NCBI GenBank assembly: GCA_028285315.1
Contig: JANQPU010000118.1
Span: forward strand, 1 to 52,906
Length of the DNA stretch: 52,906 nucleotides
From: Acaryochloris sp. IP29b_bin.176
Lineage (GTDB): Bacteria > Cyanobacteriota > Cyanobacteriia > Thermosynechococcales > Thermosynechococcaceae
Reading direction: 5' to 3'
A program made the position numbers and the translations under genes. The notes below the pieces were generated by a model that saw only the letters and a list, made by a program, of their open reading frames with translations, ran no database searches and had not been told where the DNA came from. Positions 1 to 52,906 of the stretch are shown here, in pieces (the stretch's first letter is position 1; each line of letters opens with the position of its first letter).

Positions 1-81
1 GCATCGAAACCGGGCATAGCCGAGGTTAGTCTTGCTTTGAAGAAGTGAGGCTCGGTTGGAGTGGCAATGAGGACAATCCAT
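1..81 (-). pseudogene. Transposase N-terminal zinc-ribbon fragment, cut by window edge
   Basis: Reading leftward from an ATG at 81, 27 codons stay open to the window edge. The peptide starts MDCPHCHSNRA and ends GYARFRC. The CPHC pair followed by a Gly-Tyr-Arg-Phe-Arg-Cys segment is the usual zinc-ribbon start of DDE transposases carried by cyanobacterial insertion sequences. The second zinc-binding half and the catalytic domain lie outside the window, so it cannot be told whether the element is whole. The family assignment is from motif recognition only. Confidence 0.5.
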
Positions 82-258
82 TAAATACAGACAGAGCAAG
101 GTTTAGGGACAGTACTCAACCTATCAAGATGGTGGTAATTTCTCAATTCTGGACAATCAGCCCTGACAGTTTCAGATTACCAGCTAAATAGTTTATTTGT
201 ACTTGTATTTTAGCGGTATTCAAGAATCATGGCGGTCAGAAATTAACCCTCAATGGGG

Positions 259-606
259 CTAAGCTTTGCAACCCACGAAGTAAGGAGAGAGAGAGGTGGG
301 TAATCCAGTCTCTTTATCCTTGGAAAAGCTGAACTGGGACTTAATTAACAGACTGATGGCTTCGTTCTCAGTGAGTTGGCTTTGCATGTTACTCATGGAA
401 CAACTACACATCTGCTTGGCTTGGGCGGGTGTTTTCCCTTTTTTCACCACTTTTTCGACGCATCCATCGTTGTAGCGTTGAACCAAAATGGGGTCATAGG
501 TGTGCTTTTGGCCAGCTAATGAGGCTTGGGGGAATGCGGCAACCACTAATCCAGCAGCGCTTGTAGTAGCGAGCAATCCAGCAATCATTTTGATTTGGCG
601 AGTCAT
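259..606 (-). CDS. Small secreted cysteine-containing protein
   Basis: A 115-residue protein of unknown function. The start is the ATG at 606 because AAGGAG lies a few bases upstream; an in-frame TTG at 621 overlaps that ribosome site and is less likely. Residues 1 to about 31 form a classic signal peptide: basic MTRQIK, a hydrophobic core, then an Ala-Ser-Leu-Ala site before GQKHTYD, so the product should be exported to the periplasm. The mature part has a KMCSCSM-like cysteine cluster (seen as QMCSCSM), one earlier Cys and a Cys near the end (VGCKA), which suggests disulfides or metal binding. No family is recognised. It stands alone, with no operon partner on its strand. Confidence 0.75.
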   Translation of the reverse strand: MTRQIKMIAGLLATTSAAGLVVAAFPQASLAGQKHTYDPILVQRYNDGCVEKVVKKGKTPAQAKQMCSCSMSNMQSQLTENEAISLLIKSQFSFSKDKETGLPTSLSPYFVGCKA

Positions 607-992
607 AGGAGTCTCCTTCAATGCAGAGGGGATAAAGAATTAGTGTTTGCTTAGATTTTGTGTCGTGGCCTGGACCAGATTGTTCCTTGGCTGCGGCTCA
701 CTGAAATTAAGAATATAATTTACGCCAGATGAAAAATATGATGCGTGTCACAGGAGATGGTGTTGTTTATCACTCCTTGTGTGGCAAGACAATCATCTAC
801 CTCTAGCCTGTCCTAACCCACTGTCATACCCAAAGTGGGGCTCTAATCTAAATCATGCCTTTAATTTTATTTCTGCGTAAGATTTGTAATGAATAGTAAT
901 TTTTGGGGCTTAAAACATCATTCAATCCTGCTTCAGATTCTGATTCTCTTTTTACACTAAAAGCGAATGACAACTTGGGAGCCCTCTGGATT
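607..992. other. Non-coding gap between divergent genes
   Basis: About 386 bases lie between the leader of the secreted protein (minus) and the SRPBCC gene (plus). It must carry both promoters. No ORF with a convincing start and no strong hairpin was seen. An open frame does run upstream of 993 to a TTG at 903, but the residues it adds resemble no domain. Confidence 0.5.
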
Positions 993-1535
993 ATGACTAT
1001 CTTCAGAAATGCGATTGGTGGACTGATTGGGCTGTTTCTACTCGTAGTTTTGGGAGGTTTAATTCTTTCTAGTGCAGTGCATGTTGAACGCAGCATATTG
1101 ATCAATGCACCTCCAGCCGCTATTTTCCCGATTGTGAGTAATTTGTCGGAGTGGTCCTCTTGGTCTCCCTGGGCAAAAATGGACCCAAATATGACTTTGA
1201 CTGTCGAAGGAAATGGGGTAGGGCAGACAATGCACTGGCAAAGTGAAGATCCGATGGTGGGAACAGGTACGCAAGAGGTTACAGCTTTAGATGAACTCAG
1301 CTATGTGCAGACTCACCTGGACTTTGGACAACAGGGAATGGCTGATGCAGCTTTTCAATTAACCCCTCAAGACAATGGTACGCTGGTTGCTTGGTCGCTA
1401 GATACAGATATGAGAGCGGGGGTACCTCGTTTAATGAAACCTATCAGTACTTATCTTCGATTTGTCTTGGATAGTGCGGTGGGGCAAGATTATGAAGCGG
1501 GATTGGCGAACCTCAAAGGATTAATAGAGCAATAG
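993..1535 (+). CDS. SRPBCC (START/Bet v1-like) family membrane-anchored protein
   Basis: A 180-residue protein. The ATG at 993 is chosen because GGGAG precedes it and because residues 4-25 then form an N-terminal membrane anchor (AIGGLIGLFLLVVLGG). The rest matches the polyketide-cyclase/SRPBCC fold: HVERSILINAPPAAIFPIV is the typical first strand and helix, followed by SEWSSWSPWAKMDP and later VAWSLDTDM. These proteins bind hydrophobic ligands in a deep cavity; the ligand here is unknown. An in-frame TTG at 903 would add 30 residues of no recognisable kind. Family assignment is firm; function is open. Confidence 0.8.
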   Translation: MTIFRNAIGGLIGLFLLVVLGGLILSSAVHVERSILINAPPAAIFPIVSNLSEWSSWSPWAKMDPNMTLTVEGNGVGQTMHWQSEDPMVGTGTQEVTALDELSYVQTHLDFGQQGMADAAFQLTPQDNGTLVAWSLDTDMRAGVPRLMKPISTYLRFVLDSAVGQDYEAGLANLKGLIEQ

Positions 1536-1586
1536 TAGTTTATTGATGGTTCTTCTAAGGCAGTGTTTTGCGTCGGGTAAAGGTGA

Positions 1587-1823
1587 TTCGAGATCAGCAG
1601 TAATGGAAAAAATACGGCCTATCGAGAAGCCGAGAGGCTGATAGAAGCTGCTCGCCTTGAAGGGGCAACGGAGCTGGATCTCAGTGATATCGGCTTGAGT
1701 GAACTGCCAGAGTCGATTGGCTCCCTTTCCCATCTGCGATCGCATAGATCTGAGCGAGAAGTGCTATGGGAGCGAGGGGCTAGCGCTATCAAAGACTATC
1801 TGCAAAATAGTGATGGGGGTTAG
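1587..1823 (+). pseudogene. Gutted leucine-rich-repeat protein remnant
   Basis: One open frame without a start codon reads from 1587 to a TAG at 1821. It encodes AYREAERLIEAARLEGATEL, then one leucine-rich repeat (LDLSDIGLSELPESIGSLSH), and then jumps to a tail, EVLWERGASAIKDYLQNS. In cyanobacterial LRR proteins the first part is the usual N-terminus and a tail of this kind closes the protein, so the central repeats seem to have been lost by internal deletion, with the start codon also lost. The TAG ends three bases before the ATG of the DUF790 gene. Confidence 0.65.
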
Positions 1824-1826
1824 AGG

Positions 1827-3044
1827 ATGTTGCCCTCTGACTTACTGATGCATCGCTTTCAAGGCGAAGCGATTATTCCGAAGCGGTTGGCGGTGAATAC
1901 GAACAATCTTGCGATCGCAACAGAAGCCATCGATTGTTTTAAAGCAGCCTGTAATCAAACCCGAGGAGAACTCAACCAACAGCTACAAGATCTAGAAGGA
2001 GACGGGACTGATTACCGAATCAAGCGGGGACTGGCTCACCTCCTATCCAGCGGCTTTTCCACCTTTGAAGTCATTAGCCCTCTCGATCCGCCGATGTTAC
2101 GCCAACGGGTCTTTACGTTGGCTGCTCAGACGGTTCCGAGTCCTGCCGCAACCCCACAAACCTTAGAACGATTAGCAGTTAATTTGAGTCAGGAACTAGA
2201 ACGAGAGGTCAGTGCTATCCAAATTCGGGAAGGGTTATATGCAGATCGACCGGACAATCAGATCTTGACTGCGTTTGATTCTCCTACGCCCGAAGCTTTG
2301 CTGCATCGCTATAATTTGTCTCAGGTCCAGGGCGTCTTCTACAAAGCGACTCAAATTATCATTCATGCCCATCGCAATGATCCGGGAGAGTATAAGCTGC
2401 TCTTTCGATACCTGAAGCTATTTAGCTTGATGGCTTATATCGAGGGCGATGCTGATCAGGGTTTTACCCTCAAAATTGATGGTCCTGCCAGTGTATTTAG
2501 TGCTAGTACTCGTTATGGGTTGGCTTTAGCGAAACTTTTGCCAGCACTACTACACGTGACCCGTTGGAGCCTAACCGCAACTTTAACGAGTAAAGATACT
2601 TACTCCCAGAAACAGCGAACTAGTCGATTCAGCCTTGATTCCGAGTGCGGATTAGTTAGCCATTACCCCCCTGGCAAACCCTATGACAGTATGCTCGAAG
2701 CCAGCTTTGCTGAACGCTGGCAGAAAACCAAAACGGAGTGGAAGCTGGAGCGCGAAATTGATCTGATTCCTATCCCAGGAAGTGTTATGATTCCAGACTT
2801 TCGTCTAGTTCATCCTGATGGCCGGACATTTCTACTGGAGATAGTCGGCTATTGGCGACCCGAGTATTTGAAGAAGAAATTTTCCCAGGTTCGACAGGCT
2901 GATCGGTCGGACTTGATTTTAGCGATTTCAGAACGTCTCAACCTTGATAAAGCTGGGGTGAACTTTCGTAATACTCCGGCTCGCTTAGTCTGGTTCAAAG
3001 ATAAACTTTCCCCCAAAGCAGTGTTGCAAGTTTTGGCTGATTAG
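1827..3044 (+). CDS. DUF790 family nuclease (Bax1-like)
   Basis: A 405-residue protein of the DUF790 family. MLPSDLLMHRFQGEAIIPKR is the characteristic start of the family. Archaeal members (Bax1) bind the XPB helicase and act as structure-specific nucleases. The C-terminal third carries a PD-(D/E)XK-like core: IPDFRLVHPDG followed by LLEIVGYWRPEYL, where the Asp and the Glu of LEIVGYW are the expected metal ligands. Length is normal for the family. The usual genetic partner, an XPB-type helicase, is not beside it: the upstream neighbour is a dead LRR gene and the downstream gene is convergent. A role in DNA repair is therefore inferred from the family only. Confidence 0.8.
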   Translation: MLPSDLLMHRFQGEAIIPKRLAVNTNNLAIATEAIDCFKAACNQTRGELNQQLQDLEGDGTDYRIKRGLAHLLSSGFSTFEVISPLDPPMLRQRVFTLAAQTVPSPAATPQTLERLAVNLSQELEREVSAIQIREGLYADRPDNQILTAFDSPTPEALLHRYNLSQVQGVFYKATQIIIHAHRNDPGEYKLLFRYLKLFSLMAYIEGDADQGFTLKIDGPASVFSASTRYGLALAKLLPALLHVTRWSLTATLTSKDTYSQKQRTSRFSLDSECGLVSHYPPGKPYDSMLEASFAERWQKTKTEWKLEREIDLIPIPGSVMIPDFRLVHPDGRTFLLEIVGYWRPEYLKKKFSQVRQADRSDLILAISERLNLDKAGVNFRNTPARLVWFKDKLSPKAVLQVLAD

Positions 3045-3060
3045 AAATACACCGCTTACC

Positions 3061-3570
3061 TCAAACAATGCCTTTCATCGTCTTAACCTGTTTGACGAAA
3101 GTCTGAGGTTTATCGGGAGTAATGACAATAACGTTGCGATCAAATTTAAGGACAACACAACGCCGTCTATCGGTCGCTAACGCTCGGTAGGACCCCAGGC
3201 GTTTATTCCGAAAAAAGCCAGAAAAACTAAATAGCCCCCCATTGCCCATGGTTTTGATCGATCCTTCCATGGCATTTGAGTCAGCTTCAACAGTCTGTAA
3301 CCCCTGTAACGATATTGGTGTATTCCAGACCAGACGTTTCACTAGTACAGCATCTGGGGTGAGGACATACCCTCGGACTGTAAACAATGCAGTGATTAGC
3401 AGTATGCAGAGAGGAATGCCCACCATGCTGAGGACCCAGATCCAATTACCTTTTGGTCCTGTTAATAGGCCGACAACCGCTATGCCAATCAATATCAAAC
3501 TAGTTACCCCAGAGATAGTTTTTAAGGTCATTCCCCAGGGTGCAGAGTAGGTTGTCGCGACTAGATCCAT
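3061..3570 (-). CDS. PH-domain-containing membrane protein
   Basis: A 169-residue protein. The ATG at 3570 has GAGG upstream; a TTG two codons earlier is also in frame. Two hydrophobic segments (about residues 17-36 and 46-64: TLKTISGVTSLILIGIAV and WIWVLSMVGIPLCILLITAL) are followed by a soluble domain beginning RGYVLTPDAVLVKRLVWNTP and ending VIVITPDKPQTFVKQV. That arrangement, two helices then a strand-rich module with a terminal P-x-x-F-V helix, is typical of bacterial PH-domain (YdbT/DUF304-like) proteins. The role is unknown. The gene is convergent with the DUF790 gene, with a 16-bp gap, and has an iterated repeat in its upstream region. Confidence 0.7.
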   Translation of the reverse strand: MDLVATTYSAPWGMTLKTISGVTSLILIGIAVVGLLTGPKGNWIWVLSMVGIPLCILLITALFTVRGYVLTPDAVLVKRLVWNTPISLQGLQTVEADSNAMEGSIKTMGNGGLFSFSGFFRNKRLGSYRALATDRRRCVVLKFDRNVIVITPDKPQTFVKQVKTMKGIV

Positions 3571-3600
3571 CTTCAAATCCTCTACCTAGGAAAAATTATC

Positions 3601-3663
3601 CACCTGAAATATTTATGCACCTAAAATACTGACGATCAAAAAGGTTTATGCACCTAAAATATT
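3601..3663. promoter_or_regulatory. Three copies of a 13-bp box, CACCTRAAATAYT
   Basis: CACCTGAAATATT (3601), CACCTAAAATACT (3618) and CACCTAAAATATT (3651) lie 30 to 95 bases upstream of the PH-domain gene. Starts are 17 and 33 bases apart, close to one and a half and three helical turns. The last two are part of a longer 19-bp repeat, TTTATGCACCTAAAATAYT. Iterated boxes at this position look like an operator, though a small decayed repeat is also possible. Confidence 0.4.
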
Positions 3664-3746
3664 GGTCTACCTAGAGCTTGTATCAGTGTCTGATAATTAA
3701 ATGCTATGTGTTCCGATTATAGCCAAGTTCCTTATTCTCACTGACA

Positions 3747-4051
3747 ATGAGCCCTATTCCCTTGTTTCAATGCAAGAGGCATGTGTCCATGCCTCTTGCA
3801 TTTATGTCAATCCCAGCAGCGGCCCCGGTTTTTGCAGCACCTGCCCATCTTGTGAGATCTCAATCTGGGAGTCGAGTCAATATCCGTTCTGGCCCTAGTA
3901 CTTCTACATATTCTCCACACTATGGGTTAGTAGGCGTCGCGCTTGGATCATTGACCCAGCAGTGAGTAACGATGACTATTCCTGGTTTTACACCAAATTT
4001 GCTTTAGATGCCGAAGGGTGGATCCGAGGGAACTTTAATTTCTTCTCTTAG
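3747..4051 (+). pseudogene. Secreted SH3-domain protein, frameshifted
   Basis: The frame starting at 3747 encodes a hydrophobic leader ending PVFAAPAHLV, then GSRVNIRSGPSTSTYSPHYG, a typical bacterial SH3b start, and runs into a TGA at about 3963. The continuation is in another frame from about 3930: IIDPAVSNDDYSWFYTKFAL, then DAEGWIRGNFNFFS and a TAG at 4049. Joined, they give one complete SH3 domain, so a small insertion or deletion near 3928-3940 has broken the gene. Such proteins usually bind cell-wall material in the periplasm. The real start codon is uncertain. Confidence 0.7.
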
Positions 4052-4097
4052 CCATTAATGGTATAACTCTCTGTTGCCATGGATGGAGAAGGGATCA

Positions 4098-4140
4098 CTG
4101 CTTCACCCTTAGTTCCAAGCCAAGGGTGAAGCAGTTTTTC
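4098..4140 (+). terminator. Rho-independent terminator
   Basis: CTGCTTCACCCTT (4098-4110) pairs perfectly with AAGGGTGAAGCAG (4122-4134) across an 11-base loop, and TTTTTC follows directly. It closes the transcript of the broken SH3 gene and insulates the SDR gene that starts at 4203. Confidence 0.8.
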
Positions 4141-4202
4141 TACTTCTGTTACAGTCAAGAAGAGGCAACTTGGTAACTCTTTAGTAGATACAATCAGCAC
4201 CT

Positions 4203-4967
4203 ATGGCGACTAAAAAAGTATTGGTAACTGGAGCAACGGGTCAAACCGGATCGATTGTGGTGCACAAACTCCGTGAACGAGCCGATAAATTTGAGGTCAT
4301 TAGCTTTGTCCGCTCCGAAACGAAAGCGCAGGAAAAGCTGGGTTCTTTGAAAGGGGTGATTGTCGGCGATATCACCGATCGCGCTAGTATCGATCGTGCG
4401 ATCGCAGGCTGTGAGGCTCTAGTGATTTTATCCAGCTCTGCTCCAGTGATGAAAGGTCCTCCCCAACCCGGACAACGACCTGAATTTGAGTTTCCACCAG
4501 GAGCTTACCCTGAAGACATTGACTATAAAGGCCAAAAAAATCTGATTGATGCAGCTGCAGCGACAGGTGTTGCACATATTGTCCAAGTGGGTTCGATGGG
4601 GGGCACGGATGAGAACCACTATCTCAACACCCTTGGTAACGGCAATATCTTAATTTGGAAGCGACGAGCTGAACAATACCTCATTGATTCTGGCATTACC
4701 TACACAATTATCCGGGCGGGTGGATTAATGGATGAGCCCGGTGGCCATCGTGAAATTATTGTTGGTAAAGATGATTCATTCTTTATTCCCGAGCGAAATA
4801 TGCCTCACAAACTGCCTCGTGCGGATGTTGCTGAGGTTGTCGTTCAGGCCCTACTAGAACCCAATGCCCAGAATAAAGCCTTTGATGTGGTGACCCGTGA
4901 GGAAGGCGAAGCTCCTCCAACCTCTGATTTTGCCACGCTATTTGCTCAAACGACACCTGGCCTCTAA
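4203..4967 (+). CDS. Atypical SDR, NAD(P)H-binding oxidoreductase or epimerase-like
   Basis: A 254-residue protein. KKVLVTGATGQTGSIVVHKL is the Rossmann nucleotide-binding start (TGATGQTG), residues 5-22. The rest follows the NAD(P)-binding/NmrA-like 'atypical SDR' pattern: VIVGDITDRASIDRAIAGCE, the strand HIVQVGSMGG, and a WKRRAEQYLIDSGITYTIIR segment, where atypical SDRs place a helix-strand pair rather than the catalytic YxxxK; no YxxxK is present. A plant homologue class of this type (At5g02240-like) binds NADP. The substrate is unknown. It is a single gene between the terminator at 4098-4140 and the convergent GAF sensor gene. Confidence 0.8.
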   Translation: MATKKVLVTGATGQTGSIVVHKLRERADKFEVISFVRSETKAQEKLGSLKGVIVGDITDRASIDRAIAGCEALVILSSSAPVMKGPPQPGQRPEFEFPPGAYPEDIDYKGQKNLIDAAAATGVAHIVQVGSMGGTDENHYLNTLGNGNILIWKRRAEQYLIDSGITYTIIRAGGLMDEPGGHREIIVGKDDSFFIPERNMPHKLPRADVAEVVVQALLEPNAQNKAFDVVTREEGEAPPTSDFATLFAQTTPGL

Positions 4968-5052
4968 CAGCTTCAACACTATAAATATGCGGGTTATTGT
5001 GTTTGGTTAGGTTCTCATCCAACAGTGAGTAGTGGACTTGAGCTTTGGTTCG

Positions 5053-7578
5053 TTAACCTTCAAAGTGAGGTCCTTCAATAGGCATCACTGTTTCTAGCTG
5101 ATCGATAGACGTCTGCATCGATTGGGCTTGAGTCTTAAGAAGCTGCAAAAACTGGCTTACCTCAAAAACTTGATGGCTTGCCATTGAGGATGTTTGGAGG
5201 TGACTACTGACTAGTTGAGTGATTCTTACGATCTGAGTATTGAGTTGAGTAATCTCGGTATTTAGATTGGAGGATAGCTGCTCAGGTCGGAAGGATTGTC
5301 CCGAACTGCTGCTTGTTTCTCGGGTTAGAGGTTCCAGAATCGCTGTTTTTTGTTGAAGATCCCGTTGCAAAGACTCGATTAAGGGCTTCATTTGGGTTAT
5401 GTTGTCGTCCAACTTCTGAGCGATATTGCTGATGTTCTTGGCGACACTGAACACTTCTTGCTGGGAACCGGAGTCCTGCGTGGCTTTAACAGCGATATTC
5501 TTCGCCTGCAACTGAATCTGAGAGGAGAGCTGGCTAACCAGAATGCGGACTTGAGAAATCTGCTGCATGGGTTTCTCAAGTTCCTGAAGCTGAGTGACAG
5601 CTGCCTGAGCTACCGTTGGCATTTGGTGTGGGTCATTAACCGATTGATTGAGATGGTCATTAACCGATTGATTGAGATGTTCTTGAGCTGTTTCCACTTG
5701 GGCCAGAATCTGATGGCTATGAGATTGGAATTGCCTTGTGATGGTGTTGAGGTCTTGGGCGAAATCTATGATTGTTTGTAGGAGCGTATAAGCTGATTGG
5801 GCCGTTTCTAAATGTTGATGAGTTCCTTGGATCAAAAACTGAAGGCTGGGTCGATTGGCTCGGAGATACTCCAAGAGTTGATGTTTGAGGGTTTGAAGCT
5901 GCTGATTGCCTGCCTGTGTTTGAGTCGTATTTGCGACCCAATCCTGTTCTGTTCGAGTCAGGATGTCGGCTTGTTCCAGCGCATGACCGACTTGGATGCC
6001 GATTTGAGTCAAGAGATCTATCTCAGTGGGGTGCCACGTTCTTGGCCCCGAACACTGATGAGCAATTAATAATCCAAATAAATGATCTTCCGTGAGAATA
6101 GGAACCACCAAGTTGGCTTGCACACCATAGGCTTCCAGCTGTTGAAGGTGACAATCCGTTAGGCCAGCCTCATAGACATTATTGATGGCTTGGACCCGCC
6201 CAGTCCGATATTGTTCAACGTAACCTTCTGCAAAGCATGGATCTGAAATCTTGGCCCACAACATTTTGGCAATACCCGGTTGCACTGCTTCAGCAGCAAC
6301 GGTTCCGTACCAATTTTCATCAAAGCTGTAGACAATGACGCGGTCTGCTCTGAGAACTTTGCGACTCTCTTGGACCGTAGTAGCGAGGATCTCTTCTATT
6401 TGTAATGATCCTCGTATACGCTGCGTCAGACCCATCAACATCTGCAATTGATTGACTTGGCTATCAAGCTGACTCATCATTCGAGCCCGGTCTAAGGCAT
6501 AGCCGACTTGTAACGCTAATTGTCTGAACAATTCAATTTCGGATGGATTCCAATCCCTGGGTCTGGCGCACTGGTTAGCACATAATAGACCAAACAGTTC
6601 GTCATTTTGGAGGATAGGAGCCACGATATTGGCTTTAATCGCAAATCTCTCCAACAATCCAATATGGCAATCGTTCAGCCCCACCTTGTAGATATTGTCG
6701 ATCGCCCGCACTCGACCCTGACGATATTGCTCCTGATACCCTTCTTTAAAACACGGTTCCACTAGGGATGACCATAATAATTTGGGATAGCCAGGAGCCA
6801 CAGATTCTGCAACAAAGGTGCCATCACCGTCTGGGTCCAAAGCAAAGATAGTCACGCGATCAGTCTGTAAGATTTGACGGACCTCTTCCACGCTTGTTTT
6901 CAACAAATCTTCTTCGGAAAGTGCAACATGGAGTTGACCAATAAATTGCATCAACAATTCTGCTCGGGCCGCTTCATGTTCTTGAAAATGCATGAGGCTG
7001 GGTACCTGGGCGTCAATCAGGCTGATATTATTCGCGAGATCCAATAACTCGTCATTACTCCCTCTTTCTATCTCTGACCCGGTTTCTTGTCGATATAGCC
7101 GATTCACCAATTGATTAGAATGCTGAGCTGCCTGGCGAAGGGGACGTAGCTCACGATTGATTAACCAAATGGCAAGACTCCCCGATAGGATGGCCATAGC
7201 GCCTGTACCCAAAAGCAAGGGAGGGATACGGTTCTGTAACGTGGTCTGGGCTTTATCCCAATTGGCTGAGTTTGTGGGTCTGGTGGTACTCAGCTGTTCA
7301 TTGAGCATCTCGCCGGTGAAGTAGGTCGCGGTTCCCACAACTAGAACGGGTAATGAGCTCAAAGCAATGACCCAAGCAATTAATCTTGCTTTGATTGAGG
7401 TGAAATGCTCTCTTTGGGTAGAGGGCTCTTTCGGGCTTTTTTGCTCTGCATATCCCCCTGAATTGGGCACAGAAGAAACAGACTCTACTTGCTCTGATCC
7501 AGAAGGGGGAAGAGATGGCGGCGTCACGGTGCATACCTCGTGGCTAGATGATGTTAATTCTGTATTTCCGCAATTCAA
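5053..7578 (-). CDS. Membrane sensor with two DXCF-type cyanobacteriochrome GAF domains
   Basis: An 841-residue protein (numbered from a TTG at 7578; a GTG at 7527 with GAGG eight bases upstream may be the true start). Order: cytoplasmic N-terminus, membrane helices about 66-87 and 118-140, a HAMP-like linker to about 200, GAF1 about 218-365, GAF2 about 395-540, then a long coiled coil. Each GAF has a Cys-His pair typical of the bilin-binding site (NDCHIGLLE, Cys304; TDCHLQQLE, Cys476) and a second Cys in a DXCF-like motif exactly 28 residues earlier (EPCF, Cys276; DPCF, Cys448). In DXCF cyanobacteriochromes such as TePixJ the two cysteines have the same spacing and hold phycoviolobilin. The C-terminus (about 560-840) aligns only loosely with a chemoreceptor signalling hairpin and lacks its conserved tip. 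A PixJ-like phototaxis or light sensor is inferred; bilin binding is untested. Confidence 0.75.
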   Translation of the reverse strand: MNCGNTELTSSSHEVCTVTPPSLPPSGSEQVESVSSVPNSGGYAEQKSPKEPSTQREHFTSIKARLIAWVIALSSLPVLVVGTATYFTGEMLNEQLSTTRPTNSANWDKAQTTLQNRIPPLLLGTGAMAILSGSLAIWLINRELRPLRQAAQHSNQLVNRLYRQETGSEIERGSNDELLDLANNISLIDAQVPSLMHFQEHEAARAELLMQFIGQLHVALSEEDLLKTSVEEVRQILQTDRVTIFALDPDGDGTFVAESVAPGYPKLLWSSLVEPCFKEGYQEQYRQGRVRAIDNIYKVGLNDCHIGLLERFAIKANIVAPILQNDELFGLLCANQCARPRDWNPSEIELFRQLALQVGYALDRARMMSQLDSQVNQLQMLMGLTQRIRGSLQIEEILATTVQESRKVLRADRVIVYSFDENWYGTVAAEAVQPGIAKMLWAKISDPCFAEGYVEQYRTGRVQAINNVYEAGLTDCHLQQLEAYGVQANLVVPILTEDHLFGLLIAHQCSGPRTWHPTEIDLLTQIGIQVGHALEQADILTRTEQDWVANTTQTQAGNQQLQTLKHQLLEYLRANRPSLQFLIQGTHQHLETAQSAYTLLQTIIDFAQDLNTITRQFQSHSHQILAQVETAQEHLNQSVNDHLNQSVNDPHQMPTVAQAAVTQLQELEKPMQQISQVRILVSQLSSQIQLQAKNIAVKATQDSGSQQEVFSVAKNISNIAQKLDDNITQMKPLIESLQRDLQQKTAILEPLTRETSSSSGQSFRPEQLSSNLNTEITQLNTQIVRITQLVSSHLQTSSMASHQVFEVSQFLQLLKTQAQSMQTSIDQLETVMPIEGPHFEG
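5631..5678 (-). repeat. Perfect 24-bp tandem duplication inside the GAF sensor gene
   Basis: The 24-base unit at 5631-5654 is repeated without change at 5655-5678. It keeps the frame and duplicates eight residues (HLNQSVND) in the coiled-coil region. Being perfect, it is probably recent, and it could expand or contract by slippage. Confidence 0.9.
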
Positions 7579-7818
7579 TGTTTTGAATAATGTTCAAACT
7601 CGAATGAGCATTCTACGAATAAATTCAAGTCTATTGCGCACGTCTCAGCCGATTGGGTGTTCCAATAGCCTCTTTTTTTCTCCTCATGCAAACCAGCAAA
7701 TCAGGAATTTTCTTCGCACCCCCCTTTAAGATACCTGGAATCTATATCTCCAGTCATGTTTGCTCAAAAGGATTATGGAAGGGATTGGTCACAACCAGCG
7801 GGATAGCTGAAGAAGGGT

Positions 7819-8352
7819 TTAGCTGTTGTTGCGCTGGGAGCGGCGATTTTGCCTCAGTCGTAGGGCTAGCCATAAACCCATGAAGTAGCCAAGAATTGCA
7901 GCCAGGCATCCCATAACGAAACAGCCCGTAAACCAAGTTGCGATAAAACCGGGTCCTAAAGCCAGGAGTTCTTGCCAGTGAAGTGTTTGGAGTTGCTCAA
8001 CTTCAAATTCCTGAGCTTGCAGCAACCATTGACCAACATGGAAGTTAAAAGCAAATAATGGCAAATAGGTGAAGGGATTACTAATCCAAGTCGCGGCAGC
8101 TGCAGTTAATTTATTTCCCTGAATACAAGCTGCTAGAAACACGCCGAATAGGATTTGAAATCCGAAAATAGGGAACATGCCAGCAAAAGCTCCAACAGCT
8201 AATCCCCGTGCGATCGCATTTGGGCTGCCCTGCAATCGAATAAACCTTAAGTAAAAGTAGCGTCCACGCCGTTGCCAAGTGATCTTTTTGCGATGGGATG
8301 TTGTGCGGCAGCAGAAATGTTTTCGGTTAAAGCGATGGTTAGGTTGGCGCAT
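7819..8352 (-). CDS. DUF2062 membrane protein
   Basis: A 177-residue protein from the ATG at 8352 (a TTG at 8370 would add six residues). A very basic N-terminus (RKKITWQRRGRYFYLRFIRL) precedes QGSPNAIARGLAVGAFAGMF, the hallmark of DUF2062, then hydrophobic helices (PIFGFQILFGVFLAACIQGN and a C-terminal GFIATWFTGCFVMGCLAAIL). NKLTAAAATWISNPFTYLPL is the conserved loop. It is an inner-membrane protein of unknown role. It lies 110 bases behind tsaE on the same strand and may be the last gene of that transcript. Confidence 0.85.
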   Translation of the reverse strand: MRQPNHRFNRKHFCCRTTSHRKKITWQRRGRYFYLRFIRLQGSPNAIARGLAVGAFAGMFPIFGFQILFGVFLAACIQGNKLTAAAATWISNPFTYLPLFAFNFHVGQWLLQAQEFEVEQLQTLHWQELLALGPGFIATWFTGCFVMGCLAAILGYFMGLWLALRLRQNRRSQRNNS

Positions 8353-8462
8353 CCGGTAGCGTTTGGACAAACAATTGTTCGTCCAGAACTTTGATCTCTC
8401 AGCTCAATATAACCAAACACTAGAAGCTTTGCATTCTATATCTGCCTAGTATCCAAAGCTAG

Positions 8463-8924
8463 CTACAACTGTTCTAGATCAAGGGCTTGAAAATTCCCAA
8501 CGGTTTCTAAGATCGCTTGTCTCGCTTCTTCCTGCTGGTGTAGCCCAATGAAGAGATAGTCAAAAGGTCGATGGACAAGCCGTTCAGACCACTCAATGGC
8601 AACAATTCCGGGTGGGACTTCAATCCCTTGCCAGTAGGTTTCTAGATATAGCTCGTCAACCTGTTGAGGATTTAAACGATACAAGTCTAAATGGTAAAGG
8701 GGAACTCGGCCGTCATGATATTCATTGATTAACGTGAAAGTAGGACTGACAATGGCATCTGCAATCCCAAGTCCTTGGCCTAACCCTTGAATCAGCGAGG
8801 TTTTCCCAGATCCCAAATCACCTTCTAGAAGTAGGACACTGCCTGCTGGTAAAGTTTGGCCCAAGAGTCTCCCTAACCGTTGGGTCGCTTCTAAGTTGGC
8901 TAAGAATAAGGAGATTTCAGTCAC
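8463..8924 (-). CDS. tsaE: tRNA threonylcarbamoyladenosine biosynthesis ATPase TsaE
   Basis: A 153-residue P-loop ATPase with a GTG start. LEGDLGSGKTSLIQGLGQGL is the Walker A region (GDLGSGKT, about residues 35-42). SPTFTLINEY and LYHLDLYRL are the conserved TsaE signatures, and VAIEWSERL supplies the Walker B-like strand. TsaE works with TsaB, TsaC and TsaD to put threonylcarbamoyl on A37 of ANN-decoding tRNAs; its ATP hydrolysis resets the TsaBD complex. It is normal length. It follows the SDR gene by 29 bases and appears co-transcribed with it. Confidence 0.93.
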   Translation of the reverse strand: MTEISLFLANLEATQRLGRLLGQTLPAGSVLLLEGDLGSGKTSLIQGLGQGLGIADAIVSPTFTLINEYHDGRVPLYHLDLYRLNPQQVDELYLETYWQGIEVPPGIVAIEWSERLVHRPFDYLFIGLHQQEEARQAILETVGNFQALDLEQL

Positions 8925-8953
8925 AAGGGTCTTAATTAATGAAATCAGGTCAG

Positions 8954-9634
8954 CTAGTGAACAGTTAAAGATTGGCCGTTGTCATTCTCAGAAAGCCGGA
9001 GAATAAACGGAACTGCTTTATGTGCCCACTCAGTGGGGCTGAGATAGCTATGGGCCTGTTGACCAAAACAGGTTTCGAGCATTGCAGTATGAATGATGCC
9101 AGGATTCAAGGCAATGGTCGCAAGACCCGATGGCACTTCTTGCGATAACGCTTGGTTTAAACCTTCAATTGCCCATTTGGAGGCACAGTAGGGAGCGACC
9201 CCTGGAGAGGTAGACCGCCCCCATCCAGAGCTGAAATTGACGATAATGCCTTGGCCTTTGGCCTTCATGCTTGGCAGAAAACTGCGAATGACATTGATGG
9301 TACCTTTGATATTGACATCAAACACATCACTAATTTCTTGGTCTGGCACTTCCCACAAGGGTGCTACTTTATTAATAAGTCCTGCATTGTTGATGATTAT
9401 GTCCGGGGCTGCCCAAGTCTCCATTAGCTGGTCTGCCCAAATTTGGACTTGTTGCGCTTGGGCAATATCTACCACAGCAAAGTCATGAGGAGCCGCATGC
9501 TGTTTAGCAAGGCTATTGATGGCTGTTGATGTGCGGCCACACCCCCATACCGTATGTCCTGCCTGCATCAACCCTGTTGCCAGTGCTTTGCCAAGCCCCT
9601 GTGTAGCCCCAGTAATGACAATCTTACGGCTCAT
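8954..9634 (-). CDS. Short-chain dehydrogenase/reductase
   Basis: A 226-residue classical SDR. IVITGATQGLGKALATGL is the Rossmann TGxxxGxG motif, IIINNAGLINKVAPL is the NNAG motif, VNFSSGWG carries the catalytic Ser and PYCASKWAIEGL the YxxxK pair, followed by LNPGIIHTAM. All catalytic residues are present, so it should be an active NAD(P)-dependent oxidoreductase; the substrate cannot be read from sequence. Its first 11 bases overlap the end of the HEAT-repeat gene, and tsaE follows, so the three appear to form one translationally coupled minus-strand operon. Confidence 0.9.
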   Translation of the reverse strand: MSRKIVITGATQGLGKALATGLMQAGHTVWGCGRTSTAINSLAKQHAAPHDFAVVDIAQAQQVQIWADQLMETWAAPDIIINNAGLINKVAPLWEVPDQEISDVFDVNIKGTINVIRSFLPSMKAKGQGIIVNFSSGWGRSTSPGVAPYCASKWAIEGLNQALSQEVPSGLATIALNPGIIHTAMLETCFGQQAHSYLSPTEWAHKAVPFILRLSENDNGQSLTVH

Positions 9635-10289
9635 TGATGTGTTTTAAGGCGAGGGTGGCTGCAGATGAGACCTGGGGGTTATCGTCTTTGGCCAAATATT
9701 TGAGTGCTGAGAGACTCTTGGGGCTGGGGAGGTTTCCCAACGCGTTTGCAAGGCACTGGCGGACCATCCAATCTTCGGATTGGACAAAACAGAGAAGAGT
9801 ATCCAGCGCATCGAAGGCTTTGATTTCTCCCAGGGCTGCGATCGCAGCTTGTTGCACAATCACCTCTGTGTGCTCCAAGGCATGCAAGAGAACTGCATAG
9901 GCACGAAGATCTTGCAGGTTTCCCAGCGAAACGGCGGCACTAAAGCGAACCAGCCATTCCGTATCTTCCCAAAAAATTCTGGAAAGTGCCTGCACGGTAT
10001 TATCATCCCCAACATATCCCAAAGCTCCGGCTGCACCAGCCCGAATTTCATAATTAGAATCATCTAAGAGCTGCACAAGTAACGACACTGCCTCGGCTGA
10101 CGGATGACTGGTTAAAGAACGAATTGCCATTGTGCGCACGGGTAGACAGTCATCAAACAACATCGGTTTGATCAAAGGGAACGCTTCTGAAGTGGGTAGA
10201 TTTCTCAGGGCAACCAATGCCAGAAGGCGATCGCTAGAATTATCGCTTTTTAATTTCAAGGTCAATTCATGAAGCCGAGGGTGGGGCAT
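9624..10289 (-). CDS. HEAT-repeat (PBS-lyase type) protein
   Basis: A 221-residue all-helical repeat protein. About six units of roughly 31 residues are visible, with repeating elements such as LLALVALRNLP, VRTMAIRSLTSHPSAEA, EIRAGAAGALGYVGDD, LVRFSAAVSLGNLQD and MVRQCLANALGNLPSPK. The Arg-x-x-Ala-x-x-x-Leu-Gly pattern is that of phycobilisome-lyase-like HEAT repeats (CpcE/NblB type). Short stand-alone members of this kind usually act as scaffolds; nothing shows that this one is a bilin lyase. AGAAGG precedes the ATG. It is the promoter-proximal gene of the HEAT, SDR, tsaE run. Confidence 0.85.
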   Translation of the reverse strand: MPHPRLHELTLKLKSDNSSDRLLALVALRNLPTSEAFPLIKPMLFDDCLPVRTMAIRSLTSHPSAEAVSLLVQLLDDSNYEIRAGAAGALGYVGDDNTVQALSRIFWEDTEWLVRFSAAVSLGNLQDLRAYAVLLHALEHTEVIVQQAAIAALGEIKAFDALDTLLCFVQSEDWMVRQCLANALGNLPSPKSLSALKYLAKDDNPQVSSAATLALKHINEP

Positions 10290-10562
10290 AGAACCTTCTA
10301 TTTTCCGCAGTTACCCAAATTCTAGAGGAGAATGGGACAATTTACCTCATCGGATTGGGCTGGGTTGGCAGGGGGGCAGTTTGGTGGATCTCACATATCT
10401 AGCCTTTGCTCAGTCGGCAATTCCGGTCTCTAAATAAATAGTAAATTTCTGTAAATTAGTCAGTGGCTATTGAAAATGGTTTCAATAATCTGATAAGATT
10501 TTTGAATCTTAGTCGCATACTAGAAAGGCAAAGCACCCTATCAAGTCGCTATTTTGACGGCA

Positions 10563-10767
10563 TTTTGTCATTTGATAAGTAGCTAAGGCTTGAAATCGCA
10601 AACCATGCACCTACGTATCTATTTGCTAAGTTATTGCTTTAGCAGGACTGCTAAAGCAATAACTTAGAACTGTACTTACGTTTCAATACATAGCTGCGTT
10701 CTTCTGCCCTCACCTACTTATTGGAATTTTTTGTCATTTATATCCGATATTTTGTCATTTGTATCCG
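10563..10767. repeat. TTTTGTCATTT boxes, two of them spaced 21 bp apart
   Basis: TTTTGTCATTTATATCCG (10729-10746) and TTTTGTCATTTGTATCCG (10750-10767) differ at one of 18 positions and are spaced 21 bases, two helical turns. A third TTTTGTCATTTG begins at 10563. They could be protein-binding sites, either of a regulator or of a transposase at a lost transposon end. Confidence 0.4.
10626..10667. repeat. Perfect 20-bp inverted repeat
   Basis: CTAAGTTATTGCTTTAGCAG (10626-10645) is followed after GA by its exact reverse complement (10648-10667). No U tract follows on either strand, and no adjacent gene obviously ends here, so a simple terminator is less likely than a mobile-repeat remnant or a cruciform-forming site. 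Confidence 0.7.
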
Positions 10768-11372
10768 CATATTTGCTTTATTTTATTCCTATAGCTTTAT
10801 TCGGTTGGCAATGGCTATATCTTTTGATTTGAATTGAGCCAAGTATCGTAGAACTCAGATTTTTGGTATGTGAGGATTGAATAGTGATGTCAGCATTATT
10901 TCTAATTCACAGGTCGAGCTGTCAGCGTGAGCAAACGGTAGAGCCCATCGCTTGCTTGGGCCAGCGTGATTCGATATTGTTCCGCAAGAAGCAGTTAATC
11001 CACCACCCCTTGTGAGTGTCGTGGTCGTAGATCCCAGAGGAATCTTAATCTGCTTCATTGGTAATCCTTGATGGAGTTTGTGTTAGTTAGCAAACTGTCC
11101 ACATCCCTTCCCAAAGAATGATTGATGGGAGGTATGTCATAGGAGACCTTTCCTTAACCTAGTCTTTGTTGTTTCTATCTTTTCTCTGATGGTATTGATT
11201 GCTGGTGAGGATATAGGTTAAAGGTGCGGAAAGATGTTACGAAGGCTGATGGGTGAAAGGTTGTTATGTCATACACCTGTCATTGAATCCACGTGATCCG
11301 TCATCAAGCGTTCAGGATGTCTTTTCAATACAGCTAGACTGAAGATTTTAATCTTGGCCTAGTTTCAATCTC

Positions 11373-11404
11373 AAATAACCAAGCAAGTTTGGTTATTTTT
11401 TATT
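11373..11404 (+). terminator. Hairpin plus T run in the porin leader
   Basis: AAATAACCAA (11373-11382) pairs with TTGGTTATTT (11389-11398) over a six-base loop and runs into TTTATTT. This is the shape of an intrinsic terminator, but it ends only about 20 bases before the porin ATG and just ahead of its GAGGAG ribosome site. It may be an attenuator for the porin or the 3' end of a short upstream RNA. Confidence 0.6.
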
Positions 11405-11425
11405 TAGTGTGAGGAGATAATTGTT

Positions 11426-13210
11426 ATGTCAACGATTTGGCGTAAGTTTGGGTTGATTAACCCTGCTTTAGTAGGTCTAGCGCTTTTGGTGCCCACGGCT
11501 GCGATGGCAGCCGAGTCTCAAGAACTGACTGAAAAAGTTTTGCCTGAGGTTGCTTCAGTTGCAACATTAGAAACCGAAATGAGTGAAGCTTCTCAACCAT
11601 TACTATTAGCTGATGCTGAGACTCCAACGCCATCGGTATCGGATTTAATGACTGAGACTCAAAGCGACAACTTGGATCAGGTGACCTCCGTTTCTCAGTT
11701 GTCTGATGTTCAACCCGATGATTGGGCATTTCAAGCCATTCAATCTCTTGTTGAGCGCTATGGATGTGTCGCAGGTTATCCCGATGGTACGTTCCGCCCC
11801 AGCCGCGCCATGTCTCGTCGGGAAGCTGCCGCTCTGGTGAATGCTTGTTTGGATAACCTCAGCAATCGCTTTGCCACCAAAGAAGACCTAGATGCGCTTA
11901 AAGCCCTCCAAGATGAATTTGCGGCTGAGTTAGCGACGCTTCGGGGACGCGTTGATGGATTGGAAGCTCGTGTGGCGACCGTCGAAGCGCAACAATTTTC
12001 CACAACTACCAAGCTCAACGGTGAAGTGGTCTTTGGTTCTGCCTTCGTATTTGACGGAGATAATGATCCCTTGGACAGCATCCTGGGGGTAGATACAGAT
12101 ACTGGCAACACCCAAAACAATGGTGTTGTTGTTGAAGATCGTTTCTTTCTTGGCTACCGGACTCGCCTGAACTTTGATACTAGTTTCAGTGGTTCAGATC
12201 GACTTCGTGTTCGCTTAGAAGCCGCTGATATCCCTGAACTGGATGAATTTGGCTCTGCTGGAACAAGCAACGCTCGATTTGGCTTTGATGAGAACGACCC
12301 TGCAGGCAATACCGTCATTTTGGATGAGCTTAACTATAGATTCAAGCCCATTGACGATCTAACTCTCAAAATTGCAGTTGTGGGTGGTGACTACAAGGAT
12401 GACGTCGAAACCTTTAATCCCTTCTTGAAGAGTAGTGGTAGTGGTGCGTTATCCCGCTTCTTCCGCTTTAATCCACTAACGCACCGGGGACCGGGAGGAA
12501 CGACCTTCAGTGCCGTCTATGATGTCAGTGAAAAGGTCAATCTCTCTGTTGTCTATGCAGCCGATGACGCCCAGTTTGCCACTTCAGCAGGTAATAACAA
12601 CGGTTTATTTGATTTCGAAGATGGCACGTATGGGGTGTTTGCCCAGATTGGCTTTAATCCAACCGAGGATATCGGGATTGGTGTCCAATATGCTCGTAAC
12701 GAGTTCTCAGCGGGTAATGTTGACATCACATCCGATACTGGAGATGCACCAGTTCTTACAGGTGGCCTTGATCTAGGTGGTGATACTTCTGATCCTTTTA
12801 ATGGATTGGAAACCATTACTGATAACTTTGGCCTTTCATTCAATGCCAGAATTGTAGACGGGTTTCATGTGTCCGGTTGGGGTGGTATAACCTTAGCCCG
12901 TACTCCTGACATTACAGACTCTCAAATTACGTTGCTCAACTGGGCTGCTAACCTCATCTTCCCTGACTTATTCCTAGAAGGTAGCAGAGGCTCCCTGTCG
13001 ATCGGTCAGCAGCCTTATATTATCGATGGTGGTACCTTGGATATTGATGATGGAACTTCTTCCAACTTTACTGCTGAAGCGCAGTATCAGTTTAAGGTCA
13101 ATGACAATATCAAGATCTCACCTGGATTAATTGTCCTCTTCAATGCAAACAACACCTCTTCGAATGACCCCATCTTTATTCCAGTTATTCGAACCACATT
13201 CAAGTTCTAA
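11426..13210 (+). CDS. Iron-uptake porin (SLH domain plus OprB-type barrel)
   Basis: A 594-residue outer-membrane protein. Residues 1 to about 28 are a signal peptide (LVGLALLVPTAAMA, then AESQ). An acidic linker leads to one S-layer homology domain, about 90-150: VSQLSDVQPDDWAFQAIQSL, CVAGYPDGTFRPSRAMSRRE. A coiled-coil stretch (about 150-190) precedes a beta barrel ending in Phe (TTFKF), as expected for BamA-assembled proteins. This is the usual cyanobacterial porin build (SomA/SomB class), where the SLH domain anchors the barrel to the wall polysaccharide; many members pass inorganic ions including iron. GAGGAG lies before the ATG. Transcription ends at the hairpin at 13233-13272. Confidence 0.92.
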   Translation: MSTIWRKFGLINPALVGLALLVPTAAMAAESQELTEKVLPEVASVATLETEMSEASQPLLLADAETPTPSVSDLMTETQSDNLDQVTSVSQLSDVQPDDWAFQAIQSLVERYGCVAGYPDGTFRPSRAMSRREAAALVNACLDNLSNRFATKEDLDALKALQDEFAAELATLRGRVDGLEARVATVEAQQFSTTTKLNGEVVFGSAFVFDGDNDPLDSILGVDTDTGNTQNNGVVVEDRFFLGYRTRLNFDTSFSGSDRLRVRLEAADIPELDEFGSAGTSNARFGFDENDPAGNTVILDELNYRFKPIDDLTLKIAVVGGDYKDDVETFNPFLKSSGSGALSRFFRFNPLTHRGPGGTTFSAVYDVSEKVNLSVVYAADDAQFATSAGNNNGLFDFEDGTYGVFAQIGFNPTEDIGIGVQYARNEFSAGNVDITSDTGDAPVLTGGLDLGGDTSDPFNGLETITDNFGLSFNARIVDGFHVSGWGGITLARTPDITDSQITLLNWAANLIFPDLFLEGSRGSLSIGQQPYIIDGGTLDIDDGTSSNFTAEAQYQFKVNDNIKISPGLIVLFNANNTSSNDPIFIPVIRTTFKF

Positions 13211-13232
13211 TTTAGAAAATTAGAACATCAAC

Positions 13233-13272
13233 CTTAAGCCCCAAGCTCTAACTGAGGAACTTGGGGCTTAAG
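13233..13272 (+). terminator. Terminator hairpin behind the porin gene
   Basis: CTTAAGCCCCAAG (13233-13245) pairs perfectly with CTTGGGGCTTAAG (13260-13272) across a 14-base loop, 22 bases after the porin stop. The downstream tract (TGTAATTG) is only weakly T-rich. Confidence 0.65.
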
Positions 13273-13881
13273 TGTAATTGAACTGAAGGGTAGGAATAAA
13301 TGCTGACGTAAATCTTCAAAATGAATAACACCCAGAATCTACCGCTGAAAGACTTCCTCACATCAATAAAGAGAACTTAGAGACTTTGGTCACCCGAGTA
13401 AACTAATCCTCAAGGCCCATCTCCCATCGCTACATTTAAGGATGCTTAGCACCAGAATTGGGTGTTATTCTCATTTAACGAGACAGATGGTTTTATCAAC
13501 AGCTCATTGACCTCTTCTATGGATTCTAATTTGGCTGTTTTATCTGCCAGGGAAGCATACTTGCTTCACCTCTTAAGTATAGGATCTCTTTTGTGTATGG
13601 GTAGCTTTTGCAAGTTAAGTTCATCTCTGCAAAGCAGCTACTATCAATAGTATTAACTTTGGTAAAACAGCGGTATGATTTCTCGACTATAGCAATTTCG
13701 GTTTCTAAATCAATACGTCTGCAAAATGCATACTGGATCGAAATGAATCCCAATTGTGGGAGAACCGTCAGCCATATGGCATGATCAACTCGGTTTGATA
13801 CTTTTTTCCTCATGAGACAGAAAGTTATCAAATGATTGCCAGGTCTTGCAGGAGTCTCAAGGTAAGGATTCAAAACACGGA
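13273..13881. other. 0.6-kb gap without a supported gene
   Basis: Two short open frames on opposite strands (13462-13650 and 13526-13873) overlap each other, lack ribosome sites and show no recognisable domain. I see no repeat or RNA gene. The right end should contain the promoter of the next plus-strand gene. Confidence 0.5.
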
Positions 13882-15048
13882 ATGATCATAGAAAGTATTG
13901 GAATTGGTATCGTTGCAGTCCTTCTTATAACTTGGGGAGGTTTAGAGTGGACTTATCGCCGTCGTCAGGGGAATGCCTTAGAAGCCCTTCCTGGAAATTG
14001 GCAATTTGAGAGTCGAGAGCCCAATCACTATCGATTGGTGGGAGAACAAACCTTTTTTAATCCCACCCAACAGTTGGAAGTCATGATCCCTGAGTTATCA
14101 GTGGATGTGACCCTTTTATCTAAAGGAAGTCTGGATGATATTCAACACCAGATCAAGGTTGTGCCAAAGCATCCTGATGCCGAACCCCGGGAGGATGGAT
14201 ATTGGTTTGCTTATATTGTCAAATCTCGCTACCAAACGTCTGCAGAAATTACACTGGATATTACGGGTCCTGACTTGACCCAACTCAAAGCAGTTTGGGT
14301 GCGGGTCAACTATATTACCTATGGCCCTAAAGGCCGCATTCATAATACTCACCATGAAGTGGTTCCCCTCCGTTTCCCCGATCCACAATTGGCTTTGCAG
14401 TGGCGTCCTGTATCTGGTGGACAAGTTTTGCCTGTCCCTACCCACTTATTAACTCAACTGGATACTTGTCCGGATATTGTCCGTCGTTATGTCAGTCCCC
14501 ATGCTCAACCGGATGATATTGTCACCATTGGTGAAACCCCGGTGGCAATTATGCAAGGTCGTATTTTTCACCCAAGTATAATCCAACCCGGTTGGGTTGC
14601 TACTCGACTGGCTTATTTCTTCTTACCGACGTCGAGTTTAGCTACGGCTTGTGGGTTGCAAACCTTAGTAAATATTGAGGGACCAGTGCGGGTGTTTTTG
14701 GCGTTTGCAGTGGGTGCGATCGCAAAAGTATTTGGCCAGGCGGGAGTGTTTTATCGCCTAGCAGGGGAACAGGCACGATTGATCGATGATGTGACTGGAA
14801 CTCTGCCGCCCTTTGATCAATTTATAGTCTTAGGCCCAGACGATCCGCAGCAGGTTGTCAACCAAATTCAAGCAGAGACAGGCTTAGCCGCAGCTATTGT
14901 CGACGTAAACGATCTGAAGAGAGTTAAAATTTTGTCTGCGACCAAGGGTGCTCCCCTACCCCTAATTGAAGAGGCCCTGAGGAGCAATCCTGCGGGTAAT
15001 GCGGATGAACAGACCCCCGTTGTTTTGATTCGACCCAACAATTCTTAG
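13882..15048 (+). CDS. F420-0:gamma-glutamyl ligase-like membrane-anchored protein
   Basis: A 388-residue protein from the ATG at 13882; a TTG at 13846 would add 12 residues. Residues 1-22 form a membrane anchor (SIGIGIVAVLLITWGGLEW). The second half carries the CofE-like signature: DIVTIGETPVAIMQGR, PTSSLATACGLQTLV, GVFYRLAGEQARLIDDVTG, DQFIVLGPDDPQ, AAIVDVNDLK and NPAGNADEQTPVVLIR. CofE adds glutamate to coenzyme F420, but cyanobacteria with this anchored version are not known F420 makers as far as I know, so the true substrate is uncertain. It is a single gene, followed after a 236-base gap by the GNAT gene. Confidence 0.8.
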   Translation: MIIESIGIGIVAVLLITWGGLEWTYRRRQGNALEALPGNWQFESREPNHYRLVGEQTFFNPTQQLEVMIPELSVDVTLLSKGSLDDIQHQIKVVPKHPDAEPREDGYWFAYIVKSRYQTSAEITLDITGPDLTQLKAVWVRVNYITYGPKGRIHNTHHEVVPLRFPDPQLALQWRPVSGGQVLPVPTHLLTQLDTCPDIVRRYVSPHAQPDDIVTIGETPVAIMQGRIFHPSIIQPGWVATRLAYFFLPTSSLATACGLQTLVNIEGPVRVFLAFAVGAIAKVFGQAGVFYRLAGEQARLIDDVTGTLPPFDQFIVLGPDDPQQVVNQIQAETGLAAAIVDVNDLKRVKILSATKGAPLPLIEEALRSNPAGNADEQTPVVLIRPNNS

Positions 15049-15284
15049 GGCTCCGCTTTCTGTACAGCGGTTTTCCCTTGACAAAAGTCTGAAAACTTGT
15101 TGTCTCAATCCCCTTTTTGGAAAGAGATCCGATACCATAGAGTCAGATCAACACGCCAAATTTCCTTTTTTGAGCTAATTTGTATAACTTGATGTCTCCT
15201 AGTGAGTAAATTAGCAGGCTGGTTTCAGTTGGTATTCCCACGTGCATTCTCAAGACTTTAAGTTCTGCAAGCTTAGCAACTCGT

Positions 15285-16505
15285 ATGACCACAGTGGCTC
15301 CAAAGTTAGAACCTATTATTCGACCCGTCCAGTACCGCGATCTGGAAGCGATTAGGCGGTTGCTGGTGGACAATTATGATCAGTCCTGCGTTGGCACTTT
15401 TTATGGGCATGAGCAGCAGCTACTGCAACTCCATCGCTGGTCTGGATTGTTGAAATTGCTGAGGCTTTTCCCAAACCAGCTTTCTGATCAGCTGAGGACC
15501 TACGTCTGGGAACAAAGTCATGAATTGGCTGGCGTAGTTCAGGTTTCACCCTTTAACCATTCCCGCAGTACGTGGCGATTTGATCAGGTGAGTGTTGCGC
15601 CTGCATTTGGCCAACAAGATGTCGGCACACAACTATTACGATATTGTCTGGAAAATATTTGGGAGGCGCGTACCTGGTTGACTGAAATTGAAGTCAATCA
15701 GACGGCGGCCTTAGCCTTGTATCGACATAATGGTTTTCAGCCTTTAGCTCAAATTACCTACTGGTCTCTTGCGCCTGAGCAGTTAAGTTGCCTGGCTGAG
15801 CGAGATCCTGTCTTGCCGAACCTCTTGCCCGTCAATAATGCAGATGCTTCCTTGTTGTATCAATTAGATACAGCCTCCATGCCTCCTCTCGTTCGGCAAG
15901 TCTTTGATCGGCATATTCAGGACTTCAAAACCAATTTAGTCGACTCTTTATTGTCGGGAATTCAACTTTGGGGACAAACCGAGGAGTGGATTAGAGCCTA
16001 TGTCTTTGAACCCCAACGCAAGGCAGCTATTGGATATTTTGAGATCAAGCTTTGTCGTAATGCAACGCACCCTCACGAAGCTCGCCTCACGGTTCATCCT
16101 GCCTATACCTGGTTATATCCTGAGCTATTAGCGCATATGGCTCAGCTCACGCAAGCCTATCCATCCGCCCCCCTCCGCCTAGACTCTACTGATTATCAGC
16201 CTGAACGAGAGGAATATCTTCAGCAAATTGGTGCTGAAGATTTGGAGCAAACATTGATGATGTCCCGCTCGGTTTGGCACAAATTGCGGGAATCCCGCTC
16301 TATTTCTTTTGAAACCCTACAGTTATCAGACATGTTGCAAGGATTGCAACCCAACCATAATCCAGTTCCGGGCCGAATGACCTATTGGCTAACCCGGATG
16401 CCCCCCGTTCTAGATGGTCGCCGTCTAGGTTCTGGTGGCCGACGGCTGCCGAATAAGCACTCCCAAAAACGACCCAGCCGCCGTGTCTGGCCTTCAGAAT
16501 TTTAA
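15285..16505 (+). CDS. Double-GNAT-domain N-acetyltransferase-like protein
   Basis: A 406-residue protein. The N-terminal GNAT domain covers about residues 9-160: IIRPVQYRDLEAIRRLL, then RFDQVSVAPAFGQQDVGTQL, where the acetyl-CoA loop is QQDVGT, and ALYRHNGFQPLAQITYW. A second, more diverged GNAT-like domain covers about 190-330. The C-terminal 40 residues are basic and low in complexity (RRLGSGGRRLPNKHSQKRPS). The acceptor is unknown. It ends 11 bases before ruvX, so it is probably in the same transcript as the ruvX, DUF3727, mltG, yqeG run. Confidence 0.8.
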   Translation: MTTVAPKLEPIIRPVQYRDLEAIRRLLVDNYDQSCVGTFYGHEQQLLQLHRWSGLLKLLRLFPNQLSDQLRTYVWEQSHELAGVVQVSPFNHSRSTWRFDQVSVAPAFGQQDVGTQLLRYCLENIWEARTWLTEIEVNQTAALALYRHNGFQPLAQITYWSLAPEQLSCLAERDPVLPNLLPVNNADASLLYQLDTASMPPLVRQVFDRHIQDFKTNLVDSLLSGIQLWGQTEEWIRAYVFEPQRKAAIGYFEIKLCRNATHPHEARLTVHPAYTWLYPELLAHMAQLTQAYPSAPLRLDSTDYQPEREEYLQQIGAEDLEQTLMMSRSVWHKLRESRSISFETLQLSDMLQGLQPNHNPVPGRMTYWLTRMPPVLDGRRLGSGGRRLPNKHSQKRPSRRVWPSEF

Positions 16506-16516
16506 GTTTTTGATTT

Positions 16517-16951
16517 ATGCTACGGATATCAGCGCTAGGGCTGGACTTAGGGCATCGCAGGATCGGCGTTGCAGGTTGTGATGGTACAGGGTTGATCGCA
16601 ACTGGGTTAACAACGATCCTGCGAACATCCTTTGCGAGGGATATTGAAATGCTGCGGCAAATTGTAACGGAGCGGCAGGTGCAAACGTTAGTCGTGGGTC
16701 TCCCATATACGATGAATGGGGAATTGGGCACGCAAGCCCAACGAACTCAAAAACTAGCCCAAAGGATTGCTAAAGCCCTCGATCTACCCCTGGATTATAT
16801 TGATGAACGTCTTACCTCCCATGAAGCAGAGTCAATGATGCGAGCACAGCGGATCAACCCAGCAGCACAAAGGGACTTGATCGATCGCAAAGCAGCGGCT
16901 TTGATTTTGCAACGGTGGCTTGATCAAAAGCCTTGGCAGTCTTCTCCGTGA
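16517..16951 (+). CDS. ruvX: Putative pre-16S rRNA nuclease / Holliday-junction resolvase YqgF
   Basis: A 144-residue RNase H-like protein. ALGLDLGHRRIGVAG carries the first catalytic Asp, VVGLPYTMNGELGTQAQ the second conserved block and YIDERLTSHEAE the third acidic site, in the standard YqgF order. YqgF trims the 5' end of 16S rRNA precursors and has been called RuvX for proposed resolvase activity. Length is normal. It sits 11 bases behind the GNAT gene and leads into DUF3727, mltG and yqeG. Confidence 0.92.
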   Translation: MLRISALGLDLGHRRIGVAGCDGTGLIATGLTTILRTSFARDIEMLRQIVTERQVQTLVVGLPYTMNGELGTQAQRTQKLAQRIAKALDLPLDYIDERLTSHEAESMMRAQRINPAAQRDLIDRKAAALILQRWLDQKPWQSSP

Positions 16952-17074
16952 ACGGGTTCCATAATTTCAGTTTTTCGTTTAATTTTCTCACCCATTAAGC
17001 CCATTACCCCCTAAACTGAAGCCTATAGGCCATAACGATGGGTCAGTAATCTGGGGAGTAGAGGTAACGCACGC

Positions 17075-17629
17075 ATGGAAATGGACCGTTCCACGGTAAC
17101 TTTGATGGATGAAGCAGGCAATTCCTTGATCTGCTACGTTGAGGTATCCGTCCCAATTGATCACGAAGAATATGCTCTCTTAAACCCTGTTGATTACCCT
17201 GTAGATATTTTTGGATGGGTGGTTAACGAAGAAGATGATGAGATTATTCAGCCGATAGAAGAGCAAGAGCTAGCAAAGATATTTCCGACGGCACAAGCTG
17301 TATTAGCAGAGCAAAACTTGAAGCTAAAGCGAAGTGCACTGTCTTTGACGGTAGAAGGAGATCTCCCCGATATCGATGAAGAAGAAATCCTCGTTCTAGA
17401 AATGGAAGAGGGAGAAGAGATTGCTGAGCAAGAAGAATACCAACTTTTAGCGACTTTTTTTGAGGAGGAACAAGAGTATTCGATCTATACTCCTATAGAT
17501 CCAGTGCTGTTTGTTGTCAGATTGCGCGAGAATATGCAGCCGCAGCTTCTTTCTCCCAAAGAGTTTCAAGCCTTACAACCCAAGCTTCAACCTCTATTGG
17601 AGGAACGTCTAATGGATGATTTAGACTAA
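17075..17629 (+). CDS. DUF3727 (DUF1292-like) acidic protein
   Basis: A 184-residue, very acidic protein. STVTLMDEAGNSLICYVEVS opens a DUF1292-like beta module, followed by PIDHEEYALLNPVDYPVDIF, and a second copy-like half has YSIYTPIDPVLFVVRL. The order and the acidic centre (DIDEEEILVLEMEEGEEIAE) fit the cyanobacterial and chloroplast DUF3727 family. No enzymatic motif is visible and the function is unknown. GAGG precedes the ATG. It lies between ruvX and mltG on the same strand, with 28 bases to mltG, which suggests one operon linked to ribosome or wall housekeeping. Confidence 0.85.
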   Translation: MEMDRSTVTLMDEAGNSLICYVEVSVPIDHEEYALLNPVDYPVDIFGWVVNEEDDEIIQPIEEQELAKIFPTAQAVLAEQNLKLKRSALSLTVEGDLPDIDEEEILVLEMEEGEEIAEQEEYQLLATFFEEEQEYSIYTPIDPVLFVVRLRENMQPQLLSPKEFQALQPKLQPLLEERLMDDLD

Positions 17630-17657
17630 CTGTTGACTTGATAGACGACGTCTGTTT

Positions 17658-18758
17658 TTGACTGTGAACAAAAAAAATTCCCTGCCTTTCCACAAATGGG
17701 CTATTGCCTCGGTCGTTGCCATTGTTGCTTTAGTCGGTGGTGTTGGGGGAGGAGGTTGGTATTGGTGGCAATCTGCGATCGCGCCTGTCCAAAGTAGTGC
17801 TCAACCCTCTGATAAGTTACTTCAAGTCAATATTCCAAAAGGGGCTTCTGCCAACGAAATTGGCAGGATACTAGAAGAAGCGGGACTCATCCACTCTATC
17901 ACCGCTTGGAAGGTATGGGCACGGTGGCAAGGGTTGTGGGACTCTGCCAGTGGGTTTCATGCCGGAACGTATCAGCTATCGCCCCAAGCTTCCATGCCAG
18001 ATATTGCCCAAGCAATCTGGTCTGGACAGGTCCAGCAAGTTAGCTTTACAGTACCTGAAGGTTGGTCCCAAAAACAGATGGCTAACTATTTTGAGAAGTT
18101 GGGCTGGTTTTCAGCCCAGGAATTTCTGGAGGCGACCCAAAACATACCCCGCGATCGCTATCCCTGGTTACCTGAAGATATTCCCTTCTTAGAAGGTTTT
18201 CTCTTTCCCGATACATACCAAATTTCAGTTGATCAACGCACACCCAAAGCAGTGATTGGTGTGATGTTGGATCACTTTCAAGACTCAGCCTTACCCATAT
18301 ACGAGAACCGAACTGGCTTTATGGATTTAAGCTTAAATGACTGGGTAACCTTAGCTAGTATTGTTGAAAAAGAGGCGGTGGTTGCAGAAGAACGATCTCT
18401 TATCGCTGGAGTGTTTTGGAATCGATTACGGGACAACATCACCCTTGGTTCTGATCCAACCGTTGAGTATGGTTTAGGGATTACCCAAACTCCCGATCAA
18501 CCCCTCACCTATGCACAAGTAGAAACACCCTCCCCTTACAACACATATATTAATGCAGGATTAACCCCTACTCCCATCGCCAGTCCCGGACTTGCCAGCC
18601 TCAAAGCAACTCTCTCCCCAAAAAAAACGGATTTCCTCTATTTTGTTGCTCGATACGATGGCACCCATGTATTTAGTCGGACTCTCACTGAGCATTTACG
18701 TGCCCAAGCAAGAATTCGAGATCAGCAAGATGCGCAACAAAATTCAGCCAACCTTTAG
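17658..18758 (+). CDS. mltG: Endolytic murein transglycosylase MltG
   Basis: A 366-residue protein from a TTG (a GTG two codons later is also possible). Residues about 13-40 are a membrane anchor (AIASVVAIVALVGGVGGGGW). A LysM-like segment with VNIPKGASANEIGRILEEAG precedes the catalytic domain, whose ASIVEKEAVVAEERSLIAGV contains the catalytic Glu and whose SPYNTYINAGLTPTPIASPG is the family signature. MltG cuts nascent glycan strands in the periplasm and so sets peptidoglycan chain length. It lies between DUF3727 and yqeG on the same strand. Confidence 0.93.
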   Translation: MTVNKKNSLPFHKWAIASVVAIVALVGGVGGGGWYWWQSAIAPVQSSAQPSDKLLQVNIPKGASANEIGRILEEAGLIHSITAWKVWARWQGLWDSASGFHAGTYQLSPQASMPDIAQAIWSGQVQQVSFTVPEGWSQKQMANYFEKLGWFSAQEFLEATQNIPRDRYPWLPEDIPFLEGFLFPDTYQISVDQRTPKAVIGVMLDHFQDSALPIYENRTGFMDLSLNDWVTLASIVEKEAVVAEERSLIAGVFWNRLRDNITLGSDPTVEYGLGITQTPDQPLTYAQVETPSPYNTYINAGLTPTPIASPGLASLKATLSPKKTDFLYFVARYDGTHVFSRTLTEHLRAQARIRDQQDAQQNSANL

Positions 18759-18780
18759 TTTGTTTTTCTAATAACATCCA

Positions 18781-19281
18781 ATGTCTCCAGCTACTTCCTG
18801 GGTCTCACTGTTGCAGCCAAATTTGCTTCTTCAAGACTCTATCCTCCAATTGACCCCCTCTCTGCTGGATAAATATCAGCTAAAAGGGTTGGTCTTGGAT
18901 GTAGATGATACGGTCATATCCTCTAAAGCTGCCGATGTCTCTCCTGAACTATTGACGTGGCTCGCTGAGATTAAAACAAAGGTCCCCGTTTGGCTGGTGA
19001 GTAATAACCTCAAACGATCTCGAATTGAAAGAATTGCGGTGAGTCTTGACTTACCTTATATTTATGGAGCAAGTAAGCCCTCTCGTCGAAAACTACGTAA
19101 AGCTGTGTCTGCCATGGATTTACCGTATGAGCAAGTGGCTATGGTTGGAGATCGACTCTTTACGGATGTCCTGGCTGGAAATCGCTTAGGGCTGTTTACA
19201 ATCTTGGTGGAGCCTGTGGGTCACAGTAGCGCGCTACGCAACATTGAATTGTGGATTTATCAAAACTTGCAACGTGTTTGA
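18781..19281 (+). CDS. YqeG family HAD-IIIA phosphatase
   Basis: A 166-residue HAD-superfamily phosphatase. LVLDVDDTVIS is motif I with the nucleophile Asp, VWLVSNNLKRSR is motif II, the Lys of GASKPSRRKLRKA is motif III, and MVGDRLFTDVLAGNRLGLFT is motif IV. This set and the length match the YqeG family. In plants and cyanobacteria, relatives act as phosphatidylglycerophosphate phosphatases, so a role in phosphatidylglycerol synthesis is plausible but inferred. It is the last gene of the run and is followed by a strong terminator. Confidence 0.88.
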   Translation: MSPATSWVSLLQPNLLLQDSILQLTPSLLDKYQLKGLVLDVDDTVISSKAADVSPELLTWLAEIKTKVPVWLVSNNLKRSRIERIAVSLDLPYIYGASKPSRRKLRKAVSAMDLPYEQVAMVGDRLFTDVLAGNRLGLFTILVEPVGHSSALRNIELWIYQNLQRV

Positions 19282-19447
19282 GCCTAAGAGCACTCTTCTG
19301 CAGGATGATGATAGAAAAGTTAAGGAAGGTAAAAATATAAAATAAATATTATAGATAGTTCAAAATAAGAAAATATTTGTCAATATATAAACATAAATTA
19401 TTGGAGCCAGCTCAATAAAGGCTCTAACAATAAATCTTAAATACCTT

Positions 19448-19488
19448 AGCAAGCTGCGGACTTCCCCAAAGGAGGTCCGCAGCTTGCT
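19448..19488 (+). terminator. Long terminator hairpin behind yqeG
   Basis: AGCAAGCTGCGGAC (19448-19461) pairs with GTCCGCAGCTTGCT (19475-19488), and the stem extends inward by about four more pairs. It ends 10 bases before the target duplication of the IS982 insertion, so the element landed directly behind the operon end. An AT-rich stretch (19282-19440) separates it from yqeG. Confidence 0.7.
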
Positions 19489-20427
19489 ATATCTTGCTAT
19501 GTAACCTGAGTTCTGGGTAAGCAGCAGTCAGCAGATGCTCATCAAGAGACAGTGCTGGTTTCTTCGGCTGGTGACAATAGGCAATCACGCCACAGACAAC
19601 ATTGCCCAAAAAGTTGACCGGGCTGCGATGACGCGAATGCTCAATCTGAGAGATGTTCTTGAGCTGATCAATAATCGTCTCGACGATCGAACGCTTGCGG
19701 GTGAGCAGCTTGTCCATCAGCGGCATCAAGCGTTTCTTCATGTTCTTACGAGGCTTGACAATCAGTTGAATCCCCATCTGCTCAAGAAGCGTTTCAAAGA
19801 GCTTCTGTGAAACATAGCCCCTATCTGCAATGACTTTACCAAAGCTCCCCTCCAGCAGTTTAGGCACTGGTTTGCGATGGTCTCCGACCGGCCTTCGGCC
19901 ATCGTCTGTGTTACCAGGTTACCAGGGGTAATCGTCATGTTGAGCAGTTCGCCTTTGTCATTGATGAGCAGATGGAGCTTGAAGCCATAGAACCAGCCAG
20001 TCGAGGTCTTGCCTCGCTCGGCTAAACCTTTGAAGACCTTGTGAGAGTGGATGCGTCGGTTGTGGCACACCGTCACTTTGGTGGCGTCCATTACCGAGAG
20101 CCCGGTGCAGGAGCCAAAGCACTGGTGGAGGTAGACACTCAAGGGCATCAATAACGAAGGAATCCAATCGACGAAGCGCGAATAGCTCAGCAGATGGGGA
20201 AAGGCATCAGCCCAATGCTCACAGACATGTTTGTTGTAGAAAGCTTTGAAGGTGTAGTAGGCCGATGGATGAAAGGCAATCTCAATCGTCATCATCTCAC
20301 TGAGGCTCATCTGAGATGAGCGCTGACGATGCTTGTGACCGTCGTTGAGCAACTGTTGGTGCCAGAGTGGTTCAAAGATTTGGCAAAAATCATCTACAGA
20401 GCAGAAGAGTTCTTCTAGGCTAAGCAT
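19487..20427 (-). pseudogene. IS982-type transposase, frameshifted
   Basis: The N-terminal part (from ATG 20427) contains the first catalytic Asp in GLSVMDATKVTVCHNRRIHS and continues to [11 protein letters not shown]. The C-terminal part is in another frame (to 19487), with the second Asp in [15 protein letters not shown] and the Glu region in [20 protein letters not shown]. Between the two, near 19882-19925, the sequence expected to encode a short [17 protein letters not shown] link is replaced by about 32 extra, palindrome-rich bases that shift the frame. The C-terminal frame has no stop inside the element and ends 15 bases outside it. The transposase is therefore probably inactive. Confidence 0.85.
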
Positions 20428-20502
20428 AGGACTGACCTGGAGTGTTGGGTTTAGCTGACTTTCAGCCTACAGGTTGGTCCTGCCCTTATCCAGAACTCAC
20501 GT
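19504..20502 (-). mobile_element. IS982-family insertion sequence, 999 bp, with target duplication
   Basis: The left end reads ACCTGAGTTCTGGGTAAG and the right end, read inward, ACGTGAGTTCTGGATAAG, so 16 of 18 positions of the inverted repeats agree. TATGTA flanks it directly on both sides (19498-19503 and 20503-20508), a clean 6-bp target duplication. Size, end structure and the transposase type fit IS982. The intact duplication says the insertion is recent enough not to have been rearranged, although its transposase is broken. Confidence 0.9.
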
Positions 20503-20508
20503 TATGTA

Positions 20509-20876
20509 TAGACCTAGCCTATGCTTGGAAAGTGAAGGTCTAATGGCTGGACTGGATTTTATGGGTTCTCTGCCCTTGAAAAGGTCATATTTAAGCCAAT
20601 TAATCAGATTTTGATGATTCTAGGTACTTTAAGGTTCAGGATGATGAACTTTTGGCAGTGGAGTGCTGTGTGAGTACTATCGCCTGCATACATAAAAGGC
20701 TTTATAAGGCAATGACTACAGCGCAAAATGAAATAAAAAAACACAAAAACTTGATTTTTTGTTAAATTGCAGTTATGCAATCACGAGTGAGTTGGGCCTT
20801 ACTAATCAGGTACCTTTATGGCCTGATTTGATATACCCAGTCACGCTATTTCCATACTCCTAATCTCATTAATCCC
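20509..20876. other. Gap upstream of the Rieske oxygenase
   Basis: These 368 bases hold no supported gene. A short hairpin (AATCAGG at 20804 with CCTGATT at 20822) lies about 50 bases before the oxygenase ATG and may be in its leader. The promoter of that gene should be here. Confidence 0.45.
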
Positions 20877-22343
20877 ATGAAATCTTCTCTGACTTTGGCT
20901 GACGTTGAACAATCCTCTCCACATCTATCAGATACACCATTAACTACCGCTGAAGTCACGAACGAGATCAAAACTTTGCCTGCGGGTGGTGACGATCCGA
21001 GCCGATTTGAGTGGCAAGAGGTTTGGTATCCCATTGCTTATATCAATGACTTAGGCAAGGACAAACTCACCCCCTTTACATTGCTAGAACGAGATTTGGT
21101 CATCTGGTGGGATCATAATGCCGATACTTGGCGGGTCTTTGGTGATCAATGCCCACATCGATTGGCTCGGCTGTCCGAAGGGCGTATTGATGAAGATGGC
21201 TTGCTTGAATGCCCTTACCACGGCTGGGCTTTTTCTGGTACAGGGGATTGTGAGCGTATTCCCCAACAAGTCAATGGACGCTCAGCAGAGAACTCTCCTA
21301 GGGCTTGCGTTGACTCACTTCCCATTAGTATTCAACAAGGCTTGTTATTTGTGTATCCAGGACAGTCTGAACGGGCAGCCTTAACTCCGATTCCTATCAT
21401 TAACCCAATTGAAGATTCACCCGATGACTGGATTATTCTTGATGGTTTCCGTGATTTGCCCTACGATGTCCTCACACTACTGGAAAATGTATTAGATCCG
21501 AGCCATTTGCCCTATACCCATCACCGCTCTGTAGGAAATCGTAATAATGCGGGTCCTGTCGAGCTGGAGGTGATGGAATCTGGGAAACAAGGATTTACGG
21601 GACTGTGGGAAGAAGGTCCTCGACAAGGAAAATTGGGATCGCAAACAACAACCTTCATTGCACCTGGATTGATGTGGCACGATTTAACGTCTAATCAATT
21701 TGGACGGACTTTGACGGTTGTGTATGCCACACCGATTCGGAAAGGTGAGTGCCGCATTTTTGCCCGATTTCCGTTTCAATTTTCTTCTAAGCTGCCTGCA
21801 TGGATGATTAGTCATACCCCGACTTGGTTTTCTCATTTAGGCCAGAATGCCATTCTCGAAGATGACCAGATCTTTTTGCACTTTCAAGAGCGATACTTAG
21901 AACGCACCCGAGAAAGTAAGTCGATTGCACAAGCATTTTATTTGCCGACGCGAGCTGATCGGTTTGTCTTAGCACTGCATCAGTGGCAAGAGCAGTTTCA
22001 TGCCAATCCGTTCCCTGGCCAAAGTCTACCGCCTGCGCAGACTCGTGACCAATTATTGGACCGATACTATTCCCATACGGTCAACTGTGCAAGCTGTTCT
22101 CAGGCTTTGAAGAATGTAAAACATCTGCGGCAAGTCATGGTGGGTCTTGCTTTGGTAGCCTGGACCATTACTCCGTTACTAGCCTTTGGCTTTGGCGTTT
22201 TTTCGATCAAGTTATCAATTGCGGCGACGATACTTATTTTTACCTCATCGGTGGCCTGGCTGAGTTTGGGGCATTTAGAACAGAAATTTCACCGAGGTCG
22301 CCCTATTCCACCTCGCAATCATCCAGAGAAGAAAGGTCACTAG
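20877..22343 (+). CDS. Pheophorbide a oxygenase-like Rieske iron-sulfur protein
   Basis: A 488-residue oxygenase of the PaO/TIC55/PTC52 group. The Rieske cluster motif is complete: CPH at 92-94 and CPYH at 112-115, separated by 17 residues. The mononuclear iron site is ENVLDPSHLPYTHH (Asp207, His210, His215). A C-terminal CASC (Cys404, Cys407) is the redox pair of this group, and two membrane helices follow (VMVGLALVAWTITPLLAFGF and SIAATILIFTSSVAWLSLG). Relatives hydroxylate or open chlorophyll-type rings and related substrates; the substrate here is unknown. It is a single gene flanked by IS982 and a dead IS6 copy. Confidence 0.9.
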   Translation: MKSSLTLADVEQSSPHLSDTPLTTAEVTNEIKTLPAGGDDPSRFEWQEVWYPIAYINDLGKDKLTPFTLLERDLVIWWDHNADTWRVFGDQCPHRLARLSEGRIDEDGLLECPYHGWAFSGTGDCERIPQQVNGRSAENSPRACVDSLPISIQQGLLFVYPGQSERAALTPIPIINPIEDSPDDWIILDGFRDLPYDVLTLLENVLDPSHLPYTHHRSVGNRNNAGPVELEVMESGKQGFTGLWEEGPRQGKLGSQTTTFIAPGLMWHDLTSNQFGRTLTVVYATPIRKGECRIFARFPFQFSSKLPAWMISHTPTWFSHLGQNAILEDDQIFLHFQERYLERTRESKSIAQAFYLPTRADRFVLALHQWQEQFHANPFPGQSLPPAQTRDQLLDRYYSHTVNCASCSQALKNVKHLRQVMVGLALVAWTITPLLAFGFGVFSIKLSIAATILIFTSSVAWLSLGHLEQKFHRGRPIPPRNHPEKKGH

Positions 22344-22450
22344 GGGAACATCGACAATTTAACTGGTGATCGCAAAAACTAGGCACTATTTTTCAACACT
22401 AGGCTCTGGATGGAGGTTTACGCAGCAGCAATCAGACCTGTTAACTCCCG

Positions 22451-23116
22451 CTAGCTGTCAAAACGCTGACTCATCATATCTCTAAATTCAGGGGCTGGCA
22501 GTTGATGTTGAAAGGGGTGGAAATGTCCTCATATCGGTTCAAAGGCAGACAAAAAGCATTGAGCATGGCCGGGAGACTTGAACCGACCCATCCGCTTTTC
22601 CCTCATCTTTGTCGGTCAATGCGAATTCTCTGCTCGGTTATTCAATCCTTTGTGCTGTCTATATTCTAGGCCCTTCAGGGGCTTTTTCTTGGCTGCACCA
22701 TAGCTCTTGAGCTTGTCGGTGATCAACACCCTTGAAGGACTGTTTTGAGGATTGAGTAGTTTACGGAAAACCTTGTCGGCAGCTGCTTCATGGCAATGGT
22801 TCTGCATCAAGATATCAATGACTTGGCCCTGCTTCTCGACGGCTCACCACAAATAGTATTGCTTACCCCTAATTTTGATGACAACTTCATTGAGATACCA
22901 CTTGTCAGCGAGTTTAGGACAACGACGAATCTAATTAGCGTAGACTTGAGCAAACTTGAGACATCATTTGCGGATAGCTTCATAGGTGACCTTAATGTCC
23001 CGATACAACATCATTTTCTGAATATCTCTAAAGCTGAGAGGGAAGGTGTAGTACAACCAAACGCAGTAAGTGATGATCTCGGCAGGGATGCGGTGTCGTT
23101 TATAGGAAATGCTTAT
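22451..23116 (-). pseudogene. IS6-family transposase, decayed
   Basis: One frame of 222 codons reads through five internal stops (four TGA, one TAG). Recognisable blocks are SISYKRHRIPAEIITYCVW, DIKVTYEAIRK, KWYLNEVVIKIRGKQYYLW, LITDKLKSYGAAKKK and GLNNRAENSH, the usual IS6 order. The start codon has become ATA, the first catalytic Asp is Asn (LNE), while the second Asp (ITDK) and the Glu (RAENSH) remain. All damage is by point substitution with no frameshift. A second copy of the first six codons and the leader survives at 40788-40850. The ends of the element could not be defined. Confidence 0.85.
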
Positions 23117-23226
23117 CCCCTAAACGTGACATAGACTTCGGTGGAGTGCCAGTTCAGTTAAGTTGTCAATACCTGATCTCAGTGTTACTGATTGCACCAA
23201 CCTAAGCTTGGAACTAAGCCTCACTC

Positions 23227-24597
23227 CTAACTATCGAGGTCTATCAGAAACGGAGGGAAAAAACAGTTACTGGAGTCTTCAAGTCTAGTAGCAGAATCAA
23301 CTTTTATCTTTCCACCACCCCAATCATTGCCGCTGAAATAGACCCTCGAATTTTTGGTAAATCTGGCAGCTAGAGCACTATTACGAATGATGTTATCCAT
23401 CTGGCATACCTGAACACGACCTCCCACAAATAACGCACCGAGATCAAGGATATCCGGTGACTTAGCATGAATCTCATTGCCGATCACGGTAATAGACTTT
23501 GCTTCACCTGTAGTGTTATCGGCGCGATCCAGTCTAATGCCACTGTTGAATTGGTTATCCGACCAACCAAAACTAGGAATTTTATGGTGGCATTGATTGT
23601 GGGCAATCAAAATTTCACTGGCATGATCAGGAAGCGTTCCTTTAATACAAGCTGAAAGTGGTCCTGAGATAATGTTATTGGCTATGGTTACTCGACGGAT
23701 GATGACATTGATCCCATTTGGTTCACCATCTGCTCCGAAGAAGATCCCAGTCACAGTGGGGTCGATAATTCTATTCCCTGTAATTAGAATATCTTCAGAC
23801 ACGTTGCTCCCATCTGGCCAGGGAGATGTATGGACACCAACAACTGTGATGCCATTATCGTTAACAAAATCAAGGACATTGTTGCGAATGACTAACCGTT
23901 TACCTGGCTGCCCCAACTTTATTCGTCCGCCTTCAGAGAGGTGATTATTCTCAATCAAAATATCGACTGCACTTAGAATTAAAACGTATTGCCTCTGACG
24001 ATCTCGGGCATCTGAGCGTGTTCCAGTACTGTCAAAGATGCGATTATCTCTTAGAGTTATGTGTTGGGCTTGGCTTAACCGTATAGCACTGGCAAAGTTA
24101 CTCTGATCGCCATTCATATCAAACCCACAATTTTCAATAAGGACGTTCCTGACAGGAACAATCGGTTGACCATATCTTACTGAGGTGAAATGTGGACTAC
24201 CTCTATCCCCTCTTTTACGAAAGATAGTTTTTGGGGACTCACACCGCAAGTGCATATTGTTGAAAATGTTTAGTGAGTCACTGAGAGTATAGATACCTGC
24301 AGAAGCGTACAGATGTTTTCCTTGTTCTTGCGCGGCTTGAAGCCATTGTTGGGCGCAGCCTGTACTATCTGTGTTTGAATGGCCATCGCAAAAATCTTTG
24401 ATATCGATGGCATGTTCAGACTGAAACGGAGTTGAGCCGACCGTTTTGATCCAATCTAACGATTGTTGAGAGTCTAAAGCAGTAATAGATGTCGGTTCCA
24501 TAGGAGTCACTGAATGTACCAAGTGACTTCCAGCCATCAGGGCGAATGGCACTACTACTTTCCAACGAAACTTCAGCAAAAGCCGCAGCATAGCCAT
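23227..24597 (-). CDS. Secreted right-handed beta-helix protein
   Basis: A 456-residue protein with an N-terminal signal or anchor (RWKVVVPFALMAGSHLVHS, about 12-30). Residues about 95-430 show the short repeating strand pattern of right-handed parallel beta-helices: NVLIENCGFDMNG, HITLRDNRIFDSTG, DILIENNHLSEGG, RLVIRNNVLDFVNDNGITVV, DILITGNRIIDPTVTGIF, RVTIANNIISG, EILIAHNQCHH. The fold is shared by pectate lyases, polysaccharide epimerases and phage tailspikes. No catalytic set could be fixed, so activity on a polysaccharide is only likely. It ends about 110 bases from the IS6 remnant and has no operon partner. Confidence 0.8.
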   Translation of the reverse strand: MAMLRLLLKFRWKVVVPFALMAGSHLVHSVTPMEPTSITALDSQQSLDWIKTVGSTPFQSEHAIDIKDFCDGHSNTDSTGCAQQWLQAAQEQGKHLYASAGIYTLSDSLNIFNNMHLRCESPKTIFRKRGDRGSPHFTSVRYGQPIVPVRNVLIENCGFDMNGDQSNFASAIRLSQAQHITLRDNRIFDSTGTRSDARDRQRQYVLILSAVDILIENNHLSEGGRIKLGQPGKRLVIRNNVLDFVNDNGITVVGVHTSPWPDGSNVSEDILITGNRIIDPTVTGIFFGADGEPNGINVIIRRVTIANNIISGPLSACIKGTLPDHASEILIAHNQCHHKIPSFGWSDNQFNSGIRLDRADNTTGEAKSITVIGNEIHAKSPDILDLGALFVGGRVQVCQMDNIIRNSALAARFTKNSRVYFSGNDWGGGKIKVDSATRLEDSSNCFFPPFLIDLDS

Positions 24598-24964
24598 AAA
24601 AAGGTTGGCTTAATAGCTGTTTCAGGACGGTCTATCATAATCAGAGGCTGTAACGCATGTGGGATGAGTGCTTGAGCTGACACGCACCTCAAAGACTGAA
24701 AGCCTCTGTTTACAGGAATTTCAATCATTTTTGGGCTCAAACCTCTCTAAAATCTCTATAGAGCCTTCGCTAAATGCCGTAAGTAGGACAGTTATGTTTT
24801 TGATTAGCCACAATTACCTCTAGTCTACAAACAAAATTCAACACGATTGGTGTCTAATCATCAAAGATCCTTGTAACATTTGTGTAATTCCAGTACACAA
24901 ATACTTGATAACACTGAATCGTCATTTCGGTTGTTTCAGACCCAATAGTGAACTTGAGTGATGA
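24598..24964. other. Gap between two minus-strand genes
   Basis: These 367 bases hold no supported gene, repeat or clear terminator. The promoter of the beta-helix gene should be at the left end. Confidence 0.45.
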
Positions 24965-25675
24965 TCAACGAATCCCAACTTCAGCTTGTTGAAGAACCCG
25001 TTTCAGCGACTCAACAACTACGGGTGCTCTTAAAGAAGACTGCTGGAAAATCTGCTTGGTGGTGACGGGTTGCCCATAAAATTCTTTGTTTAACTCGTCA
25101 TCATCATCTAGATCAGATCCTTCCAGTGTTACCCCGCCAAAGAGTCCTTCACTGCGAGAGTAGGTATAGACTTTATCTCCATCAAATCCTTCCAAAGACT
25201 CAATGGGTTGTTCTCCCACAGGTCCTGCTGTGCCAGACACACTCCCTCCAAATTCAAAAGCTCCAGTGAGTACGGTCTGTAACGCGGTTTGACTGGGAAA
25301 TACCAGAATAATGTCGCTAGACCTAGCACCTGCTTGTAGGCCAAAGCTGCCTCCCGTAATCGTAATAAAGGCTGGGTTACTCCAACGACCATTTGAACCA
25401 CGAATGAGGATGACCCCATCACCTCGTCTGGCTCCAAAAATAAATCCCCCTTGCGTGACATTGGTAAGAATGGCGATCGCTTGGCTGCGTTGTAGAAGAC
25501 TGGAAGGGATCCGAGTTTTGGATTCACGATTAATTTCAGTAAACACTTTAGCCGCTTCTTGAACCTCTTCCTGAGATTCAAGCGCCATCGCATTTAGGGG
25601 GAGGAAGCAAATCAACACAAATGCCGATAGCGATAGCGATTTTAACCAAGTTAGCGTCATATAACTCATCTTCAT
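24965..25675 (-). CDS. SYLF (Ysc84) lipid-binding domain protein, secreted
   Basis: A 236-residue protein. A signal peptide (SLSLSAFVLICFLPLNAMA, about 13-31) precedes a SYLF domain: KVFTEINRESKTRIPSSLLQ, AIAILTNVTQGGFIFGARRG, GVILIRGSNGRWSNPAFITI, TGGSFGLQAGARSSDIILVF. The second half, with DKVYTYSRSEGLFGGVTLEG, is also typical. SYLF domains bind phosphoinositides in eukaryotes; bacterial secreted forms have no settled function. Export to the periplasm is inferred from the signal peptide. A 47-residue ORF lies upstream on the same strand and could share its transcript. Confidence 0.87.
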   Translation of the reverse strand: MKMSYMTLTWLKSLSLSAFVLICFLPLNAMALESQEEVQEAAKVFTEINRESKTRIPSSLLQRSQAIAILTNVTQGGFIFGARRGDGVILIRGSNGRWSNPAFITITGGSFGLQAGARSSDIILVFPSQTALQTVLTGAFEFGGSVSGTAGPVGEQPIESLEGFDGDKVYTYSRSEGLFGGVTLEGSDLDDDDELNKEFYGQPVTTKQIFQQSSLRAPVVVESLKRVLQQAEVGIR

Positions 25676-25729
25676 CCATCTTAAAAAATTTTAGTTTCCC
25701 AAATCAATTTATTACCTCTTGTCAACCCA

Positions 25730-25873
25730 TTAAAGCTGTTGATGGGTCGAATAGAATCGCATCATACCGATGAATAATCCTAGTGCTACAGCAAATATGG
25801 TCAGCGTTCCACACCTAACTGAATCGGCAGTGACCTTTTGAAAAAGCTTGACTGCCTGCTGAATAGTTCTCAT
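25730..25873 (-). CDS. 47-residue single-pass membrane peptide
   Basis: An ATG at 25873 is preceded by GGAGGAAG (25876-25883), a near-perfect ribosome site at good distance. The frame encodes 47 residues: an amphipathic start (MRTIQQAVKLFQKVTADSVR), one hydrophobic helix (CGTLTIFAVALGLFIGMM) and a short tail ending HQQL. No family is recognised. It lies between a long hairpin (25916-25967) and the SYLF gene, 54 bases ahead of the latter. The strong ribosome site and coherent membrane pattern argue that it is real. Confidence 0.6.
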   Translation of the reverse strand: MRTIQQAVKLFQKVTADSVRCGTLTIFAVALGLFIGMMRFYSTHQQL

Positions 25874-25915
25874 TTCTTCCTCCTACTATTCTAATGAGGC
25901 GATATGGCTCAACAT

Positions 25916-25967
25916 CCAGGATTCTAGGGGGATCTTCCTGAGGCGTCCTCAAGCCCTAAAATCCTGG
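25916..25967. terminator. 52-base hairpin upstream of the small ORF
   Basis: CCAGGATTCTAGGG (25916-25929) pairs with CCCTAAAATCCTGG (25954-25967) with one wobble, and an inner stem (CTGAGG with CCTCA) fills part of the loop. There is no T run. It lies between the DUF1816 gene and the small ORF on the minus strand, so it may end the former or structure the leader of the latter. Confidence 0.55.
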
Positions 25968-26090
25968 TATGCAAGCAATTTCTGTGATTTCTGGTTCAAC
26001 CGGTAAAGCTAAAGTGTTATCTAAATTTGAACCATACCGTCCGATTGATTGCTGAGCTGACTCAAGCTTGGAGAACCATAATTTATGGTT

Positions 26091-26429
26091 TTAATAAATG
26101 CGATGGCCACCAAGCAAGGCTTCAAAAAATGTGGGAGGACAAGCTTCTAAGTCTTGAATGGTGAAGTCGTTCTCTGTAAGTGTACGCTGACGAGGCTGGC
26201 AAAATTTACTGTGAGAGAAAATGATTTGGGATGCTTTTTTTGATTTTCTAACATATTCTAGTTTTGCGGCCTCAGCCTCAGCTTTGTCTTCAAAAGGCCC
26301 ATAGAAATCTATACAAGGAGGATTTGCAGTACCAACCTCTAGCCACCAGCCCGAACATAAATCATCAATCTTGTCAGAAGCTTTCGAGTCTTTTGTATTT
26401 GAACTACTTGAAATTGATTTTAAAATCAC
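26091..26429 (-). CDS. DUF1816 domain protein
   Basis: A 112-residue protein. SGWWLEVGTANPPCIDFYGP followed by FEDKAEAEAAKLEYV is the DUF1816 signature: a Trp-Trp, a Cys and a Gly-Pro-Phe before an acidic alanine-rich helix. The domain is small and largely restricted to cyanobacteria, where some members are linked to phycobilisome physiology; the function here is unknown. The N-terminal 25 residues are Ser- and Lys-rich and unstructured. It is a single gene with an uncertain promoter at 26430-26520. Confidence 0.8.
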   Translation of the reverse strand: MILKSISSSSNTKDSKASDKIDDLCSGWWLEVGTANPPCIDFYGPFEDKAEAEAAKLEYVRKSKKASQIIFSHSKFCQPRQRTLTENDFTIQDLEACPPTFFEALLGGHRIY

Positions 26430-26544
26430 TTGAATACTCCAGTCAGTGGGGATCGTTTGCTCTCAACGTCAAGATTAGAGATCGAACCTGAGTATTATGT
26501 GAAGATTCCTCTAACTTTTTCTAATTGCATTCAAGAATGGCATT

Positions 26545-26830
26545 GACAATCTTCAGGCTGAAGTGATTGCCTATGATGCTTATTTGACTATATTCCCAAG
26601 GACACCGTCGATGGAATTTTCGTGCTGACTTTACCCGAAACTCTAGATTACCTGGACTTCAAGGTTTATGTTGAAGCACCAGATGTTCTGCGGATGAATC
26701 GAAAGATTAACAGGGATGCTAAGGAGAAGTTGAGGTTAGAGTCCAGTGTTATTCAGGAATGGTAAACCAATGTTATGCCCACGTATGAAGAACTAGTTGG
26801 GCCTGGGAAAGCGTTTCTCCCATCGCCTTC
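26545..26830 (+). pseudogene. Uridine kinase C-terminal remnant
   Basis: The frame across 26590-26765 reads VDGIFVLTLPETLDYLDFKV, then YVEAPDVLRMNRKINRDAK and ESSVIQEW followed by a TAA. The continuation VMPTYEELVGPGKAF is in another frame after it. This is the order of the C-terminal half of uridine kinase (EGIFVL, D-K-V-Y-V, R-R-I-x-R-D, ESV, VRPM-x-E-x-V-x-P-x-K). The P-loop half is missing and at least one stop and frame change are present, so this is a dead fragment. Confidence 0.65.
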
Positions 26831-26962
26831 AGGCTCTAGTTTGCGACATTGCAGGATAAACTGTCACTTACTCCGCTTGCTTTAACCTAGCTGTTGGATT
26901 GATAGCAGTATGGTTCTCATCGATACTGGTTAGGGACATGTGAGCGATAAGGCCGTTAGATC

Positions 26963-27739
26963 ATGGATATCCTACAGCACAATCGTCTTGCCTGGAACAA
27001 ACAATCTCGCCAAGGCAGTGAATGGTGTACTCCAGTTGACCGAGAAACTATTTCCCAAGCTAGGTTAGGGGAATGGGCTGTCTTTCTCACCCCCCTGAAG
27101 CCAGTTCCTCGATCTTGGTTTGGCGAAACGACAAATCAGTCAATTTTGTGTTTGGCATCAGGTGGTGGACAACAGGCTCCTATCCTAGCTGCAACAGGAG
27201 CGCAGGTGACCAGCTTTGATCTTTCAGATGAACAGCTCGCAAAGGATCGCCTTGTTGGAGAGCGAGAGGATCTTTGTTTAGAGACTATTCAAGGCGATAT
27301 GGCAGATTTATCTGTGTTTAACGATGCAAGATTTGATCTGATTTTTCATCCTGTTTCCAATGTTTTTGTGCCTGATGTAGAAGTGGTATGGCGAGAATGT
27401 TTTCGAGTGCTGAAACCAGGAGGAAGTCTCCTAGCTGGATTTATGAGTCCCACTTTTTATCTATTTGATCATGAAGAGGCCGAGAAGACTGGCTATTTGC
27501 AAGTCAAATATCGACTACCGTTCTCAGATATTGAACATTTGGAAGAGACCAGGAAGCAAGAAATTCTAGACCAGCAAATAGCTTGGGAATATAGCCACTC
27601 TCTAAATACACAAATAGGGGGTCAAATCCAAGCTGGGTTATCGATTACGGGATTCTATGAAGATTGGTGGACTGATGAAGCAACATTACTCAATCGGTAT
27701 GCTCCTTGTACAATCGCAACTAAGGCAACCAAGCTCTAA
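26963..27739 (+). CDS. Class I SAM-dependent methyltransferase
   Basis: A 258-residue protein. ILCLASGGGQQAPILAATGA is motif I (the SAM-binding loop, here ASGGGQQ), VTSFDLSDEQLAKDR places the acidic residue that binds the SAM ribose, IQGDMADLSVF is the motif II region, and ECFRVLKPGGSLLAGFM is the post-I block. The substrate is unknown; a small molecule is usual for this group. The ATG follows GATAAGG weakly. It is intact although it sits between two dead gene remnants (uridine kinase and umuC), so it may be part of a transferred segment. Confidence 0.85.
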   Translation: MDILQHNRLAWNKQSRQGSEWCTPVDRETISQARLGEWAVFLTPLKPVPRSWFGETTNQSILCLASGGGQQAPILAATGAQVTSFDLSDEQLAKDRLVGEREDLCLETIQGDMADLSVFNDARFDLIFHPVSNVFVPDVEVVWRECFRVLKPGGSLLAGFMSPTFYLFDHEEAEKTGYLQVKYRLPFSDIEHLEETRKQEILDQQIAWEYSHSLNTQIGGQIQAGLSITGFYEDWWTDEATLLNRYAPCTIATKATKL

Positions 27740-27838
27740 ATTTTCATTGATTTCCAGCTACCGATATTACCTTTCCACTTAGAACTAAGTTGACGACATC
27801 ATTTCTCCATACTGATGAGGCAGCATGCAAGTCAACCG

Positions 27839-28147
27839 TTAAAAGTCATCACCACCGATTCTCACCCCTTCAACACAGATTTTGGTTTGTATCACCTGTA
27901 AATTCGACTTTATATATACTTCAATCTGCTGTTCAAGATTATCCGCCAGTTTAATGCTCCCATACATCACTGGCTGATTTGCATGGAAAAATGCATCAGT
28001 AGATGAATCCACCTTTTCTCCATCCACATAAAGTCGGGCTTCTCCAGCTAACGACTTAAGGGAGAAACTAGGCTTCCACGCATTTTGCAACGCTAGGACG
28101 ACTATCTTATGTCCCTGATAAATAGCATTCCACTCCTTAGAATACAT
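27839..28147 (-). CDS. Hypothetical 102-residue protein
   Basis: A protein of unknown family. It opens MYSKEWNAIYQGHKIVVLAL, continues with GEARLYVDGEKVDSSTDAFF and a strand-rich second half (IKLADNLEQQIEVYIKS). The pattern of short alternating strands around DGEKV suggests a small beta-sandwich, and no signal or membrane segment is present. The coding frame is clean and the hydropathy even, which supports a real gene, but the ribosome site is poor. It is convergent with the methyltransferase gene with about 100 bases between. Confidence 0.55.
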   Translation of the reverse strand: MYSKEWNAIYQGHKIVVLALQNAWKPSFSLKSLAGEARLYVDGEKVDSSTDAFFHANQPVMYGSIKLADNLEQQIEVYIKSNLQVIQTKICVEGVRIGGDDF

Positions 28148-28235
28148 ACCGATGAGAATTCAATAACAGTAGTTTGCCCGATGTGATGGTTTGTCAAAGA
28201 CCATCTCACTAGCTCCATTATTTTAGTGTTTGGGA

Positions 28236-28615
28236 TTTCATTTAGGAGGATTCTCATACTACTCATACCAGATTCAATAGCAACCCACTACATCCCAGCA
28301 ATTGTTGAGGCCACTCGCAATGTGATGAAGCGAATCTATGAACCGGGTCGGGAATTGCAGAAGGCGGGTGTGCTGGTGGTGGGGCTAGGTCTTGAGCCTA
28401 CATTTAGGGGCATCTTTGGGAGAACAGTGAGGAATAGGAGAAACAGAAGCGCCTGATGCTGATCATGGATGAGGTCAACAATCGGTTCGGGCGAGGGAGG
28501 CTGGAAATTGCAGCTTCGGGGGTACGGCAGACCTGGCAGATGCAGTCCAAGTAGCAATCATCGAGATATACAACGTGCTGGGGGCAATTCCTGTGGTTAG
28601 TTGTTGAGGGGTTCT
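28236..28615 (+). pseudogene. umuC (DNA polymerase V) C-terminal remnant
   Basis: The first frame reads PAIVEATRNVMKRIYEPGRE, LQKAGVLVVGLGLEPTF and NRRNRSA, then stops. The next segment in another frame reads RLMLIMDEVNNRFGRGRLEI, AASGVRQTWQMQSK and a stop, followed by a RYTTCW block. UmuC proteins end with exactly this series (IYxPGRxFKKAGVM, LMxxMDxINxRFGRG, WxMxxxxxSPRYTTCW). Polymerase and finger domains are absent, so only the C-terminal end remains and it is frameshifted. Confidence 0.8.
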
Positions 28616-28962
28616 GGTGGATTGCGATCACACTTATCATTGATCTCTTGGCTTGTTAACAGAACAGCCCTCTTAAGGCAATTAAGAGAAGCTTGCAAGT
28701 ATTGCTATTTCAATCAACCTCCAATGTATCAATGGCTACTAGCTAATGAGATCGTTAATATCGTAGGATTATCAAGTATTTAATCTAAATAAAGACCATA
28801 TTTCTCCTGTTTAACGACTCTTAACCACATATTTCAAACATAATCCCAGTCTTAATGCATAATAATTAATTTGGAGAAGAAGCTTGCTACTTCTCTAGCG
28901 GTTCTCATCAGAGCCTGACCATCGTCATATTGCATCCATCACTCATCCTCGGAGATTAGCCC
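28616..28962. other. Gap upstream of the metallophosphoesterase
   Basis: These 347 bases hold no supported gene. A 60-codon plus-strand frame at 28601-28783 has no ribosome site or recognisable domain. The promoter of the next gene lies in the AT-rich part around 28780-28900. Confidence 0.45.
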
Positions 28963-30507
28963 ATGAGTAACGGAACTTTTAGTGTAATCGGCTTACCGGA
29001 TACGCAAAATTATAGTGAGCAGTATCCTGAAATTTTTCTAGCTCAGACTCAGTGGATTGTTGAGAATCAAGACATCTTGGATATTTCTTTTGTCTCTCAT
29101 TATGGAGATTTGGTTCAGCACGGCACAGGACCTTTAGCCCAACAGGAATACGAGAATGCCGAAGCCGCCATGCTGTTATTGCGAGAGGCCAATATTCCCC
29201 ATGGAATCGTGGCTGGCAACCATGATGTGCTTGAGTCCGGCTCCACCAGCGATACTTATGATGACAGCAATTATTTAGATTACTTTGGGCCACAGTGGTA
29301 TGGAGATCGTGATTGGTATGGGGGAGCTTCCCCCTCAGGCTTGAGTACCTACCAATTTTTCGGTGACGATGGTTCTGAGTTCCTCGCCATCCATTTACAT
29401 CTGGAAACTCCCCATAGCGAATTGGCTTGGGCTCAAAGCATCATCAATGAGAATCGAGATAAGCCTGTCATGGTGACGACTCATCGCTATCTTCAGGATG
29501 CAGAAGACTATACAGCAGGCGTTCCTGTTGTGCCATCTGGACGATATCCAGAACTGTGGTACTCCGTTGAAGGTCAGTACAATCCCGATGGTATCCGTGC
29601 TGAAGCTTTTTTTAACCACTTTGTGGCTACAAATCGCAACGTCTTTCTAGTGAATGCAGGCCACTTTCACGAAGAATATCGGCAAACCAGCACCAACATC
29701 CACGGTCTACCCGTCCATGAAATCTTAGCTGATTATCAAGATAACCCCAATGGTGGTAATGGCTACCTGCGCATCATGGAGTTTGATCCAGCAGGCGATC
29801 GCATTCATGTATCCAGCTATTCTCCTACCCTCGATAATTTCCTGACGGCAGATGAAAGTCAGTTCAGTCTCGCTGTTGACTTCGATCAATATGTCGCACC
29901 TAATCCAACGGCCTATTTTCAAGATGGAGTAGGAGGATATCAGGGTACTCAGGATACCTGGATTAGTGAGGCATCTAAAAATAGTAGTTATGGAAACCTA
30001 TCAGTGTTAGTGGCAGATGACGATACGACCAATAACTGGTTTCGAGATCGCGAAGGGCAAGTCCTATTAAGATTTGACGACATCATTGGTAATGGACCCA
30101 ATCAAATTCCGGTTGGGGCAACGGTCACTCGTGCTAATCTCAAGCTCACGTTGCAAGAGGATATAGACCATCCCTTCTATGATCCAAAATTTGAAGTCTA
30201 TTTTCTGAATCGCAACTGGAATGAATCATCGACTTGGAACTCACTGAATAACGGCCTCAGTAAGGGCAGTGATTATAACGACCTGATTCAAACCTTTGCT
30301 GGAGACAATAATCCTGATAGGTATAATATTCGGCACATTGATATTAGTAATGCAGTGCAGCGATGGGTAGATGGAGAGATGAATTTTGGGCTGGGAATTG
30401 CATCTGAGCAAATTTCGGGAAACGACGATGGCATTGAACTATTTTCATCTGAAGCCAGTCAAATCTTATTTCGTCCCGCGCTAGAAGTCGAGTTCAAATT
30501 GTCTTGA
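28963..30507 (+). CDS. Metallophosphoesterase with C-terminal DNRLRE domain
   Basis: A 514-residue protein. Residues about 5-300 are a calcineurin-type phosphoesterase: LPDTQNY (Asp13), HYGDLVQ (Asp49), GNHD (85-88), VTTHRY (His174) and NAGHFHEEY (His234, His236). The first motif is D-x-Q rather than D-x-H, as in a known sub-group of secreted members. Residues about 315-513 form a DNRLRE domain (AYFQDGVGGYQGTQDTWISE, VLLRFDDIIG, ISNAVQRWVDGEMNFGLGIA), a wall- or surface-linked beta module. No signal peptide is visible, so export, if any, uses another route. GGAG precedes the ATG. The substrate is unknown. Confidence 0.85.
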   Translation: MSNGTFSVIGLPDTQNYSEQYPEIFLAQTQWIVENQDILDISFVSHYGDLVQHGTGPLAQQEYENAEAAMLLLREANIPHGIVAGNHDVLESGSTSDTYDDSNYLDYFGPQWYGDRDWYGGASPSGLSTYQFFGDDGSEFLAIHLHLETPHSELAWAQSIINENRDKPVMVTTHRYLQDAEDYTAGVPVVPSGRYPELWYSVEGQYNPDGIRAEAFFNHFVATNRNVFLVNAGHFHEEYRQTSTNIHGLPVHEILADYQDNPNGGNGYLRIMEFDPAGDRIHVSSYSPTLDNFLTADESQFSLAVDFDQYVAPNPTAYFQDGVGGYQGTQDTWISEASKNSSYGNLSVLVADDDTTNNWFRDREGQVLLRFDDIIGNGPNQIPVGATVTRANLKLTLQEDIDHPFYDPKFEVYFLNRNWNESSTWNSLNNGLSKGSDYNDLIQTFAGDNNPDRYNIRHIDISNAVQRWVDGEMNFGLGIASEQISGNDDGIELFSSEASQILFRPALEVEFKLS

Positions 30508-30586
30508 CCCATAGCTGTCCTGGAATATGTAGATACCAACCCTGAAATACTGATGGCTGAGTAATTTTCCCGTTTTATTCACTTTC

Positions 30587-31867
30587 CTATTGAGGCTGCA
30601 GCGGAAGACAAATCTGCACCGTCGTTCCTTTTTCTGCTTCGCTGACAACTGTAATTTTTCCGTCATGGGCTTTAATAATCTGTCGTGCGATCGCTAGTCC
30701 CAGCCCAACTCCTCCTGTTTCTCTGGTGCGAGCCTTATCCACTCGATAGAAGCGATCAAAGATATGCGGTAGATCTACCTCAGGGATGCCAATGCCAGTA
30801 TCCATAATTTTGATCAGGACTTGACGAGGTTTGGGTTCCAGTCTCATGGTAATCTTACCGCCATTAGGAGTGTATTTGAATGCATTGTCAAGCAGATTGC
30901 CAATAGCGCGCTGTAGGAGATCCCGATCGCTGTGAACCTCTACTGGCGACGCAGGTAAATCAACCTCAAACCTCAGATCTTTATCTATCGCTGAGTCAAT
31001 ATAGCCCTCAGCAATGGAACTCAGCAGTTCTACCAGATCGATGTTCGCCACATCCTGAGGATTTAACTGTCCTTCGTGACGGGCGAGGAAGAGTAAATTC
31101 GCAACCAACGAACTCATCGATTTGCTTTGGATGACAATGTTCGATAAGCGCTGATCACGCTCTTGATCATCATCTTCAGAGGCAAGTAAACCCACTTGGG
31201 CATTGCTCAAAATGGCCGCAATGGGAGCACGTAGTTCGTGCGATGCATCCGCCGTGAACCGCTGTAGCTGCTCATAGGACCGTTTGGCGGGCTGCATAGC
31301 AAAGTGACCCAGAATCCAGCCTACTACTCCGGTAAACGTCAGCGCGATGGGTATTCCCAAAGATAAGAATAAACGAGATCGGGCCAGTGATGTTTGCAGG
31401 GGGCCAAGGGAAACCGCTATTTGTAGATAGCCCACGGGAGAGCCGTCATCTTTCAGTGGCAGCGTTAACCGACGCAGATGTTTGGATAAGGGCTGACCCT
31501 TCAAGTGAAAGTCATACTTCTGAGTCTGCCAGCCTGGGGTAACCTGCGATCGCTGGTGAGGAGAGTAGCCCGTGAACTGCAGAAGACGCTGCTGAAAGTC
31601 ATACCAGCGAATATAAATGATCTTTGACTCCAAAGCATTACGGTCGCGAAGAGAGACGTTCTCTGTGTCTATCAGCCAGCTCTCACCCTGTTTTTGATAG
31701 GTTGTCGATGCCGCTATTCTCTTCGCCTGATCGTAAATTCGTGCATCAAACTCCCGCATTTGATCTTTCACTTGGCGATGATAAACCGTAAAGGCAAACA
31801 GAATCAGAATGCTGCCCATAGATAGAGCAAACCAGTAGGCAAGACGACGGCGAGAACGCTCGAACAT
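30587..31867 (-). CDS. Membrane sensor histidine kinase (RppB-like)
   Basis: A 426-residue kinase. Membrane helices lie at about 9-29 and 165-190 with a periplasmic sensor domain of about 130 residues between. The H-box is FTADASHELRAPIAAILSN (His210); the ATP-binding domain has NLLDNAFKYTPNGG, DTGIGIP, FDRFYRVDKAR and GGVGLGLAIARQI. It is complete and should be active. It lies 117 bases behind the response regulator gene on the same strand, an arrangement like the cyanobacterial RppA/RppB (NrsR/NrsS) pair, which responds to redox state or nickel; the signal here is not known. It converges with the metallophosphoesterase gene. Confidence 0.9.
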   Translation of the reverse strand: MFERSRRRLAYWFALSMGSILILFAFTVYHRQVKDQMREFDARIYDQAKRIAASTTYQKQGESWLIDTENVSLRDRNALESKIIYIRWYDFQQRLLQFTGYSPHQRSQVTPGWQTQKYDFHLKGQPLSKHLRRLTLPLKDDGSPVGYLQIAVSLGPLQTSLARSRLFLSLGIPIALTFTGVVGWILGHFAMQPAKRSYEQLQRFTADASHELRAPIAAILSNAQVGLLASEDDDQERDQRLSNIVIQSKSMSSLVANLLFLARHEGQLNPQDVANIDLVELLSSIAEGYIDSAIDKDLRFEVDLPASPVEVHSDRDLLQRAIGNLLDNAFKYTPNGGKITMRLEPKPRQVLIKIMDTGIGIPEVDLPHIFDRFYRVDKARTRETGGVGLGLAIARQIIKAHDGKITVVSEAEKGTTVQICLPLQPQ

Positions 31868-31984
31868 TTTTAATAGAGAGTCTTAAACTGCTCAAATCCT
31901 AGCTAATCGCGATCTCATCTAGTGCCTTTGCATGTGAAGAATACGTAACGCACGAGTCAGAATCTCCTCATATAAGCTGCTACA

Positions 31985-32659
31985 CTAATTTGGCGAATGA
32001 AGTCGATAGCCCATACCGTATACGGTTTCCAACCAGTCCTTCGCCCCTAATGTCTCTAGACGCTGTCGCAAGCGTCTAACCAGAGTGGTGACTGCGTTGC
32101 TCTCCGGTTCACTACCCCAACTCCAGAGTGCCTGCTCAATCTGATCACGGGATAGAACTTGGCGAGGGTGACGCATAAGATATTCCATAAGCTGAAATTC
32201 CTTAACCGAAAGCTGAATGTTGTCTACTCCCCGTTCTAGAGTCAAATGGGTAAGGTCTAGCCGTAAGTCTGCTAGTTCTATCATTTCACCTTGCCACAGG
32301 GGAGATCGCCGACCCAATGCTCGTACTCTTGCCAGCAGCTCTAAAACATCGACTGGCTTGACGATATAGTCATCGGCTCCTGCATCTAGGCCAGTTACTT
32401 TATCCGCCGTTGTATCTTTGGCCGTTATCATCAAAACAGGTGCAGCTAGGTTCAAGTTGCGATAATGGCGACAAAGCTCAATACCACTAACCTTGGGAAG
32501 CATCCAGTCCAATATCAACAGGTCATACTCTCTTTCTTTGATCAACCATGACGCTGTCTCGCCATCCTGTACTGCATCCACAATATGTCCAACCTTGGAT
32601 AATGCAGTCTGTAAAGGCTCTAGTTGGGCTGAATCGTCTTCGACTAAAAGAATTAGCAT
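31985..32659 (-). CDS. OmpR/PhoB-type response regulator (RppA-like)
   Basis: A 224-residue regulator. The receiver has the acidic pocket LVEDD, the phospho-acceptor Asp51 in LLILDWMLPKVSG and the conserved Lys in DDYIVKPVDV. The C-terminal winged helix contains LSVKEFQLMEYLMRHPRQVL and VTTLVRRLRQRLETLGA, and ends YGMGYRL. It is probably phosphorylated by the kinase encoded directly downstream. A plus-strand gene starts only 30 bases from its start codon, so the two promoters must overlap, and this regulator is a natural candidate to control both. Confidence 0.9.
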   Translation of the reverse strand: MLILLVEDDSAQLEPLQTALSKVGHIVDAVQDGETASWLIKEREYDLLILDWMLPKVSGIELCRHYRNLNLAAPVLMITAKDTTADKVTGLDAGADDYIVKPVDVLELLARVRALGRRSPLWQGEMIELADLRLDLTHLTLERGVDNIQLSVKEFQLMEYLMRHPRQVLSRDQIEQALWSWGSEPESNAVTTLVRRLRQRLETLGAKDWLETVYGMGYRLHSPN

Positions 32660-32689
32660 TTAATCGATTGTTGTTTTACTTGAATTTCA

Positions 32690-33076
32690 ATGCATTGGAT
32701 TAAAGGATGGCCGCTCTTACGTTTTCTGGGTCTGGAATTTTGGCTTCCGCTCCCTTTGATTGGCCTAGCATTCTGGATCGCTAGCGCAGTGATAACAGAT
32801 TATAGTCTTCAATCTTCTGGCCCATCTGTTGAGCCCTTCACTATTGCTCTGGACAAAAATCAGTCCTCAAAAAAAATCTTATCTATCAAAGTCAGCATTA
32901 ATCGCAATCTCGGTACTTCTCAAGTTAAAGTCAAACAAGCAGCTCAAGTTTATCAAAAGCAAGAGTTTGAGTTAAAAACTACAAATCTAGAACAGATGGA
33001 AGCAGAAATTAGCCAAAAACTAGGACTATCACCTAGAAAAGTTCAACAACTGTTGCGCTATCAAATCAGAGAATAA
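32690..33076 (+). CDS. Hypothetical single-pass membrane protein divergent from the regulator
   Basis: A 128-residue protein. Residues about 12-36 form a hydrophobic helix (FLGLEFWLPLPLIGLAFWIA). The periplasmic or cytoplasmic part is polar, with LDKNQSSKKILSIKVSINRN and a C-terminal QKLGLSPRKVQQLLRYQIRE that looks like a helical DNA-binding or docking segment but is not a recognised domain. No family is recognised. Its start is 30 bases from that of the response regulator gene, on the opposite strand, which suggests shared regulation and perhaps an accessory role in the signalling pair. Confidence 0.65.
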   Translation: MHWIKGWPLLRFLGLEFWLPLPLIGLAFWIASAVITDYSLQSSGPSVEPFTIALDKNQSSKKILSIKVSINRNLGTSQVKVKQAAQVYQKQEFELKTTNLEQMEAEISQKLGLSPRKVQQLLRYQIRE

Positions 33077-33382
33077 GGATCGCTACATTTTAGATCTTGA
33101 AATATCAACTTGGCACGAGCATGGAATTCTATATAGCAATACTGAGAGTGGTTAGATGAAATCCTTTTGAAAGTCCATGTAGGTGATATTTAGTAGAAAA
33201 GCAATTCTAGGTATATCTTAACTGATAGTATTCAATCGGATGTGCTATAAAGTGGACTTCGACCACTTGTTAGAAGTCTATCAAAAACCTAGGCTAGAAC
33301 CTATTTTTCATAAGCCCTAGCCTAGATTCTTGAGGGCTTAACGTATTGTGTAGCCCACTTATTAACCCAACTCTCAAAAAGG

Positions 33383-33532
33383 TTAGGTTCGTGTGGTCTC
33401 TCTCTGAGGAACGGGTTGTGAAGTCGTACCTGAATCCGATTTCGACTTATCACCGGAACACGCTTCAGCTGCAACAGGAATGGATGCCAGAGCAATCATC
33501 AATATTCCGGCCAGTACTGGTTTAACTTTCAT
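33383..33532 (-). CDS. 49-residue secreted peptide
   Basis: An ATG at 33532 with GAGGAT upstream opens 49 codons. MKVKPVLAGILMIALASIPV is a compact signal peptide; cleavage after the Ala-Ala-Glu-Ala run is likely. The mature part has one Cys and is then polar (SGDKSKSDSGTTSQPVPQRE), ending RTTRT-like (ETTRT). No family is recognised. It lies alone, about 560 bases upstream of the divergent RND adaptor gene. The signal peptide plus ribosome site make a real small gene likely. Confidence 0.6.
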   Translation of the reverse strand: MKVKPVLAGILMIALASIPVAAEACSGDKSKSDSGTTSQPVPQRETTRT

Positions 33533-34089
33533 AGTATCCTCGCAAAAAGTTTACTTTGGATTTACTGTTTTTCAATTTGAGGGATAAAGATGACACGAAA
33601 GTGTCAATACCTTGTGCTTCGTTCAGTCGCTTCAGCAATCTGCCTCTGCTGCCGTAGGTGAGATCGCTTCGAAAGAGCGGCAGACATTTTTTCCTTTTAC
33701 AGCGAAATAAGACTACTTTGTGTAAAGGATTCTTGTTGGGAGGTGAGGTGCTTTTTGTGAACAACGGTTCACAATCTGAATATTTGCCTTACTCCTATGT
33801 TTTGTCATTTCCTTAATGGGTTGTGTCGCAAGTGTACCAATCAAAGCTCGGTGCACTTGCGACACAATCCAACAAAAGTCGAGCTAAGAAGAAAGTATTT
33901 TGACAGCCCTATCGTATAAAGCTTTTAGAAATATAGTGCAACGCTTGTGGGCGTCGCCTGTCATTTTATCCTCTCAAAGCAAGAAAAAAGGACTAAGCTG
34001 ACATTCTCTTGTCACATTTGGAAACTAGAATTTCACGATATTCATTAAGCTTGAAATCAGCACAATAAGGTTCCCCATCAGTCAAACCC
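33533..34089. other. Gap upstream of the RND genes
   Basis: Apart from the long inverted repeat at 33818-33870 I see no feature. An 80-codon minus-strand frame (33522-33764) overlaps the start of the secreted peptide and is not credible. The promoter of the RND adaptor gene should be near 34000-34080. Confidence 0.45.
33818..33870. repeat. Long inverted repeat (about 21 bp arms)
   Basis: TTGTGTCGCAAGTGTACC (33821-33838) pairs with GGTGCACTTGCGACACAA (33850-33867) with one wobble, and three more pairs extend the stem outward. No T run follows on either strand. It may be a bidirectional terminator or a small mobile repeat. Confidence 0.6.
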
Positions 34090-35466
34090 GTGAAAACTCC
34101 TGACAGTCCACCCAACCCAGTCTCAGAATCAGAATCAGAGCTTCAACCTGTTGAACCGTGGCTAGAAGGTGTGCAGGAAAACAATTACCGAAAGCGTAAA
34201 GTACCGAAATGGTTGCTAGCCGTTGTGATTTTGGGGGGAAGCGCAACTTTGTGGCAAGTACTCGTCCCCTCTTCACTGCCAACAGCTAAAATCAGTACCA
34301 AAGAAACACCCCCTAAACCAGTAGAGACTAGAGCTTTGAAGACAGGCACAGCTAGTCAACAAGTGAGGTTGCTCGGGCAAGTAGAAGCTGGAGAAAGAGC
34401 AACATTGAGTCCTCAGATTGAGGGGACGGTGCAGAGGGTTTTAGTAAGAGAAGGTGATCGCGTTACGGCAGGAATGACAGTGGCTGTTCTCGATGACGCC
34501 GATCCAAGATTGGCCTTAGCTGAAGCGCAAGCGAGACTCGCACAGGCCAAGGGTAATCTAGCTCGGTTGCAGGTTGGAACTCGTCCTGAAATTTTGACCC
34601 AAAGACGGGCGGAACTAGCTGCGGCGAAAGCCAGAGAAATCGAAGCTCAAGATAATTTGGAACGGACGACGAGTTTAACGGTAGAAGGCGCACTCTCCCA
34701 AAGGGTTTTAGTAGAAGCCAAAAGTGCAGCCAATGCCGCCACAAGTGAGAAGTTCCGGCTTGAAGCTCTATTAGCTGAAGCTGAAGCAGGCCCGACTAAA
34801 GAAGAAATTGATGCGCAAAAAGGTTTGGTTGCCGCTGCTCACGCAGCCGTAAAGCAGGCTGAACTGGGAATGCGCCGCACACGAATTCAAGCTGCTTTCC
34901 CTGGCGTCGTCCAGTCACGGGATGCCGATCCCGGTGATTATGTCGAAGTGAACGATCCCATATTGACGTTGGTGAGCGATCGCTCTTTAGATATCTTTCT
35001 AGAAATCCCGGAAAGCATCAGTGGACGCGTTACCCGAGGGAAAATGGTCAGCTTAACCGCTCGTGCCTTACCTAACTGGAAACAACAAACAAGCATTACC
35101 GCCGTTGTCCCCTCGGCAGATACCACTTCTCGCCGACAGTTAGTACGAGTCAGTTTGGATAATCCACCTCAGGGATTATTGCCTGGTATGGCTATTCAGG
35201 CTAATTTGGCCATGCCTATAGAGAATGTAAATACGTTTGTTGTGCCACGAGATGCGTTGACCAGACGAGGCGATGACTGGCTGTTGTTCACTGTCAGAAA
35301 TAACCAAGCTCAACAAGTCAATGTAGACATGATGGTGGACTTAGGTGAAGAGGTCGTGATTGCTAATCCTGAACTGCAAGAAGGGCGAGAGATCGTCGTT
35401 AATGGCGGGGATGGGTTGACAGACAATGCGGCAGTGAAGGTGGTCAATTCTCTGACGGATGGCTGA
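34090..35466 (+). CDS. RND efflux periplasmic adaptor subunit (membrane fusion protein)
   Basis: A 458-residue adaptor with a GTG start. A membrane anchor lies at about 39-57 (WLLAVVILGGSATLWQVLV). Then come the split biotinyl-lipoyl domain (VRLLGQVEAGERATLSPQIE, GTVQRVLVREGDRVTAGMTV), a long helical hairpin rich in Ala, Glu and Arg (about 150-260), the second lipoyl half (RTRIQAAFPGVVQSRDADPG, DYVEVNDPILTLV) and a beta-barrel domain. This is the order of HlyD/AcrA-type adaptors that bridge an inner-membrane RND pump and an outer-membrane channel. The pump is encoded at 36139-39321; no TolC-like channel gene is in the window. Confidence 0.9.
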   Translation: MKTPDSPPNPVSESESELQPVEPWLEGVQENNYRKRKVPKWLLAVVILGGSATLWQVLVPSSLPTAKISTKETPPKPVETRALKTGTASQQVRLLGQVEAGERATLSPQIEGTVQRVLVREGDRVTAGMTVAVLDDADPRLALAEAQARLAQAKGNLARLQVGTRPEILTQRRAELAAAKAREIEAQDNLERTTSLTVEGALSQRVLVEAKSAANAATSEKFRLEALLAEAEAGPTKEEIDAQKGLVAAAHAAVKQAELGMRRTRIQAAFPGVVQSRDADPGDYVEVNDPILTLVSDRSLDIFLEIPESISGRVTRGKMVSLTARALPNWKQQTSITAVVPSADTTSRRQLVRVSLDNPPQGLLPGMAIQANLAMPIENVNTFVVPRDALTRRGDDWLLFTVRNNQAQQVNVDMMVDLGEEVVIANPELQEGREIVVNGGDGLTDNAAVKVVNSLTDG

Positions 35467-35681
35467 TTGTAGATTTTTCATGTATGGCGCTACGGTCATG
35501 CAACACTGAGAGGCACCTAGCGGTCAGCTTATGCAAGGCACATCTTGTAGGCTCTTGACTCGAACATAAATGAGATTGGCCTTTATAGCAAAGAATGGGC
35601 AAGAAATTATGCAGAAGAGCTTACCTTCATTGAAATACTAATTACAATCAGAACAATGAAAATTTGTGGAGTTAACGCACA

Positions 35682-36095
35682 ATGAAATATCTGCCTTTAG
35701 CTGCCCGTATTTGTCTCTGCATCATCTTTATCAACTCGGGCATCGGCAAGATTTTCGGTTTTCCTGGTACTGCTGAGATGATGGCAAATACAGGCTTACC
35801 GATTGCTAATGTTTTGTTAGTTTTTACAATCGCTTTTCAATTGCTGGGCGGTTTATCTTTGCTGCTTGGTTACAAGGTCAAGCTCGGGTCGACTCTGTTG
35901 ATCTTGTTTTTAATTCCTGCAACGTTAGTTTTTCATAATCCGGTTGCTGATTCGGGTGAACTCAATTCTTTTCTCAAAAACTTGGGTCTAATTGGTGGGC
36001 TGTTAATGGTTATTTATGCGGGTGCAGGTGCATTGAGTCTCGATAACCGTGTTGAGGAAGCAGAAGACCGACAACAAGTCACAACCCATTATTAA
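35682..36095 (+). CDS. DoxX family membrane protein
   Basis: A 137-residue protein with four hydrophobic segments. YLPLAARICLCIIFINSGIG followed by KIFGFPGTAEMMANTGLP is the DoxX family start; the others are VLLVFTIAFQLLGGLSLLLG, STLLILFLIPATLVFHN and LIGGLLMVIYAGAGALSL. DoxX-type proteins are often linked to thiol or redox stress, but many have no known function. GGAG precedes the ATG. It lies between the RND adaptor and the RND pump on the same strand, 43 bases before the pump, so it is probably co-transcribed with it. Confidence 0.85.
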   Translation: MKYLPLAARICLCIIFINSGIGKIFGFPGTAEMMANTGLPIANVLLVFTIAFQLLGGLSLLLGYKVKLGSTLLILFLIPATLVFHNPVADSGELNSFLKNLGLIGGLLMVIYAGAGALSLDNRVEEAEDRQQVTTHY

Positions 36096-36138
36096 GCACA
36101 AACCCTCCTCAACATGACAAACAACAAAGGGCTAAGCC

Positions 36139-39100
36139 ATGAGTCTGATTAAAACCGCCGTTCGCTGGCGACACGGGACGGGCGTGTTATTTTGTCTGTT
36201 GGCTTTATTCGGTATTCTGGCGTTATTTCAGTTGCCTCTTGAATTACAGCCCGGCGGCGATCGTCCTGAAATCAGTATTACAACGCCTTATCTAGGGGCT
36301 TCTCCCGCCGAGGTCGAAGATTTAGTGACGCGACCCATTGAAGAAAGGCTGGAAGAAGTGCAGGGCATCCAGGACATCACCAGCAGTAGCAGTTCGGGCA
36401 TTAGTACGATTAATGTCGAGTTTGACTGGGATAGCAACATCGATCGCTCTTTAGTCGATGTTCTCAATAAGCTACAGCAGGTTGAAGCCCTGCCGACAGA
36501 AGCGGATGAGTCAGATGTGGAAGTCGTCAGCGGTAGCAGCGACCCCATGATGTGGATTATTCTAGTGCCGAAAGAAGGCTTTACTGCCGATGACAATGAC
36601 TACAGAGATGTAGTGGATGATGTCGTTATCCCTCGTTTCCGCCAGGTCCAGGGGGTCGGTCAGTTTTTAGTCTCTGGGGGAAGAGAAAGGGAAGTTGAAG
36701 TCGTTGTCGATCCCAAAGCTTTAGCCGCTCGCAATCTGACCATTGGTGATGTCGCCAACAGTCTGCGTAACAATAACCAGGATATTCGTGGCGGACCTTT
36801 AGTATTGGGACGCAGAGAGTATCGAGTCAGAACGATCAGTCGCATTGAAGATGTCAAACAATTAGAAGGTTTCGTTCTGCGTCGAGATCAGTCAGGTACA
36901 GTTTATCTAGGAGATGTGGCCGAAGCTCGCATGGGTCGCGCCATTCAAGATCGAGCCTTGATTAGAAATAACGAACCTGCAGTGGCGACGGGGATTATTC
37001 GTCAGGTCGGAGGCAATGTACCCGATATATCGGCAGGAATTAGGGAAGCTTTAGTCGAACTCGAAGCCCGATTTGATCGTGAGGGAGAAGGGATTACGTT
37101 TGATATTCCCTACGATGAGAATGACTATATTAATGAGTCCATTTCTTTTGTCGAAGGCAACCTTCTGATTGGTGCTGTTCTCGCAGCCTTAGTGTTGCTT
37201 CTGTTCTTAGGGTCTTTAAGAACAGTGGGGGTGATTGCGATCGCAATCCCCACGACTTTGATTACTGTCTTTATTGTCTTCTATTTGTTGGGGCGTACCC
37301 TAAACGTGATCAGCTTGGCGGGGTTAGCGTTTGCGGTAGGCATGGTCGTAGATAATGCGATCGTCGTCTTAGAAAATGTCTTTACCCATATGCAGCGGGG
37401 TAAAACGCCGATGAAAGCTGCGATCGATGGGACGCAGGAAGTCGGTGGCGCGATGCTGGCTTCGACTTTAACAACCGTGGCGGTGTTCGCCCCCATCGTC
37501 TTAGTGACCGGAGAAGCGGGACAGTTATTTTTTGATATCGGGATTGCACTTTCAGCGTCGGTTCTGTTTTCTTTGTTTGCGGCATTAACCCTGGTGCCGA
37601 TGCTAGCGGGATTGTTTTTAAAACAAACAGAAGCAGACCAGATGTTGGCGGGTGGAGAATACAGAGGCGGGAATCGGTTTGAACGTGCTGTTGCCCAAAC
37701 TTCGGCTATTTTTCGACTGGGAGAGCGTCAATTAGAGAATTTTCTCTTGAAAACTGTGCGTTGGTCCCTCGGCACAGGAAAATTTAAACATCGTTTATTC
37801 GTCTTAGCACTCCCCATCATCCTATTAATCACTAGTTTTCAACTCTTACCGCCTGCCGACTATCTCCCAGAAGGCAACCGTAATTTAGTGCTTTGGATTG
37901 CTGGAACCTTCCCAGGTACTAGCATCCCCGAAGCCGTAGAACTATCCCAAGCCCCCAGAGATTTTGTCAGCGAGCAACCAGAAGTGATGCGCACGCTTTA
38001 CGTCCACCGCCCAGGTCGGCAGTTGATTGCTGCTTTTATTCAACCAGCAGAAGCGACAGGGAATAATCTGAATAATTTAGTCGATCGTTTCAGAACGAAA
38101 AGCAATGATTTTCCGGGCTACCGCTTTCTGGTGCCCCGACGAGCCTCTATTTTTCAGGATTCGGGTAAAGAATTCGAGGTTCAGATTATTGGTGAGAACT
38201 TATCAGAAATAGACGAACTACAGCAACAACTGAACCCACAGATCGGAGCGTTAGCAGGTATTCAGAATGTCCGCTCTGACTTTGTTACAGGTGCGCCGGA
38301 ATTGCAGGTGATTCCCAACCGCGAACGTCTAGCGGAAGCGGGGTTGTCAGAATCAGAAATTGGCGAAATGGTACAGGCGGCTTTAGGCGGTTTACGAGCT
38401 TCAGAATTTGTCGATGGGAAGCGAGAGCTAAATGTGACCGTCGAATTGAAAAATACGTTTGTTGAAACCCCCGAACAACTCCTTCAACTCGCTATTTTTA
38501 ACGGTAATGCTCAGAGACTACAGCTCTCCGATGTTGCTGAAGTGCTAGAGACCACAGGGCCAGATGCGATTAACCATGTTGATTTAGAGCGATCGATCAC
38601 TTTAACCGCTAGCGTCGCTAATGATGCTCCTTTAGGGGCACTCATTAACACAACCGAACGAGAAATTCTTGCACCTCTGCGCCAAGAACTCCCCCCAGGT
38701 ATACGCGTTGAGTTGGCAGGATCAGCTGATGTACTGGCAGAAACCTTGTTTCAGCTCGGCTCTACTTTTGTTCTTTCTCTAGTCATCACCTACCTCTTGT
38801 TAGTGGCGCTATACCGCTCATTTATTTATCCCCTCTTGATCATGGCAACCGTGCCCATGGGAATGACGGGCGCGCTCCTCAGTCTAGTGATTGCTAATTC
38901 TATCCCTGGTATAGTGGTTCCTCTAGATATGATTGCAGGATTGGGTTTCGTCATTTTGACAGGGGTCGTCGTCAACAACGCCATTCTCTTGGTCGATCGC
39001 GCTCTACAGCTCCAGGCAGAGGGGATGGAGTATGATACATCTCTTTATACTGCTGTTGGCGATCGCCTACGTCCCATTTTTATGTCAGCTGGAACGAGCG

Positions 39101-39321
39101 TATTGGGGATGTTGCCTCTAGCAATTCTGCCAGGAAAAGGTGCAGAGCTTTATCAGGGTTTAGGGATTGCTTTAACGGGTGGTTTAGCTCTCTCTACTTT
39201 CTTAACGCCTACCGTAATTCCTGCTTTGATGGGACTATTGCAGGATGTTCAATTTAGAAGAAGTAAACAAGAGCAAGAGCTTCAAGAAGAATATAGAGAA
39301 TTAGTCAAGGATCGAAGTTAG
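36139..39321 (+). CDS. RND efflux pump permease (AcrB/HAE1 family)
   Basis: A 1060-residue inner-membrane pump, full length for the family. It shows the repeated build of RND transporters: one N-terminal helix (about 14-32), a large periplasmic porter loop starting GGDRPEISITTPYLGASPAE, six helices (about 335-495), a second loop and six more helices. GLAFAVGMVVDNAIVVLENV carries the proton-relay Asp (here Asp-Asn, as in many non-AcrB members) and VILTGVVVNNAILLVDRALQ is its counterpart in the second half. Export of drugs or other amphiphiles is driven by the proton gradient. It works with the adaptor encoded upstream. The substrate is unknown. Confidence 0.93.
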   Translation: MSLIKTAVRWRHGTGVLFCLLALFGILALFQLPLELQPGGDRPEISITTPYLGASPAEVEDLVTRPIEERLEEVQGIQDITSSSSSGISTINVEFDWDSNIDRSLVDVLNKLQQVEALPTEADESDVEVVSGSSDPMMWIILVPKEGFTADDNDYRDVVDDVVIPRFRQVQGVGQFLVSGGREREVEVVVDPKALAARNLTIGDVANSLRNNNQDIRGGPLVLGRREYRVRTISRIEDVKQLEGFVLRRDQSGTVYLGDVAEARMGRAIQDRALIRNNEPAVATGIIRQVGGNVPDISAGIREALVELEARFDREGEGITFDIPYDENDYINESISFVEGNLLIGAVLAALVLLLFLGSLRTVGVIAIAIPTTLITVFIVFYLLGRTLNVISLAGLAFAVGMVVDNAIVVLENVFTHMQRGKTPMKAAIDGTQEVGGAMLASTLTTVAVFAPIVLVTGEAGQLFFDIGIALSASVLFSLFAALTLVPMLAGLFLKQTEADQMLAGGEYRGGNRFERAVAQTSAIFRLGERQLENFLLKTVRWSLGTGKFKHRLFVLALPIILLITSFQLLPPADYLPEGNRNLVLWIAGTFPGTSIPEAVELSQAPRDFVSEQPEVMRTLYVHRPGRQLIAAFIQPAEATGNNLNNLVDRFRTKSNDFPGYRFLVPRRASIFQDSGKEFEVQIIGENLSEIDELQQQLNPQIGALAGIQNVRSDFVTGAPELQVIPNRERLAEAGLSESEIGEMVQAALGGLRASEFVDGKRELNVTVELKNTFVETPEQLLQLAIFNGNAQRLQLSDVAEVLETTGPDAINHVDLERSITLTASVANDAPLGALINTTEREILAPLRQELPPGIRVELAGSADVLAETLFQLGSTFVLSLVITYLLLVALYRSFIYPLLIMATVPMGMTGALLSLVIANSIPGIVVPLDMIAGLGFVILTGVVVNNAILLVDRALQLQAEGMEYDTSLYTAVGDRLRPIFMSAGTSVLGMLPLAILPGKGAELYQGLGIALTGGLALSTFLTPTVIPALMGLLQDVQFRRSKQEQELQEEYRELVKDRS

Positions 39322-39428
39322 GAAACATGGCTCTGCCGCATATTGTTACAGGAGAATAATTGAGTGTTCTGAGACTTGAGTGGTGGGGTGTGAGTAGTAT
39401 CCGATACTGTTGGCAATAAGACTGAACA

Positions 39429-40727
39429 ATGTATACACATGCACGGAAGATGGTTAAGAAATTAAATCTCCATAGTCTGCTTACCATAGGAAGTGCGATC
39501 TCACTCTTTGGGACCGTAGGATGTACCACTCAAGTTCAATCCAATTCCCCTACTGTTAGCCAGTCTGGGCATCAATCTGCTGTTGAGACACCAAGGGCAA
39601 GCGAACCAGCGTTGTCTGCTGAAAAGGTCAACGATAGCTCAGACTTTCGGAAAGTCACGGTGCTGGAAGGACTGGAACATCCATGGAGTATTTCCTGGTT
39701 ACCGGATGGAGACATGCTGATTACCGAGCGACCTGGCCGGGTACGGATTGCTCGAAATGGCGCTCTCGAACCAACTCCAATTTCAGGAGTGCCGGAAGTC
39801 TTGGCTGAGAATCAGGGTGGCTTGATGGATGTTTCAGTTCACCCACGCTTTGCCGAGAACCGTTTAGTTTACTTTACCTACTCCCACGGCACAAATTCAG
39901 CAAATCGCACCCGTATCGCTCGGGCAACTTTTGACGGCAAGGCGTTGAGCGATTGGCAGGTGATCTTCGAAGTTTCCCAGGCCAAACCCAGGGGGCAACA
40001 CTTCGGGTCACGCATGATCTGGTTACCTGACGGCACACTTTTAGCGTCTATAGGCGACGGTGGCAATCCCCCCATTCAGCTTGAGGGGGAACTGATCCGC
40101 CAACAGGCTCAGAATCTTCGTAGCCATTTCGGCAAAGTTGTGCGGCTGAAAGACGATGGTTCTGTACCGCCCGATAATCCCTTTGTGGGCTCTGCTGATC
40201 ACAACTCAGCCATATGGAGCTATGGACATCGTAACATTCAAGGGCTAGCCTTCGATCCAACCACAAACCGAGTATGGGCCACTGAACATGGCTCCCGTGG
40301 GGGAGACGAAATGAATCTTATGGAGGGAGGGAAAAACTATGGTTGGCCAGTGGCTACCCACAGCCGTGAATATTCTGGCGGGCTAATCTCTCCAGAAAAG
40401 TCTCTCCCTGGCATGGTAGACCCTGCACTGATATGGACACCCTCAATAGCCCCATCAGGTCTAGCTTTTTACAACGGCGACAACTTTCCCCAGTGGCAAG
40501 GAGACTTGTTTGCAGGCGGATTGGTCTCACAAGATATCCGCCGTATTGAACTAGATGAATTGGGTAATGTGGTAGACGAGCAATTAATTCCCATTAATCA
40601 ACGGGTTCGGGATGTACGGCAGGGACCGGATGGACTGTTATATATACTGACTGATGAGCCAAACGGACAACTAATCCGGCTTGAACCCACACAAGAGAAA
40701 CAGTCGCTAGTGAGGAGCCACAATTGA
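39429..40727 (+). CDS. PQQ-dependent aldose sugar dehydrogenase-like lipoprotein
   Basis: A 432-residue protein (a second ATG at 39450 is an alternative start). A signal peptide ends in the lipobox Gly-Thr-Val-Gly-Cys (about residue 33), so it should be a lipoprotein. The six-bladed propeller of soluble glucose/sorbosone dehydrogenases follows: LEGLEHPWSISWLPDGDMLI, NQGGLMDVSVHPRFAENRLV, YFTYSHG, a GDGGNPP loop, SYGHRNIQGLAFDPTTNRVW, EHGSRGGDEMN and PSGLAFYNGDNFPQWQGDLF. The His, Arg and GGDE residues match the PQQ- and calcium-binding positions of the YliI/Asd group. Sugar oxidation at the cell surface is inferred; whether this strain makes PQQ cannot be seen here. Confidence 0.87.
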   Translation: MYTHARKMVKKLNLHSLLTIGSAISLFGTVGCTTQVQSNSPTVSQSGHQSAVETPRASEPALSAEKVNDSSDFRKVTVLEGLEHPWSISWLPDGDMLITERPGRVRIARNGALEPTPISGVPEVLAENQGGLMDVSVHPRFAENRLVYFTYSHGTNSANRTRIARATFDGKALSDWQVIFEVSQAKPRGQHFGSRMIWLPDGTLLASIGDGGNPPIQLEGELIRQQAQNLRSHFGKVVRLKDDGSVPPDNPFVGSADHNSAIWSYGHRNIQGLAFDPTTNRVWATEHGSRGGDEMNLMEGGKNYGWPVATHSREYSGGLISPEKSLPGMVDPALIWTPSIAPSGLAFYNGDNFPQWQGDLFAGGLVSQDIRRIELDELGNVVDEQLIPINQRVRDVRQGPDGLLYILTDEPNGQLIRLEPTQEKQSLVRSHN

Positions 40728-40787
40728 GAGAAGACTAATAATTCTCTTCACACTAAACAGGGAAATGGTCTCATCGGGATTAATAAC

Positions 40788-40850
40788 TTCACTAGGCTGG
40801 CACTATACCACAGTCTATGCCACGTTTAGGGGATGAGCATTTCCTACAAA
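40788..40850 (+). mobile_element. 5' end fragment of an IS6-family element
   Basis: These 63 bases match the leader of the dead IS6 copy at 22451-23116: both contain a CTGGCACT block, then GTCTATG(C/T)CACGTTTAGGGG, then the first codons. Here the ATG (40833) is intact and encodes MSISYK before the sequence is interrupted exactly at 40851 by a 158-bp inverted-repeat element. Nothing of the transposase follows on the other side. Confidence 0.7.
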
Positions 40851-41008
40851 GAAAGTGTCAGTACGGAGTATTTAAGATCGCCATTCTCAATATTATTAAC
40901 TATTGAACGAAGTTCTCCTGACATTTTAAAGAGAAATCAACTCCTTTAAGAACTAAATTTTTCTGAAGCTCTCAATTAAAATCTTGGATACTCAGTACTG
41001 ACACTTTC
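40851..41008 (+). mobile_element. 158-bp inverted-repeat element, copy A (MITE-like)
   Basis: The left end begins GAAAGTGTCAGTACGGAGTA and the right end, read inward, GAAAGTGTCAGTACTGAGTA, so the termini are near-perfect inverted repeats. It has no coding capacity. The interior (TATTAACTATTGAACGAAGT and so on) is shared with copies at 42103-42260 and 45483-45640, all exactly 158 bp. Equal length, shared ends and dispersed positions are the marks of a non-autonomous transposon mobilised by a transposase encoded elsewhere. No target duplication is clear. Confidence 0.75.
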
Positions 41009-41035
41009 CTTTTTACCACCTCACCTCATAACGCA

Positions 41036-41981
41036 CTAAGACAACTGAATACCCCATATCTCATCATTTGGAACCTGCTGATATTTTAATTGTTCAAGCT
41101 TTAAAGCATACTCATTCGGCAATATTGCCCCACTAATATCAGCACCAGTGAAGTTGGCACGAGCAAGATCTGCTCCTCTAAAGTCCGCTCCGCATAACCT
41201 TGCTCCTCTTAAGTCCGCTCCATACATATTGGCATTGACGAAACATGCATCCTCACAGTTCGTTGCGCTTAAATCAGCTTGACGTAAGCAGGCATATCGA
41301 AAATCTGTTTTTTTCAAATCACTACCTTCTAAGCAGGCTAATGTCAAATTGGCACGGACAAAGACACTCCGAGATAAACAACTCCAACTCACATCCGATT
41401 CTGACAATTGAGTCTCTGTTAAGTCAGCAGCAGTCAAGTCTACATGAGATAAACAAGTGTTTGTCAGGTTAGCGCGTTGTGCCCACAATCCCCATAAATT
41501 AGCCTCCTCAAAGCAAGCATCTTGAGCCACGCTATCAGATAGATCCGCACCCATCAATTTGGCCTGACTAAAATTTGCTTGGTTTAGCTTAGCAGCGTTC
41601 AACTTGGCACAGCTCAAGTCCGCATGACTAAGATCGGCATGAGAAAAATCGACCCAATAGGCCTGAGCCCAGATAGCGAGACTCTTTTGTAACTTGCTTG
41701 CCACAAAAATAGCTCCACTGAATATCTGCCCAAATTAGATTAACTTCAGATAAATAACTATGACTAAAATCAAAACCACTTAAGTTCATCTGATAAAAGT
41801 TTGCTTTGGGCAATTTAATCCCAGTAAATTGACGCTCAGAAGAATGGTACCTTTGCCAAAAATCCAGCAAATCTTTAGAGAAGTGTAATGTTCTTTTATC
41901 AAAATCTTCTTGACAATTCATAACAGAACTACTATCTGAGAAGTTACGCATTGACAGAAGTGCGTTAATATACTCAGGCAA
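41036..41981 (-). pseudogene. Pentapeptide-repeat protein split by a frameshift
   Basis: The N-terminal frame (from ATG 41981) encodes about 60 ordinary residues, then ANFYQMNLSGFDFSHSYLSE and VNLIWADIQW. The C-terminal frame (to 41036) runs GAIFVASKLQKSLAIWAQAY and into many A(D/N)LSxA repeats such as VDFSHADLSHADLSCAKLNA and GADLRGARLCGADFRGADLA. The pentapeptide rhythm continues across the break if one base is removed near 41725, so a single insertion splits one gene of about 314 residues. Pentapeptide proteins fold as a right-handed square helix and usually mediate protein contacts. A sequencing error cannot be ruled out. Confidence 0.75.
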
Positions 41982-42102
41982 ACGTAAATACCGTCAGATT
42001 CTCCAAAACAGACTGGCGAATAACTGGCAAAAATAATTGTCTTGATATTTGATAACAGTTGTTGATCGGCCCTCGAACACACATCATTTGTAGACGACAA
42101 AA

Positions 42103-42260
42103 AGCGCCGAACATACAAAATAAACGATAGCAAAATCCTCAACACTATTGACTATTAACCGAAGTCCTCCTGATATTTCAACGAGGAATTAACTATTTAC
42201 AATAACTAAATTTTTCTGAAATCCTCAATTAAACTCTTGGATACTCAGTACTGACACTAT
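42103..42260 (+). mobile_element. 158-bp inverted-repeat element, copy B
   Basis: From about 42127 to 42260 it aligns without gaps to copy A: ACTATTGACTATTAACCGAA for TTATTAACTATTGAACGAAG, AACTAAATTTTTCTGAAATC, then TTGGATACTCAGTACTGACA at the right end. The left 25 bases have diverged and no longer form the inverted repeat, so this copy is probably immobile. Confidence 0.65.
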
Positions 42261-42849
42261 ATTACTGACACCATGTGTACTCAAGCCCTTTTTTAAGCCT
42301 AAAACAACGCATATATATTAGAGAAAACTCAACCACTCTGAACTTGCAGTTCAGAGTTTAAAGAAGGGACTGAAAGTCTCAATCCATAGCTGTGTTGCCA
42401 TTTGATCTATCTGCTGTGATATAAAAATCTCTAGCTGTCAGCATTATGAATTTCTGTTGCTAGAGGTATGTAGCAGCTAAAGCCTTACACTAAAATGTAT
42501 AGTTTTGGACTAGCATGTTTAGGACAATAAAGGTTGTTCCACAAAGCTAAAAAACACACATAAACATTCAGTCTTAAAAAATAGTTAATGTATGGTTTCT
42601 CACCTTTATTGCACCTGATTTCAACGCCCTTATCACTACCCTAATCGCTGTAAACATCTCAATTGTAGATAGGTTTTTATAAAATTTCAATCAATATTAG
42701 ATTAGTTTTAATCTATATATTAATTAGATTTTTTATCTTAGTTTGGGCGGAATTGGGATATAACAACGATTCGATAACGTTTTTGGGCGTTCGGTTATGA
42801 TACAGAGACGTCCGGTTACAGTGCTAGGTTCGTCTAACCAACAAGTGCA
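42261..42849. other. 0.6-kb AT-rich region without a supported gene
   Basis: It contains a perfect small hairpin (ACTCTGAACT, 42335-42344, with AGTTCAGAGT, 42348-42357) and an AT-rich stretch (42660-42740) with repeated TTAGATT/TTAATCTA motifs. From about 42745 the base composition becomes richer in GC and continues so into the ORF at 42850. No coding region is convincing. Confidence 0.45.
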
Positions 42850-43167
42850 TTGAACATTCAGCAATCACGGCCATATTCTCCTTTTTTCGGTCTGAACGCT
42901 GATAATGTATGTCGTTCGCTCAGCAGATCAGAGAGACTAAATGCAGCAAATCAGTGCGCGCCCGAATTGTGGCCAGATATCTACCAATGCACGTTTGGGA
43001 TCTCCGGGGGCGGATACGCCGCGAACTATCTGCCAGGGTTGGGGGGCTTCTTTTCCGCCGCCAAACTCTATCCGGCTATATACAAAGATTGCGGCCTGGT
43101 ACGCTTCTTCATCAATGAGGAAGCACGTTCCAAGCTGGAATACTCAGAAGAATGGCAAAAGAAGTGA
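42850..43167 (+). CDS. Orphan GC-rich ORF of unknown function
   Basis: A 105-residue frame from a TTG, with no good ribosome site and no internal Met, so the N-terminus is uncertain and the gene may be a 3' fragment. The second half looks like a real folded protein: CAPELWPDIYQCTFGISGGG, YAANYLPGLGGFFSAAKLYP, DCGLVRFFINEEARSKLEYS. Codons in this part mostly end in G or C, unlike the neighbours, which suggests foreign origin. I recognise no family. It lies in an accessory zone between two copies of the 158-bp element. Confidence 0.4.
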   Translation: MNIQQSRPYSPFFGLNADNVCRSLSRSERLNAANQCAPELWPDIYQCTFGISGGGYAANYLPGLGGFFSAAKLYPAIYKDCGLVRFFINEEARSKLEYSEEWQKK

Positions 43168-43606
43168 GGGCGAACAAGCTGAATTACTGGAATCAAGACG
43201 ATCCGAATCATGCCGTGGGATTTTATTGTAGATGCGGAGAGCGTTAATACTGACTGTACTCAAAGAAGGGTTGTTTAACGCAAATTCAAGGGATGATTAT
43301 ATCGGCGATCGCAGCCTTTCATTGCAAACCATCTGGATCTGACAGGTTGCTCTTTACATCTGTGGGCTGCTATATCAAGGTTTCTCCAGTTTTAATCGCT
43401 CTCCATGATGACGATATCGTTGGAATGAATTGGTAAGCTTAGAAGCCAAACAGCAGACAATTTTGCAACTTTAGAAGCCTCAGTCAAATTCATTTTTTCT
43501 CCTTAGTTGAGCTTTATTCAGTGAATAGAATATTAGGTTAAGTTCTTGAATTATGCCTTGACTAAGGATATTCAAAAAATAGCTGAAAAATGGAGATGCC
43601 ATCAAA
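43168..43606. other. Gap upstream of the DUF3616 gene
   Basis: These 439 bases hold no supported gene, repeat or terminator. The promoter of DUF3616 is probably in the AT-rich stretch near 43490-43590. Confidence 0.45.
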
Positions 43607-44749
43607 ATGACAGACTTAAAGAAGCTCCAAACCTTAAAAATATATTGTCAAGCCAATCTAGACACTCAGACTAGAAAAGATATCATCAGCAATCTATCAG
43701 GGGCAGTATTATCTCATCAAGGTCAGTATCTTTGGATAGGGACTGATGAATTTGCATCTATAGAGAGATTTACAAAAATTGATGGCCATCAGCCAATCTA
43801 TGGCGAGCATCAACGCTTCTACTTCAAAGACTTTATTGATGAGTTTGATGAAGCTGTCGGGGAAGTTGATATCGAAGGGCTGGGTTACAATGGTGGCTGT
43901 CTATGGATCATTGGCTCCCATAGTAGTAAGCGCAAGAAAGTTAAAATTAAGCCAGACAAATACACAGTTAAAAAGAAAGAACTCAAAAAGATCGAACGAG
44001 AAGAAAATCGCTATCTGTTAGCTCGAATTCCCATCAATAAGCAAGGAGAATTAGCACATCAATCTCCTCATAAAGCATGGTTACCCCGAAAAGGGAGCAG
44101 TAATTCACTCACACAAGCTTTAGCATCAGATGAGTATCTGGATTTAGAACAGATCATCATAGGTGAAGATGATTCCTCTCCTTTGGGGAAAGAAATATAT
44201 CATTACCTACCGAGTAAAGAGAACGGTCTTGATATTGAAGGCTTAGCAGTTGATGGCAATCAAATATTGATAGGTTTGCGGGGGCCAGTATTGCGTGGCA
44301 TTGCTATCTTATTGGAACTGGAAGTTGAGGATGGTCCATCTCATGAACTGCACCTCAGAGCAATTGGCAACGACGATAGGCTTTACAAACGTCATTTCCT
44401 TGATCTTGATGGCTTGGGAATACGAGAACTCTGTTGGCAAGACCCAGGAAGCAGCCTGTTAATCCTTGCAGGGCCAACGATGGACCTGGATGGAGCATTG
44501 CAACTATTTCGTCTAAATGATCCATTGTCATTAGTGGATAATAGCTTATCCTCTCAGGCGAACAAGCAATTGGAATACCTAGGTGACATTCCTCACGGTT
44601 ACAAGAGCGATCGCGCTGAAGGACTATGCCTCTATGACGGCCCGACATCTATTCTTGTTGTTTATGACAGTCCTGCATCTGAGCGGTTGATTTTAGATGC
44701 AACAGGTTCAGTTTCAGGGGTTCATGCGGATGTGTTTTCTGTAGGATGA
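43607..44749 (+). CDS. DUF3616 domain protein
   Basis: A 380-residue protein. The DUF3616 features are visible in order: LSGAVLSHQGQYLWIGTDEF near residue 30-50, EVDIEGLGYNGGCLWIIGSH near 90-110, GLDIEGLAVDGNQILIGLRG near 205-225, FLDLDGLGIRELCWQDPGSS and RAEGLCLYDGPTSILVVYDS. The repeated (D)IEGL-x(6)-G-x-(L/I)-(W/L)-I-G blocks look like blades of a beta-propeller, so a lactonase- or phytase-like fold is plausible, but no activity is known. There is no signal peptide, so it is probably cytoplasmic. No operon partner. Confidence 0.85.
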   Translation: MTDLKKLQTLKIYCQANLDTQTRKDIISNLSGAVLSHQGQYLWIGTDEFASIERFTKIDGHQPIYGEHQRFYFKDFIDEFDEAVGEVDIEGLGYNGGCLWIIGSHSSKRKKVKIKPDKYTVKKKELKKIEREENRYLLARIPINKQGELAHQSPHKAWLPRKGSSNSLTQALASDEYLDLEQIIIGEDDSSPLGKEIYHYLPSKENGLDIEGLAVDGNQILIGLRGPVLRGIAILLELEVEDGPSHELHLRAIGNDDRLYKRHFLDLDGLGIRELCWQDPGSSLLILAGPTMDLDGALQLFRLNDPLSLVDNSLSSQANKQLEYLGDIPHGYKSDRAEGLCLYDGPTSILVVYDSPASERLILDATGSVSGVHADVFSVG

Positions 44750-44927
44750 TTGTCTAGATAGCGATGTTGCTGCTGCTTCCATAATGGACCAGCGGAGGCG
44801 TCCGTGCCACAACCTACAGTTTTGAAGCCAAGTCAGGGAGTGGCTTTCAGGTTGAGGAAAACCAATCTCTATATTATGTAGCCTCCATGAACAGCAAGCG
44901 GATTTGCAAGGGTCTAACCGATGAGAA

Positions 44928-44951
44928 GAAAGTGACAGTACTGACACTTTC
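44928..44951. repeat. Two 158-bp-element ends fused together
   Basis: GAAAGTGACAGTA is followed directly by CTGACACTTTC, which is the left terminus and the right terminus of the 158-bp element with nothing between. The same flank, CGATGAGAA, precedes both this site and copy C at 45483. It looks like an internally deleted copy reduced to its two ends. Confidence 0.5.
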
Positions 44952-45065
44952 AATCAGAAGCATAAGAAGTTGGTGCCAAGCAAAATACGATAATTTCACA
45001 CGCTAAAAGCTAGATCTACCTCCAGCATCTTTGAATAACTAAGGAGAAAGAGGGCATAGCTGCCA

Positions 45066-45215
45066 CTAACGCCCTATCACTACTAGAAACGCTAGTAACC
45101 CCAGCAACGATAGTATCAAAACAAAGTCAAAAGGATTAAATTGCCCCAAATCAACGTTTGTAGAAGACAGAAGGACCAGAAAATTATTTAAACCAGCAAC
45201 AAGACAATATGTCAT
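45066..45215 (-). CDS. 49-residue membrane peptide
   Basis: An ATG at 45215 is preceded by TAGGAG at a suitable distance and opens 49 codons. MTYCLVAGLNNFLVLLSSTN is followed by a polar turn (VDLGQFNPFD) and a strongly hydrophobic helix (FVLILSLLGLLAFLVVIG). No family is recognised. It stands alone in the accessory zone between DUF3616 and copy C of the inverted-repeat element. Small hydrophobic peptides of this kind can be toxins or membrane-complex subunits; the sequence does not decide. Confidence 0.5.
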   Translation of the reverse strand: MTYCLVAGLNNFLVLLSSTNVDLGQFNPFDFVLILSLLGLLAFLVVIGR

Positions 45216-45482
45216 GAATAATCTCCTAGATATGGTTCAAGTTCTAGAATGCTAGGGTAACACTTTTATGCAATCAAAAATCCACAAGGCCCTTGTATAG
45301 TAGTGTTCTGAAGCTTTATGTCTTAAGGATATATCTCACTCCAATTTGAATAGCACCGAATATTCAAACATTCAGCAATCGTTCAGAATTCTTGCTCAAT
45401 CTTGCTAGGCTGGTGAGTTTAACTCATTCAAAATCAAGTATTTTCCCTTTTCTTGATCTTGTATCCCATAAGGCGATGAGAA

Positions 45483-45640
45483 GAAAGTGTCAGTACTAAG
45501 TATCTAAGATTTTAATTGATCATTTCAGAGAAATTCAGTTCTTAAAATGGCCGATTTCTCCTTGGAATGCCAGGAAAACTTCGTTCAATAGTTAATAATA
45601 TTGAGAATAACGATCTTAGATACTCAGTACCAACATTTTC
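45483..45640 (-). mobile_element. 158-bp inverted-repeat element, copy C
   Basis: Inverted relative to copies A and B. Its ends are GAAAGTGTCAGTACTAAGTA (left) and, read inward, GAAAATGTTGGTACTGAGTA (right). The reverse complement matches copy A over the whole 158 bases, for example TATTATTAACTATTGAACGA. It lies about 125 bases behind the stop of the HNH endonuclease gene, at the 3' border of the defence operon. Confidence 0.75.
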
Positions 45641-45764
45641 ATCTCTCTTATAGAGTCTTGAAGAGAATTACAGCTGAATATGTTTACTATAGCTTTTATT
45701 TTGGCCACAATTCGGATATATGGCTGAATATACGCAGCGAATTTCCTCACCCTTATATTCTCTA

Positions 45765-46355
45765 CTAGTCTGTATCAAGAAAATCTTGAGCCTGTTTGGG
45801 AAATTTTTGAATAAGCCATTGTAGAGTCTGGAGTTGATCACTGCCCGTTGCTCTTCTGACTTGCGCTAATAATTTAAGAGCAGAGGGACGTTCAAGTGTC
45901 AGATTAGATGCGCCTTCATTGCAAACTGAGCAAATTGCGCGCAAGTTACTGGGCTCATCTGTACCACTCTGAGATTTATCGATGATGTGGCCAATATGTA
46001 GTCTGGTTTTTCTGACTGAATCATAGGGATGGGTTTCTCCTGCAACCGCACCACACATTTGGCAAGTGAATCCATTGCGATCCAAAACATAGGCTCTTGT
46101 TTCTTTAGAGATAGTTCGCTCAAATGCTGGAGTTGGATTGGGATCTCGTAGAAGATATTGACCTGGCTTCAGGTCGCTGCGATCATTATGTGTAAGAATT
46201 TGATATCCTTCCTCTGACCTGAGTTCTCGAATTCGTCTGGCCCACTCGCTGATGCCACCTGAAACTTCGCGTAGTTCGTCAGAATCCATGACCCGCCCAA
46301 GGTTGTTCAAAAAATGTTCTCGTAATTTTGCTCGTGCACCTTTGCGTTTAGCCAT
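45765..46355 (-). CDS. HNH endonuclease, probably the restriction enzyme of a type II system
   Basis: A 196-residue protein with AGGAG eleven bases before the ATG. The C-terminal part is an HNH nuclease with two zinc-binding pairs: CQMCGAVAGETHP, then LHIGHIIDKSQSGTDEPSNL (His-His and the central Asn), then AICSVCNEGASN. An N-terminal helical region, about residues 1-75 (LRELRSEEGYQILTHNDRSD), looks like a winged-helix DNA-binding part. It starts 9 bases behind the stop of the C5 methyltransferase gene, so the two appear co-translated; in such pairs the HNH protein cuts DNA that the methyltransferase has not marked. The recognition sequence cannot be read. Confidence 0.85.
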   Translation of the reverse strand: MAKRKGARAKLREHFLNNLGRVMDSDELREVSGGISEWARRIRELRSEEGYQILTHNDRSDLKPGQYLLRDPNPTPAFERTISKETRAYVLDRNGFTCQMCGAVAGETHPYDSVRKTRLHIGHIIDKSQSGTDEPSNLRAICSVCNEGASNLTLERPSALKLLAQVRRATGSDQLQTLQWLIQKFPKQAQDFLDTD

Positions 46356-46364
46356 ACTTAGCTC

Positions 46365-47339
46365 CTAACTGGCCACTGCAAATATAGTCTTATGAGTTAG
46401 ACATTTGGCAATCTGTTTAGCAACGGCTTGGGCAACAGGGGGAGGGAAGGCATTACCGACTTGGCGATAGGCAGGGGTTTTTTTACCAGTAAATTGCCAC
46501 GTTTCAGGAAAACCCTGAATCCTAGCAACCATAGGCACAGTAAGCTTTGGCATTCCTACAAAGTCTCGATCAGGTGCTTCATTAGCAATCCCCATTCCGT
46601 CAACACCGAGCTTGGCCCAGGCCCTTTTAGCACGAGTGGGGCCGAGATCTGGACCACCATGTTTTTTTGACCCTCCTACAATCGTGGGTGCAATATCATT
46701 AGCATAAAGGCTCCACTCTTGTGCTCTCTGCCATCCTTTAAAGGCCATTTGCTCATAAAGAAGCATTCCAACAGTTTTAGGACTATGTGTATGCGGCTTA
46801 GGCCAGGAAAATTGCCCACATACAGCTTGTTGAATAGCAACAATGACTACACGGGGTCGGAGCTGGGAAACACCGAAGTCCGAAGCATTTAGCAATTGCC
46901 AATCAACAACGTAGCCTAATTTTTCTAGCTGTATCTTGAGGTCAGATCGGTACACCTCAAAAGTGGAATCTAAGAAACCCCGAACGTTTTCTAGCATGAT
47001 TGCTCTAGGCCGACATTCATCCACTAAGCGAATTGCGGTTGGGAACAAATCACGCTCATCATCTGCTCCAAGCTGTTTACCAGCCTTAGAGAAGGGAGGG
47101 CAAGGTACTCCTCCTGCAAAAAGATCTATCCCTTTGTATGGAGAACCATCAAACTGTTGAACATCATCTTCAATAATGTTCCAATGAGGACGATTGATTC
47201 TTAACGTATTACAACATGAGCTATCGTTCTCAACCAACGCTGTTGGCTCAAAATTGCTTTGTTCTAGACCTAGTGATTGGCCACCAGCACCCGCACAAAT
47301 TTCAAGACTATGTAATATTGACATAATTGGCATATCCAT
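46365..47339 (-). CDS. C5-cytosine DNA methyltransferase
   Basis: A 324-residue enzyme numbered from the ATG at 47339; ATGs at 47333 and 47324 and a TTG at 47366 are alternatives. Motif I is SLEICAGAGGQSLGL, motif IV GGVPCPPFSKAG with the catalytic Cys80, motif VI MLENVRGF, motif VIII QLRPRVVIV, motif IX RIQGFPETWQF and motif X YRQVGNAFPPPVAQA. A target-recognition region lies between VIII and IX. All catalytic motifs are intact. It follows the DUF262 gene by about 55 bases and precedes the HNH gene by 9, so it is the methyltransferase half of a type II restriction-modification pair within a larger operon. Confidence 0.93.
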   Translation of the reverse strand: MDMPIMSILHSLEICAGAGGQSLGLEQSNFEPTALVENDSSCCNTLRINRPHWNIIEDDVQQFDGSPYKGIDLFAGGVPCPPFSKAGKQLGADDERDLFPTAIRLVDECRPRAIMLENVRGFLDSTFEVYRSDLKIQLEKLGYVVDWQLLNASDFGVSQLRPRVVIVAIQQAVCGQFSWPKPHTHSPKTVGMLLYEQMAFKGWQRAQEWSLYANDIAPTIVGGSKKHGGPDLGPTRAKRAWAKLGVDGMGIANEAPDRDFVGMPKLTVPMVARIQGFPETWQFTGKKTPAYRQVGNAFPPPVAQAVAKQIAKCLTHKTIFAVAS

Positions 47340-47394
47340 AAAATAGGAGGTTTTTCTAGTTTTCAAATAATTATTTACCAGTAAAAATATAAGA

Positions 47395-48435
47395 TTATTT
47401 TTTTATCATATAGTCAATTAAAGCTTCTAATCTCTTTCTGCGTTGACCCTTGTCTTTTGTCCTAGAAGACATGCTTTTTTTATATTGTTCTAGATTTTCA
47501 TTAGTATGAGGGTTACTTCGTAAGTCTCTATAAAATTCATGGATCCTTGGTTTAATCGACTCAACACTCTTGTTATTCTGTTTGCAATAATCAGCAAAAC
47601 ACCATAAACCATACAAGTGCGAAACTCCCGTGATTCGAAATTCATCAAAATCGAGTTCTAAATTAGATAAGAAATTAGTATTACTTAAAAACTTAGATTT
47701 TAACTCAGGCCAGTCTTCATCAGCATTGGCATACTGTTCATATAATTCATCAAGAGTTACTTGATTGGCATGAAGCGGTTCACCTTTTAATAATTGGAAT
47801 AACAGCTCTGATATAAACTCAATATCTTCCATTCGATTGACATCTACATGCTCAAGACGTTTTTGCCAGAACGGTATCTTTGAAAGCTCGTTTGAGAGTG
47901 ATAGTAGAGTAGAGTCATGATATTTTGAGTTCCGAAGTTCTTGACCATTTAATTTCTCCCCATTACGATTTAAGCGATCAAAAATATTATCTATGATAGC
48001 TTCTGATTGAGTATCAATATACTCAATTGGGATAACATAGCGCCAGAATCTTCTCTTATATTCAGTTAAGTTATTGTTATCAAACTCTCTAAAATAAATT
48101 CCAGCAACACTTAAGTCAAAGAAAGGATTATCTTCAAATTCATCTGAAGCAGGTATCTCATTTTGTATAAAACGAATAATTGAGGTTAAGCGTTGCTTTC
48201 CATCAATGACATCGTATTTTGTTTTCCCTGTATCATCATCAATTTGCTGTCGCAAGAATATAGGTGGTATTGGTAAATTTTTTAATATACTATCAATAAA
48301 AAAAGACTGCTTTTCATCACTCCAGATGCTTTTGCGTTGGTATGGAGGATCGAAATTGTACTTCTTAAGGAGATGGTTCTCCCAGAAGTTTGCAATAGTA
48401 ATTGTATTTGTGTCTCTAATTAGAGATTTGGTCAT
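47395..48435 (-). CDS. DUF262 protein (GmrS/SspE-type N-terminal domain)
   Basis: A 346-residue protein. FDPPYQRKSIWSDEKQSFFI and DVIDGKQRLTSIIRFIQNE (Asp78-Gly-Lys-Gln-Arg82) are the DUF262 signature. In GmrSD, BrxU and SspE this ParB-like domain hydrolyses nucleotides or senses modified DNA and is coupled to an effector nuclease. Here there is no DUF1524 HNH domain fused; the C-terminus is helical and basic (SSRTKDKGQRRKRLEALIDY). Its ATG overlaps the stop of the corrected SIR2-like frame (ATGA), so those two genes appear translationally coupled. Base composition is AT-rich, unlike the core genes around it. A defence role is inferred. Confidence 0.87.
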   Translation of the reverse strand: MTKSLIRDTNTITIANFWENHLLKKYNFDPPYQRKSIWSDEKQSFFIDSILKNLPIPPIFLRQQIDDDTGKTKYDVIDGKQRLTSIIRFIQNEIPASDEFEDNPFFDLSVAGIYFREFDNNNLTEYKRRFWRYVIPIEYIDTQSEAIIDNIFDRLNRNGEKLNGQELRNSKYHDSTLLSLSNELSKIPFWQKRLEHVDVNRMEDIEFISELLFQLLKGEPLHANQVTLDELYEQYANADEDWPELKSKFLSNTNFLSNLELDFDEFRITGVSHLYGLWCFADYCKQNNKSVESIKPRIHEFYRDLRSNPHTNENLEQYKKSMSSRTKDKGQRRKRLEALIDYMIKK

Positions 48436-49464
48436 GGCATTAAATCATGCAATATTTTCGAGTCTGTATAAATAGTGAAATTACTAAATATACTAGTTAA
48501 AACTGCAGTTATAGTTCGCTGAGGTGAGGGATTGATCATGACAACATCCACAAGGGGATCACAACTTACAAAGAGTTCGTCAAGTTCAGCCCGGTCAACA
48601 TACCAATACGATAAACCGCAAATAATTAATTCATCATTTTTATCTAGGCTTGAGGCTTTAGCTTTAGCAGCACTCCGAATTTGACCTGACCAAGTATGAT
48701 TAAACCTTGTTGATTCTCCAGCAGGTGGGATTAAGGCACTAACTAGATAATTTTTTTTCTAAATCCTTATACTCAACAAAAAAGTCATCGGAGGATCCAT
48801 CTAGCAATTCACGATCCAATTTAATTGAATAGGAGTCTAAGTCTAATTCATTTTTGTGAATGAAGCTAATTGAGCCATGAGGTTTTAAAACTGTAACTTT
48901 ACTATTATGATTTTTGTTTCCAATTTGACCAACATTAAAACAAATATTTAAAGCCTTTAGTATCCGTTCAAGCCAAACATCATAGTTATATGTTACAACC
49001 GTAATCTCACTAATTTCTGAGTTTTTACAAGAACTGCCTAGAAATTTAAACCAACTCCAATCCTTGATCTTATCTGGAATAGACTCTATTTTATTGTCAT
49101 AATATATAAATAAATGTTTTATATATTGCAAAAGCTCTTTATAGGCATAAATATAAATATCATTTGGTTGATATGAGCGGCTTTTAGGAGTTCTACCTGT
49201 TTGGGAAGCGTACACATTTACACATGTAATTATGTCTTCTATCAGTGCCCAAGAGTCACCAGTGCTCATATTTGGCCTAGCACCTAAGTTCCAAAGATTT
49301 GGGCAATGTTTAAATGATAGAAATCCTGGTCTACCTGATGTGGGCCATGGTACTTCAGAACCTTTACTGAATAAATTCCTGACATCAATATCGTCTCTAT
49401 CAAGAAAATTTAGAAAATCTATGGTGAATCCATTGCCTAATACAATAAGTAATTTTCTTGGCAC
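48432..49464 (-). pseudogene. SIR2-like NADase domain protein, broken by a slip in an A8 run
   Basis: A GTG at 49464 with AGGAG upstream opens a frame with LLIVLGNGFTIDFLNFLDRD, VVTYNYDVWLERILKALN (Asn160) and VLKPHGSISFIH (His196): the nucleotide-binding loop and the Asn and His expected at the active site of SIR2-like domains. It stops at 48739 after DLEKKLSS, just beyond eight A bases (T8 on the plus strand, 48751-48758). With one A fewer it continues for about 100 residues (YLVSALIPPAGESTRFNHTW, NDELIICGLSYWYVDRAELD) to a TGA that overlaps the DUF262 start. Full length would be about 344 residues. It may be a mutant, a phase-variable gene, a slippage-expressed gene or a sequencing error. 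Confidence 0.75.
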
Positions 49465-49576
49465 TCAATAATTTCTCCTGAAAGTTCAGTATGTATTAGG
49501 ACTTCATTGTTCAGAACTAAGTCAGGATAGTACCCATGTTTTAGTAAAAAGTAAAGTTGTACCTGCTGCAAATGAC

Positions 49577-51082
49577 TTATGAGGGTTCTTTTCTGTTCAC
49601 ATTTGTAGAATGACTTCCTGGGAGTGCCGCTACAATAGCATCGGCGACTCGGGCTACGGGAATCACTTCAATCTCTAAGTTAGGAAAAGACTGCCCCTTT
49701 GGAATGATCGCTCGCTTAAATCCCAGCTTAAGAGCTTCCTTTAGACGTAATTCTGTTTGGGAAACAGAGCGCACCTGGCCACCCAAACCAACCTCACCAA
49801 TCACGACTGTGGTAGGGTCAACCAGGCGATCGCGAAAGCTAGCCGCAACTGCGATCGCAACCCCCAAATCCGCCGCTGGCTCAGCTACACTCAATCCCCC
49901 TGATGAAGCAACATAGGCATCTAGCTTTGACAGAGGAATACCCAGACGCTTTTCCAAAACTGCCAGAATTTGCAGCAGGCGATTATATTCAATGCCTGTC
50001 GTCGATCGGCGAGGAGAACTATAGCTAGTCGCGCTGACCAATGCCTGGAGTTCTACCACAATGGGACGGGTGCCTTCACAGGCAACGATAGTGGCCGTTC
50101 CCGGTGATACCTCTTCGCGATCGCCTAAAAACAACTCTGACGGATTCAGAACTTCGCGCAAGCCCCGATCAATCATTTCAAATACCCCTACCTCATGGGT
50201 CGCTCCAAAACGATTTTTAACGGACCGCAGCAACCGATGATTAGCAAACCGATCGCCTTCAAAGTAGAGAACCGTATCGACTAAATGTTCTAAAACCTTT
50301 GGACCTGCGATCGCCCCTTCCTTGGTCACATGCCCGACGATAAACAGCGTAATATGGTCCCGTTTCGCCAGTCGCATCAGTGCTGAAGTACATTCCCTCA
50401 CTTGAGCGACTGATCCTGGAGCCGAAGTCAAGGTGGGGAAAAACAGGGCTTGAATACTATCAATAATGGCCACCTGGGGTTGCAGGGAATCTAACTCTTG
50501 CAACACCAATTCCAAATCAGTTTCGGGTAAAAGGTATAAATTGGCATTCTCGGCTTTATGCTGTGGTTGAGAAGGCGTCCTAGAGGTCTTTTTATTTAGA
50601 CCAGAAACCTCTTTTTTTAGATTTAAATCTCCAATCCCCAAGCGTTGGGCACGCAGCTTGACCTGTTGGCCTGACTCTTCTGCACAAACGTAGAGAACCG
50701 TTTGCCGCGAACTTAAAAAATTGACAATTTGCAACAAAAGGGTGGACTTACCAATGCCCGGATCACCACCCACCAGCACCAAGGAGCCTGGAACAATTCC
50801 TCCCCCCAAGACCCGATCCAATTCTTGGTAACCGGAGCTAAATCGTTGAATCGGCTGCTCAGAAATCTGGGTCAACGTCAGCGAGGATAGAGCTTGAGGA
50901 GAGGCATTCCGACGCTGTCGATGCCGTTGCGCTAAGCGGGTTCCGTCCGTTACCGCAGGCGTATTCGGCACCACTTGTTCCACTAAAGAATTCCAAGTAT
51001 GACAGGAAGGACACTTGCCAAAAAACTGAGGAGAAGCAGCACCGCATTCTTGGCAAATGTAATGAGTTCGTATTTTTGCCAT
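49577..51082 (-). CDS. radA: DNA repair protein RadA (Sms)
   Basis: A 501-residue protein. An N-terminal zinc finger (CQECGAASPQFFGKCPSCHT) leads to a RecA-like ATPase with Walker A GGDPGIGKSTLLLQIV and the RadA-specific KNRFGATHEVGVFEM motif; the C-terminus is Lon-protease-like (DAYVASSGGLSVAEPAADLG, VVIGEVGLGGQVRSV). About 30 extra residues (residues ~150-180, with KKEVSGLNKKTSRTPSQPQH) interrupt the ATPase domain, as in other cyanobacterial RadA. RadA drives branch migration of recombination intermediates. It is divergent from rpaB and upstream of the defence operon, a core gene at the border of the accessory zone. Confidence 0.95.
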   Translation of the reverse strand: MAKIRTHYICQECGAASPQFFGKCPSCHTWNSLVEQVVPNTPAVTDGTRLAQRHRQRRNASPQALSSLTLTQISEQPIQRFSSGYQELDRVLGGGIVPGSLVLVGGDPGIGKSTLLLQIVNFLSSRQTVLYVCAEESGQQVKLRAQRLGIGDLNLKKEVSGLNKKTSRTPSQPQHKAENANLYLLPETDLELVLQELDSLQPQVAIIDSIQALFFPTLTSAPGSVAQVRECTSALMRLAKRDHITLFIVGHVTKEGAIAGPKVLEHLVDTVLYFEGDRFANHRLLRSVKNRFGATHEVGVFEMIDRGLREVLNPSELFLGDREEVSPGTATIVACEGTRPIVVELQALVSATSYSSPRRSTTGIEYNRLLQILAVLEKRLGIPLSKLDAYVASSGGLSVAEPAADLGVAIAVAASFRDRLVDPTTVVIGEVGLGGQVRSVSQTELRLKEALKLGFKRAIIPKGQSFPNLEIEVIPVARVADAIVAALPGSHSTNVNRKEPS

Positions 51083-51240
51083 ATAATTCTTAAATAAAAT
51101 TGAACTGTAAATATTCTTAAAGTCTTTAGTATGAAAGCATTTCAGCGTTTTTTCCTGTTACTAACTTCATGCTAACTTAATAACAGAGTACTAAAATTTA
51201 ACTTTTAGAAATGACTCGCAATTAAGGAGCATTACGGAAA

Positions 51241-51972
51241 TTGGAAAATCACAAAGAAAAAATTCTGGTAGTCGACGATGAAGCGAGTATCCGTCGCATC
51301 CTAGAAACGCGTCTCTCCATGATTGGCTACGATGTGGTCACCGCAGCAGATGGGGAAGAAGCCATTGATACATTCCATCACGCCATTCCTGACTTAGTTG
51401 TGTTAGATGTGATGATGCCAAAACTAGATGGTTATGGCGTCTGCCAAGAACTCCGCAAAGAATCCGATGTTCCAATTATTATGCTGACGGCACTGGGCGA
51501 TGTTGCCGATCGGATTACCGGCTTGGAACTCGGTGCCGACGATTATGTTGTCAAGCCTTTTTCGCCGAAGGAGTTAGAAGCCCGCATTCGCTCCGTTCTC
51601 CGACGAGTTAGTAAAAATGGCAACTCTGGAATCCCCAGCTCTGGGGTGATCAGTGTCCATACCCTACGAATTGATACCAATAAGCGCCAAGTCTATAAAG
51701 GAGACGAGCGTATTCGACTAACAGGAATGGAGTTTAGCCTGCTGGAATTATTGGTCAGTCGATCCGGTGAAGCGTTTTCCCGTTCTGATATTTTGCAGGA
51801 AGTTTGGGGCTACACGCCTGAACGCCATGTCGATACTAGGGTCGTCGATGTGCATATTTCTCGGCTCAGAGCCAAGCTAGAAGAGGATCCCAGCAACCCT
51901 GAGTTGATCCTGACCGCTAGGGGGACAGGGTATCTGTTTCAGCGCATTGTTGAACCTGGAGAAATGCTTTAG
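51241..51972 (+). CDS. rpaB: Response regulator RpaB
   Basis: A 243-residue OmpR-type regulator with a TTG start and AAGGAG eleven bases upstream. The receiver has VVDDEASIRRILETRLSMIG, Asp56 in LVVLDVMMPKLDGYG and LGADDYVVKPFSPKELEARI; the winged helix has LTGMEFSLLELLVSRSGEAF and VDVHISRLRAKLEEDPSNPE. The near-invariant sequence and length are those of RpaB (Ycf27), the essential cyanobacterial and plastid regulator that binds HLR1 sites at high-light and photosystem genes and is phosphorylated by NblS. No HLR1-like pair of boxes was obvious in its own 158-base upstream region. Confidence 0.93.
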   Translation: MENHKEKILVVDDEASIRRILETRLSMIGYDVVTAADGEEAIDTFHHAIPDLVVLDVMMPKLDGYGVCQELRKESDVPIIMLTALGDVADRITGLELGADDYVVKPFSPKELEARIRSVLRRVSKNGNSGIPSSGVISVHTLRIDTNKRQVYKGDERIRLTGMEFSLLELLVSRSGEAFSRSDILQEVWGYTPERHVDTRVVDVHISRLRAKLEEDPSNPELILTARGTGYLFQRIVEPGEML

Positions 51973-52018
51973 GCAAGTTCTAGTTCTGCCTGCTCTCAAC
52001 CTTTTCATAGAGCGATGG

Positions 52019-52040
52019 CCTATAGATGGCTATCTATAGG
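52019..52040. terminator. Hairpin between convergent rpaB and TetR genes
   Basis: CCTATAGAT (52019-52027) pairs perfectly with ATCTATAGG (52032-52040) across four bases, 47 bases after the rpaB stop. The T run downstream is short (TGCTTTG). It could serve both convergent genes. Confidence 0.5.
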
Positions 52041-52057
52041 TGCTTTGCGATGGAAAA

Positions 52058-52846
52058 TCATGTCCCATTTTTCAGCATAACTGACTCCACAAATTGTTTG
52101 CGACAGTCCTTGCAGAGATAGCATTGTTGATTTCTTCGTTGCCCATTTTTTGATATTCTGGTCGATTGACAATGAGGGCATATCATTACTTTCATTACAT
52201 CTTGGGTGAGGCTGTCTCCAACATAGGGCTCTAAATATGACGTGAGCAGATTTTCAATTTGCTCGGTTAACCGCTGGCGATGCTCCAAATCTGAGGTTCG
52301 CAAAGCAGACAAGGTGACTGCATTACTGCTATGAACACAGACCTCTGCTAGCAGGCTATATTGATACTCCGGTAGAGAAGGATTCCGCTGTTTCAGAATA
52401 TCTGCTAGAAAGTTGATGGCTTCCTGGGTCATGCTTTCATCAATGGATTGGAACATGTCCCGCGAGGTATAGAACTGGATAAAAATTACCCGTGATACAG
52501 GATGGGTAAAGAGTTCAACCGCTGCTGCGATTAGCTGATGCATCATTTGGTGTAAGGGTAGCTGCACCACTCCTGGGGTATTCAACTCACTCCAGAAGGT
52601 TTTGACGCGCTCAATATGGCGCAATTCCATCGCATTGAAGATGGCGGCTTTATTGGGAAAGAACTGATAGAGCGATCCGACAGCAGTCCCTGCCCTGGAA
52701 GCAATTTGGTGGGTGGTTGCCGCATCGTAGCCCACCTGATCGAAGACATCTGCTGCCGCATTGAGAATTTTGTCGACCCGTTCTTTGCCCCGCTGTTGTT
52801 TGGGTTGCCGACGGAGATGACTTGACGAATATGAATAATCTGTCAT
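52058..52846 (-). CDS. TetR-family regulator fused to a transposase zinc ribbon
   Basis: A 262-residue protein from the ATG at 52846 (a GTG at 52873 is possible). The helix-turn-helix is KERVDKILNAAADVFDQVGY, DAATTHQIASRAGTAVGSLY, QFFPNKAAIF; an all-helical ligand domain follows to about SYLEPYVGDSLTQDV. The last 45 residues are different: MKVMICPHCQSTRISKNGQR, then CYLCKDCRKQFVES, the CxxC...CxxC zinc ribbon that opens IS1-type transposases. An insertion-sequence remnant (52058-52195) has thus replaced the natural stop. The added zinc ribbon could be inert or could change DNA binding. The regulated genes are unknown. Confidence 0.8.
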   Translation of the reverse strand: MTDYSYSSSHLRRQPKQQRGKERVDKILNAAADVFDQVGYDAATTHQIASRAGTAVGSLYQFFPNKAAIFNAMELRHIERVKTFWSELNTPGVVQLPLHQMMHQLIAAAVELFTHPVSRVIFIQFYTSRDMFQSIDESMTQEAINFLADILKQRNPSLPEYQYSLLAEVCVHSSNAVTLSALRTSDLEHRQRLTEQIENLLTSYLEPYVGDSLTQDVMKVMICPHCQSTRISKNGQRRNQQCYLCKDCRKQFVESVMLKNGT

Positions 52847-52906
52847 ATTTTTAAAACACGACGAATCTTTCACAATTTTATAGCGAGCAAAGAAGATGAT
52901 GCGATC

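Follow-up and report, generated by a model that had tools for sequence, protein, structure and literature searches.

A conserved orphan PixJ paralogue of Acaryochloris with tandem DXCF-type GAF domains and a degenerate kinase-contact tip

The gene analyzed here lies in a window of 52,906 nucleotides (the whole stretch studied, contig JANQPU010000118.1 of Acaryochloris sp. IP29b_bin.176) and raises the question of whether two neighbouring DXCF-type cyanobacteriochrome (CBCR) GAF domains in one membrane protein both sense light and, if so, where the signal goes. The frame of 841 aa at 5053-7578 on the minus strand was open throughout. We placed the translation start probably at GTG 7527 rather than at TTG 7578, as given by the original prediction, because GAGGT precedes it at 7539-7535 and the frames of two congeners stop short of the TTG; the product is then 824 aa. 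No NCBIfam family exceeded its cut-off for the protein, and a promoter search upstream of the gene gave nothing above chance. The features are as follows.

5053..7527, minus strand: orphan gene for a PixJ-like cyanobacteriochrome, with coding probably starting at GTG (824 aa)
7535..7539, minus strand: probable ribosome-binding site GAGGT, 7 nt before GTG, kept in two congeners
7315..7383, minus strand: transmembrane helix 1, residues 66-88 (hydropathy)
7159..7227, minus strand: transmembrane helix 2, residues 118-140 (hydropathy)
7009..7167, minus strand: HAMP-like linker, residues 138-190 (weak match to Pfam HAMP, under the cut-off at E 0.18)
6475..6972, minus strand: GAF1, DXCF-type CBCR domain, residues 203-368 (Pfam, GAF tree, PDB match)
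6748..6759, minus strand: EPCF motif of GAF1, E274-F277, with second Cys C276 (alignment)
6664..6669, minus strand: canonical Cys-His of GAF1, C304-H305 (alignment)
6574..6576, minus strand: N335 of GAF1, position of TePixJ H553 (alignment)
5959..6456, minus strand: GAF2, DXCF-type CBCR domain, residues 375-540 (Pfam, GAF tree, PDB match)
6232..6243, minus strand: DPCF motif of GAF2, D446-F449, with second Cys C448 (alignment)
6148..6153, minus strand: canonical Cys-His of GAF2, C476-H477 (alignment)
5089..5946, minus strand: degenerate helical hairpin of MCP origin, residues 545-830 (colinear with the MCP domains of PixJ proteins; MCPsignal score under the cut-off)
5413..5511, minus strand: site of the lost tip for CheA/CheW contact, residues 690-722 (NIAVKATQDSGSQQEV vs NAALEAARAGAAGQSF in the PixJ of the same genome)

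Two GAF domains were detected by Pfam (PF01590, 4e-42). Among PDB cyanobacteriochromes, GAF1 matched the chain of a TePixJ-type crystal at 3e-36, and the full-length protein reached 6e-41 over its GAF2 stretch, so that the CBCR identity is not a chance match. As originally predicted, both domains carry a Cys-His site with a DXCF-type second Cys 28 residues earlier (C276/C304 and C448/C476), which is the spacing of TePixJ (C494/C522; PMC6955287), and GAF1 reads E274-P-C276-F, with Glu for the motif Asp. The presence of two adjacent DXCF domains in one membrane protein was likewise borne out, both GAF domains keeping the Cys pair, the His that follows the canonical Cys, and N535 (TePixJ numbering). 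In the alignment to TePixJ, a characterised DXCF domain, GAF2 was identical at seven of seven key pocket positions (D492, C494, C522, H523, Q526, N535 and H553) and GAF1 at four of seven (both Cys, H523 and N535), with the changes D492E, Q526L and H553N. The non-Cys pocket set (D492, H523, Q526, N535, H553) is thus complete in GAF2 and reduced to H523 and N535 in GAF1. Leu at position 526 is common to the whole GAF1 clade, and Asn at position 553 is shared with three related GAF1 domains and, as aligned, with PDB 6oap. Upon photoexcitation of TePixJ, D492, Q526, N535 and H523 are among the residues reported to shift or to approach the bilin (PMC6955287). Since GAF1 differs at three pocket positions, two equivalent blue/green cycles are not to be assumed. 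Judged by its pocket residues, GAF2 should be a confident candidate for a TePixJ-like blue/green cycle, and GAF1 is likely to be a bilin binder of uncertain colour. Of the two photocycles first proposed, that of GAF2 is supported as a prediction, and a distinct cycle of GAF1 was not established.

The EPCF variant was found in the window genome only, the other five copies of the gene all reading DPCF in GAF1, and Glu at position 492 occurred in one of 51 aligned GAF domains, the GAF1 of the window. Close to it, V replaces H one residue before the motif, and the IAHQC motif has C in place of I and N in place of H; the V and C changes each require two or more base substitutions, which a single error in a read is unlikely to explain. 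The ortholog of another genome (L054:6645-9149, G005) shows the reverse of this drift, its GAF2 lacking both Cys (DLGF, DRH) and its GAF1 keeping both. When we searched 291 genomes, the EXCF pattern gave mostly non-CBCR proteins, with about 34 GAF-like by eye among the matches listed, and the DXCF pattern was matched in 244 of the 291, often several times per genome. As far as these patterns tell, Glu at the DXCF Asp position is rare but recurrent. The GAF1 pocket E492/L526/N553 (TePixJ numbering) offers a test of how much DXCF drift is compatible with photocycling.

The closest published work is that of Hasegawa et al. 2018 on the DXCF CBCRs of A. marina, which reportedly covers seven DXCF domains and a GDCF variant that serves as a power sensor for blue light. 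PixJ proteins with one to five GAF domains have been described (PMC13383048), and complete DPCF pairs were found in series in other PixJ proteins, five in one genome (G038) and six in another (G033). Tandem complete DXCF pairs are a common PixJ arrangement and not special.

We then considered the output domain. The C-terminal 290 residues are the remnant of an MCP signalling domain and can be aligned over their full length with the MCP domains of PixJ proteins. MCPsignal scored 26-33 bits in the window protein vs a curated Pfam cut-off of 34.6, compared to 64 bits in the operon PixJ of the same genome; none was reported at 1e-3 in the other orphan copies. At the tip, the PixJ of the same genome reads QLQAMNAALEAARAGAAGQSFAEIAEKVHGLSRQLD and the window protein QLQAKNIAVKATQDSGSQQEVFSVAKNISNIAQKLD. 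In all six orphan copies, Ile replaces the Ala that follows N/T, E is changed to K and R to Q, and the tip E, R and glycines, kept by the operon PixJ, are gone in all of them, while the rest of the MCP domain can still be aligned. The coil also carries one-armed indels of 7-8 residues; in functional MCPs, length changes are known to occur in matched pairs. One of these indels, a perfect 24-bp tandem duplication at window positions 5631-5679 that is absent from the other copies, repeats HLNQSVND in one coil arm. A structure model of the MCP domain (pLDDT 78, pTM 0.66) consisted of long helices, and the best Foldseek matches of this monomer were mostly chemoreceptors, with poor overall superposition; a whole-protein structure built from six orthologs was set aside (mean pLDDT 42). 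Because CheA/CheW binding and trimer contacts of known chemoreceptors lie near the tip (PMC4692393), which is lost here, the direct coupling of the orphan to CheA/CheW, and with it direct kinase control, has probably been lost.

A tail search of 291 cyanobacterial genomes returned one further tip-lost orphan CBCR (G206) and one in-operon PixJ with an altered tip (L123:4177-7161, G164). In the tip of the latter, K replaces E and S replaces R; this protein is otherwise PixJ-like, and a PixL-like gene follows. Since this altered tip lies inside a pix operon, single tip changes are no proof of uncoupling and need not abolish function.

The genomic context also bears on the question of output. The window gene is flanked by genes for a DUF2062 protein, TsaE, a short-chain dehydrogenase, a HEAT-repeat protein and an NAD-binding protein, and no che or pix gene was found near it. 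None of the six orphan copies belongs to a pix operon (CheY-CheW-MCP-CheA); the G003 copy has a CheW/MCP cluster approximately 3 kb away, which was not seen beside the others. The single-GAF operon PixJ of the window genome lies on another contig (L044:8609-10738), with a normal tip and a PixL-like gene following it, and five CheA-type or CheW-type gene clusters are found elsewhere in this genome. These clusters could serve the orphan if it were simply another PixJ phototaxis receptor, both of its photocycles working and its signal still passing through CheA/CheW despite the divergent tip (a reading that carries the original prediction on to the output), as its PixJ-like architecture and the altered tip retained in the G164 operon would also allow. 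We hold this to be quite unlikely, given the loss of the tip E, R and glycines in six of six copies while the operon PixJ keeps them, the one-armed indels, the altered GAF1 pocket and the lack of a nearby che gene.

Among the genomes searched, the orphan was found only in Acaryochloris, in five of seven genomes, one of which holds two copies, carried by different contigs of 2.0 Mb and 313 kb; plasmid records yielded no ortholog. Rough dN/dS values (Nei-Gojobori, where dS was computable; dS was near saturation) were approximately 0.04-0.11 for GAF1, 0.05-0.23 for GAF2, 0.11-0.22 for the coil and 0.09-0.20 for the tip, and all regions of the gene look to be under purifying selection. Coil identity between the window genome (G000) and G002 was 63%, compared to 85% for the operon PixJ tail of the same pair; on these identities, the orphan coil is evolving faster than the operon PixJ tail, yet is still constrained. 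The gene could be a decaying paralogue without present function and heading for loss, to which the Cys-less GAF2 of G005, the pocket drift of the window GAF1 and the absence from two of seven genus genomes would point. This is however highly improbable: the six frames are intact, two of them in a single genome but on different contigs, all regions show dN/dS values well under 1 with the lowest in GAF1, four of six copies retain both typical DPCF Cys pairs, and the two genomes without the gene are incomplete (82% and 87% complete).

Searching the window draft gave no ferredoxin-dependent bilin reductase. Most likely the gene is just missing from the assembly; we rejected its biological absence, because all six congeners have one and this 5.35-Mb draft is 87% complete.

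In a tree of 51 GAF domains, the orphan GAF1 grouped with the GAF1 of three-GAF PixJ proteins (100/98), and the orphan GAF2 was sister to the single GAF of the Acaryochloris operon PixJ (90/85). These placements suggest an old duplication of PixJ followed by complementary losses, in which one copy kept the kinase tip and the other both light sensors.

We favour, with moderate confidence, the reading of the orphan as a conserved PixJ paralogue that would sense light, would have lost direct CheA/CheW coupling and would signal in another way. The membrane-anchored protein would be a dimer. GAF2 would bind a phycocyanobilin-derived bilin and switch between two states, a blue one in which the second Cys is attached and a green one in which it is free; GAF1 would probably bind a bilin covalently, with its colour, efficiency or dark stability shifted by the altered pocket. 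From the GAF domains the signal would travel down the coil, no longer reaching CheA/CheW via the tip, and the output would be made by protein contact, on another receptor (for example the operon PixJ, in mixed complexes) or on some other partner. We favour it because of the pocket match (7/7 in GAF2, 4/7 in GAF1), the tip replaced in six of six copies, the MCPsignal score under the cut-off, the lack of a nearby che or pix gene, the one-armed indels, dN/dS well below 1, a GAF tree that fits duplication with complementary loss, and the bilin reductase of six out of six congeners. Counted against it were the altered tip in the G164 pix operon, the chemotaxis cluster near the G003 copy, the monomer model superposing poorly on chemoreceptors and the missing bilin reductase of the draft.

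The most specific version of this explanation is a light-gated modifier of the operon PixJ, in which mixed dimers or clusters with intact PixJ would lower or retune its kinase control. Both paralogues are retained in the same genomes, the orphan GAF2 is sister to the operon PixJ GAF, and the layout of membrane helices, HAMP-like linker, GAF and coil is colinear between them. Nevertheless, trimer contacts are normally made at the tip lost here (PMC4692393) and tail identity to the operon PixJ is just 15-16%, and we consider this version unlikely.

Beyond the known tandem arrangement, and outside the scope of the original prediction, the less expected feature appears to be a conserved, selected photoreceptor paralogue apparently cut off from the chemotaxis kinase. 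CBCR-MCP proteins are usually assumed to act through CheA/CheW, and a branch would be added to CBCR-MCP signalling by a conserved paralogue whose light sensors look intact and whose kinase tip is missing. It would also provide a natural experiment, with sensor and output split after duplication and the complementary partner in the same genome.

Overall, the orphan shares with pix-operon PixJ proteins (that of the same genome, TePixJ, and Synechocystis PixJ1/TaxD1) two transmembrane helices, one or more DXCF GAF domains and an MCP-derived C-terminus (PMC5812497), and with TePixJ the pocket of its GAF2. It differs from them in lying outside a pix operon, in lacking the kinase-control tip and in having two complete Cys pairs; the operon PixJ of the same genome has one GAF domain compared to two, and in Synechocystis PixJ1 the bilin is bound by GAF2 only (PMC5812497). 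The three-GAF PixJ proteins of Hydrococcus, Acaryochloridaceae RU_4_10 and relatives (L064, L056, L055, L057) have a GAF1 sister to that of the orphan, although, unlike it, they lie in pix operons with an intact tip and a third GAF, and some GAF1 domains of three-GAF PixJ proteins read DACL, DTCL or DPCL. A short MCP-like membrane protein (L124:3246-4661, G014), whose tip is of the PixJ type and which has no GAF, is encoded beside a PixL-like gene, in a genome that also has a three-GAF PixJ. The G206 orphan CBCR (L125:7425-11060), whose neighbours are ClpB and small heat-shock-like genes, resembles the window orphan in its several DXCF GAF domains, its orphan locus and its degenerate MCP tip. 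By contrast, it belongs to another cyanobacterial family and has another tip sequence, and its frame opens with a GAF-like domain and seems to lack N-terminal membrane helices. These differences suggest that its tip loss was independent of that in Acaryochloris. Tip-less orphan cyanobacteriochrome-MCPs may, we tentatively propose, form a recurrent class of photoreceptors, in which, once PixJ had duplicated, the chemotaxis domain became a light-controlled coil signalling independently of CheA/CheW, with at least two origins (Acaryochloris and G206).
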